Positions 1-38,553 of a stretch of 38,553 nucleotides of DNA are shown here, piece by piece. Location of the stretch: positions 1 to 38,553 of the IMG/VR virus record IMGVR_UViG_3300032322_002715; one strand, written 5' to 3'. The notes below the pieces were generated by a model, which saw nothing but the letters and a program-made list of their open reading frames with translations, searched no databases and was not told the origin of the DNA. The position numbers and the translations under genes are program-made. This stretch comes from a virus. Position 1 is the stretch's first letter. Every line of letters begins with the position of its first letter.

Positions 1-322
1 AAAATTCACGGATCCAATCTTCGTCGCCATATTTTTCAACAAATTGGTCAAGTGTCATGCGCTCTGCATCTTTGTGCATGGCATGTTTCATTGAACCTTC
101 TAGTATTACTGTTTCGTGAAATTCAGTTTCAAGAAGACCATAGCTTTCAAGAATTGTCATTAACTTTTCATCAGCATACAGCACTACTCCGTCAACTGCT
201 TCTTCACAGATGTACGTTTCCAACAAGTATTCTTCGCGAATGTTGATGGCAAAGTTGTCACCTGTTACTGGAGTGTCTGCAACATACTCGGCTTCAGCAA
301 GATAATCACGCAAACTTTTCAT
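1..322 (-). CDS. Partial protein with a capsid-targeting-like N-terminus, unknown function
   Basis: The minus-strand frame is open from an ATG at 320-322 to the left edge of the window, giving 107 codons with no stop, so the C-terminus is missing. The N-terminus reads MKSLRDYLAEAEYV. This resembles the capsid targeting sequence of T4 internal head proteins (MKTYQEFIAEA type), which ends in an L/I-x-E site for the gp21 prohead protease. The rest is acidic and gives no recognisable fold (it contains ICEEAVDGVVLYADEK and TLDQFVEKYGDEDWIREF). The start lies 4 nt after the stop of the upstream 720-aa gene, with a weak AAAGG at about 8 nt, so it is probably co-transcribed and translationally coupled. 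A role inside the prohead is an inference from the N-terminus only. Confidence 0.7.
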   Translation of the reverse strand, partial: MKSLRDYLAEAEYVADTPVTGDNFAINIREEYLLETYICEEAVDGVVLYADEKLMTILESYGLLETEFHETVILEGSMKHAMHKDAERMTLDQFVEKYGDEDWIREF

Positions 323-326
323 GTTG

Positions 327-2489
327 TTAGCCTTTGTACTCTTTCCAAGAATTAGTCAAAGCAAAAATACTTTCTTCAACTTTTTTCTCTTCTTTGTCTT
401 TGACTGCTTTTTTAAAAGCTTCTTTTTTGTCACCGTCTTTATCTACATCTAAAAAGTCAGGTTTCTTGGCTTCTTTGATGCCGGCCATTTCGCGTATTCT
501 ACGTAATTCTTCATCACCCATGCGATCATCCTGGCCTGCAATAACAGGAACTGTGGTTTGACCTGTGCTCTTGGGGCCATTGAGTCCACCTGCAAAACGT
601 TGTAGGTCGGGATCGTCTGCGCCCACGATTTCTGGCTCAGGTGAATTTTCTGGTTGATTCTCATCCAATTCTTTACAGCCACATGGAGCTTCATTGCATG
701 TTGGGCATGACTCAGTAGCACCCTCATGTCCGCCGCCAATGCCAGCCATTTTTAACAGTGTGACCAATTTCACAGCATCTTCGTCGGTGGCTGTTACAGT
801 CACACTCTGTGTGGGACCGTCTGGGTTGTCACTCATGTTCATGCTGACATTCATGCTTTCAGCAATCATGCTTTCAAGTTCACGATTCATGCTATCATAG
901 ATACCTTTGCCAAACTGCATGCCACCCTTGCCCTTGCTCTTGGGAGCTTCGGCAGCAGGAGCCACATTGCCGGCCACGGTGGTTTCTTCAACTTCTTCAG
1001 CCTTTTCCTTTTTCTTTGGCAGGCCTTTGTGCTTGGTCTTGGCAAACTTTTCTAGTTCTTTTTCTGGCATCTTGCTCATTTCAGATGCGGCACCTTTGCC
1101 TGCGGGTTTTTTGCCTGCACGCTTGGCTGCCAATGCAATACCAGCGGCCTGTTGTTGTGCCTTGCTCACAGCTTTTTCAGCAATGGGCTCATCAGCATCA
1201 GCTTTGCTGGACTTCATGTAGTCACGTGCTGTGTCAATGTAGTCCATGGCCTTGGTAATTTTGCTTTGTACCCACTCTGGCAGATTCTCTTCGTCACTGA
1301 GGATTGAATGTAATTCTGTTGCGGCTGCCTCAATAGTATGTAACTGCTCTTTGGCCATGTCGCCTTCGCGATCATATTCGCCACGGTCAACTATTTGATC
1401 TTGGTCTTCCATGGGTCCAAAATCACCATACTCATCCACTTTCTTTTTCTTTGTGTACGCAGTGCGATCAGCCTTGCGACTTTTTGCTGTCACACGTTCT
1501 TGTCGTGGGTTGTCGTCTGTGTATTTCTTGGGACGTCCGCGGCCGCGTTTTTCAGCCTTGTCATCGTCGGTCTTGGTTTCGCCTGTGTCAGGATCATAGT
1601 CACGTGTGTGGCGTAAACCTGTGGCAGTCTTGGTCACAGTGCCTTTGTGAGTTTTGCGAGTGCTGCCCACTTTCATGTCATCTTTTTCTTTGTCTTTGAC
1701 ATATTTGAGCATTTCGTCCCAACCTTCATCTATGTCGCCTGGATTTTCACCGCGCATGCGAGCCAATCCCTTGGGATCGCTAATGTTACGCAAACGATCA
1801 GCTTCTAGATCTTTTTGTGATACTTTCCAGTTGCCGCCTTGAGCCTTGCGTTGGTATGCTGGTACATCCACTTTTTTCACTGGCGATACTGGGGCATTGG
1901 TTTCACGTACAGTCTCCATGTCGCCATCACCGTCAAGGTCGGCTTTCTTCAAACCTGCGGCACGAGCTTTTGCAAGATTGCCTGTAAACCGGTTGCCTTC
2001 TTCTACATCAGCCTCGTCCATTTTGTCATGACGAGCACGAATCTTTTCCATCTTGCTCTTGCTGGCGCCTTCACGACCGGCTTTTTGTAGAGCCTTCATG
2101 CCAGTCTCACCGTATTTCTTTTTGCCTAGATATGCTTGTAATGCTGACTCATCTGTTTTTCCTTGTTGGGCATCAAAGTCTTTGAGTTTGTCATTGAGAT
2201 AATCCATGACATCACCTTCTGGCTCAACACTTTCCTTGGCACGCAGTTTGGCAAGCACAGCACCAGCCACTTTCTCACCACGCTCTTTGCTGCCATAACG
2301 CTCACCAGCCGATTTAGCAATCTTAGCAAACTGCTTACCTGGCTTGCCAATGTCTTTGCCAGCACGAGCCTTCTTGGCTGAATAGTCGCCGGTAGCACGT
2401 TCAGCCACAGCACTTTCGGATAATTGCTTGGATTCTTGTTTGCTGGCCACTTCAGCCAAGCGTTTGTTTAGGTCATAAAAAAATGTCAT
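327..2489 (-). CDS. 720-aa charged protein with AT-hook and EF-hand-like loops, probable internal head/virion protein
   Basis: The protein is very rich in Lys, Glu, Asp and Ala and looks largely helical or disordered. Visible elements in order: RLAEV near residues 10-14, possibly a gp21-type L-x-E site; a calcium-loop-like DLDGDGDMETV at 184-194; an AT-hook RGRGRPKK at about 315-322; a helical segment at about 382-426 containing LPEWVQSKITKAMDYI, which I remember from marine T4-like phage proteins; a Cys cluster CPTCNEAPCGC in the last third; and a second loop DVDKDGDKKE at 681-690. Further possible gp21 sites are MIAES and GIKEA. The ATG is preceded by AGGA at 8 nt and lies 4 nt after the preceding 202-aa gene. 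I see no enzyme motif. A scaffold/core or DNA-associated internal protein is inferred; a precise function is not known. Confidence 0.8.
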   Translation of the reverse strand: MTFFYDLNKRLAEVASKQESKQLSESAVAERATGDYSAKKARAGKDIGKPGKQFAKIAKSAGERYGSKERGEKVAGAVLAKLRAKESVEPEGDVMDYLNDKLKDFDAQQGKTDESALQAYLGKKKYGETGMKALQKAGREGASKSKMEKIRARHDKMDEADVEEGNRFTGNLAKARAAGLKKADLDGDGDMETVRETNAPVSPVKKVDVPAYQRKAQGGNWKVSQKDLEADRLRNISDPKGLARMRGENPGDIDEGWDEMLKYVKDKEKDDMKVGSTRKTHKGTVTKTATGLRHTRDYDPDTGETKTDDDKAEKRGRGRPKKYTDDNPRQERVTAKSRKADRTAYTKKKKVDEYGDFGPMEDQDQIVDRGEYDREGDMAKEQLHTIEAAATELHSILSDEENLPEWVQSKITKAMDYIDTARDYMKSSKADADEPIAEKAVSKAQQQAAGIALAAKRAGKKPAGKGAASEMSKMPEKELEKFAKTKHKGLPKKKEKAEEVEETTVAGNVAPAAEAPKSKGKGGMQFGKGIYDSMNRELESMIAESMNVSMNMSDNPDGPTQSVTVTATDEDAVKLVTLLKMAGIGGGHEGATESCPTCNEAPCGCKELDENQPENSPEPEIVGADDPDLQRFAGGLNGPKSTGQTTVPVIAGQDDRMGDEELRRIREMAGIKEAKKPDFLDVDKDGDKKEAFKKAVKDKEEKKVEESIFALTNSWKEYKG

Positions 2490-2493
2490 TACT

Positions 2494-3102
2494 TTATCCT
2501 CGAGGTTTGGCGCCAGTGGCTGGTTTGGCCGGGCGATTGATTTTGGTCATGGGACTGGTGGTGCCAGTTTTGAAATCGTTTGTGGTCACAGCCGGACGTG
2601 TTTTACCTCCGGCCACGGTGAAGTCACTGCGATGGGCATTTTTCAGTACCACATGGTCATGTGGCTCGGCTGAATAATCTTTGCTGAGAGCCCGTTGTTC
2701 TGCATCAGGTGCAGGATAGTCAGTGTCAGCCAACAGGTCCTTGTTGAGTTCTTCAATCTTTTTGTACTCGTCAGCCATGCTGTCGTTGTAGTCACGAGTG
2801 CTCATGCGAATACGATTTGGATCGCCACCCAGCACCTGAAACAGTTGTTTGATCTGTGGTTCAATGGCTGGATAACGAAAACTGGCATCAAACATCAACA
2901 CTGATTCATTTGTGAAATCTGGAAAGTCAGTGGGAATAGGTTGCACTGGTGTGGTGCGTTCATCGCCGATGCGCACTGGATCAAATTGTTCCAGGCGTTG
3001 TTTCAACAAACGAACTGAATCTGTGGGTGGTCGACCACAGATTTTGATTCGATAATCATAGGTGCGTTCGCTTTCAGCGAGATATTTTGCAAATGGTTTC
3101 AT
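2494..3102 (-). CDS. 202-aa protein with capsid-targeting-like N-terminus, unknown function
   Basis: The N-terminus MKPFAKYLAESERTYDYRI again matches the T4 capsid targeting pattern (M-K-x-aromatic-x-x-aromatic-hydrophobic-A-E), with a potential gp21 cut after YLAE. The following RTYDYRIKICGRPP and the compact middle section look like a folded domain. The C-terminal 60 residues are polar, Pro- and Lys-rich and probably flexible. I remember similar proteins as conserved hypotheticals of aquatic T4-like phages. It has its own late-type promoter 17 nt upstream, inside the end of the terminase gene, and an AGGA Shine-Dalgarno at 7 nt. It is followed by the 720-aa gene with a 4-nt gap. It may be an internal head or prohead protein, but that rests only on the N-terminus and position. 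Confidence 0.8.
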   Translation of the reverse strand: MKPFAKYLAESERTYDYRIKICGRPPTDSVRLLKQRLEQFDPVRIGDERTTPVQPIPTDFPDFTNESVLMFDASFRYPAIEPQIKQLFQVLGGDPNRIRMSTRDYNDSMADEYKKIEELNKDLLADTDYPAPDAEQRALSKDYSAEPHDHVVLKNAHRSDFTVAGGKTRPAVTTNDFKTGTTSPMTKINRPAKPATGAKPRG

Positions 3103-3119
3103 ATCAGGTTCCTGTGCTA

Positions 3120-3127
3120 TATTTATT
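3120..3127 (-). promoter_or_regulatory. T4-type late promoter AATAAATA
   Basis: On the minus strand AATAAATA (T4 consensus TATAAATA, 7 of 8) ends 17 nt before the ATG at 3102. An AGGA Shine-Dalgarno lies between the two. The predicted leader is about 10 nt. Confidence 0.6.
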
Positions 3128-3608
3128 CTTTTTTGTCGTTTTGACTATTGCGTTTGAGAATTTGTTCCAACAAATCATTGCGACTCAACACCACACCTGT
3201 ACCAGCTTGAGTAGGCACAGCTTCAGGTTGATTTTGGTCCAGGCGCATTTTCTTCAACTGCAAATCAATCATTTTGAGTTTTTTGTCCAATTTGGCTGTT
3301 TTGGCAGTTATGGCATGTCCCAACATGTTGCTGGCCACTCCAAATATTTCGGCAGCAAATCTAGAATCCACCTGCATGCCCAGATCCATGAGATCGTTGT
3401 AGCTGCTCTTGGCTAGATCTGCCAGTTCGTCCATTTCGGTGTCAGTGGCTTCGAGTCCGCGCACTGCGGGCAAGGCAGTATCAATTTTGTCTATGACCTC
3501 GTCAAGAGCCACAATGGTGTTGCGGTTTTCTTCTAGGGCAGGAATAGCGGAATCAACTTCTTGGGAAGTGGGCGGTAAATCAAACAGTTCTTCAAGTTTG
3601 CGTGACAT
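3123..3608 (-). CDS. gp16: Terminase small subunit, gp16-like
   Basis: At 161 aa it is close to T4 gp16 (164 aa). The N-terminal third is acidic. The central helical part contains YNDLMDLGMQVDSRFAAEIF and NMLGHAITAKTAKLDKKLKM, which aligns by eye with the central region of T4 gp16 (helical, ending in MTTTNREILKLHKDMKDI). The C-terminus is basic and polar. In T4-like phages gp16 forms rings that recognise DNA and regulate the gp17 packaging motor. The gene follows gp4 by 15 nt and precedes the 202-aa gene. No gp17 gene is in this window, although 16 and 17 are adjacent in T4. No Shine-Dalgarno is visible; a GGTAAATA element lies 4 nt before the ATG. Confidence 0.75.
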   Translation of the reverse strand: MSRKLEELFDLPPTSQEVDSAIPALEENRNTIVALDEVIDKIDTALPAVRGLEATDTEMDELADLAKSSYNDLMDLGMQVDSRFAAEIFGVASNMLGHAITAKTAKLDKKLKMIDLQLKKMRLDQNQPEAVPTQAGTGVVLSRNDLLEQILKRNSQNDKKE

Positions 3609-3612
3609 ACGG

Positions 3613-3620
3613 TATTTACC
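3613..3620 (-). promoter_or_regulatory. Late-promoter-like GGTAAATA abutting the gp16 start
   Basis: On the minus strand GGTAAATA is followed by CCGT and then the ATG of gp16, so transcription from it would start at or inside the coding sequence. It forms the inverted repeat CGGTAAATACCG. It could be a leaderless late promoter or simply an A-rich, Shine-Dalgarno-free initiation region. Confidence 0.4.
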
Positions 3621-3623
3621 GTA

Positions 3624-4055
3624 TTATCGACCACCCATGTGAAACATGTCCGATTCAGTGATAACTCTAAAGGTCATGCCATTGCGTCGGGCCCACTTGG
3701 TGGCCGCGTCCCATTTGGCATAATTCACAGCAACAACAGCACGTTCGCGGCTGGTCATTTTGTCTTCAACCACGCTTTGTTTTTTGGGTTTGATTTCAAT
3801 CAGTTCAGCCCGCACTGTGTTGTCTCTGGTCCGATAGGTAATTAAAAAATCTGGCACATAGTTGGTCATTTTGCCAGTTATGGGATTGCGATAGGGTATG
3901 GCTATGCTTTCGCTGGCCCACTGCAGAATGTTTTCATTGCTGTCACAAAACCGCATGAAACTGTGTTCCCAGCCCGAGCGGTATCTGGGAGTACCACGTC
4001 CCACGTATTTTTCCCCGTTTTGAACTGTGTATTGACCCTGTGCCCACTTCTTCAT
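3624..4055 (-). CDS. gp4: Head completion protein gp4-like, PD-(D/E)xK nuclease-like fold
   Basis: At 143 aa it is close to T4 gp4 (150 aa). It shares the sequence plan RYRSGWEHSFMRFCD, WASESIAIPY, NYVPDFLITY, ELIEIKPKKQ and a basic C-terminal helix ending KWARRNGMTFRVITE. T4 gp4 finishes the DNA-filled head before neck attachment. The residues E30, D69 and E87-x-K89 form a PD-(D/E)xK-like active-site set, as in T4 gp4 and TnsA-type nucleases, so a nuclease-derived function at the packaged DNA end is plausible. The ATG overlaps the TGA of the upstream 119-aa gene (ATGA), which indicates translational coupling. gp16 follows after 15 nt. Confidence 0.85.
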   Translation of the reverse strand: MKKWAQGQYTVQNGEKYVGRGTPRYRSGWEHSFMRFCDSNENILQWASESIAIPYRNPITGKMTNYVPDFLITYRTRDNTVRAELIEIKPKKQSVVEDKMTSRERAVVAVNYAKWDAATKWARRNGMTFRVITESDMFHMGGR

Positions 4056-4411
4056 TGTAAAACATTTCTGGCCGCATATACATTGGGCACCACGGCCACG
4101 CCCACGCCCAATAAGGTTGCCCGACTACGAATCTGATTCATGTAGTAGGCAAGACTAGCACTGAGGTTTACTCCTGTTACTCCGTTGAATTCCTGCAACA
4201 AAGTCAGGGGTGGTATTTTGGTTTCTTGTGATACTTGAAACAGGCTCACTGTAAAATTGCCAGCGGCTTGTGCGTTTTTCATGTTGGCACGGAAAAAACT
4301 GTAAACAACATCATACTCGGCAGCTGGTACCTGCACATCATACTTGTAAAAATTATCAAAAATTCTTACAGTCTGATCCAAATTGGTGTTAGCATAATTT
4401 ACTGTAGACAT
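4052..4411 (-). CDS. Conserved 119-aa T4-like phage protein, unknown function
   Basis: A small soluble helical protein without signal or membrane segments. Segments such as FYKYDVQVPAAEYDVVYSFF, PPLTLLQEFNGVTG and AYYMNQIRSRATLLGVG resemble a conserved hypothetical I remember from cyanophage-type T4-like genomes. I cannot tie it to a numbered T4 gene. It sits between a tube-like protein and gp4, with a 5-nt gap upstream and an ATGA overlap downstream, so it is made with tail and head completion proteins. A virion or assembly role is inferred from that position. No good Shine-Dalgarno is visible, so it probably depends on translation of the 390-aa gene. Confidence 0.75.
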   Translation of the reverse strand: MSTVNYANTNLDQTVRIFDNFYKYDVQVPAAEYDVVYSFFRANMKNAQAAGNFTVSLFQVSQETKIPPLTLLQEFNGVTGVNLSASLAYYMNQIRSRATLLGVGVAVVPNVYAARNVLQ

Positions 4412-4416
4412 AGCAT

Positions 4417-5589
4417 TTAGGTATTGTTGGGATTAAAACCTGGTGATTGCGGATTGCGTGTGGGAGTTGGTATGAACACCCCAGTACTTCTATTCAGTAT
4501 GGGACGTGTAGCCCCTGGTATAGCTTCAATAATGGTGTTGCGACCCAAAGCAATAGACTCACTGACGCCAATACTGCGAAGATTTGCACCCTTGAATGTG
4601 TTATAGGTGCGTGCCGCGGACTGTGCAGCACCAATCAATCCGCCCACAGTACCACTTTGTAGGTCGCTGATGACGCCCAGACCAGCATCCAATAGACCAC
4701 CTTGACCAAATATGGTTTGATTGGCACCAGGTCTGGCAATGGGACTGAGACGTGTGTCATAATGACTGGGATCAGCGAATCCTTGCACATTGGTATCTGG
4801 ACGACTTGCACCAATGGCACCTTCATAGTATTTCACAGTTTCATAATTTATGGTCATGGTGTGTTGCATGACACCGTTGCCCTGACTGTAGTCATAAGTG
4901 TCATGACTCCAATTTGAAATAATGGGATTTATCAAGACATATTCGGAGTACTTGCGCTGATCCATGCCGTAGATTCTAATGTCACGGAAAAATGGTGGTT
5001 TGCCGCCAGGTGCACTGGTTCCGTCACTCCAGGTTTCACCAGCATAACCCCAGTCCTTGACCTGCAAAATATCATTGTAGATGTCACGTGTGTTGTAGCC
5101 AAATCCGGCCTGTCGATTCAAACTAGCACCGAGGCTGCCGTTGGTGACGTTGGGCGATAGGTACTGTTGCGCAGGATCTTTAAAATAGTAACTGAAATAA
5201 TAGTACCACAACTTACGACTGTTGTCACCACCGTCGTCATGAAAAGTCAAAGACACGGGTTGATAGTCAACCTTGGTCTGTACCACTCGCTTGCGATTGT
5301 ACTGATTCAAAGTATGTGTGGCCACGTTATACTTGGGCAGGTCTACAGTTTTTACCAAGAGACTGAGTTCCTGAATGTCATCGTTGCTGAAGACTCCTCG
5401 TAGATAGGGAATCTGTTGCACGTTGATGGTGAAACTGACATGAAATAAAAACTTGAATCTGGGTTTTAGTTCGTAGCTGTTGGTAGTAAAGGTACGACTT
5501 GCGTGAGTATAATCACGCAAGACGTCATTTCCCAGAAATCCGCGAAATATCTGATCGCCGATACCAAATGGTCCGCCGCCATTGGCCAT
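4417..5589 (-). CDS. Tail-tube-like protein, possible baseplate tube initiator (gp54/gp48/gp19 fold)
   Basis: This 390-aa product has features of the contractile-tail tube fold. These are an N-terminal strand-rich part with ELKPRFKFLFHVSF, a DLPKYNVATHTLNQYNRKRV segment typical of tube subunits, then DDGGDNSRKLWYYYFSYYF, which parallels the acidic-loop-plus-helix of gp19, and a later segment with MQHTMTINYETVKYYEG. The C-terminal 120 residues are Gly, Ser and Pro rich and extend beyond the tube fold. It follows gp19 directly, with AAGGAG at about 7 nt. In T4, gp48 and gp54 are gp19-fold proteins that nucleate the tube on the baseplate, so this is a reasonable candidate. A specialised second tube subunit is the alternative. 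Confidence 0.65.
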   Translation of the reverse strand: MANGGGPFGIGDQIFRGFLGNDVLRDYTHASRTFTTNSYELKPRFKFLFHVSFTINVQQIPYLRGVFSNDDIQELSLLVKTVDLPKYNVATHTLNQYNRKRVVQTKVDYQPVSLTFHDDGGDNSRKLWYYYFSYYFKDPAQQYLSPNVTNGSLGASLNRQAGFGYNTRDIYNDILQVKDWGYAGETWSDGTSAPGGKPPFFRDIRIYGMDQRKYSEYVLINPIISNWSHDTYDYSQGNGVMQHTMTINYETVKYYEGAIGASRPDTNVQGFADPSHYDTRLSPIARPGANQTIFGQGGLLDAGLGVISDLQSGTVGGLIGAAQSAARTYNTFKGANLRSIGVSESIALGRNTIIEAIPGATRPILNRSTGVFIPTPTRNPQSPGFNPNNT

Positions 5590-5599
5590 GGCCTACTCC

Positions 5600-6232
5600 T
5601 TACTGGCCTTGGCCAGCGCCTGTTACCACGTCGCCTAGAGTGCGTCCTATTGGTGTTCCAACTCCAGTACCTTCTGGTGTCTGGTTGGCATTGTCGTAAG
5701 CAATGGTCATGCTGATTGTGAGTGGTGCACTTTCACCATAATTTAGTGCGCCGTAATCAGCGGCTTTGAGGTAGCAACCGTACAGTTCCCAGGTCTCAAG
5801 TACCACGGGTTCGCTGGCTCCGTTACCGCCATCCAGGACTTCAACCTTGGTCAAAAACTTGTAGTCAATACCTGAACTGGCACTTGCCATTTCCAAAAAG
5901 TCCATTTGCTTTTGTAATTGCTCACCAACCAGGCGGGCAATTGCGCCGGATGCATCGTCACGAATTTCACATGTAGCATCTGCCCAGGTGTGTTTGCCTG
6001 CCAACTTGAGAGTTGAGTTATAGATCGGAAGTGTGATTTCTTCAAAGCTCAAGTTAGGACGTGTAAAACTCATGACCTGTTTGGTCAATTCTGTTGTGGG
6101 TTTAGAAACGCCAAAATTTTCAAACATCACTCGAAAGCGATATCTAAGTTTGGGCATCAACAGGCCCTGTGTGCTTGCGCTTTGATCGCTAGCTAAGGGT
6201 ACTGTCATTCTCTGTAGTGATGAAACTGCCAT
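5600..6232 (-). CDS. gp19: Tail tube protein gp19-like
   Basis: The 210-aa product lies directly downstream of gp18, as gene 19 does in T4. T4 gp19 is shorter (163 aa). Tube-fold features include MPKLRYRFRVMFENFG near the N-terminus, SFEEITLPIYNSTLKLAGKH, an acidic-loop/helix EIRDDASGAIARLVGEQLQK, and a late strand pair around LETWELYGCYLKAADYGALN and APLTISMTIAYDN. The protein stacks as hexameric rings to form the inner tube through which DNA is ejected. It has its own late-type promoter (6252-6259) and a strong AGGAGA Shine-Dalgarno. The C-terminal 25 residues are Gly, Thr and Gln rich. Coding continues into the 390-aa tube-like gene. Confidence 0.88.
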   Translation of the reverse strand: MAVSSLQRMTVPLASDQSASTQGLLMPKLRYRFRVMFENFGVSKPTTELTKQVMSFTRPNLSFEEITLPIYNSTLKLAGKHTWADATCEIRDDASGAIARLVGEQLQKQMDFLEMASASSGIDYKFLTKVEVLDGGNGASEPVVLETWELYGCYLKAADYGALNYGESAPLTISMTIAYDNANQTPEGTGVGTPIGRTLGDVVTGAGQGQ

Positions 6233-6251
6233 TTGTTATCTCCTATATGTT

Positions 6252-6259
6252 TATTTACC
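6252..6259 (-). promoter_or_regulatory. T4-type late promoter GGTAAATA for gp19
   Basis: GGTAAATA lies on the minus strand 19 nt before the gp19 ATG, with AGGAGA between. It follows a hairpin after gp18, so gp19 can be transcribed independently of the sheath. Confidence 0.55.
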
Positions 6260-6267
6260 TAGACTCA

Positions 6268-6287
6268 GGGCTGGTCAAAACCAGCCC
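6268..6287. terminator. Hairpin between sheath and tube genes
   Basis: GGGCTGG, a TCAAAA loop and CCAGCCC make a perfect 7-bp GC-rich stem just after the gp18 stop. No U-tract follows on the minus strand, so it may be a weak or Rho-type terminator, an RNA-stability hairpin or a processing site separating gp18 from gp19 messages. Confidence 0.5.
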
Positions 6288-6295
6288 CTTTGTCA

Positions 6296-9200
6296 TTAGC
6301 CTGCTGTACCTGAAATCTCTCCGGTATTCTTGATACGCAAAGGAATGTAGATAAACTCTACTGCCTTCACAGGCTCTATGGCAATATCCACCCAAAGTTC
6401 GTTTCTATCAATTCTGGCTGGTGTATTGTTGCTGAGATCGCAAACCACCAAGTAGTCATAGATAGCACGTTTGGCAATCAAGTCAATCATCAAACTGTTA
6501 ATGGTATTGGTGATTTCGTTGCGTGTGATCTCGTCATTGGGTTCAAACAAGAACAACTTACCAATCTCTTCCAAGCGTCCACGCAAGAATGCCACCAAGC
6601 GTGCCACGTTGATACGATCCAAGGCTGTTGTGGTTGTTGTGCTGGTCTTGTTACCAAAGTTGGTGATACCAACGCCAGGAATAAACGTGATTGGATTGAT
6701 GTTGCGCTCATACAAGATATCTCTTGTGGCTTGACCAACACTGACTTGCTGGAATTCACCCGAGGCACTGTCAATATATCCAATTGCCAAGGCATTGTCT
6801 ACCACACCACGGCGTGTACCAGCTGGTGCCAACCATGGATAGCTCACAGCATCACTGCGCAAGATTGTGCGTACCATCATGTGACTTGGAGGAGCCACCA
6901 CGGTGCTACCACCAAGGTCTGTGGTCTGACAGCTGGGATAGAACGTGGCCAAATAGTTGCTGGTAGCAACCAAGCCATCTTCAGTGTCAAGGCCAAGACC
7001 GTTGTTGTTTGTGGCCCACTCTACCAGGCTGTTGCCATCTATGGCCAAGCGCATTGGAGTGTCACCCACAGCAAACAAGGTATTTGCACGCTCGTTGCTG
7101 AGTGCAATCATGTTGGGGATCAATTCAGGATATGCTGGTACAGCAATAATATTGAACTGATTCTGCTCTTCACGTGCGGCCTGACTGGTATCTATGCCAG
7201 ATTTAAGAGCTTGCACAACGAGCTGACGTTGTGCTTGACGTCCGCTCCACATGGCTCCAGTATCTTTGTTGCCACTGGCTGTGACCCAGGTAAAGCTGTA
7301 CAGAGGCAAGTTGGCATTGTTTGCAGGCTGTGCTGGATTGTAGGCACCAGCATCAGGATAGGTTTGAGCTGTAAAGTAGTTGGTTGCAAACCGTTTTACG
7401 TTGTATCCGCTTCTGCGTGTGTTGAACAACAACATGCCTTGTGGATAAAGTGCAGGATCTGGGGCATCAAGATCCAAGTGATCACTGGTCAACAAGCTGG
7501 TAATGGTTGGAAGTGCGTCGCTGATGGGATTGGTAGCACCACTGGAGCTCCAACGTGCATCTGCAAACAACACACCGTTTTCTGTGACCTGATCTGTGGT
7601 ATTCAACAGTACCCACTGATCAACTCCGTCCACAGGTTCCCAACGATAGATCACAGGATAGTTTTCTAGATCACTGGTGTCAACCCATAAATCGCCATAC
7701 TGCAACGGACTTTCAGCGGCATCATTTTGTGTAAGTGGCTCAGTGGCACTGATAATGGGTCCGCTGGCATTGGTCAAACTGAGATCAAATCCGCGCACAT
7801 CATTTGTGACATTTTGATAACCTTGCCATGTAAAGTTGTCCTGAATCATGATGTCTACATCGTTCACACTGCTGTAGTACCACAAGCGTCCATTGGCTGG
7901 ATCCTGATCCGGTGCCGTTGCACTGGCTGTGTAGTTAAACTCAGGAGTAGTTGTAAAATTGCTGAGAATAATCGAAGGCTCGACAAATTCGCTGTCTGGA
8001 CGGCAGTTTGGAGTTGAGTCTGTAAAACCAGCTGCTGTGACCGGAGTACCAGTCACATTTTCCAAATAGATCACACCACCCTGGCTGTGTGTAAACACAA
8101 TGTTTCCAGCACTGTTTACTGTGGCAGACACATAGGGCACGTTGGCAGCACTGACTGCGGTGATAAAGTCTGCCACAGTTCCAGTTCCACTAATAAGAGC
8201 TGTACCTTGATTTACTATGTCAGTACCGGCTTGTGAACCATAAACAATAAAAGAGTTTCCTGGTGTGAAACTTACCGGAGTTGTGGTACCAGTGACCACG
8301 GTCTGTCCCAAAGAGACTCTTTCATAAATTTCAAAGCTAAAGGTTGGGATCAGCTCACCAGGCACTGTCAAGGCCAAGCTGGCATCAAACTGCACATAGG
8401 TAGTGCCTACAGGAATGTTCTTACCACCACCGCTGGGATCCAGTGCAGTGACAGCTTCCACGTCGTTTTGATAGGCATTGGTGTTTTGAGCTACCCAAGT
8501 ACCAAGACTGGAGCTGTATTTTTTGATTTTTAAACTTAAACCGTTGTTTACTGGACTCACATTGTTCCATACCGATCCTGTAGGTCTTGGCGTAGTATCA
8601 GTGATTCTCCAGCGCGGACTTTCATAACTGTAGGTGGGGCTGTATTCAGGTGCAAGATATTCACCTGACACTAAACCCAAAGATGTTAATAGAGCAGCAC
8701 CAGAGTTTGGTCCAGCATCTATGGTTAGAATACCGCCGTCGCCAGTACTGCCGTCGTTGGTGGCAGCGCTGTTGGCATACAGTGCTAATCTACCGCTGAC
8801 AGCGGCAGCCGATACACCAGGAATTGCAGCGCTGTTAATAACTGCTGCAAATCCTGCTACTGTGGCAGTGGCACCTACTGCCACCAACACATCGTTGAGA
8901 TAAAGGTTGCGGCCTGTGACCAAACTTTCTGGAGCATTTGTACCAGTCACAGTGGGCCAACTGTCTTTCCAGTCGTCGCTACCGATTAAGACCCAGGTAT
9001 TCTCGCTGTTTTTGTAGTAGCCTGGAAGTTTGTTACTGACAGCAACCACGGCATAATCGCCCACACTACCAAAACTAATGATAGGTGTATAGTCTTCGTT
9101 GTCGGCATCAACCACGTTGGTGGCATCTGTAATCACCAGTGGTGTTTTTACTGTGAATGTGGCTGTGGTTTGATTCCACTCTTGGATACCCCAGGTGCTT

Positions 9201-9622
9201 GTTGATGTGTCTAACCAGTAAGTACCATTGTTGGGCTCACCTGTGGGGCGACTCAGACTGGCAGTAAGTTCGGTTAAATCAATATCAACACGTTGTACAT
9301 ACGCACGATTTGTAACACCCAATGCACTATAGGCAGCCAACAAGCCATATTCGTTGAGCTCGTAGCCGTTAATGGGGGTGCCAGTTGTGGTGCTGTAAAA
9401 GAACGGTACGCCAAACGTAGCCGCCAAGTCACGCTGACTGGTGATCAAATAAGTTTTATTAGCATTGGCAGCTGTGGTTCCAGCAGCCACTGTGATACCA
9501 TCAGCACTGACCTTGTTCTGTGCTGTGGCTACTAAAAAGTACGGTACTGTGTTGACGGCAGAAGGGATATATTGACTTTCATCAATTACTGTGACTTCTA
9601 CGCCTGGTGATGTTAGGGCCAT
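6296..9622 (-). CDS. gp18: Tail sheath protein gp18-like, enlarged
   Basis: The N-terminus MALTSPGVEVTVIDESQYIP and following PYFLVATAQNK are typical of T4-like sheaths. So is the C-terminus, with GVGITNFGNKTST, FLRGRLEEIGKLFLFEPND, NSLMIDLIAKRAIYDYLVV and AVEFIYIPLRIKNTGEIS. The sheath contracts around the gp19 tube. At 1108 aa it is far longer than T4 gp18 (659 aa). The extra length lies between about residues 130 and 720 in Gly/Thr/Asn-rich strand-like sequence with recurrent W/Y-D-T motifs (YWLDTSTSTW, DLWVDTSDLENY), probably surface-exposed domains. An AATAAATA late promoter and an AAGGAAG Shine-Dalgarno precede the ATG. The TAA is followed by a hairpin. Confidence 0.95.
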   Translation of the reverse strand: MALTSPGVEVTVIDESQYIPSAVNTVPYFLVATAQNKVSADGITVAAGTTAANANKTYLITSQRDLAATFGVPFFYSTTTGTPINGYELNEYGLLAAYSALGVTNRAYVQRVDIDLTELTASLSRPTGEPNNGTYWLDTSTSTWGIQEWNQTTATFTVKTPLVITDATNVVDADNEDYTPIISFGSVGDYAVVAVSNKLPGYYKNSENTWVLIGSDDWKDSWPTVTGTNAPESLVTGRNLYLNDVLVAVGATATVAGFAAVINSAAIPGVSAAAVSGRLALYANSAATNDGSTGDGGILTIDAGPNSGAALLTSLGLVSGEYLAPEYSPTYSYESPRWRITDTTPRPTGSVWNNVSPVNNGLSLKIKKYSSSLGTWVAQNTNAYQNDVEAVTALDPSGGGKNIPVGTTYVQFDASLALTVPGELIPTFSFEIYERVSLGQTVVTGTTTPVSFTPGNSFIVYGSQAGTDIVNQGTALISGTGTVADFITAVSAANVPYVSATVNSAGNIVFTHSQGGVIYLENVTGTPVTAAGFTDSTPNCRPDSEFVEPSIILSNFTTTPEFNYTASATAPDQDPANGRLWYYSSVNDVDIMIQDNFTWQGYQNVTNDVRGFDLSLTNASGPIISATEPLTQNDAAESPLQYGDLWVDTSDLENYPVIYRWEPVDGVDQWVLLNTTDQVTENGVLFADARWSSSGATNPISDALPTITSLLTSDHLDLDAPDPALYPQGMLLFNTRRSGYNVKRFATNYFTAQTYPDAGAYNPAQPANNANLPLYSFTWVTASGNKDTGAMWSGRQAQRQLVVQALKSGIDTSQAAREEQNQFNIIAVPAYPELIPNMIALSNERANTLFAVGDTPMRLAIDGNSLVEWATNNNGLGLDTEDGLVATSNYLATFYPSCQTTDLGGSTVVAPPSHMMVRTILRSDAVSYPWLAPAGTRRGVVDNALAIGYIDSASGEFQQVSVGQATRDILYERNINPITFIPGVGITNFGNKTSTTTTTALDRINVARLVAFLRGRLEEIGKLFLFEPNDEITRNEITNTINSLMIDLIAKRAIYDYLVVCDLSNNTPARIDRNELWVDIAIEPVKAVEFIYIPLRIKNTGEISGTAG

Positions 9623-9646
9623 GATTGCTTCCTTTTCAATTTAAGA

Positions 9647-9654
9647 TATTTATT
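9647..9654 (-). promoter_or_regulatory. T4-type late promoter AATAAATA for gp18
   Basis: AATAAATA on the minus strand lies 24 nt before the gp18 ATG, with an AAAAGGAAG Shine-Dalgarno between, a standard late-gene layout. Confidence 0.65.
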
Positions 9655-9703
9655 GGCAAATGCCAAAAACCTGGGTTTATGGCCACCTTTGGCAAAGGTC
9701 CAG

Positions 9704-9711
9704 AGTAAATA
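9704..9711 (+). promoter_or_regulatory. Late-promoter-like AGTAAATA abutting a start codon
   Basis: AGTAAATA on the plus strand is followed by TCAGT and the ATG at 9717. It is 6 of 8 to TATAAATA with an intact TAAATA core. Two small inverted repeats lie just upstream (TTGGC/GCCAA near 9655-9668 and CCTTT/AAAGG near 9686-9699). Confidence 0.4.
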
Positions 9712-9716
9712 TCAGT

Positions 9717-10064
9717 ATGAAACGTCCAGTATGCAAGGCCTGTCATCAAAGACCCTGCGCTGTCAATTATCACAGCGACGGGGTCATACACTATAGGTCA
9801 CGTTGTGAATCATGCGCAAGAAAAAATCGCGGAATTCGTGCCAGAGACCCTAGGTGGAAAACCAGTGGCTACAAGAAAAAAATGCTGTGTGATCGATGTG
9901 GGTTTAAAGCTAGATTTTCAGCGCAGATCTTGGTATTTCACATTGACGGAAATCTCAACAATGTTGAACACAAGAATCTGCGTTGTATTTGTAAAAATTG
10001 TGAAGTAGATGTATCTAAAAACGACTTGGTTTGGCGTCCAGGAGATCTTGAACCAGACTCTTGA
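9717..10064 (+). CDS. Small zinc-binding protein related to HNH endonucleases
   Basis: I chose the ATG at 9717 (115 aa, MKRPVCKACHQRPC) because the cysteine pattern begins at once, and similar proteins I remember from cyanophage-type phages start there; an in-frame ATG at 9660 would add 19 unconvincing residues. Cysteine pairs are C6/C9, C30/C33, C58/C61 and C92/C95. The core FHIDGNLNN followed by NLRCICKNC matches the second half of an HNH site, but the usual Asp-His is Phe-His here. It may be a nuclease, a degenerate nuclease or a DNA-binding regulator. Its last 50 bp overlap the end of the convergent dNMP kinase gene. No Shine-Dalgarno is visible. Confidence 0.75.
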   Translation: MKRPVCKACHQRPCAVNYHSDGVIHYRSRCESCARKNRGIRARDPRWKTSGYKKKMLCDRCGFKARFSAQILVFHIDGNLNNVEHKNLRCICKNCEVDVSKNDLVWRPGDLEPDS

Positions 10065-10671
10065 CTTGATTGTATAAATGGTCCATGGTTGCGTTATTGT
10101 CAATCACAGCGTCAAAATTGGTGCCAATCCAGGCAGTTTCACTAGCGTGAATGTTGAATTTATTCAACTGATCTCTAGCCAATGCCCACCCTATGTGTTT
10201 AGGTCCAGCATTCACAGCTTCAGCCAGCGCATACCATTCTGGGTCTGGTCCGCGATGCACTCTTACAACCAGGCCTCCAGCACGTTTGATTGCCGCTATT
10301 TCATTGGGGAATCTGCAGTCACTGATCACCACATCATCGGTGGTTTTACGCAATTTATTTTCCAGGCTGGCGATCCAGATGTCATCATGAAAACCTCGAC
10401 GACACACTTCTGTGCCCCAGTATTGTAGCACCCAGCGAGGTGTAATATTCATGCCCAAACGGTTGCTCCACCACTCGTCGCGTTGCTCGCGCCATTCTCT
10501 GCTGTGCCGAGTGCGTCCTTCTAGCAGTTCGCGATCCCAGCCAAACACACTGGCCACAGCATCTTTGAGTGTGTTGGCAAAACTTTCTCGACGAAATTGA
10601 TGTATGTTTACAAGATAATCTGCTATGGTATCTTTGCCTGCTCCAATAAGTCCACATACACCAATAATCAT
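10015..10671 (-). CDS. gp1: Deoxynucleoside monophosphate kinase, gp1-like
   Basis: The 218-aa product (T4 gp1 is 241 aa) opens with the P-loop GLIGAGKDT at residues 7-15. It continues with the dNMP-kinase-like segments SFANTLKDAVASVFGWDREL, RWVLQYWGTEVCRRGF and DDVVISDCRFPNEI, a D-x-R-F motif common in this family. T4 gp1 phosphorylates dTMP, dGMP and hydroxymethyl-dCMP; substrate choice here cannot be read from sequence. It is the last gene of a three-gene cassette, its ATG overlapping the TGA of the SGNH-like gene (ATGA). Its 3' end overlaps the oppositely oriented Zn/HNH-like gene by 50 bp. Confidence 0.88.
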   Translation of the reverse strand: MIIGVCGLIGAGKDTIADYLVNIHQFRRESFANTLKDAVASVFGWDRELLEGRTRHSREWREQRDEWWSNRLGMNITPRWVLQYWGTEVCRRGFHDDIWIASLENKLRKTTDDVVISDCRFPNEIAAIKRAGGLVVRVHRGPDPEWYALAEAVNAGPKHIGWALARDQLNKFNIHASETAWIGTNFDAVIDNNATMDHLYNQVKSLVQDLLDAKPSRF

Positions 10672-11579
10672 TTGAGTTCCTTTTTTAAAGTTTTAAGTAT
10701 TCTTGGTATCAAAATATTTTTTGACCAAGCCCAGTGACATTTTGGGCTTGGGTGACTGCCATCTACAGTTTCCCAAGCATATTCTCCCAGGGTTTCAATG
10801 TCACCAATAAGATCTTGCCACTTGTTGATCAACAAAGAGTCTAGATTTTCTTTAACAGATATTTCATATTCTTTTAAATCTGACGAGAATTCGGTAAACA
10901 CAAACTCAAATCCTCGTTTTTGTAAATAAGATTTCAAACTTAAAATCAATAAAAAATTTTCTATAGCACGACTTTTATTAGATTTTACACGTTTTAAAAC
11001 ATCAAGAGAACAGAGTAAGTTACCTTGTCCCAGTATGCCACCAGTCAGTCCCAGTGATACCTCTCCGGTATAATCGTACCGACATGGACTATCAGATTTA
11101 AGCCAGGATTTGTCGATCATGACATCATCTCGACCATAACCTGACCACATGATTACTATAAAAGTATTAGCAGGTGTAAGATTGATGTTGGTTTCAAGAG
11201 CATACATTACAGAGTCGTGTATGTGTTTGTTACCGGCACCTGGACAACTACAATCATAAATGTCAGACATTCCTAACAGATCTCGTGTGTAAACTGGCCA
11301 AGTAACATAAGTTAATTCTTTCCAATTACACCCTTTTTGCTCGCACTCATTTTTTATAATTTCTGGAAGATTATCCCAATCCTCTGCAGTGGCAATGTTA
11401 GGCCAATGACTATCTCCTCGAATGTTTTCATAGTTTTGTTTAAGGATATCAAAATATTCTTGTTTATTACCAAAATTAAAAGATGTAAAACTACATCCTC
11501 CTACTAGTAAATTTTTTTGTGGTAACACAAATTCTGCCTCACACAATTTTGGAACATCAGAACGTGAGATTACTTTCAT
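10668..11579 (-). CDS. SGNH/GDSL-hydrolase-like protein
   Basis: The 303-aa product has LLVGGCSFTS at residues 24-33 (block I-like, Ser30 the candidate nucleophile), MWSGYGRDD in the position of block III, and DGSHPSPKCHW near the C-terminus with a D273-x-x-H276 pair as in block V. That layout fits SGNH hydrolases, which remove acyl or acetyl groups from lipids or sugars; the exact substrate is unknown. The DNA is visibly A+T-richer than its neighbours, which suggests a recently acquired gene. It is linked by ATGA overlaps to the exonuclease upstream and the kinase downstream, so all three should be co-expressed. Modification of a host surface glycan or an esterase role is speculative. Confidence 0.65.
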   Translation of the reverse strand: MKVISRSDVPKLCEAEFVLPQKNLLVGGCSFTSFNFGNKQEYFDILKQNYENIRGDSHWPNIATAEDWDNLPEIIKNECEQKGCNWKELTYVTWPVYTRDLLGMSDIYDCSCPGAGNKHIHDSVMYALETNINLTPANTFIVIMWSGYGRDDVMIDKSWLKSDSPCRYDYTGEVSLGLTGGILGQGNLLCSLDVLKRVKSNKSRAIENFLLILSLKSYLQKRGFEFVFTEFSSDLKEYEISVKENLDSLLINKWQDLIGDIETLGEYAWETVDGSHPSPKCHWAWSKNILIPRILKTLKKELK

Positions 11580-12100
11580 TTTAATTCTTTTACGTTTAAA
11601 TGTCTAAGTGTGGCCTGCAACATGTCTATCTGTCTGCGGCAGTCTTCCAGCGCATGGTGACTGGTAGGAGGTTTAGGAAGCTCTGGCCAAAGACTGTACA
11701 CAGTCCTGGCATCACGCACATTGTAAAACTGCCAGGGCAAAGCTTTGCCATAGCTCTTGTAGGCATGCTCCAGGATGTTCATGTCATAGGTAGGACCGTT
11801 GGCCCAGATATGTTTGTGTTGCCAGGCCAGCTTGTAAAGGCTGTCCAGGGCTATGTCTAGTGGCACACGACCTTCTTCACAAAATGCTTCTACCTGTGCT
11901 TCTTTCTGGGTCGACCACCACTGTAGTGTACCTTCTTCTATCTTGCGATTTTCTTGGCTCTCCAGAGTGATGCGAGCATAGTAACACCGATCGTAATAAC
12001 CAGTGCCAAACGGATCAAAGCTTTGTGCGGCTATGGTCAGTATGGTAGCATCTGGACCAGTGGCCAGGCCTTCTATGTCAATCATCAAGGAAGTGCTCAT
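11576..12100 (-). CDS. dexA: DexA-like 3'-5' exonuclease (DEDD fold)
   Basis: The 174-aa product is an RNase H-fold exonuclease of the DnaQ/DexA type. The first acidic pair is D8 and E10 in MIDIEGL. GTLQWWSTQKEAQ matches the T4 DexA signature (TIEWWKNQSPEA). NGPTYDMNILEHAY carries the second Asp, and SHHALEDCRRQIDML carries the His and last Asp of a DEDDh-like site. It is shorter than T4 DexA (227 aa). A role in host DNA breakdown or nucleotide recycling fits its cassette with a dNMP kinase. A perfect 16-bp palindrome covers the start codon region and no Shine-Dalgarno is visible. Confidence 0.78.
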   Translation of the reverse strand: MSTSLMIDIEGLATGPDATILTIAAQSFDPFGTGYYDRCYYARITLESQENRKIEEGTLQWWSTQKEAQVEAFCEEGRVPLDIALDSLYKLAWQHKHIWANGPTYDMNILEHAYKSYGKALPWQFYNVRDARTVYSLWPELPKPPTSHHALEDCRRQIDMLQATLRHLNVKELK

Positions 12101-12115
12101 GCTAAAATTTTAGCA
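12100..12115. promoter_or_regulatory. Perfect 16-bp palindrome TGCTAAAATTTTAGCA at the exonuclease start
   Basis: The sequence is its own reverse complement and touches the first base of the exonuclease ATG. It could be a protein-binding operator or an RNA hairpin hiding the start codon. The 41-nt gap to gp13 has no strong sigma70 or late promoter. Confidence 0.45.
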
Positions 12116-12141
12116 CAAATTTTGGTAATAGTCTATCTAGT

Positions 12142-12909
12142 TTAACCTATGACCCAGGTTATGGGCTGACTGCCGTCTATGTAGCGAACCAATTGGTCTT
12201 CCAGAGCCAGCATGGCCTCTTTGGCTTCGGTCTTCATGGCAGCTCCGTTAAGGCTGCTGCCTCCACCAGGTCCGGCAATTTGAGCAAATTTTTCACGTGC
12301 TTCACCAATAATCATTTTGGAGTTGGCCACCATGTAGTCACGCATCCACTGACTGATTTGAAAGTCACTGAGTAGATTGATTTCAGGTTTGAGATTGTAG
12401 GTCCAAATCAAAACATTTTCGCCGGTGTTCTTGGGGTCACGCATGAGTTGTAGTTTTTTGGTCACTGGATTGAACGTGTAGTTAAAATAGCCACCAAACA
12501 TGCGCATGCTCAATTCCACATACTGACTATAGTAGTCGTAAGTGGCAAGTCCACCTGCCACGTTGAAGTTCATGAGATACACATTCAGGCTGGCTTGACT
12601 GAACGGATCAAAATTGCTGGCAAACGGACCAGTGGCATCACCAAAGGTTCTGCGAAAACACTGTCTAACACTGACCACTTCCTGTGGCAAAGTATAGATG
12701 TTTTGATCTTTGATCAGCTCAAAAAAACTGTAGCTTTCTTCGTAGGCATTTTGAGCACGCTGACGATAAGTTCCCAGGGTTTTTTGATAGGCGCTTTCGT
12801 AGTGTGCAGGATCTAGCTCAAGATCAATTATCTGATCGCCAAGTTGAAGTTTGACATATTCGATTAGATTTTGCTTGAGTTGACTCAGTGTGTCCTGTTG
12901 TTCTGCCAT
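12142..12909 (-). CDS. gp13: Neck protein gp13-like
   Basis: The 255-aa product starts at an ATG (12907-12909) with GGAG at 6 nt; a GTG nine codons upstream is less likely because the late promoter lies there. The N-terminal helix TLSQLKQNLIEYVKLQLGD, the segment DPAHYESAYQKTLGTYRQRA, LPQEVVSVRQCFRR and the C-terminal helices ISQWMRDYMVANSKMIIGEA match the T4-like gp13 plan (T4 gp13 is 309 aa). gp13 joins the portal side of the filled head to gp14, building the collar to which the tail docks. It follows the 381-aa gene. gp14 lies 1.5 kb away on the other strand, whereas 13 and 14 are adjacent and co-directional in T4. Confidence 0.85.
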   Translation of the reverse strand: MAEQQDTLSQLKQNLIEYVKLQLGDQIIDLELDPAHYESAYQKTLGTYRQRAQNAYEESYSFFELIKDQNIYTLPQEVVSVRQCFRRTFGDATGPFASNFDPFSQASLNVYLMNFNVAGGLATYDYYSQYVELSMRMFGGYFNYTFNPVTKKLQLMRDPKNTGENVLIWTYNLKPEINLLSDFQISQWMRDYMVANSKMIIGEAREKFAQIAGPGGGSSLNGAAMKTEAKEAMLALEDQLVRYIDGSQPITWVIG

Positions 12910-12925
12910 GTGAATCTCCGTGCTG

Positions 12926-12933
12926 TATTTAGC
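12926..12933 (-). promoter_or_regulatory. Late-promoter-like GCTAAATA for gp13
   Basis: GCTAAATA on the minus strand ends 16 nt before the gp13 ATG, with a GGAG Shine-Dalgarno between. It is 6 of 8 to the T4 consensus, with the core intact. Confidence 0.5.
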
Positions 12934-12950
12934 CACACACCCGGAGCATT

Positions 12951-14096
12951 CTACCAGCTCTTGAGCACAATCAAATTCTCGTTGCCACGACCGTTGTACT
13001 TGGTTTCTGTGGCCTTGATGTCCTTGAAAACTTTGCGTGCCGCGGGTTTTCCACCTGCTAGTAGCTCTTTGAGTTGTTCTGCAGGCTTGCGCAGAGTTTT
13101 TTGCACAGTCTGCTGAGTGTCAAAGCCCACAACAGCCGACCCTTTTACACTGAATGTGCCCATGTGTGTGTCAGCCATGACATGTATGAGCTTGCGTTTT
13201 TTTGTGTCATACAGCCAGGCTTCTGATGCACCAACCAACTGTGCTGGTGCGATGCTTGTGAGTTTGAGCTCAGGAAACTCTTTGAGATATTTGAACTTGG
13301 CACTTAACTTTTCCGGGCTGACAGCTTTCTTGGCTCTAGGTTTGCGTTCTACCTTCTTGATCTGCACATAGTTGCCACAGTCGGCGATGACTTGCTCAAT
13401 GAACTTGACACACTGCTTGAGTTGATTCTTGTTGAGGTGACTGTAGCCTTCTACTAGGTCTGCATCGGTGCCCTCGAGAACTTCTTCAAACTCTGACAAT
13501 TTCTTTTTCCACGCTTCAGCAATGGTTCCCACCATGTTGGGACTGATGTTCATGCCACGGATTTGTGCAATGGGTTTCCAGTCTGCGGTCATTTTGGCAC
13601 CTGCGGCAATAAAATCATCAAACATGCCTTCCAGTTCGCCCGCACATTCCGAAACTTTTTCACGCAGATGATCTTGGATGGTCAACTTGGCCACAGCGGC
13701 TTCGGCTTCGTCCACTACCTTCTTGACTTCTTGTTTGACTCGCAACATCTCTGCGATCTGGTTATCTATCGAGCATTGTTCGTGCTCCAACAGTTCTAGA
13801 CCCATCAAATTCATCCTGCACACCCATGCCGGTGTTAGTCGCACAGCACCGTCGGGAATGCCACGCATGAGCTTGGCATCTTTTTCTCTGTGATTCACGG
13901 TGAGCCACTGACAGATAATGTCCTTGGCATCTTTTTTGCCATAGTGGTAGTTGTACCAGGCAAAGGCACGGCCCAGGCTCGAGACTCGGTTTTCAGTGGT
14001 GGGTTGGAACTTCCAGGTGGGTTCTGGGCCCACATACTTGAAGTCGGCGCCTTTGGGATTGAGCGGTTTTATCACTGTGGCAGATTTAGCGTTCAT
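12951..14096 (-). CDS. Conserved 381-aa protein of T4-like phages, unknown function
   Basis: A soluble protein starting MNAKSATVIKPLNPKGADFK. Its N-terminal domain contains RVSSLGRAFAWYNYHYGKKD. A long helical centre (about residues 120-250; HEQCSIDNQIAEMLRVKQEV, VDEAEAAVAKLTIQDHLREK) probably forms coiled coils. A C-terminal domain of about 110 residues includes EAWLYDTKKRKLIHVMADTH and FDTQQTVQKTLRKP. I remember similar proteins in cyanophage-type genomes without assigned function. Unlike the structural genes it has a near-consensus sigma70 promoter and an AGGAG Shine-Dalgarno, so it is probably transcribed early by host RNA polymerase, which points away from a virion component. DNA or RNA handling is possible but not shown. 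Confidence 0.8.
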   Translation of the reverse strand: MNAKSATVIKPLNPKGADFKYVGPEPTWKFQPTTENRVSSLGRAFAWYNYHYGKKDAKDIICQWLTVNHREKDAKLMRGIPDGAVRLTPAWVCRMNLMGLELLEHEQCSIDNQIAEMLRVKQEVKKVVDEAEAAVAKLTIQDHLREKVSECAGELEGMFDDFIAAGAKMTADWKPIAQIRGMNISPNMVGTIAEAWKKKLSEFEEVLEGTDADLVEGYSHLNKNQLKQCVKFIEQVIADCGNYVQIKKVERKPRAKKAVSPEKLSAKFKYLKEFPELKLTSIAPAQLVGASEAWLYDTKKRKLIHVMADTHMGTFSVKGSAVVGFDTQQTVQKTLRKPAEQLKELLAGGKPAARKVFKDIKATETKYNGRGNENLIVLKSW

Positions 14097-14122
14097 GAGT
14101 TCTCCTAGATCGTTTATATAGT

Positions 14123-14151
14123 ATTATAGTGCTTATATCTTTTTTGGTCAA
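14123..14151 (-). promoter_or_regulatory. Sigma70-type promoter TTGACC-17-TATAAT
   Basis: On the minus strand TTGACC (14146-14151) and a perfect TATAAT (14123-14128) are separated by exactly 17 nt, 26 nt before the 381-aa gene start. The -35 box overlaps the TGA of the 84-aa gene. It is probably an early promoter. Confidence 0.75.
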
Positions 14152-14402
14152 CCGTTTAACAATGCCGCAAATGTAAGGTGTTGCTCTAGATTGGTTATCA
14201 ATTTTTCGGCATTTTGTAGCAATTCCCGATATTGTAGGGTTTCCCGATGTAGTCTACGACAAGTAACGCTTTCCATGTCTGCCGCTACCATGGCCGAATC
14301 CACGGTTTTTACCATTTTGAGAAGATCTCGACGTGCCTGTTTGTTTTTTATTGTAGCAATTTGGCTTTCGGCTTGTTGTAGACGTTGATACAATTTATCC
14401 AT
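14148..14402 (-). CDS. Small coiled-coil protein, unknown function
   Basis: The 84-aa product is almost entirely helical by composition, with heptad-like spacing (MDKLYQRLQQAESQIATIKN, then LQYRELLQNAEKLITNLEQH). I recognise no family. It starts at an ATG 7 nt after a TATAAT box and lacks a Shine-Dalgarno, so its message would be nearly leaderless. It is divergent from gp14 and upstream of the 381-aa gene, whose promoter overlaps its stop codon. As an early, small, coiled-coil protein it could be a host-takeover or regulatory factor, but nothing in the sequence proves this. Coding evidence is moderate: uninterrupted frame, tight packing and a promoter. Confidence 0.6.
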   Translation of the reverse strand: MDKLYQRLQQAESQIATIKNKQARRDLLKMVKTVDSAMVAADMESVTCRRLHRETLQYRELLQNAEKLITNLEQHLTFAALLNG

Positions 14403-14409
14403 GTCTGTA

Positions 14410-14437
14410 ATTATAACAGGTTTGGGGTTTCAGTTAA
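14410..14437 (-). promoter_or_regulatory. Possible sigma70-type promoter TTAACT-16-TATAAT
   Basis: A perfect TATAAT (14410-14415) with a weak TTAACT -35 box (14432-14437, 4 of 6) at 16 nt lies just before the 84-aa gene. The -10 box is 7 nt from the ATG. Confidence 0.45.
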
Positions 14438-14444
14438 TTTGCCC

Positions 14445-14452
14445 TATAAATA
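14445..14452 (+). promoter_or_regulatory. T4-type late promoter TATAAATA (perfect) for gp14
   Basis: An exact TATAAATA on the plus strand is followed by CAATACT and the gp14 ATG. With T4-like start-site spacing the message would begin at or within a base or two of the ATG. Confidence 0.75.
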
Positions 14453-14459
14453 CAATACT

Positions 14460-15818
14460 ATGCCACGTCTTAGCCTGTATCGTCCTAATAGAACCAAAGA
14501 TTATCAATTTTTGGACCGCACCATCAGCGAAATGTACACCGTGGGCGGCCTGGACATCTATGTACACAAATACATGGGTCCGCAAACCGGTGGAGAAGAC
14601 TCGGCATTTTCAGGAAACGCTGACGCTACCCAACCAGTTTACGATGATCTCAGTGTGCTGAATATCCAAGACCTGTTGTTGTTGGAAAATCGTGACAGGG
14701 TTTATGATCCTGATGTGTACGTCATGCGTGGTGTTTATCGCGCTCAGGATGTTGATTTTGATCTAAGCCAATTTGGATTGTTTTTGAACAATGATACTTT
14801 GTTTATAACATTCCACTACAACGACATGATTGACACATTTGGTCGCAAACTCATGAGCGGCGATGTGTTGGAAATTCCCAATTTAAAGGACTACAATCCG
14901 TTAAATGCCGCCTTGCCATTGCCACTGCCAAGATACTATGTGATCCAGGATGCGGCTTTTGCGTCAGAAGGGTTCAGTCAAACCTGGTTACCGCATCTGT
15001 GGCGGGTCAAAGCCACACCCATGGCAGATGCTCAAGAATACAAGAGCATCACAGACCGACCATTTGTCACAGAATATATCTGGGATCCAAGTGATTTTTA
15101 TCCACAAGGAGCCGTGGTCAACTATGGTGATGTTTACTATCAGGCTCTACGAAATGTGCCGGCTGGAACAGAAATTACCAATACCACATACTGGAGAGAA
15201 TATACTCCTGCCACCATAAGTGACGCACAAGGCACACGTGTCAAGGATACCGAAATCAATGATGCCATACTTGCGCAAGCCGAAGTTGAAGTGCCACTGT
15301 CGGGTTATGACAATACAAAGTTTTATATTTTACCCACGCAAGACGGACAACCAGCCAATCCTGATGGATTGACTGCTGATAATTCAGCTACCACTGTAGA
15401 CACCACAGAAGGCGGCATGGGGGTCACCCCCAAGGCTGAAGGATACACACTGGGCTATCTCACCGGGGACGGTGTTGCACCAAATGGTTTACCGGTGACA
15501 CCGGGTGTGGCATTTCCCCCAAACCCTGTCAGCGGAGCCTACTGCTTGCGCCTGGACTATCGCCCCAATCGCTTGTTCCGCTATGATGGGCGTCGCTGGA
15601 TCAAGATCGAGGACAAGGTCAGAACCGATTTATCAAATGGTCCTTTGAACGAAACTTTGCGCTCGGGCTTTGTGAACAATACATACACGGTGCCCACCAC
15701 TGATCTAGGCAATATACCAAGTCGACAGAGTCTAAGTGAGATTTTAAGACCGCGTGCCGATAATGGTGACGAGGGTGGGAATTTACCGCCAAATCCAAGA
15801 CCTCCTGGAGTGAAATAA
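14460..15818 (+). CDS. gp14: Neck protein gp14-like with carbohydrate-binding-module-like insertion
   Basis: The start MPRLSLYRPNRTKDYQFLDR and the following ISEMYTVGGLDIYVHKYMGP are the characteristic N-terminus of T4-like gp14, which fixes the ATG at 14460. Further matches are ENRDRVYDPDVYVMRGVYRA, FNDTFGRK-like sequence around 122-130 and MSGDVLEIPNLKDY. gp14 sits with gp13 in the neck and receives the tail. The 452-aa length is well above T4 gp14 (256 aa). Residues 206-247 (YPQGAVVNYGDVYYQA, then NTTYW) resemble a CBM5/12 chitin-binding-type module. The Gly/Pro-rich C-terminus has another strand-rich region. gp15 starts 1 nt after the stop. Confidence 0.9.
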   Translation: MPRLSLYRPNRTKDYQFLDRTISEMYTVGGLDIYVHKYMGPQTGGEDSAFSGNADATQPVYDDLSVLNIQDLLLLENRDRVYDPDVYVMRGVYRAQDVDFDLSQFGLFLNNDTLFITFHYNDMIDTFGRKLMSGDVLEIPNLKDYNPLNAALPLPLPRYYVIQDAAFASEGFSQTWLPHLWRVKATPMADAQEYKSITDRPFVTEYIWDPSDFYPQGAVVNYGDVYYQALRNVPAGTEITNTTYWREYTPATISDAQGTRVKDTEINDAILAQAEVEVPLSGYDNTKFYILPTQDGQPANPDGLTADNSATTVDTTEGGMGVTPKAEGYTLGYLTGDGVAPNGLPVTPGVAFPPNPVSGAYCLRLDYRPNRLFRYDGRRWIKIEDKVRTDLSNGPLNETLRSGFVNNTYTVPTTDLGNIPSRQSLSEILRPRADNGDEGGNLPPNPRPPGVK

Positions 15819-15819
15819 A

Positions 15820-17214
15820 GTGCAACAGTATTTTTACGACGAACAAATACGCAGATTCTTGTTACAATTTGCTAGGATCTTCAGCGGATTCCAAGTAGAA
15901 TATGGGCGTCAAGAAAATAGTGAAGAGGCTGCCTTGTTGCGTGTTCCTGTACGCTATGGTGATGCCAGTCGCAACGCTCAAACCATAATCCAAGAAAACT
16001 CTGCAAGCAGTCTTCCGTCAACCCCGCTCATGACATTTTACATAGCGGCCTTGGACTACGATCGTCCCAGAATGCAAGAACCCTATTTTGTCAGCAAGAT
16101 AAATGTGCGCCAAAGAACCTACGACTCCAGCACCGAGACCTACGAAACCAGTCAAGGCAATGCATTCACTGTAGAAAGACTCATGCCAGTGCCCTACAAA
16201 ATGACCATAAATCTTGATATATGGACTTCAAACACCAATCAAAAATTTCAATTAGTAGAACAAATTGTTACCTTGTTCAATCCCAGTTTGGAAATACAAA
16301 GCACCGACAACTATATTGACTGGACCAGCTTGACAGTGTGTGAACTAGAAAGTATTAGCTACAGTTCAAGAACCATACCTGTGGGCACAGAAAATCCCAT
16401 AGATATTTGTACCATGCGCTTCAATGTGCCTATCTGGATCAGCAGTCCGGCCAAGGTCAAGAAGCTGGGCGTGATCGAGCGCATCATCTATAATGTGTTT
16501 GACTCCAACGGAGATGCTGCTGATGCCTTGCTCAACAATGATCTTTTGTTGGGTACAAGACAATTGGTAACCCCCTACAATTACAAAATTGTATTGATTG
16601 GAAACAAGATACAAGTGCTGAGACAAAGCAGTGTAACCAATGAAGATCCCACAGATCTGGCTCCTGAACAACTAGATGCTGACAGCAATCTTATGTGGCC
16701 AGCTGTGATAAATCTCTACGGAGTGCTCCGTCCTGGAGTCAGCCAAATTAGACTGGAACAACCTGATGGCACAGAAATTATAGGAACCATAGTGGTTGAT
16801 CCCAGTGATGACAGATTTGTGCTCTACGACGTTGACGTTGACACTGTGCCGCAAAATACTTTGGATCCGGTAAATGCCGTGATCAATCCCTTGTTAAGTG
16901 GTCCTGGTGATGGCTTAGACTCAGCCCTTACTGGTCAGAGATACTTGTTGACCGAAGATACTGGTGCTGAAGGCAATGCTGATCCAGCAACGGCGTGGGT
17001 TGGTGGCAACGGAAGACCACTGATTGCACGTGCCAACGACATTATTGAATATGCCAACAACTATTGGCGTGTGGTGTTTGACGCAAGTGAACAAGCAGGT
17101 GGACAATATGTAACAAATCTCACCACTGGCATACAGTATCAGTGGAACGGGCAATACTGGACAAAAAGCTATCAGGGTGTGTACATGGGAGGCGAGTGGA
17201 GTCTAGTATTGTAA
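15820..17214 (+). CDS. gp15: Tail completion and sheath stabiliser gp15-like
   Basis: The gene starts with GTG (15820) one nt after the gp14 TAA, with GGAG inside the end of gp14. The N-terminus QQYFYDEQIRRFLLQFARIF matches T4 gp15 (FGYFYNSSFRRYATLMGDLF), as do LRVPVRYGDASRNAQ and PVPYKMTINLDIWT...FQLVEQIV followed by LFNPSLEI. gp15 forms the hexameric ring closing the tail tube and sheath and docks to the neck. At 464 aa it is longer than T4 gp15 (272 aa). The extra C-terminal part from about residue 240 is strand-like and ends with repeated Tyr/Trp motifs (YWRVVFD, YQWNGQYWTK), perhaps an exposed appendage. It overlaps the Nudix gene by 19 bp. Confidence 0.86.
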   Translation: MQQYFYDEQIRRFLLQFARIFSGFQVEYGRQENSEEAALLRVPVRYGDASRNAQTIIQENSASSLPSTPLMTFYIAALDYDRPRMQEPYFVSKINVRQRTYDSSTETYETSQGNAFTVERLMPVPYKMTINLDIWTSNTNQKFQLVEQIVTLFNPSLEIQSTDNYIDWTSLTVCELESISYSSRTIPVGTENPIDICTMRFNVPIWISSPAKVKKLGVIERIIYNVFDSNGDAADALLNNDLLLGTRQLVTPYNYKIVLIGNKIQVLRQSSVTNEDPTDLAPEQLDADSNLMWPAVINLYGVLRPGVSQIRLEQPDGTEIIGTIVVDPSDDRFVLYDVDVDTVPQNTLDPVNAVINPLLSGPGDGLDSALTGQRYLLTEDTGAEGNADPATAWVGGNGRPLIARANDIIEYANNYWRVVFDASEQAGGQYVTNLTTGIQYQWNGQYWTKSYQGVYMGGEWSLVL

Positions 17215-17639
17215 AAGCCGTGGGAGTTTGGTTTAGAGCCAATTCTACCGGTAGATATCTTTATTTGTTGCGTAATGATTCACGTCATCCTGGTGCCTGG
17301 GGTTTACCTGGTGGTAAAGTTGAACCAGGCGAAACATTGCTAGGTAGCATGGAACGTGAGTGTCAAGAAGAACTAGGGCAATTTCCTGAATATCAGCAGT
17401 TGTTGCCGCTAGAAAAATTTACTTCTGCTGACGGCCAGTTTGAATACAATACCTGGGTGTGTGTAGTTGATCATGAATTTCGACCTGTGCTCAATCACGA
17501 ACATTTGGGCTATGCTTGGATCAATTATGGCACATGGCCCAAACCCATGCATCCTGGTTTATGGAGCACAGTCAATATTGAAACTGTTCAAAGCAAGATT
17601 GAAACCGTAGAAAACAATCTTGCTAGAACAATCAAATAA
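17196..17639 (+). CDS. Nudix hydrolase
   Basis: I chose the GTG at 17196 because the fold begins immediately (ESSIVKAVGVWFRAN) and GGGAGG lies just upstream, although only 3 nt away; this gives 147 aa. The Nudix box runs from G40 to Q62: G, five residues, E46, seven residues, R54-E55, E58-E59, G61, with Cys and Gln at the two usually hydrophobic positions. WGLPGGKVEPGETL and FTSADGQFEYNTWVCVV are typical flanks. Nudix enzymes cleave nucleoside diphosphate derivatives such as oxidised dNTPs, ADP-ribose, NAD or capped RNA; the substrate is not readable here. It is translated from the gp14-gp15 late operon, which is unusual for a metabolic enzyme. Its stop abuts the stop of the convergent 1323-aa gene. 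Confidence 0.88.
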   Translation: MESSIVKAVGVWFRANSTGRYLYLLRNDSRHPGAWGLPGGKVEPGETLLGSMERECQEELGQFPEYQQLLPLEKFTSADGQFEYNTWVCVVDHEFRPVLNHEHLGYAWINYGTWPKPMHPGLWSTVNIETVQSKIETVENNLARTIK

Positions 17640-20600
17640 TCAAGCCTGACTTTCTTGGAAGCTCAACTGTATTTCACCTAGGGCACCGGCCTGAGTGGTC
17701 AAGGCTGTGATGGTCACAGCAAGAACTTCTGGTCCGTTGGGATAAGTTCCTGTGCCTGGTATGGCACTGGTTCCAATCTGTTTAATCGCAGCCAGATCCA
17801 AAATACCAGTTCCCGTGCTACTGATAGGTACTGCAAACAATCTTTCACCTCCGGTGACCTCAGCAGCCACGGTCAGTACCGTGAGATTCAAGTCATTTGT
17901 TGGAGTTGTACCTCCTATCACGTTTCCAAGAATTCTCAAAGTATCGCCCACGGCATAACCTGAACCTGGATTTTGCACAGTGATTGCTGTGGTAACAGGG
18001 GAATATGTGGTACCAGTTCTGGTCAAACGCACTGATATATTGGCTCCTGTTCCTGCACTGGATACCACGGATGGTGTTAAGTTGGCATAGGTCCTATCGC
18101 TGGAGAACAAAACTTTGTTGCCTGAACGCGAAAAACCACCCGAAGTGTTAAATGGAGCATCTTGTACACCACCAGTTGAAGTACCACTAAAAGCTGGAGC
18201 TACAGCAAACTGAGTAAAGCTGGGCTGAAAACCACCACCAGCATTGTTGAGTCCCGCAAACACTGTGTTGGCAGTGTCAATGTTGTTGGGGTTCAAAATT
18301 CCTGACACCAAATATCGACCTGCCGAAGCATTAACTGTCAGTGTGCTTAGAGTCAACTGTGAACGATTGATCAAATCTCGTTGACCTAGATCACCAATAA
18401 TACCATTTGACACACTGGGGCTCAAGCGCATTAAGAATGCCACTTGTTGTGAACCCACTGTGGTTGGTAAACCGTAGCTGGTACGATTGTATGTAAAGCT
18501 AAAGCTGGCGTCGCCATCAAAGCCACCGTCCATGATAACCGCCGAACCCCAATGGTTAACCAGGGGAGTACAGGTGTTAGAAATTAATATTACCCCAGTG
18601 TTGTCAGCATGCGCGGTTGCTACACTGGACGTAAAACTGCGATTGGCTCCTTCAACCCACTGTTGAAATGTGGCTGCACGAGTACAGCCAGTCAAGTCAT
18701 TGCCACTCTTACCTGAATACTTGATGACTTCACTGTCAATCATGACAAACACTGGATAGGTCACAGAAGCATCTGGGTAATCTGTTGCGTCAACCAGAGT
18801 GATTGTGGTTTGACTGTCGTCAATAGCACCATCCAAGGCACTGACCGGTGTGTCATTTATGGCTTCATATCTAGCAGGCAAGTTTCCTGAACGCATGTAG
18901 GCTTCGTTGTTGCGGTTGCTGTTGACAATCTTATGTGCCATGACAAATCTACCATCCTGGCCACGCACCATGTACTGTACATAACCCGCACCGTACCAGG
19001 AGTATTCCACGCCCAACATCTGCATTTTTGTAATGTCAATGGTGAATCCACTGGGACCAGTACCATCTAGTTTGTCTATGTTGAAGTTGGGTTGCCGGAT
19101 GCGTTGCTCGGTGCGCAAGGCCATTTTCACACGCACCTGATTGGCCACGCCACGGAAAGTAGGCACCACGGTCATGCGATTGTTGTCAATCACGCTGGTC
19201 ACAGTGTGAGTCATGCCCTTGATGACCACATAATCACCTGCATTGAGCTGATCTTGAAAACGGCAATTGCCATCACCAGTTACAAGGTTACTACCCACAC
19301 CCACACTGACAAATCCTGCCAGTTGATTGGTGCTGGTGCGTTGCACCACGTTGAGGCTTTGTCCATCACTTTCCCAAAATAAACCATTTTGATCATCCAT
19401 CATGCCAGCACGGATACTGGCGCCGTGCCAGGCGCTGACATTGATACGTGGCTGTTGTCCCAATACCGGGGTAGCGCTGCCCAGAGTGTTTTGAGCCTGT
19501 ACCACAAAACTGATATCGCTGGTAATGGTGGTAACAACATAACCGGTGTCATCGTATCCACTGGTGGTAACTCCAGACAAGTCAATTTCGGCTCCTGGAT
19601 TCAGACCGTGCTCAACGTCAGTGGTGATTGTGATGTTGCTGTTGGGTGCAGTTCCAGTTGAGGATACTGCCGTGACGTCAAACGTGGGTTTAAGCATGGT
19701 ACCCGATGTAAACAAAAGTCCTTTACCAGATTGATAACGAAAGTATTTCTTGGTTTGACGCACAGCGCCAGCACCGCGTGTGGGACTACCAGGTCCCATG
19801 ATGACTCCGCCATCAAACGGTCTTGGTAAAAATGCAGCGTTGCTTCGCACATTTATGGCTTGTACCACAGGCGAACTCACAATGGCCCCTGTGCGTGCAG
19901 TGTATTGGAATGTGTTGGTGCTTGGAACATTTATAATAAAGAAACTGCCTTCAGCATAGTTGGCATTGGTTCCAGATGCCAACACACACATGATTGGGGT
20001 TCCTGGAACAAGTCCGTGTGCATAGGTAGTTGTCACTGTGATGGTACTGGGACTAGCACCATCACTGGCCATGCTGATCACATCCAGATCAGCACCGGTA
20101 TAAGGATAGGCCTGCCGCACTGTGGTATCAGTCTGATTCAATGGATAACCCAGAGCTAGACTGATATTTCTGCGTGGATAGTAGAAGAAATTATTGGATT
20201 CGGCCTGGAATACCAAGCTTATACCTTCAGCATTGGATGTGTTGGTGTTTTGATTGCTGATATAGTTGTCCACTGCCAAAGGACTGTCTGTGACATTGAC
20301 ACCCACGGCAGGAATATTGGGGAAATCGCTGGCGTTGAACATGCCAGTCAAGCGTACAAACAACGAGCCTGAAGCTGCTGATGTCAACGCTGTGCTGTTG
20401 AACTGTGCGCGAGCAATGGTCTGAGTACCATTGACTGCGGTGCTTACTACTGTGTGTTTGACAATTTCAACGTTGCCACTGAGTTTTTGGATCACTGTGC
20501 CGGTGGCAAAACTATTTTGCGGTGGTATGTTATACCATCCGCGATTTACATTCATGGTGGTCAGATCTGACACGTCAACCACTTGTGCCACTTCCAAACT

Positions 20601-21611
20601 TGATACCACATACACTGCATTTCCAATGCTGATGTTGGCTCCAGCACCATTGGTATTGTTGCGCTGGCGTACCACGGTCAAACTATTGGTGATCACTGTG
20701 GTCACTGCCATGACTTCATATACGCCGGCTGTGTCGGTCAACACAATGATATAACTACCTGCCACAATGCCAGCTGTGGATGCATTGGTCACGTTGATGG
20801 TAGTTGTGGCTGTGCTGGTAATATTGGACAGTGCTATAGTAGTTCCGCCCGATGCAGGGCGACCAATAATGATCACATTGTCGTTGGCAGCAAATCCCGT
20901 GGTGGAGGCCACGGTAAAACTGCGCTCTGCTGAACTGTTTACGTTAGCGGTAAGATAGTTAGAAGTAAAAGGTGTTGTGTTGCCTTGAGTCTGGCTGATA
21001 ATTAAAGCATAATCATTGGCCAGCCAGGGAATATTGGCCGTGGTCCCTTGATTTTCCAAGCGCACTGCGGTGTCCACGTTGCTGGAAATGGTGTCAGTGC
21101 TGGCTATCAAGGTGACATAACCGTTGGTGTTGTAAACTAGGTCAGCTCCAATATCTTCGTAAAACCCAGGAATATTGTTGGTGATAGATACGTTTTGCCA
21201 CTTGGTGTTTTGCAGTCCGTACTCAAAGTCAGCGTCAATAAGGGACGAAGGATTGCTAACACGACTGCGGCCAATGGCATCTTCCTCAAACTGCCAGGGT
21301 TCGGTCTGTAAACTTTGGGTTTCGTAGTATATGGCCAACTTGTCACCGCTGGACATGGTGCTGGTGTCAAAATTGAGACTCAGCGTGGTCATGCCTGCAT
21401 AAGCATAGGGGAACTCAGGAGTTCCACCTTGACCACTCCAGGCCACTGTGCCTCCCAAATTGGGATCACCAAAATTAAAAATACAGATGTTGTCGGTGGT
21501 GTTGTAGATAGCCAAAAAATCTTCCAGGTTCACTCGACCTTGGACTTGTACGGTTCCCAGCCCGGCAGTGCCTGGTGTAAAAACGTAATCGTATATTCTG
21601 CTTCTTGCCAT
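17640..21611 (-). CDS. Large 1323-aa virion structural protein, tail/fibre-associated
   Basis: The N-terminus MARSRIYDYVFTPGTAGLGT and the segments VNLEDFLAIYNTTDNICIFN, SLIDADFEYGLQNTKWQN, MQMLGVEYSWYGAGYVQYM and HWGSAVIMDGGFDGDASFSF resemble a large structural protein that I remember as conserved among cyanophage-type T4-like phages. The product is Thr, Ser, Asn and Gly rich with predicted beta structure. It includes a module at about residues 930-1010 with LDGAIDDSQTTITLVDATDY and GNDLTGCTRAATFQQW, common in phage tail proteins. There is no signal or membrane segment. It is the last gene of the minus-strand fibre operon, beginning 2 nt after the 130-aa gene with GGAG. Its exact place in the baseplate or fibre is unknown. 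Confidence 0.8.
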   Translation of the reverse strand: MARSRIYDYVFTPGTAGLGTVQVQGRVNLEDFLAIYNTTDNICIFNFGDPNLGGTVAWSGQGGTPEFPYAYAGMTTLSLNFDTSTMSSGDKLAIYYETQSLQTEPWQFEEDAIGRSRVSNPSSLIDADFEYGLQNTKWQNVSITNNIPGFYEDIGADLVYNTNGYVTLIASTDTISSNVDTAVRLENQGTTANIPWLANDYALIISQTQGNTTPFTSNYLTANVNSSAERSFTVASTTGFAANDNVIIIGRPASGGTTIALSNITSTATTTINVTNASTAGIVAGSYIIVLTDTAGVYEVMAVTTVITNSLTVVRQRNNTNGAGANISIGNAVYVVSSLEVAQVVDVSDLTTMNVNRGWYNIPPQNSFATGTVIQKLSGNVEIVKHTVVSTAVNGTQTIARAQFNSTALTSAASGSLFVRLTGMFNASDFPNIPAVGVNVTDSPLAVDNYISNQNTNTSNAEGISLVFQAESNNFFYYPRRNISLALGYPLNQTDTTVRQAYPYTGADLDVISMASDGASPSTITVTTTYAHGLVPGTPIMCVLASGTNANYAEGSFFIINVPSTNTFQYTARTGAIVSSPVVQAINVRSNAAFLPRPFDGGVIMGPGSPTRGAGAVRQTKKYFRYQSGKGLLFTSGTMLKPTFDVTAVSSTGTAPNSNITITTDVEHGLNPGAEIDLSGVTTSGYDDTGYVVTTITSDISFVVQAQNTLGSATPVLGQQPRINVSAWHGASIRAGMMDDQNGLFWESDGQSLNVVQRTSTNQLAGFVSVGVGSNLVTGDGNCRFQDQLNAGDYVVIKGMTHTVTSVIDNNRMTVVPTFRGVANQVRVKMALRTEQRIRQPNFNIDKLDGTGPSGFTIDITKMQMLGVEYSWYGAGYVQYMVRGQDGRFVMAHKIVNSNRNNEAYMRSGNLPARYEAINDTPVSALDGAIDDSQTTITLVDATDYPDASVTYPVFVMIDSEVIKYSGKSGNDLTGCTRAATFQQWVEGANRSFTSSVATAHADNTGVILISNTCTPLVNHWGSAVIMDGGFDGDASFSFTYNRTSYGLPTTVGSQQVAFLMRLSPSVSNGIIGDLGQRDLINRSQLTLSTLTVNASAGRYLVSGILNPNNIDTANTVFAGLNNAGGGFQPSFTQFAVAPAFSGTSTGGVQDAPFNTSGGFSRSGNKVLFSSDRTYANLTPSVVSSAGTGANISVRLTRTGTTYSPVTTAITVQNPGSGYAVGDTLRILGNVIGGTTPTNDLNLTVLTVAAEVTGGERLFAVPISSTGTGILDLAAIKQIGTSAIPGTGTYPNGPEVLAVTITALTTQAGALGEIQLSFQESQA

Positions 21612-21613
21612 CT

Positions 21614-22006
21614 TTAAACTCCAAAAATTATTGTATCAGCAAGTAATCTTGCTTTCAGCGTGGTTCCAAACTTGCTATAACTGATGCTGCCCTCGGCCAT
21701 CTTGGGATTGGTCACTGTGGCGTCGCTGGGCGTTCCAGTATATAGCGTATCTCCCATTAATATACCAAAGAATGCTGTCAATGGTGCTGGTGGGTTTGAA
21801 AAACTTATTGTTGCCCCGGTAATACTAAAATCAATGTCAGGATTTTGTACTTGACCGCCTAACACTATCATCATGCTATAGGCTGTAGGTGGTGCCACTG
21901 CTATACCACCCACAGTGATGTTGAAGGTTTCTTCAACTCCATCAAAACTAAGATTGTCCATTTTTCTATACTGTCCAATCTGCGGTACATTGCCTACGTA
22001 TGCCAT
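21614..22006 (-). CDS. Small 130-aa tail-fibre-type structural protein
   Basis: The N-terminus MAYVGNVPQIGQYRKMDNLS, followed by FDGVEETFNITVGGIAVAPP and GGQVQNPDIDFSITGATISF, matches a widespread short module seen at the start of phage fibres and as separate small virion proteins (a beta-sandwich of the form F-D-G-x-x-x-T-F...V-x-V-G-G). It lacks any repeat region, so it may be an adaptor between neighbouring fibre proteins. AAGGA lies 8 nt before the ATG and the gene follows the 1224-aa fibre by 9 nt. It is probably a virion component; no enzymatic function is expected. Confidence 0.78.
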   Translation of the reverse strand: MAYVGNVPQIGQYRKMDNLSFDGVEETFNITVGGIAVAPPTAYSMMIVLGGQVQNPDIDFSITGATISFSNPPAPLTAFFGILMGDTLYTGTPSDATVTNPKMAEGSISYSKFGTTLKARLLADTIIFGV

Positions 22007-22015
22007 TTTTTTTCC

Positions 22016-25000
22016 TTAAATTCTTCCCACTACCACTTCAATTACTCCTTCAGCGCCGTTGAAATCAGCCAGGGCTTTGCCAATTACACTGCCTGGTCGT
22101 GGATTAGATTCTGCTCTAGCCATGCCGTAACCAGCACTGACCATCAAGTCACCCTTGCGCACAGGTCCCTGTACTCTTGTGGGCACACGTCCGGTCAAGG
22201 CCACTATGACAACATTTGTTCCTTCCAGCCCACTGTTCATGATATAACTGGGATTGGTACTGACCACACCAGCGACTCTGGTATCTCCACTGGTCTGACT
22301 CAGCGTGACTTCGGCTTCGCCTCCAAAACTCAACACAGTGCCTGGCACATATTGACTATCTGCAAGATAGCACTCGGCCAAGTCTGCATATTGCGCACTT
22401 GTGGCCTTGGCAAACACTGTGTTAAAATATGTAGTTGCACTACCAATGTTGCCTACCCCATTGGCTCCGGCATTGACCACGTTCCCTAATGTCACGTTGC
22501 CTGTAGAAACTGTTAAACTTGTACCGGTTATAGCGGCACCTGTGATAGCGCCAGTGGCACTGACTTGTCCAGATGTACGCAAGTTACCACCATCAATATT
22601 GCCAGTAACGTTGACTGTAGTACCAGTGTGAGTGGTTGCGTTGACATTGGCACCACCAAGAATATTTCCGCCTGTAATATTACCCGTAGCACTTACTTGC
22701 CCACCTGTGGTCAAGTTTCCACCAATGACATTGCCGCTGGAAGAAAGAGTAACACCAATTATCAGTGCACCGGATATAATATTTCCTCCAGTGACGTTGC
22801 CTGTTGCTGTTACCAACCCAGCAGTACGTAAATTTCCACCATCTATGTTGCCAGTGACAGCCAAAGCTGTGAGAGTTCCCAAAGTGGTAATATTGGTTTG
22901 TGAAGCAGTACCAATGGTACCAAAATATGTTGCAGCAGTAATGTTACCGCTGGCACTGATACGTGGCACATTGACATTACCAGTACCATTGGGAGTCAAT
23001 ACGATATTGGCGTTGGCTGCTGAAGTTTGAATATCCAACTGAGCCGAGTCAACTATGGCTCCACTTATGATCAAGTTACCGCCTGTGATGTTACCCGTGC
23101 CCACTGTCAAACTGGCAGCTGTGGCGGCTCCTGTGGCCGACACGGCCCCGGGTGTTAGTAAATTACCGCCTGTAACGTTGCCTGATGCTGAAATTGTGGT
23201 GCTGGTAATCAAGGAACTGATCAAAGCATTTCCTGCGTTGATGTTACCTATGCTAGTAGTCAAGTTTCCAGTGGCACTGACCAAGCCTGTTGAATTGATA
23301 TTGGCACCAGTGATGTTGCTAGTGGTAGCAATTTGTGAAATTACGTTGCCGCTAAGACTTAACCTTGCCCCCAAGAATGCATCAGCGGCTGTGATGTTAC
23401 CTGAAGAGAATATATTAGCTGTGGCACTAAGGATACTGCCTTGTAACAGCAAAGTGGATAAAATGTTGCCACCTGCAATATTGGCTGCACCAGTTATGTT
23501 GCCTGTACCACTGATTTGTCCGACTGTGGTAATGTTTCCACCTGTCACGTTGCCTGTGGCGCTGACTATTCCGCCAGCACTGACAGCCCCAGACGTGGTG
23601 ATGTTTCCACCTGTGACATTTCCTGTTGCGCTGACAACTCCAGTGGCGCTGACAGCACCGCCTGTGCGAATATTGCCACCTGTGATATTTCCGGTGGCCA
23701 CTACCTGACCGGCTGTGTTTAAGTTCCCGCCTATTATGTTACCAACTGCGGTGATGAATCCACCAGTGATAACGTTGGCTCCAGTAACATTGCCGGCTGC
23801 GCTGACCACACCACCTGCGCTGATTTGACCAGCTGTAGTAACATTGCCACCTGTGATATTGCCTACTACGCTGGCCAGGCCGCCTATGTATGCATTTTCG
23901 CCAATGCCCACTCCGCCAACAGTTCTCAATGCACCAGTTGTGGTACTAGTTGAGCTGGCATTGCTGGTAATATTGGCATTGGCCAAAATCTGAATGTTGC
24001 TACCAGTTGCTGGCGACAATGTGATGTTACCAGTGTTGGTTGAAATAGTGAGCGCACCGGTATCATTGATATTACCGGTTATGTTTAGGTTTGCACCATT
24101 GATATTGCCAGTAGTACTGATGGCACCTGTGGTTACAAGATTACCACCAACCACATTTCCAGTGGCTGTGACTGAACTGGCCAAAACTGCACCGGTTGCA
24201 GATACCACCCCACTGGTGTCAAGATTACCGCCAGTTATGTTTCCTGTGGCAAAAATTGTGTTGGTTGCTGAAAAATTGTTGCCGTATATATCACCTGTAG
24301 CTGACACAATACCTGCTGTTCTAATATTGCCACCCGTGACATTGCCACCCGCAGATGCTTGCCCAGCAGTTCTAATGTTACCGCCATCTATGTTGCCAGT
24401 GGCGCTGACTACGCCACCAGTTCTCAAATTTCCGCCTTCAATGCTGAGTGTGGCTATTACTTCGCCACCAGTCAAAATGTTACCACCAGACAAATTGCCA
24501 CTGCTGGTAATGTTGCCCACTGCACTGATTCTTGTGGATGCCGATACGCCTTGAGTATTGACGTTGCCAGCAGCAATTACATTACCCGAAGCACTGATAA
24601 ACCCTGTGACGTCAAAACTAACCGATGTCACATTGGCCACGGTGGCCCCAGCAATATTCATCACTATGTTGCCGTTGGGACTGGGTATAATTACTCGACT
24701 GGCACTGTTGAATATTTGTGTTGCGTCTTGCGCAACTCCGGTCAAAAATGCACCGTTACCTATGACATAAGTGCCTGACACATTGCCAGTGGCACTTAGA
24801 TTGGCCAAAATTAAATCATTGTATCTAAAACTGGGGTCCGTGGTATCTACAGTGGTGCTGGGTTTTACTGTTAGATTTCCAAACAGTTTGTATTTTTGAT
24901 CCGTGATGTCTCTAAAATATCCGGTGTAGCGTGTGATTGATCCATCAAAGAATTCTGAAACTACACCTGTATCATAGGTATCGCCTGGATTAGCATTGGC

Positions 25001-25690
25001 CAAGAACACAAATGGATCTGTAACTTCTAAACTGTCAGTACCTGTTGTGGTAAAAGTACCATTGACTGTGAAGTCGCCCACACAGGTTATATCTCCGCCA
25101 ACGTTTAAGTTTCCAATTATACCGGCACCGCCAGCCAACTGTAAGGCACCTGTGGCTACACTGAAACTTTGTGTGGTATTGGTGCTTTTAATAATACCAC
25201 TGTTGTTGATGTTACCAGCTACACCTATACCGCCCTGAACTGTAATTGCACCGGTGGTGACTCCAAATGACTGAGCACTGCCATTGAATGTGGCACGATT
25301 TGCTCCACCCACAGTGGCCACCATGGTCACTGCATTGGCCCAGTAGATACCTGTGTTGTTTGCAGCCACAGACACCACACCCGGAGCTCCCACAGTGCCT
25401 GCGCTGAACACTGTGGCTGTCAAATCCAAACTATTCAAGGCTCCTGCCCTAAATGTCACTGCAATATTGTCACTGCCAGCTGCCGGAGGATCCGTGAACA
25501 CCAAGTTGGTGTTATTGGCCACATAGTCCACAAAAGGCACCTGCAATACACCATCCACAATCACATCAAGATCTGATGCGCTGGCTATGGCTCTTGATAG
25601 GAAAAACTGTGTGGTAGCGTTGTCCCCACTGAAAAAATCAGTACTGGTGTTCAGTAAAGGAACGTTGGGATCAAGACCTAGATATGGCAT
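22016..25690 (-). CDS. 1224-aa tail fibre with GNVTGGN repeats and a C-terminal cap domain
   Basis: The N-terminal region (about 1-100) contains LNTSTDFFSGDNATTQFFLS and VDGVLQVPFVDYVANN, then a fibre module (about 200-290) with GDFTVNGTFTTTGTDSLEV and SITRYTGYFRDITDQKY. Residues of about 365-1060 are a long array of near-17-residue repeats such as SATGNVTGGNIRTAG, expected to form a beta-helical or triple-stranded shaft. The last 150 residues (YADLAECYLADSQYVPGTVL, DTRVAGVVSTNPSYIMN, VIVALTGRVPTRVQGPV) are a distinct domain I remember at the C-terminus of marine phage fibres; it may be a folding or cleavage domain. Its ATG overlaps the TAA of the 110-aa gene (TAATG). Confidence 0.85.
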   Translation of the reverse strand: MPYLGLDPNVPLLNTSTDFFSGDNATTQFFLSRAIASASDLDVIVDGVLQVPFVDYVANNTNLVFTDPPAAGSDNIAVTFRAGALNSLDLTATVFSAGTVGAPGVVSVAANNTGIYWANAVTMVATVGGANRATFNGSAQSFGVTTGAITVQGGIGVAGNINNSGIIKSTNTTQSFSVATGALQLAGGAGIIGNLNVGGDITCVGDFTVNGTFTTTGTDSLEVTDPFVFLANANPGDTYDTGVVSEFFDGSITRYTGYFRDITDQKYKLFGNLTVKPSTTVDTTDPSFRYNDLILANLSATGNVSGTYVIGNGAFLTGVAQDATQIFNSASRVIIPSPNGNIVMNIAGATVANVTSVSFDVTGFISASGNVIAAGNVNTQGVSASTRISAVGNITSSGNLSGGNILTGGEVIATLSIEGGNLRTGGVVSATGNIDGGNIRTAGQASAGGNVTGGNIRTAGIVSATGDIYGNNFSATNTIFATGNITGGNLDTSGVVSATGAVLASSVTATGNVVGGNLVTTGAISTTGNINGANLNITGNINDTGALTISTNTGNITLSPATGSNIQILANANITSNASSTSTTTGALRTVGGVGIGENAYIGGLASVVGNITGGNVTTAGQISAGGVVSAAGNVTGANVITGGFITAVGNIIGGNLNTAGQVVATGNITGGNIRTGGAVSATGVVSATGNVTGGNITTSGAVSAGGIVSATGNVTGGNITTVGQISGTGNITGAANIAGGNILSTLLLQGSILSATANIFSSGNITAADAFLGARLSLSGNVISQIATTSNITGANINSTGLVSATGNLTTSIGNINAGNALISSLITSTTISASGNVTGGNLLTPGAVSATGAATAASLTVGTGNITGGNLIISGAIVDSAQLDIQTSAANANIVLTPNGTGNVNVPRISASGNITAATYFGTIGTASQTNITTLGTLTALAVTGNIDGGNLRTAGLVTATGNVTGGNIISGALIIGVTLSSSGNVIGGNLTTGGQVSATGNITGGNILGGANVNATTHTGTTVNVTGNIDGGNLRTSGQVSATGAITGAAITGTSLTVSTGNVTLGNVVNAGANGVGNIGSATTYFNTVFAKATSAQYADLAECYLADSQYVPGTVLSFGGEAEVTLSQTSGDTRVAGVVSTNPSYIMNSGLEGTNVVIVALTGRVPTRVQGPVRKGDLMVSAGYGMARAESNPRPGSVIGKALADFNGAEGVIEVVVGRI
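22480..24600. repeat. Imperfect 51-bp coding repeats in the 1224-aa fibre gene
   Basis: The DNA repeats units of about 51 bp (17 codons), and shorter units of about 30 bp, encoding variants of SATGNVTGGNIxTxGxV. The coding strand is G/T rich and the plus strand C/A rich. Boundaries are approximate. Confidence 0.75.
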
Positions 25691-26022
25691 TATGTAATTT
25701 CCATTATACTCATGACGACGTCAACGCTGGACACAGAACTGCTTTGTACATAAATTTTGTCACCAGACTCTAGCACCACTTTTTGATCACCACCGACTAC
25801 TACCAAACTTGAACCGGCGCTAATGGGCCCGTTAGTCAATAAATTGGTGTTTGCCGTCCCGTCATTTAAAAACACATTGGCAGTGATACTGGCCCCCACA
25901 ATATTGGTCACTGTGAGTCCAATAATTACCGAGGTGTTGCCTGTGCCTACAGTGTAGTTGCCAACAATGACCGGGGAAGTACCAATCTGTCTGCTGAGTT
26001 TTCTTTTGAAAGTATTTGCCAT
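25690..26022 (-). CDS. Conserved 110-aa virion structural protein
   Basis: The product begins MANTFKRKLSRQIGTSPVIV and continues as alternating strands, with TSVIIGLTVTNIVGASITAN, PISAGSSLVVVGGDQKVVLE and SSVDVVMSIMEIT at the end. I remember this compact beta protein as a virion structural protein of T4-like cyanophages. It lies between two giant fibre genes, 4 nt after the 2256-aa gene and overlapping the 1224-aa gene by one base, so equal co-expression is likely. A connector or decoration role in the fibre assembly is possible. There are no enzymatic motifs. AGGA lies 8 nt before the ATG. Confidence 0.78.
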   Translation of the reverse strand: MANTFKRKLSRQIGTSPVIVGNYTVGTGNTSVIIGLTVTNIVGASITANVFLNDGTANTNLLTNGPISAGSSLVVVGGDQKVVLESGDKIYVQSSSVSSVDVVMSIMEIT

Positions 26023-26026
26023 TTTG

Positions 26027-29000
26027 TTATCCTAGTGCTATTGCCAGTGCTACAGCGTCTGCCACGGTTGCAACCTGGGAACCTGCAATATTTATGGTGC
26101 TGTTTGCGTTGATGATGTTTGCTGTGATATTGCCCGAAGCCACAATGTTTCCTGCAAAAATAGCACCAACTACGGCCACTGGACCGCTGATATTTCCGGT
26201 GGCTATGAATCTTCCAGTGACATCTAAATCCCGTGTAGTAGTTAGGTTATCTACAAATAGATCTTGCTGTATGGTCATGCCTGAGCTCATTACAACATCG
26301 GGAGTTATTGTAATGGCACTGCTGTCGCCACTGTCAATCAAGGTGGTAAAAATAGGCCCGTAAACACCACTAGTGCCCAATACATTGCCACCGCTGACAT
26401 TGGCTGCTGATACTATGTTTCCTGTGGCGGTGATTCTTCCACTAGTAGACACATTTCCACTTATAACATTTCCAGCCGCAGATATCAACCCAGCTGTGTC
26501 AATGTTGCCGCCAGTTATATTACCGGTTACTGTGACAAGACCTGCAGAAGTTAAGTTGCCACCTGTGATATTTCCTACTATGCTGGCCAAACCTGGTGAA
26601 TTGATGTTTCCGCCGGTTATGTTTCCTGTGGCAGTTACCACACCTGCAGTGTTTACGTTGCCACCAGTGACATTTCCAGTAGATATGATCTGTGCGCTGG
26701 TCAATAAATTACCGCCAGATATGTTGGCAGTGCCAGCTGATATGTTTCCTATGGCAGTTATTATGCCGCCAGTAATCAAGTTTCCACCAGTGATATTTCC
26801 AATAGCACTGATTTGCGCACCACTTAGTACATTTCCACCTGAAACATTTCCTGCGTTTGTTTCAATATTGCCAACCACACTTACACGTCCGCCCACATTG
26901 ACATTGCTGGTAGCGCCGTTGGTGGCAAAAGTACCCGAAATACTCAGTGCATTTGTGGTTGAATCAAAAGTGAATCCTGTGCTTTGCCCAACAATACCGT
27001 TGTTGTTGAATAGAACTTGAGTGTTGCTGCCAGCACCCAAACTTATGTTACCTTGCAAATTACCAATAAAAGTTGGGGCAATTACATTGGTGGCACTGAG
27101 AATATTACCAGCTGAAGAAATCAAACTGGCGCTGTTGATATTGCCACCAACAACATTTCCTACAGCACTGACCACTCCCACAGTGTTGATATTTCCACCA
27201 GAAACGTTGCCGCCAGCATCTACCAGACCTACCACGCTGATCAAACCATTGGTGTTGATATTCCCACCAGTGATATTGCCCACTGCTGTGACCAAACCGC
27301 CTGTTATGACATTGCCACCAGTGACATTTCCTGTAGCACTGACTGTGCCCACAGTGGATACATTGCCCAGACTTGCTGTTCCTGTGACTGTTAGTGTGCC
27401 TGCGGTGACTAAATTTCCACCAACCACGTTGGCAGTGGCGCTGACTTGTCCAGATGTTAGTATGTTGCTACCAATTATGTTGGCGCCAGTGATATTTCCG
27501 GTACTGGACACAACACCACCGGTTCTTAAGTTTCCGCCAATCACATTGGCAGTGGCACTGACTGTGGTGGCCTGCACCAACACAGTGTTTACGTTACCGC
27601 TGTCTACATTACCAGTCGCACTGATCAACCCAGGTGTGAGTAAATTTCCACCAGTAATGTTGCCAGTTACCGGAAGTGCGCTGACCACATTGCCAGTTAA
27701 ACTAATATTGACAGTGTTTACATTGCCACCAGTGATATTGCCCACTGCTGTGATCAAACCTGGTGACGATATGTTGCCACCGGCTATGTTACCAGTTACA
27801 TTTAAAGCACTTAACACGTTGCCAGTTAAACTGAGTCCAGCAGCGTTGAGGTTGCCGCCACGTATATTTCCTGTTGCTGAAATTAAACCAGGTGTTTGTA
27901 TGTTTGCACCATCAATGTTTCCAAGTGCAAAAAGATTACCATTGCTGTATAAATTTCCACCTTCAATATTGGCAGTGGCAAAAATAGCCCCGGTTGCAAA
28001 AATATTACCACCATCTATGTTGCCAATGGTGAAAATATTACCACCATCTATGTTACCAATGGCAGTCAAAGTATCAACTTGAGCAGTGGTTGTGGTTATT
28101 GAAGTGCTGTAGATTCCGTCAGTGGCATTCACGTTACCGGCAGTAACGTTTCCAATCACATCTGCTGTGACCACATACAGGGCGCCATCAATGGCATCCA
28201 ACAACAGACTGCTGTCGTCTGCAAACACACTGCCTACTAAATCGCCCAAAAACTTGGTGGCAGTGGCTGTGCCCATAGTAGTGATGTTCCCACCAAGTAT
28301 GTTTCCAACTGCGCTTACTTGCCCTAAACTATTGATATTACCAGTGACAATATTTCCTGTTACACTGAGACTGGTCAAAACTCCCACGTCTGTGGCAATA
28401 ACACCAGTCAACAAACTTCCGTTGCCTATAAAATAATTTGCTGTGACATTGCCAGTGGCAGTGATCAATCCTGCTGTGGCAATATTTCCACCTGTGATGT
28501 TTCCTGTAGCTGTCAGCAAACCACCTGTTATCAGGTTACCGCCAGTGACATTTCCAACTGCTGTGACAACTCCAGTTGTATCAATGTTGGCACCAGCTAT
28601 GTTTCCAGTGGCTGTGATCAACCCACCAGTTTGTAGGTTGCCACCAATCACATTGCCTGTGGCTTGAACATTACCAAGAGAAACAATTTTGCCACCGGTT
28701 TCAATGTTGCCACCTGTGATATTGCCTACACCACTTATTGTGCCCGCAAAGTTAACACCAGTTGGGGTAAACACCACAGTGTTTGCAACTCCTGACACTG
28801 TGACTGACACATTGCCATTTGCATAAGTTTGTACATTTGTGTTGCCGTTGCTTATAACTGTGGTATCAATTCCGGTAAGTTGACTTCCGTTACCAAAGAA
28901 ATAATTGCCAGTAATATTGCCAGTGGCACTGACTTGACCTATGGTACGCAAGTTACCGCCAGTGACATTGCCGGTACCTGTCAAGGATGCGGCATTGACT

Positions 29001-32000
29001 GCGCCTAGATCTATCACGCCATAGCTGTTGATAGTTACTATTTCGTTGGCAACACTGACATTGCTGGCAATGAATAAATTGCCCGAAGCATTTTTGAATC
29101 CAAAAAAAGCACTTTCTTCTTGCGTGTCAAAATACCAGAGTTGTGTGCCACGATCTTTGCCATCATCTACCAGCAAGGGTGCATTGTTAGGGCCACGACC
29201 AAGACCAATTATGGGGTCTTTGACTGCCAAAGAAGTGACGTTGATGTAACTGAGATTGCCGTTTACAAATAAGTCACCACCAACTATGACGTTGCCAGTG
29301 GTGGTCATAGTGGTTGTAGTTACTGTGCCCAAGGACTCTATGTTGCCGCCGGTGACATTGCCAACAAAGCTGGCAATGCCGGCCAGATTAATATTGCCGC
29401 CACCGTATTCAACAGCGTCTACTGTGATTCCGTAAATGGCTCCGTCAATGGCATCAATGATCAGAGTTGAATCATCTGCAAATACGCTACCTACCAAATC
29501 ACCTACAAAGCGTGTGGCTTGCATGTCACCCAAGGTGATTATGTTGCCACCAGTGACATTTCCGGTTGCACTGACTTGACCTATGGTTGTAATATTCCCA
29601 CCCACAACATTGCCAGATGCAGACACTGTAACACCGGTAACAGTGTCTACTGCAACTAAATTACCACCGCGTATGTTGCCCACAGCACTGACTAACCCAC
29701 CAGTGTTGATGTTGGCACCAGTGACATTGGCTGTGGTTGTTATGGCCAAAGTTGTATTGATGGGACTTATAATGTTGCCGCTTAGGCTTAGATTAGTGGC
29801 ATTTAAATTGGTGGCTGTAACATTGCCAGAAACTGTGGCCTGCGACGCAAACAATTGATTATCTACAGCATCAACCATTATGGTTGAATCATCAGCAAAC
29901 ACACTACCTATCAAATCACCACGGAACTCAGTGGCTGTGACTGTGTTTGTGATATTGGCATTGGCTCCAAACAAGGTTCCAACAGCAGTGATGTTAGTGG
30001 TGGCTACAACATTGCCGCCTGTTGTTAAATTGCCGCCTGTGACGTTGCCGGTGGCTAAAACTTGTCCTAGTGTGGTTAAATTTCCGCCCACAACATTACC
30101 AGTAGCACTGACAGTGCCGCCTGTGTTTAAATTTGCGCCAAGAATATTTCCTGTGGTGTTAATATTACCACCAATAATATTGCCTGTGGCAGTTATCAAG
30201 CCTCCTGTAATAATATTGGCACCTGTTACATTGCCAGATGTGTTTATATTTCCGCCTGTGACGTTGCCTGTGGCAGTAATTAGACCGCCTGTGGCAATAT
30301 TGGCACCTGTTACGTTGCCTGCAGCACTAATAGTGGTTGATGCCTGAAGCGAATTGGTTTGTAAAAGATTGTTAACCACTGCATTGTCAACAAATAACTT
30401 GTTGTCTACAGCATCAATGATCAGTGTGCTGTCATCAGCAAATACTGATCCAACTAAGTCGCCTTCAAAACGCACAGCACTCAAAGTATTGTTGACTACT
30501 ATGTTATCACCAGTTATGGTACCAACTACACTGAGGCCACCCGAGTACATGGTTATGACCCCAGGTACTCCACTGATATTGCCAACAATGTTGCCGTCAG
30601 CTATGGGCACATTGAGTTCAGTGGTGCCTTGAGAAATCTTTTGTGCAGACCCCACATTGGAACTAGCAGTTACTCCAGTAAGACCGGCTCCGTTACCAAT
30701 AAAGATACCGTTGATGGCTGTGATATTACCAATGGCCGTAATAGAACCAGTAGCACTGATGTTGTTGGCATTTACTAGCCCGGCTGTGTTGATGTTGGCG
30801 CCACGAATATTACCAACTGCGCTGACTATGTTTGTAGCATTTAAGTTGCCACTTGTGACGTTGCCTGTGATTGTGGCTGTGGTTGCAGTCAAACTGTTGA
30901 CTGCATTAACATTGTTGGCATTTACGTTGGACACAGCACTAACATTGCCGGCTGTGTTGATGTTGCCACCTGTGACGTTGCCTGTGGCTGTGACTATGCC
31001 GGCAGTGACAAGATTTCCACCGGTTACATTACCTGTGGTATCAACATTGCCGCCAACAACATTGCCGGTAGCGGACACAACGCCCGTAGTGTTAATGTTG
31101 CCGCCAATGACGTTGGCTACAGCCGATACAACACCTGTGGTAGTAACATTTCCGCTTATTGCATTGCCTGTGGCACTTAATGTGGTTGCGTTTACAGTGG
31201 TTGCAGACACCGTAGTGGCTGAAATTTGTCCTGAAGTTACAAGATTCCCACCTATAACATTACCGGTAGCACTTACAGTGCTTGCCTGTACTAGATTTGA
31301 AGCAACCACGTTGGTGGCAAGAACATTTCCTGTGGTTGTCAGCGTGGCGCCTTGTACTACACCCACAGCAACAACATTGCCACCAATGACATTGCCTGTG
31401 CCTGAAATATTACCACCAATGACGTTGCCTGTGGCTGACAAATTTCCTGAAGTTGAAATTCCCTGAGGTGTAGCATCAAGTATGTTACCTACCCCGCTGA
31501 CGATACCACTGATGTTGCCATTTACGCCCGTGATACTCAACACTGTGGTGCCGTTGCCCAACTGGGTGGCATTGACATTGCCAGTCACTGTGACATTAGA
31601 TAGGAATCCTCCATCACCAATAAAATATCCTGTTGTAATAACATTGCCTGCCGCACTGACAGCACCTGTAGTAGACAAGCCGGATGTTCTGACTGTGCCA
31701 GTGACATTGGCATTGCCAAGAATATTTCCAGACAAACTGAGAGTGTTAGCATCAATTCTACCAGTGGTGGAAAGATTTCCAACTGTGGCATTGCCTACTG
31801 CACTCACGGAACCTAAAATATTAGCATTGGCATTGAACTGTGAATCTTGTAAAGCTGTAAAAAATCCTGCCTGTATGGGGCCAGTGTTCGTGGCCAAATA
31901 ACCAGCCACATTGGCGTTGCTGTACTGCGCGGGCAAACCAGTCAAGAAAGCACCGTTGCCCAACAAATAAGTTCCTGCCAAGTTACCAAATGCTGTTAAA

Positions 32001-32797
32001 TTACCACTGGTAGTAAGTTGACCAGTGACATTCATGCCTGTGGTGTTTATAACTACTCGAGTAGCACCAGCTACACCAATGTTGACATTGCCATTCAGTG
32101 TGGGTATGACTACGTTACTTGTGCCGTTGCTTATGGAGTTGCCACCCACATCGCCTGTGCCAGCAATGACAAAACGTCCACCTTGCTCGTTGGTGATAGT
32201 TACTGCTGTAGCATTGGATGTGATTGATGCTGTGTTAAGATAGAGTCCGTCACCGCTAAAATAACCATCATTCCAGCGTGCTGAAGGACTACCTAGATTG
32301 TAAACATTGTCTGCAGAAGGCAACAAATTACCAGCAAGTGTTGTGGCAAATCTGCTGAACACCGCAGTATTACTGGTATTCTGAATGTTTATGGTTACAT
32401 TGCCACCCGAAGTGACTTGGACGTTGCTGGTACCATTGACTAGATTGGGGCTGGGGGCAGCCACAACCCCGGTAAGACCGCTGCCGTTACCTACAAAATA
32501 TGCGGCATATACTGTGTCAAATCTCTGCGCAGGGCTACCAATATCATGCACTGCGTCTATATTGGGCAGGAACGAACTGTTGACTTGTATAACACCAATG
32601 CCATTGGCCGCAATTATGATATTGCTGTTAATGCCGTTGACTGTGATGGTATTGTTGGCAATTACAACATTACTACCTACCGGACCGGCGGTGTAGATTT
32701 CTGTAAAATTTTCATTTACAGCGTTGAATGCACTTCTAAGTTGTTCGCCAGTGCCGTCATTGGCTTGAGCGCCAATGTTGATAATTTGTTGTGCCAT
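26027..32797 (-). CDS. Giant 2256-aa repeat tail fibre
   Basis: The N-terminal 40 residues (QQIINIGAQANDGTG, then RSAFNAVNENFTEIY) are a virion-attachment-type module common in T4-like phage fibres. After VGNGSGLTGV and GNGAFLTGL modules, about residues 265-2150 consist mostly of 17- and 10-residue repeats around GNVTGGN. These are interrupted by four copies of a GDLVGSVFADDS module and one large module near residues 1200-1290 with DPIIGLGRGPNNAPLL and KDRGTQLWYFDTQEESAFF. The C-terminal 100 residues are non-repetitive. A long trimeric beta-structured shaft is expected. A GGTAAATA late element lies 21 nt upstream; the Shine-Dalgarno is weak. It leads an operon with the 110-aa and 1224-aa genes. 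Repeat collapse during assembly is a risk. Confidence 0.85.
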   Translation of the reverse strand: MAQQIINIGAQANDGTGEQLRSAFNAVNENFTEIYTAGPVGSNVVIANNTITVNGINSNIIIAANGIGVIQVNSSFLPNIDAVHDIGSPAQRFDTVYAAYFVGNGSGLTGVVAAPSPNLVNGTSNVQVTSGGNVTINIQNTSNTAVFSRFATTLAGNLLPSADNVYNLGSPSARWNDGYFSGDGLYLNTASITSNATAVTITNEQGGRFVIAGTGDVGGNSISNGTSNVVIPTLNGNVNIGVAGATRVVINTTGMNVTGQLTTSGNLTAFGNLAGTYLLGNGAFLTGLPAQYSNANVAGYLATNTGPIQAGFFTALQDSQFNANANILGSVSAVGNATVGNLSTTGRIDANTLSLSGNILGNANVTGTVRTSGLSTTGAVSAAGNVITTGYFIGDGGFLSNVTVTGNVNATQLGNGTTVLSITGVNGNISGIVSGVGNILDATPQGISTSGNLSATGNVIGGNISGTGNVIGGNVVAVGVVQGATLTTTGNVLATNVVASNLVQASTVSATGNVIGGNLVTSGQISATTVSATTVNATTLSATGNAISGNVTTTGVVSAVANVIGGNINTTGVVSATGNVVGGNVDTTGNVTGGNLVTAGIVTATGNVTGGNINTAGNVSAVSNVNANNVNAVNSLTATTATITGNVTSGNLNATNIVSAVGNIRGANINTAGLVNANNISATGSITAIGNITAINGIFIGNGAGLTGVTASSNVGSAQKISQGTTELNVPIADGNIVGNISGVPGVITMYSGGLSVVGTITGDNIVVNNTLSAVRFEGDLVGSVFADDSTLIIDAVDNKLFVDNAVVNNLLQTNSLQASTTISAAGNVTGANIATGGLITATGNVTGGNINTSGNVTGANIITGGLITATGNIIGGNINTTGNILGANLNTGGTVSATGNVVGGNLTTLGQVLATGNVTGGNLTTGGNVVATTNITAVGTLFGANANITNTVTATEFRGDLIGSVFADDSTIMVDAVDNQLFASQATVSGNVTATNLNATNLSLSGNIISPINTTLAITTTANVTGANINTGGLVSAVGNIRGGNLVAVDTVTGVTVSASGNVVGGNITTIGQVSATGNVTGGNIITLGDMQATRFVGDLVGSVFADDSTLIIDAIDGAIYGITVDAVEYGGGNINLAGIASFVGNVTGGNIESLGTVTTTTMTTTGNVIVGGDLFVNGNLSYINVTSLAVKDPIIGLGRGPNNAPLLVDDGKDRGTQLWYFDTQEESAFFGFKNASGNLFIASNVSVANEIVTINSYGVIDLGAVNAASLTGTGNVTGGNLRTIGQVSATGNITGNYFFGNGSQLTGIDTTVISNGNTNVQTYANGNVSVTVSGVANTVVFTPTGVNFAGTISGVGNITGGNIETGGKIVSLGNVQATGNVIGGNLQTGGLITATGNIAGANIDTTGVVTAVGNVTGGNLITGGLLTATGNITGGNIATAGLITATGNVTANYFIGNGSLLTGVIATDVGVLTSLSVTGNIVTGNINSLGQVSAVGNILGGNITTMGTATATKFLGDLVGSVFADDSSLLLDAIDGALYVVTADVIGNVTAGNVNATDGIYSTSITTTTAQVDTLTAIGNIDGGNIFTIGNIDGGNIFATGAIFATANIEGGNLYSNGNLFALGNIDGANIQTPGLISATGNIRGGNLNAAGLSLTGNVLSALNVTGNIAGGNISSPGLITAVGNITGGNVNTVNISLTGNVVSALPVTGNITGGNLLTPGLISATGNVDSGNVNTVLVQATTVSATANVIGGNLRTGGVVSSTGNITGANIIGSNILTSGQVSATANVVGGNLVTAGTLTVTGTASLGNVSTVGTVSATGNVTGGNVITGGLVTAVGNITGGNINTNGLISVVGLVDAGGNVSGGNINTVGVVSAVGNVVGGNINSASLISSAGNILSATNVIAPTFIGNLQGNISLGAGSNTQVLFNNNGIVGQSTGFTFDSTTNALSISGTFATNGATSNVNVGGRVSVVGNIETNAGNVSGGNVLSGAQISAIGNITGGNLITGGIITAIGNISAGTANISGGNLLTSAQIISTGNVTGGNVNTAGVVTATGNITGGNINSPGLASIVGNITGGNLTSAGLVTVTGNITGGNIDTAGLISAAGNVISGNVSTSGRITATGNIVSAANVSGGNVLGTSGVYGPIFTTLIDSGDSSAITITPDVVMSSGMTIQQDLFVDNLTTTRDLDVTGRFIATGNISGPVAVVGAIFAGNIVASGNITANIINANSTINIAGSQVATVADAVALAIALG
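26345..32000. repeat. Long imperfect 51/30-bp coding repeat array in the 2256-aa fibre gene
   Basis: More than 5 kb is built from diverged copies of the same 17-codon unit found in the 1224-, 622- and 186-aa fibre genes. The array is broken by the DLVGSVFADDS modules near 30.45, 29.9, 29.47 and 28.2 kb. Boundaries are approximate. Confidence 0.75.
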
Positions 32798-32818
32798 AGA
32801 TCTGCAAGGTCCTCGGTG

Positions 32819-32826
32819 TATTTACC
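32819..32826 (-). promoter_or_regulatory. Late-promoter-like GGTAAATA for the 2256-aa fibre
   Basis: On the minus strand GGTAAATA sits in the 61-nt gap between the 622- and 2256-aa genes, 21 nt before the ATG. It is identical in its eight bases to the gp19 element. Confidence 0.55.
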
Positions 32827-32858
32827 AAAAACCTAGGAATGCTTTTTACACGGTAAAT

Positions 32859-34727
32859 TTAGTTGGTTCTGGTGTAGTTGAGGAAGGAACCAGTTTTTAC
32901 GGTTAAATTAGCTATGGAAGTTTGGAACCTCATGCTCACTGTGACGTTGGCATTGTGTGTAAAAATTCCAGATATTCTCAGAGTTCTTGCATCAGTGCCA
33001 GTGCTGCTGTAGGTTGTGGTCACATTGTCGCTGGTGGTTTTTGTGGCCACGCTCAAGGCTGAAGTTGACGTGGTCTGTATTTGTGTGGTATATGTACAAC
33101 TACCTGCGCTGAAATTCACCGCGGGGGATACTGTGGTGCTGCCATCGGGTACCAGTATGATATAGGCATCAAATCTATAGGCCTGATTGGCTATAGCATT
33201 GAATTGCAAGCTACCAATGGTTTCTGGAGTGGCCGAGCTCAATACATAATCGGTGCTTTGATACACAATGTTTTCAACGTTGATTCCGTTGCCGCTCAGC
33301 AAGCTTGAAACGCTGATGTTTCCGGCTGTTACATTTGCAGTTGTAGTGACATTGCTTGTGGTATTGATTGGTGCAAGCACGTTGCCAGTTAAACTGAGAT
33401 TTACAGTATTGATGTTCCCGCCAGTGATGTTGGCTGTGGTCGTAATGGCGCTGGTGGTGTTTATTGGGGTCAATACATTGCCACTCAAACTCAGTGCGCC
33501 GGTGCTGACATTACCACCGGTGATATTTCCAGTAACCAGCAAAAGATCAGTGTAAATTGAGTTGTCTACAGCATCAACAATCAAGGTTGAATCATCTGCA
33601 AACACGGATCCCACCAAATCACCTTGAAATCTAGGCGAAGTGACTCGTGTTGTGGCTGTGACATTGGCGCCTGTGATATTGCTGCCAGAAATATTGTTGG
33701 CTCCTACCACGTTGCCCAACAAGGATACGTTGCCAACGGTAAAAAATCCTGTGGCAGCTATGACCAAATCACCGCTTGAAATATTTCCAGTGGCAGAAAT
33801 TTGGGAGTTTATATTGAGATTACCGCCGGTGATGTTGCCTACAGTGCTGATACCAGCGGTGCCTGCACCCAAAAATCCCGCAGAAATAATATTACCACCG
33901 TTGATATTGCCCGTGGCAGATACTAGTCCAGCAGTTCTCAAATTACCGCCTTGAATATTGCCAGTGGCCGTGGCCGATCCTGCTGTGATTAGATTACCAC
34001 CGGTGATGTTGCCCACTATAGTTGCTGTGCTGCTGCCATATATGGTGCCTTGCACTGTGAGCAAGTTTACTGGAGCCACATTGCCAATACCCACGTTACC
34101 AGTGCTGAGCACTGTGAGCTTGGCTGTTGCTGCCGCACCATTGGTAGAAGTCAAAATCTGCACATTGGCATTGCCCAGCGTGCTTTGGGCTATAGATCTA
34201 ATCGCAGATGTCACACGCGGACTACCGCCTACCCCGTTGTTGGTGAACCACTCAATGGCTCCAAGAACCTGTCCATCACCAATCACTGTATCGGTGTCTG
34301 TAAATCTTATGGTGGGTTGAGCCACACTGGCATCTCGAGTGATCCACACATTGCCTGTGGTGTTGAGATTTGCGCCATCAATGTTGCCAGAAAAAATCAA
34401 GTTGCCACCGGCCACGTTGCCTGTGGCACTGAGATTGCCGGTTATATCTAGACCCGTGGTGGTAAACACTGCCACGTTGGGAACTCCGCCTACGGTGATG
34501 TTGGCACTGCCACTGGGTATGGGTATGCTGAAATTTGTGGTGCCATTAAAGATGTGATCGCCAGCTATGTTACCGGCTAAACTGGCATTACCAGTTACAG
34601 TGAGATCACCGTCAATGATAAACGAATTTACATCCACGTTACACACTGTGGTGGTGATATCTATTGTGTCCCCGGCGTTAGTAGTACGTATGACGTAATC
34701 GCCGCTGATTCGTTTTACCGTTGTCAT
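32859..34727 (-). CDS. 622-aa repeat tail fibre
   Basis: The N-terminus (MTTVKRISGDYVIRTTNAGD, FIIDGDLTVTGN) is a typical start for this phage fibre class. Residues of about 95-440 carry GNITGGN-type repeats, one segment (about 135-215) with IRFTDTDTVIGDGQVLGAIE, and one RFQGDLVGSVFADDS module near 355-380. The last 150 residues are a separate domain, with QAYRFDAYIILVPDGSTTVS, SGIFTHNANVTVSMRFQTS and FLNYTRTN, resembling C-terminal caps that sit at the tip of phage fibres. It starts directly after the stop of the glycosyltransferase-like gene with AAGGA at 7 nt, under a perfect TATAAATA late promoter. It is probably a short fibre or a partner of the 2256-aa protein. Confidence 0.83.
   Translation of the reverse strand: MTTVKRISGDYVIRTTNAGDTIDITTTVCNVDVNSFIIDGDLTVTGNASLAGNIAGDHIFNGTTNFSIPIPSGSANITVGGVPNVAVFTTTGLDITGNLSATGNVAGGNLIFSGNIDGANLNTTGNVWITRDASVAQPTIRFTDTDTVIGDGQVLGAIEWFTNNGVGGSPRVTSAIRSIAQSTLGNANVQILTSTNGAAATAKLTVLSTGNVGIGNVAPVNLLTVQGTIYGSSTATIVGNITGGNLITAGSATATGNIQGGNLRTAGLVSATGNINGGNIISAGFLGAGTAGISTVGNITGGNLNINSQISATGNISSGDLVIAATGFFTVGNVSLLGNVVGANNISGSNITGANVTATTRVTSPRFQGDLVGSVFADDSTLIVDAVDNSIYTDLLLVTGNITGGNVSTGALSLSGNVLTPINTTSAITTTANITGGNINTVNLSLTGNVLAPINTTSNVTTTANVTAGNISVSSLLSGNGINVENIVYQSTDYVLSSATPETIGSLQFNAIANQAYRFDAYIILVPDGSTTVSPAVNFSAGSCTYTTQIQTTSTSALSVATKTTSDNVTTTYSSTGTDARTLRISGIFTHNANVTVSMRFQTSIANLTVKTGSFLNYTRTN
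33290..34440. repeat. Imperfect 51-bp coding repeats in the 622-aa fibre gene
   Basis: These encode the same GNVTGGN repeat family as the neighbouring giant fibres, with fewer and more interrupted copies. Boundaries are approximate. Confidence 0.65.
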
Positions 34728-35315
34728 TTAGAGATCCTTTGTGTTATTTATACGGTCTAGGAACTCTGTCATGGGCATGTGTGCCATGTTGGGTATTTTG
34801 CGAAAATCTGCTATTTCAGCCGTGGTTGCGCCTACTACACGCAAAAAATTTGTTTGTGGAAAGGTCTTGGTTATCTGCTGAATCTGTCTGACCCAGTTGC
34901 CGCTGAATGTGGGTCGAGCTGAACTTTTTTTATAAAATTCAGTATCCGCATACACATTGTTGAATTTTTCCCCCGGCAAGGGACCAAGATCAAAACCCAG
35001 CATGTAAACGGCTCTGTGCCCATCACGTGCAGCCAGAGCTGTAGCCACGGGCCCTGAGCTGAATCCATACCATTCACTGGGTATGCGCAAAGCACCCAGA
35101 CCAGGAGCTGGTTTTCGGGTGTACATTTTTGTTCTAGAAGCCACGCCCTCTTCCTGTAATCTTGAGCTTATGGGCTTGTCGGTGCTGACCAATACTGTGG
35201 GCATGAATTCTCGGCATAGAGCATTGCATCCATAGATGGCCCCCAATTCTTGCAGTTGATGTAAATTTACTGCTAAACGGCTGACGCCGTTGCCTAATAC
35301 AAATGCTCTGGTCAT
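34728..35315 (-). CDS. Rossmann-type DUF115/sialyltransferase-like protein, putative glycosyltransferase
   Basis: The 195-aa product opens with FVLGNGVSR at residues 5-13, the nucleotide-binding-type G-N-G-x-S motif of DUF115 and CST-I-like (GT42) sialyltransferases. It continues with AIYGCNALCREFMPTVLVST, comparable to the conserved Cys-Asn and D-P/T region, and SSGPVATALAARDGHRAVYM followed by LGFDLG, matching the S/T-G-x-x-A...I-x-L-x-G-x-D motif. A sugar-transfer role on the virion or host glycans is therefore plausible but not proven. It starts directly after an intrinsic terminator whose 3' stem arm GGGAGGA forms its Shine-Dalgarno. The late promoter of the 622-aa fibre lies inside its last codons. 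Confidence 0.7.
   Translation of the reverse strand: MTRAFVLGNGVSRLAVNLHQLQELGAIYGCNALCREFMPTVLVSTDKPISSRLQEEGVASRTKMYTRKPAPGLGALRIPSEWYGFSSGPVATALAARDGHRAVYMLGFDLGPLPGEKFNNVYADTEFYKKSSARPTFSGNWVRQIQQITKTFPQTNFLRVVGATTAEIADFRKIPNMAHMPMTEFLDRINNTKDL
34745..34752 (-). promoter_or_regulatory. T4-type late promoter TATAAATA (perfect) for the 622-aa fibre
   Basis: An exact TATAAATA on the minus strand inside the 3' end of the glycosyltransferase-like gene lies 17 nt before the fibre ATG, with AAGGA between. Confidence 0.75.
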
Positions 35316-35346
35316 AAAAAATCCTCCCAGTATGTAGCTGGGAGGA
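35316..35346 (-). terminator. Intrinsic terminator with embedded Shine-Dalgarno
   Basis: TCCTCCCAG and CTGGGAGGA form a perfect 9-bp stem with a 7-nt loop. On the minus strand it is followed by six U and immediately by the ATG of the 195-aa gene. It ends the 275-aa gene's message, and the 3' arm GGGAGGA is spaced correctly to be the next gene's ribosome-binding site. Confidence 0.85.
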
Positions 35347-35363
35347 CCTTGTGCTGTTACAAA

Positions 35364-36164
35364 TTAGGATGTAACGTTGTCTACAATAGCCAGATCCAAC
35401 AGATTCTGTTGTCCAGACACGTTTGCAGAAGCTGTTGTGCCTGATTTGATCACTGTGCCTTCGTCTGTAAAGAAGTTGGCAACATAGCGAACATCGTTTG
35501 TGACTTCGGCTTGTGTAAATCCAGATCCGCCAGTAAAGTCCAACAAGAATTTGTTGGTCAACTTGCTTAAAGGTGTAGCCGTGCTGTCTCCAGTGGTGTA
35601 TGTAATAGCCATCAAGCCTGCTGCCGGAGTTGCATCATTATCTAACACGCAAACACCAACTGAGTTGGCTGTTCCTGTACCAGACCCGCCCACGCTGGTG
35701 GCTGTAAACACTGTGCCCACACCATAGTTGCCGGGAGCACCAGCAGAAGTCCAGTCGGTGTCGCCCACCGATGTGATTTGATAGGCTTGACCCACCACAA
35801 AGCTACCGTCGTTGACACCGGTTGTGTCGCCCACTAGATACTTGCGTGAACCTTTTTGACGGATGATATATCCTGCAGCAACACCAATGCCTGCACCGCT
35901 GGGATTGGCAATGTTCACAATCACGTCAATACGTGGGAATGTTGTAGTAGGTACATCAGTTGGAGCCGCACCACCAACAACACCCAAGAACTGCGTGCCG
36001 CTTAGTGTGTCTGAAGTGTTAACCACAGGGTTGGTCAAACTGTTGAAATTTGGATAACCTTGATCAACTGCAACGTTTTGATTGTATGTGGTTACTGGGG
36101 GATTACCAACCACAGTTGTGCCGTTACCGACACCAAGTTTTTGAATTTTGAGAGGACGTCCCAT
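35364..36164 (-). CDS. Virion structural protein (266 aa)
   Basis: I chose the ATG at 36162-36164 (MGRPLKIQKLGVGNG) because AAAGGAG lies 8 nt upstream and proteins with this start (P-L-K-I-x-K) are known to me from T4-like phages; a non-ATG start 9 codons earlier is unlikely. The body is strand-rich (FPRIDVIVNIANPSGAGI, YIIRQKGSRKYLVGDT). A middle module, FVVGQAYQITSVGDTDWTS, then VGTVFTATSVGGSGTGTA, is widespread in phage tail and decoration proteins. The C-terminus LNDVRYVANFFTDEG-like part ends in DLAIVDNVTS. It is transcribed from a late-type element in the divergent intergenic region and ends in a strong intrinsic terminator, suggesting high-level expression as an abundant virion protein. 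Confidence 0.78.
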   Translation of the reverse strand: MGRPLKIQKLGVGNGTTVVGNPPVTTYNQNVAVDQGYPNFNSLTNPVVNTSDTLSGTQFLGVVGGAAPTDVPTTTFPRIDVIVNIANPSGAGIGVAAGYIIRQKGSRKYLVGDTTGVNDGSFVVGQAYQITSVGDTDWTSAGAPGNYGVGTVFTATSVGGSGTGTANSVGVCVLDNDATPAAGLMAITYTTGDSTATPLSKLTNKFLLDFTGGSGFTQAEVTNDVRYVANFFTDEGTVIKSGTTASANVSGQQNLLDLAIVDNVTS

Positions 36165-36245
36165 TTTGTTTTCTCCTTTAAAGAAGCCCAATGCGGGTTC
36201 TAGCCGCTACGCAGGGGGTAAGCCTGCATAAAACGCCTTATTGCG

Positions 36246-36274
36246 TTGACAAGTATTTATGGAAAATGTACAAT
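36246..36274 (+). promoter_or_regulatory. Sigma70-type promoter TTGACA-17-TACAAT
   Basis: A perfect TTGACA (36246-36251), a 17-nt spacer and TACAAT (36269-36274) on the plus strand lie 28 nt before the TPR-glycosyltransferase ATG. Confidence 0.8.
36254..36261 (-). promoter_or_regulatory. Late-promoter CATAAATA inside the spacer of the opposing early promoter
   Basis: On the minus strand CATAAATA (7 of 8 to T4 late) lies within the 17-nt spacer of the plus-strand sigma70 promoter. It would give the 266-aa structural gene a leader of about 80 nt, which contains short GC-rich inverted repeats (for example GCAGG/CCTGC). Confidence 0.5.
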
Positions 36275-36288
36275 AACACTTTGCACCC

Positions 36289-36296
36289 GTTAAATA
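36289..36296 (+). promoter_or_regulatory. Late-promoter-like GTTAAATA abutting the TPR-glycosyltransferase start
   Basis: GTTAAATA is followed by TCGTC and the ATG at 36302, the same spacing as in other genes here with a TAAATA core next to the start codon. It would allow late as well as early expression. Confidence 0.35.
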
Positions 36297-36301
36297 TCGT
36301 C

Positions 36302-37450
36302 ATGGAAACAGAATTTTTAATAGCACAAGGCAACGAACATCGAGCCAATCGTGCTTACAGTGATGCCTTGCAGTGCTATGCATTGGCTTTTGCTCAAGAT
36401 CACAATTCGGCTGCGGCCTTTAACAACTATGGCAATGTCATGCGAGAAATTGGCTATCCAGATCGTGCTGTGCCTTTTTTGCAACATGCGATCTTGATTG
36501 AACCCACTAGTGTCACTGCAAAATTTAATCTGGCTGTGTGTTATCTGTTGCAGGGTAATTATCAACAGGGTTGGCCAGCCTATGAGGCCAGGTGGGACTA
36601 TGAGCATCTAGCTGGCACTGAACCCAAATTTCCGCAACCACGCTGGCGTGGCGAAGATCTCAAGGGTCGCACTATTTTGGTTGTAGGCGAACAAGGTCAC
36701 GGTGACAACATACAGTTTGTGAGATTTTTATGGAACTTGCATGTCATGGGTGCCAGTATAAAACTGCAAGTTACCGACGGACTTGTACCTTTGTTGCGCA
36801 ACAGCTCTATTATTCAGCAAGTAGGCACCTACACAGATGACATGGGCGATTTTGATTACTGGGTGCCAATCATGAGCATACCAGGACTGCTGGGAGTAAC
36901 ACTAGATATTCTGCCCAAACCTGTGAATTATCTCAACGCCGATACCGGACTCACACAGGCCTGGGCACAACGCCTGGGACCTAAAACTCGAATGCGTGTG
37001 GGCGTCAGTTGGAGTGGCCGTAGAGATTCATGGTTGAATCAACACAAAGGCATACCGTTTGACACCGTGTGCCAACTGATTGCAGACAATCCACAATATG
37101 AATGGATCAATCTGCAGGTAGATGCCACGCCCGAAGAAGAAACCGAACTGGCTCGGTTGGGAGTATCTATGTTTCCCAATAGTGTGGCAAGTTTTAGCGA
37201 AACCGCTGCCTTGATCATGAACATGGATGTTGTTGTTAGTGTGGACACTGCTGTAGCACACTTGTCGGGTGCTTTGGGCAGGCCCACCTGGATCATGCTT
37301 CAAAAATTTGCTGTGGATTGGCGCTGGTTGTTGAATCGAGACGATAGTCCTTGGTATAGCACAGCAAGATTATTCCGGCAACCAGAGTTTGATGATTGGG
37401 GTTCAGTCACACAGAAGATTGGTCAGTATCTGAGTTGGTTCAAAGTTTAA
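36302..37450 (+). CDS. TPR-repeat glycosyltransferase-like protein (GT-B, GT9/GT41-related)
   Basis: The ATG at 36302 (METEFLIAQGNEHRANRAYS, 382 aa) follows a consensus promoter; earlier in-frame codons lie within that promoter. Residues 1-100 hold about three TPRs (AYSDALQCYALAFAQDH, FNNYGNVMREIGYPDRAVPF, FNLAVCYLLQGNYQQGW). The rest is a GT-B-like domain: GRTILVVGEQGHGDNIQFVR, RVGVSWSGRRDSWLNQHKG, and the signature NMDVVVSVDTAVAHLSGALG, followed by DWRWLLNRDDSPWY and ARLFRQPEFDDW. This closely resembles bacterial TPR proteins with heptosyltransferase or O-GlcNAc-transferase-like ends, so transfer from a bacterium is likely. Protein or LPS glycosylation is plausible. Its stop overlaps that of the convergent fibre gene. 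Confidence 0.85.
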   Translation: METEFLIAQGNEHRANRAYSDALQCYALAFAQDHNSAAAFNNYGNVMREIGYPDRAVPFLQHAILIEPTSVTAKFNLAVCYLLQGNYQQGWPAYEARWDYEHLAGTEPKFPQPRWRGEDLKGRTILVVGEQGHGDNIQFVRFLWNLHVMGASIKLQVTDGLVPLLRNSSIIQQVGTYTDDMGDFDYWVPIMSIPGLLGVTLDILPKPVNYLNADTGLTQAWAQRLGPKTRMRVGVSWSGRRDSWLNQHKGIPFDTVCQLIADNPQYEWINLQVDATPEEETELARLGVSMFPNSVASFSETAALIMNMDVVVSVDTAVAHLSGALGRPTWIMLQKFAVDWRWLLNRDDSPWYSTARLFRQPEFDDWGSVTQKIGQYLSWFKV

Positions 37451-38004
37451 CCGATATACCAGTTGGTGCCGTCGGACCATACTGGCACTGAATTGCCCCC
37501 TCCGCCGCTGACCTGAGCTCCAAAGTTACCTGCGGCTGCCAGGTTACCGTCAAGGATAAATGCTCGAGCACCAAACACCGCTGTTAGACTGCCCAAGTTC
37601 ACAGGATCGGTGACCACTGTCTGACATGTAACACGTTCTGACACTCCAATGTTGCCTGCAGAGATGTTGCCAATGGTGTCAATATTGCCGGTGGCAGATA
37701 CCAAACCTGTTGTGAGTATGTTGCCACCTGTGACATTGCCTGTGGTAGAAACAGCGTTAGATCCAAATGTAGCCAACAGTGAGACCACATTGGCGTTACC
37801 ATAAGTACTCGCCGATGAGATAGCGGTTAAAGCGCCTAGGTTGTTGCCTATATACAATGCAGGTGGATCTGTGGTAAGGTCGGCAACAATTTCGCCTGGA
37901 CGTGCATTGCCGTTGTAATTGGCCAACGTCTCTTGGGCGTTGTCCTTCATTACTGTGCGACTGATGCCAGTAATGTCTGCGTATGGTGGAGGTGGATTTG
38001 CCAT
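37447..38004 (-). CDS. Small fibre-like virion protein (185 aa)
   Basis: I chose the ATG at 38002-38004 (MANPPPPYADITGISRTVMK) because the upstream in-frame codons run through the late promoter and terminator. An N-terminal module, ETLANYNGNARPGEIVADLT followed by DPPALYIGN, is common at the head of marine phage structural proteins. A short GNVTGGN-type repeat section lies at about residues 85-125. The C-terminus, LDGNLAAAGNFGAQVSGGGG and VPVWSDGTNWYIG, is a typical fibre ending. It looks like a miniature of the giant fibres, perhaps a decoration or fibre partner. The gene lies between gp23 and the TPR-glycosyltransferase, with convergent overlapping stops. Confidence 0.75.
   Translation of the reverse strand: MANPPPPYADITGISRTVMKDNAQETLANYNGNARPGEIVADLTTDPPALYIGNNLGALTAISSASTYGNANVVSLLATFGSNAVSTTGNVTGGNILTTGLVSATGNIDTIGNISAGNIGVSERVTCQTVVTDPVNLGSLTAVFGARAFILDGNLAAAGNFGAQVSGGGGNSVPVWSDGTNWYIG
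37640..37770. repeat. Short GNVTGGN-type coding repeats in the small fibre gene
   Basis: A few units of the same repeat family as the giant fibres (TTGNVTGGNILTTGLVSATG and following) show that the module is spread over four separate genes. Confidence 0.6.
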
Positions 38005-38009
38005 GTCAA

Positions 38010-38017
38010 TATTTATT
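38010..38017 (-). promoter_or_regulatory. Late promoter AATAAATA abutting the small fibre start
   Basis: On the minus strand AATAAATA is followed by TTGAC and the ATG. No Shine-Dalgarno fits between, so a leaderless late message is predicted. Confidence 0.55.
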
Positions 38018-38026
38018 GAGCCAAAC

Positions 38027-38050
38027 AAAAAGCCCCTTGCGGGGCTTTTT
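38027..38050. terminator. Bidirectional intrinsic terminator after gp23
   Basis: AAAAAGCCCC, loop TTGC and GGGGCTTTTT form a 10-bp stem flanked by A and T tracts. It lies 33 nt after the gp23 stop on the minus strand, immediately before the late promoter of the next gene. Confidence 0.9.
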
Positions 38051-38082
38051 GAACCTTCCCATCCCTGGGATTCGTTTTCTGA

Positions 38083-38553
38083 TTAGGAGAACGAAAGGTT
38101 GCTTACAGCGATCTCACCAACATAGTCGCCAGCGTTACCAAACGAACTTGCAGTGTTTGTAAGTTCGATGTAACCATAACGTGTCATAAATGATACGACT
38201 GGCTCAAATGTTGTTGGATCAAGAACAACACCACTGCTCATCAATGGAATGTATGGGCAGTAGAATGCTGGAGCATCAGCTTCGCTTGTGCCCTTGTAGC
38301 CAACCAACACAGGTGTTGTGTCGCTTGCATAGCTGTCAACAAACACACGCATAGCACCGTTGAGTGTACCAACAAACTTGGTGTTTGTAGGTGCTTCAAA
38401 TGTGCCTTCTGTTGTGCGTGCAAAAGCAGAAGTTGTTGCAGATTGCAATACTGTGAGTGCAGCAGAGCTAACAACAGCATAGTTACCAGCGCCACGACGT
38501 GTACGCTGAGCGATCAAGTTAGCAACGCGGTTGATCAACACTGCCAAAGCGGC
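38083..38553 (-). CDS. gp23: Major capsid protein gp23-like, C-terminal part
   Basis: The frame is open to the right edge, so the N-terminal part is outside the window; 156 codons are seen. RTRRGAGNYAVVSSAALTVL, FVGTLNGAMRVFVDSYASDT, VLVGYKGTSEADAPAFYCPY, IPLMSSGVVLDPTTFEP and SFMTRYGYIELTN reproduce the C-terminal domain of T4 gp23 (RRGAGN...GTLNG-x-M-x-V-F-V-D...FYCPY-x-P...F-x-x-K/T-R-Y-G). gp23 forms the hexamers of the head after gp21 cleavage. A strong intrinsic terminator follows, fitting a highly expressed gene. In T4-like genomes portal gp20, protease gp21 and scaffold gp22 usually precede 23, so they are expected to the right of this window. Confidence 0.94.
   Translation of the reverse strand, partial: AALAVLINRVANLIAQRTRRGAGNYAVVSSAALTVLQSATTSAFARTTEGTFEAPTNTKFVGTLNGAMRVFVDSYASDTTPVLVGYKGTSEADAPAFYCPYIPLMSSGVVLDPTTFEPVVSFMTRYGYIELTNTASSFGNAGDYVGEIAVSNLSFS

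What the first reader, a model, noticed from the sequence alone, without database searches (positions are those of the whole stretch)
1..3102. Cluster of genes with T4-type capsid-targeting N-termini
The partial gene ending at 322 (MKSLRDYLAEAE) and the 202-aa gene (MKPFAKYLAESE) share an N-terminus that fits the T4 internal-protein capsid targeting sequence (MKTYQEFIAEA-like), including an L-x-E site for the gp21 protease. The 720-aa protein between them has RLAEV near its start and further L/I-x-E sites. This looks like a block of proteins packaged inside the head and possibly injected with DNA. Such effectors are poorly catalogued in aquatic T4-like phages.
Basis: partly seen in the sequence, partly recalled or inferred. 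Interest (0 to 1): 0.68.

Follow-up and report, generated by a model that had tools for sequence, protein, structure and literature searches.

The report
Predicted head-targeting tags on phage proteins
Two proteins at the edge of this uncultured giant-phage contig begin with the same ten-residue address tag that phage T4 uses to pack proteins inside its head, and comparison with many relatives makes it likely that they are built into the new head and clipped there, although nobody has yet shown this by experiment.

Summary
The 202-aa gene (2494-3102, -) and the cut-off gene (2-322, -) do begin with T4-type capsid-targeting sequences (CTS). In eight related contigs (1,504 ORFs) the extended pattern hits 27 N-termini: 22 lie within nine genes of the 202-aa gene, four are the prohead protease itself, one is elsewhere (internal Met: 8/7,664). 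In T4 the same search finds only ipII, ipIII and 61.1. In 102 relatives of the 202-aa protein the near-invariant residues include 4, 7, 8 and 10, the four that direct targeting (4, 7) and processing (8, 10) in T4 IPIII. Relatives whose capsid region is present carry a gp21-type protease, and their scaffold and major capsid proteins show matching LxE sites. A T4-like late promoter precedes the 202-aa gene. Its homologue in cultured phage PA5oct is recorded as virion-detected by ESI-MS/MS. So packaging is likely. Cleavage is predicted but unproven: PA5oct, RaK2 and Phosso keep positions 4/7 but lose E10. Injection and effector function are untested, and the 202-aa protein is conserved like a core head component. 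The 720-aa protein lacks a conserved CTS. The lineage is RaK2/Atu_ph07-related jumbo phage. Known mechanism, new uncatalogued families.

The parts
2494..3102 (-). 202-aa gene with T4-type CTS (MKPFAKYLAE|S); phrog_14802 'virion structural protein' (E 1.2e-5); ferredoxin/S6-like domain predicted
3073..3102 (-). codons 1-10 = predicted capsid-targeting sequence; predicted cut after Glu10 (codon 10 ends at 3073)
   Evidence: position logic from PMC9026906
3120..3127 (-). AATAAATA, T4-late-promoter-like octamer at -25 of the 202-aa gene; [TA]ATAAATA present at -25/-26 in 68/117 relatives against 62/1599 other genes
2..322 (-). first 107 codons (cut by contig end) of the 'FAINIRE' family protein with CTS MKSLRDYLAE|A; full-length relatives (155-650 aa) end in the HVA1-type basic Cys module
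293..322 (-). codons 1-10 = predicted capsid-targeting sequence of the partial gene
327..2489 (-). 720-aa low-complexity protein (DUF3008, AT-hook-like, DxDxDG loops) between the two; conserved N-terminus MTFFYDLNKRL but no conserved LxE; not a CTS protein by this test
3123..3608 (-). 161-aa conserved neighbour (context; syntenic in RaK2, PA5oct, CBB)
3624..4055 (-). gp4-type head-completion/closure protein (context)
38083..38553 (-). C-terminal part of gp23-type major capsid protein; its N-terminal site and the gp21-type protease lie beyond the contig end

Best explanation
The two genes encode proteins addressed to the inside of the assembling head by a T4-type capsid-targeting sequence (CTS). 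They are made late with the head and tail genes; the 202-aa gene has its own T4-type late promoter. The ten-residue N-terminal helix docks on the gp22-type scaffold core, mainly through residues 4 and 7. When the prohead matures, the gp21-type serine protease (Peptidase_S77) cuts after Glu10 at [FY][LI]xE, leaving the mature protein inside the head. The 202-aa protein, conserved in single copy beside gp4 across jumbo-phage lineages, is most likely a core head-interior protein. The second tagged gene here, and the MRAxEFIxE proteins that follow it in relatives, are more likely accessory cargo that may enter the cell with the DNA. Shown: the sequence pattern, its family-wide conservation and genomic restriction, the protease and substrate sites in relatives, the promoter, and the record that a homologue is in PA5oct virions. 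Inferred: docking, cleavage, location inside the head, injection.
For: (a) The pattern is confined to this locus and the protease in 1,504 ORFs, with one exception. The T4 positive control returns ipII, ipIII and 61.1 only. (b) 102 non-redundant 202-aa homologues: F4 in 96, Y7 in 101, L8 in 99, E10 in 101, while residues 3, 5, 6 and 9 vary; in T4 IPIII residues 4 and 7 direct targeting and 8 and 10 processing (PMC9026906). (c) Otherwise unlike proteins carry it: clustering without the first 14 residues gives four families. In the MRAxEFIxE families E9 is kept in 147/148 and many residues after it are highly variable. (d) Peptidase_S77 in 7 of 9 records, six close relatives and RaK2 (the two without it also lack the capsid gene), and in 13/15 further contigs; its own N-terminus is [KR]YLRE in many. 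(e) The major capsid protein has [RK][RK]YLKE|NAS near residue 42, and the gp22-type scaffold has the strongest [LI]xE enrichment of ORFs >=150 aa in G001 (z 4.8). (f) Late-promoter octamer. (g) PA5oct gp282, a homologue (E 6e-15), is marked ESI-MS/MS 'structural protein'. (h) In Atu_ph07 the homologue starts MKTLQDYLTES once its start is corrected.
Against: No proteomics exist for this phage. E10 is lost in homologues that keep positions 4 and 7 (RaK2/K64-1 ILTD, Phosso YLSS, PA5oct YYDA), so cleavage is not universal; in T4, Asp10 blocks processing but not targeting. The peptide leads into a conserved stretch (YxYRIK), so part of its conservation could be structural. The proteins are not basic like T4 internal proteins (mature median pI 7.7 and 5.1). 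The window's own protease lies off the contig.
Confidence: 0.75

Rival explanations
1. The N-terminal decapeptide is an ordinary conserved amphipathic helix of a structural protein (for example a neck or head-completion part); it neither targets to the core nor is cleaved, and the LxE is incidental.
For: The peptide is followed by a conserved strand (YxYRIK) and AlphaFold makes residues 4-11 a helix, with low confidence. E10 is lost in PA5oct, RaK2 and Phosso while the helix stays. The gene sits beside gp4 and tail genes.
Against: The same pattern is on several otherwise unlike proteins of the locus and on the protease, is followed by variable residues in the MRAxEFIxE families, and its near-invariant positions include those mapped functionally in T4.
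Confidence: 0.16
2. The tag is a sorting signal for another site, such as the tail, baseplate or tail fibres: the tagged genes sit between the tail tube/gp4 genes and fibre-like genes.
For: Gene order.
Against: Outside the locus the tag recurs on prohead-core proteins: the protease here, and scaffold-like proteins in CBB and PA5oct under a looser pattern. In T4 the same pattern marks head-internal proteins.
Confidence: 0.07
3. Chance or shared ancestry: unrelated N-termini that happen to match, or one recently duplicated leader without function.
For: The pattern is short, and matches in related genomes are not independent. The 123- and 128-aa families share a C-terminal tail and may be paralogues.
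Against: Internal-Met control 8/7,664 against 27/1,504. Tag copies within one genome use different synonymous codons. P1 Glu conserved in 101/102, 72/73, 75/75 and 20/23 members.
Confidence: 0.02

Closest known systems
T4 internal proteins IPI/IPII/IPIII with their capsid-targeting sequence (Mullaney and Black 1996, as reviewed in PMC9026906 and PMC3012670)
   Same: Ten-residue N-terminal tag in the same register (K2, aromatic or Leu 4, aromatic 7, Ile/Leu 8, Glu 10), a gp21-type protease, the same tag on otherwise unlike proteins, T4-type late promoter.
   Different: No similarity beyond the tag. The 202-aa protein is conserved, single-copy and near neutral, whereas T-even internal proteins are small, basic, highly variable and mostly dispensable. 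Several genes downstream use a variant tag MRAxEF[IVL]xE, one residue shorter.
RaK2 ORF047 / K64-1 gp053 / CBB gp210 / PA5oct gp282 / Phosso gp408 / Atu_ph07 gp113 (includes phrog_14802)
   Same: Homologous to the 202-aa protein; the RaK2, CBB and PA5oct genes stand in the same gene order after gp4 and the 161-aa gene; positions 4 and 7 keep a hydrophobic or aromatic residue in all.
   Different: The processing residue varies: E10 in Atu_ph07 and CBB, D10 in RaK2/K64-1, S10 in Phosso, A10 in PA5oct.
T4 gp21 prohead protease (Peptidase_S77, PF03420) and its short N-terminal propeptide
   Same: Homologue in relatives with N-terminal LxE; the T4 review proposes that the gp21 propeptide may act like a CTS (PMC9026906).
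   Different: In this lineage the protease leader ([KR]YLRE) is nearly the same as the cargo tag; the window's own copy is off the contig.
Phage P1 DarB capsid signal (PMC9024508) and giant-phage SPN3US head propeptides (PMC5694885)
   Same: N-terminal signals that bring proteins into the head.
   Different: Other sequences and lengths (P1 signal between 9 and 30 residues with no shared consensus; most SPN3US propeptides far longer, motif AxE).

Membership tests
T4-type CTS-bearing internal head protein | N-terminal ~10-residue CTS of the MKTYQEFIAE type | tested here: met
   Strict pattern in both window genes; 10/1504 N-termini and 0/7664 internal Met in the lineage; T4 control.
T4-type CTS-bearing internal head protein | Conservation of the targeting (4, 7) and processing (8, 10) positions | tested here: met
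   F4 96/102, Y7 101/102, L8 99/102, E10 101/102; function of positions from PMC9026906. Processing position not kept in RaK2, Phosso and PA5oct.
T4-type CTS-bearing internal head protein | Same tag on otherwise unrelated proteins of one phage | tested here: met
   Four families after removal of the first 14 residues.
T4-type CTS-bearing internal head protein | gp21-type (S77) protease in the same genome | tested here: inconclusive
   The 38.5-kb fragment stops inside the capsid gene, so its own protease could not be seen; found in 7/9 and 13/15 related records.
T4-type CTS-bearing internal head protein | Protein present in the virion | not testable with these tools
   No virions of this phage. 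The PA5oct homologue is recorded as ESI-MS/MS-detected; RaK2 gp051 near the orthologous gene is stated to be MS/MS-identified.
T4-type CTS-bearing internal head protein | Cleavage after the Glu of the tag | not testable with these tools
   Needs semi-tryptic peptides or Edman degradation.
T4-type CTS-bearing internal head protein | Injection into the host with the DNA | not testable with these tools
   No data.
T-even internal-protein group (IPI/II/III-like, basic, highly variable) | Basic, rapidly varying accessory proteins | tested here: not met
   202-aa family: mature pI median 7.7, mean identity 69% against 76-80% for gp4 and tail tube; single copy in 15/15 further contigs.
phrog_14802 (head and packaging, virion structural protein) | Profile match | tested here: met
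   E 1.2e-5 over residues 2-76; the homologues hold the same place in the gene order.
Peptidase_S77 / LxE cleavage system in this lineage | Substrate sites in scaffold, major capsid protein and protease | tested here: met
   gp22 [LI]xE z 4.8, first of ORFs >=150 aa in G001; YLKE in the capsid protein; protease N-terminus.

The most novel reading that the evidence does not exclude
A large, uncultured aquatic jumbo-phage lineage keeps a dedicated cargo locus: a conserved anchor protein followed by a changing set of tagged proteins (FAINIRE and MRAxEFIxE families, the latter absent from 50,697 phage records and from Pfam/PHROGs) that are packed in the head and delivered to the host. In it targeting and proteolytic release evolve separately: anchor homologues in RaK2, Phosso and PA5oct keep the docking residues but have lost the cut site.
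Probability: 0.35. Interest if true: 0.72.

Novelty: new member of a known kind. Interest (0 to 1): 0.52.

Why it matters
If true, a ten-residue tag lets one read, from sequence alone, which of the hundreds of unknown proteins of a giant aquatic phage ride inside the head, much as the signal sequence did for T-even internal proteins, all three of which in T4 are now known to block type IV restriction enzymes (PMC12373910). It names specific uncatalogued families to test for anti-defence or take-over functions, and it offers natural variants at position 10 (E, D, S, A) that separate targeting from cleavage.

Tried and rejected
(1) 720-aa protein as CTS cargo: rejected; LxE not conserved, [LI]xE count not significant. 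(2) Domain contrast: the HVA1-type C-terminal module in S77-positive and S77-negative phages: a CTS-like start in 1 of 4 S77-positive phages (C48C1, MKKFKQYIDE) and 0 of 4 S77-negative ones; too few to conclude, and the full N-terminus of the Melnitz gene was not seen. (3) Structure: the 202-aa model is moderate (pLDDT 69); Foldseek gives ribosomal S6/ferredoxin-like folds, a common fold without functional meaning, and uncharacterised phage proteins including Atu_ph07; the 123-aa model was too poor to use (pLDDT 58). (4) Host: no relative of the 202-aa protein in bacterial or archaeal genome contigs. (5) RaK2 genome scan: no genuine CTS hit, explained afterwards by its ILTD variant, so the strict pattern under-reports distant relatives. 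(6) PHROG/Pfam names for the FAINIRE and MRAxEFIxE families: none informative. (7) PA5oct gp281 as a homologue of the 720-aa protein: same place, homology not shown. (8) The RefSeq label 'virion structural protein' for RaK2 ORF047 could come from automatic annotation; the MS table is a supplement I could not open, so it is not counted as evidence.

Full report
WHAT THE WINDOW IS. The window is a whole IMG/VR virus record of 38,553 bases, a fragment. Its minus-strand block runs: tail sheath, two tail-tube proteins, a 119-aa protein, a gp4-type head-closure protein, a 161-aa protein, the 202-aa protein, the 720-aa protein and the cut-off gene. The other end holds the C-terminal third of a gp23-type major capsid protein. 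The gene order matches jumbo phages RaK2, PA5oct and CBB. The tail-tube protein is closest to Atu_ph07 and Sinorhizobium phage Phosso among isolates. So this is an uncultured relative of the RaK2/Atu_ph07/PA5oct jumbo phages.

THE OBSERVATION. Both N-termini are as reported. To test chance I called ORFs (own heuristic caller) in seven related contigs of 115-364 kb plus the window. A wider pattern hit 27 N-termini: 22 within nine genes of the 202-aa gene, four at the N-terminus of the prohead protease, one in an unrelated 219-aa gene of G004; the internal-Met rate was 8/7,664. Related genomes are not independent, so the p-value should not be taken literally; the confinement to one locus plus the protease is the stronger point. 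In T4 the same pattern, run over six frames, returns ipII, ipIII and gene 61.1 only.

FAMILIES. Of 1,331 unique ORFs around the latter two sets, 275 carry the tag, and after removal of the first 14 residues these fall into four families. The same holds around the 202-aa relatives (145 hits, four families). The 123- and 128-aa families have no match in 50,697 phage records and none in Pfam or PHROGs.

POSITIONS. In 102 non-redundant 202-aa homologues positions 3, 5, 6 and 9 vary (1.8-2.2 bits) while 2, 4, 7, 8 and 10 are nearly fixed: F4 96, Y7 101, L8 99, E10 101. In T4 IPIII, substitution at residues 4 and 7 affects targeting, 8 and 10 processing, and Asp10 blocks processing but still allows targeting (PMC9026906). 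Distant homologues fit this split: Atu_ph07 MKTLQDYLTES (after correcting its start, which has a ribosome site), CBB MNKLQKILTEL, RaK2/K64-1 MINLQKILTDN, Phosso MKNFYEYLSSV, PA5oct MKSFRDYYDAS. All keep hydrophobic or aromatic residues at 4 and 7; RaK2/K64-1, Phosso and PA5oct have lost Glu10. I therefore claim targeting with more confidence than cleavage.

PROTEASE AND SUBSTRATES. A gp21-type protease (Peptidase_S77) is present in 7 of 9 records, RaK2 included; the two without it also lack the capsid gene and are fragments. It is present in 13 of 15 further contigs, all 15 of which carry the 202-aa gene once. Where the start is clearly called, its N-terminus is an LxE leader, often [KR]YLRE. 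The major capsid protein carries [RK][RK]YLKE|NAS near residue 42. The gp22-type scaffold has the highest [LI]xE enrichment of ORFs of 150 aa or more in G001 (18 sites against 7.0 expected, z 4.8). In CBB and PA5oct a looser pattern hits the scaffold-like protein beside the protease. Protease leader, capsid leader and cargo tag thus share one consensus.

EXPRESSION AND VIRION EVIDENCE. A T4-late-promoter-like [TA]ATAAATA lies at -25/-26 of the 202-aa gene in 68 of 117 relatives, against 62 of 1,599 other genes; the tail sheath gene has 14 of 18, while the 720-aa, FAINIRE and MRAxEFIxE genes have almost none, which suggests one late unit starting at the 202-aa gene. PA5oct gp282, a homologue (E 6e-15), is annotated 'structural protein, ESI-MS/MS', and so is the next gene. 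RaK2 gp051, near the orthologous gene, is stated to be MS/MS-identified.

THE 720-AA PROTEIN. Its N-terminus MTFFY[DN]LNK[KR]L is very conserved, but the LxE is not, and the number of [LI]xE sites is not significant. It is a mosaic of short modules, DUF3008 among them. It may be a virion protein, since its positional counterpart in PA5oct is, but not by this tag.

WHAT REMAINS OPEN. Nobody has shown that these proteins are cut, lie inside the head or are injected. The 202-aa protein is conserved almost like tail proteins (69% against 76-80% mean identity) and near neutral; this argues for a core head-interior role rather than an arms-race effector. The FAINIRE and MRAxEFIxE families are better candidates for accessory cargo.

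VERDICT. A real, well-delimited signal; the mechanism is a known one (T4 CTS and gp21 protease) on new protein families in an uncultured jumbo-phage lineage.

Noticed in passing
L141:9394-10149 (Atu_ph07 NC_042013.1 84393-85148, -): Annotated start of gp113 is about 30 codons too far downstream; the upstream ATG gives MKTLQDYLTESKK with a ribosome site and GATAAATA upstream.
   Followed up: yes
T4 NC_000866 18966-19130 (gene 61.1): T4 gene 61.1 (54 aa) begins MKTFKEFIKE and fits the CTS as well as ipII/ipIII; to my eye the following residues resemble the gp23 cleavage region. Possibly an unrecognised CTS-bearing T4 protein.
   Followed up: no
S-SM2 GU071095 49522-50103, 91376-91804, 130761-131987: Only three N-termini of this cyanophage fit the pattern (MKTLGQFLAE, MKTLKQFLKE between gp16 and gp17, MKSFFQFLSE); candidates for packaged proteins in cyanophages.
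   Followed up: partly
L002 10270-11024 and relatives: 123- and 128-aa MRAxEFIxE proteins: hundreds of places in IMG/VR, none in 50,697 phage records, no Pfam or PHROG family.
   Followed up: partly
L058 13718-14155, L068 15124-15561, L002 11021-11455: Small protein with a signal-peptide-like N-terminus and a thermonuclease-like start (VIDGDTV) next to the tagged cluster in relatives.
   Followed up: no
G004 85774-86433 (-), in L147: 219-aa protein starting MKAREFITE outside the locus, the only scattered hit; weak DUF6934 match.
   Followed up: no
window 26027-32797 (-): 2,256-aa protein without any PHROG match; a neighbouring 622-aa protein (32859-34727) also has none.
   Followed up: no
L082 12554-13099 (RaK2 ORF048): Annotated 'Hsp70 heat shock protein' in RefSeq, but the 181-aa sequence does not look like Hsp70; name probably wrong.
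   Followed up: no
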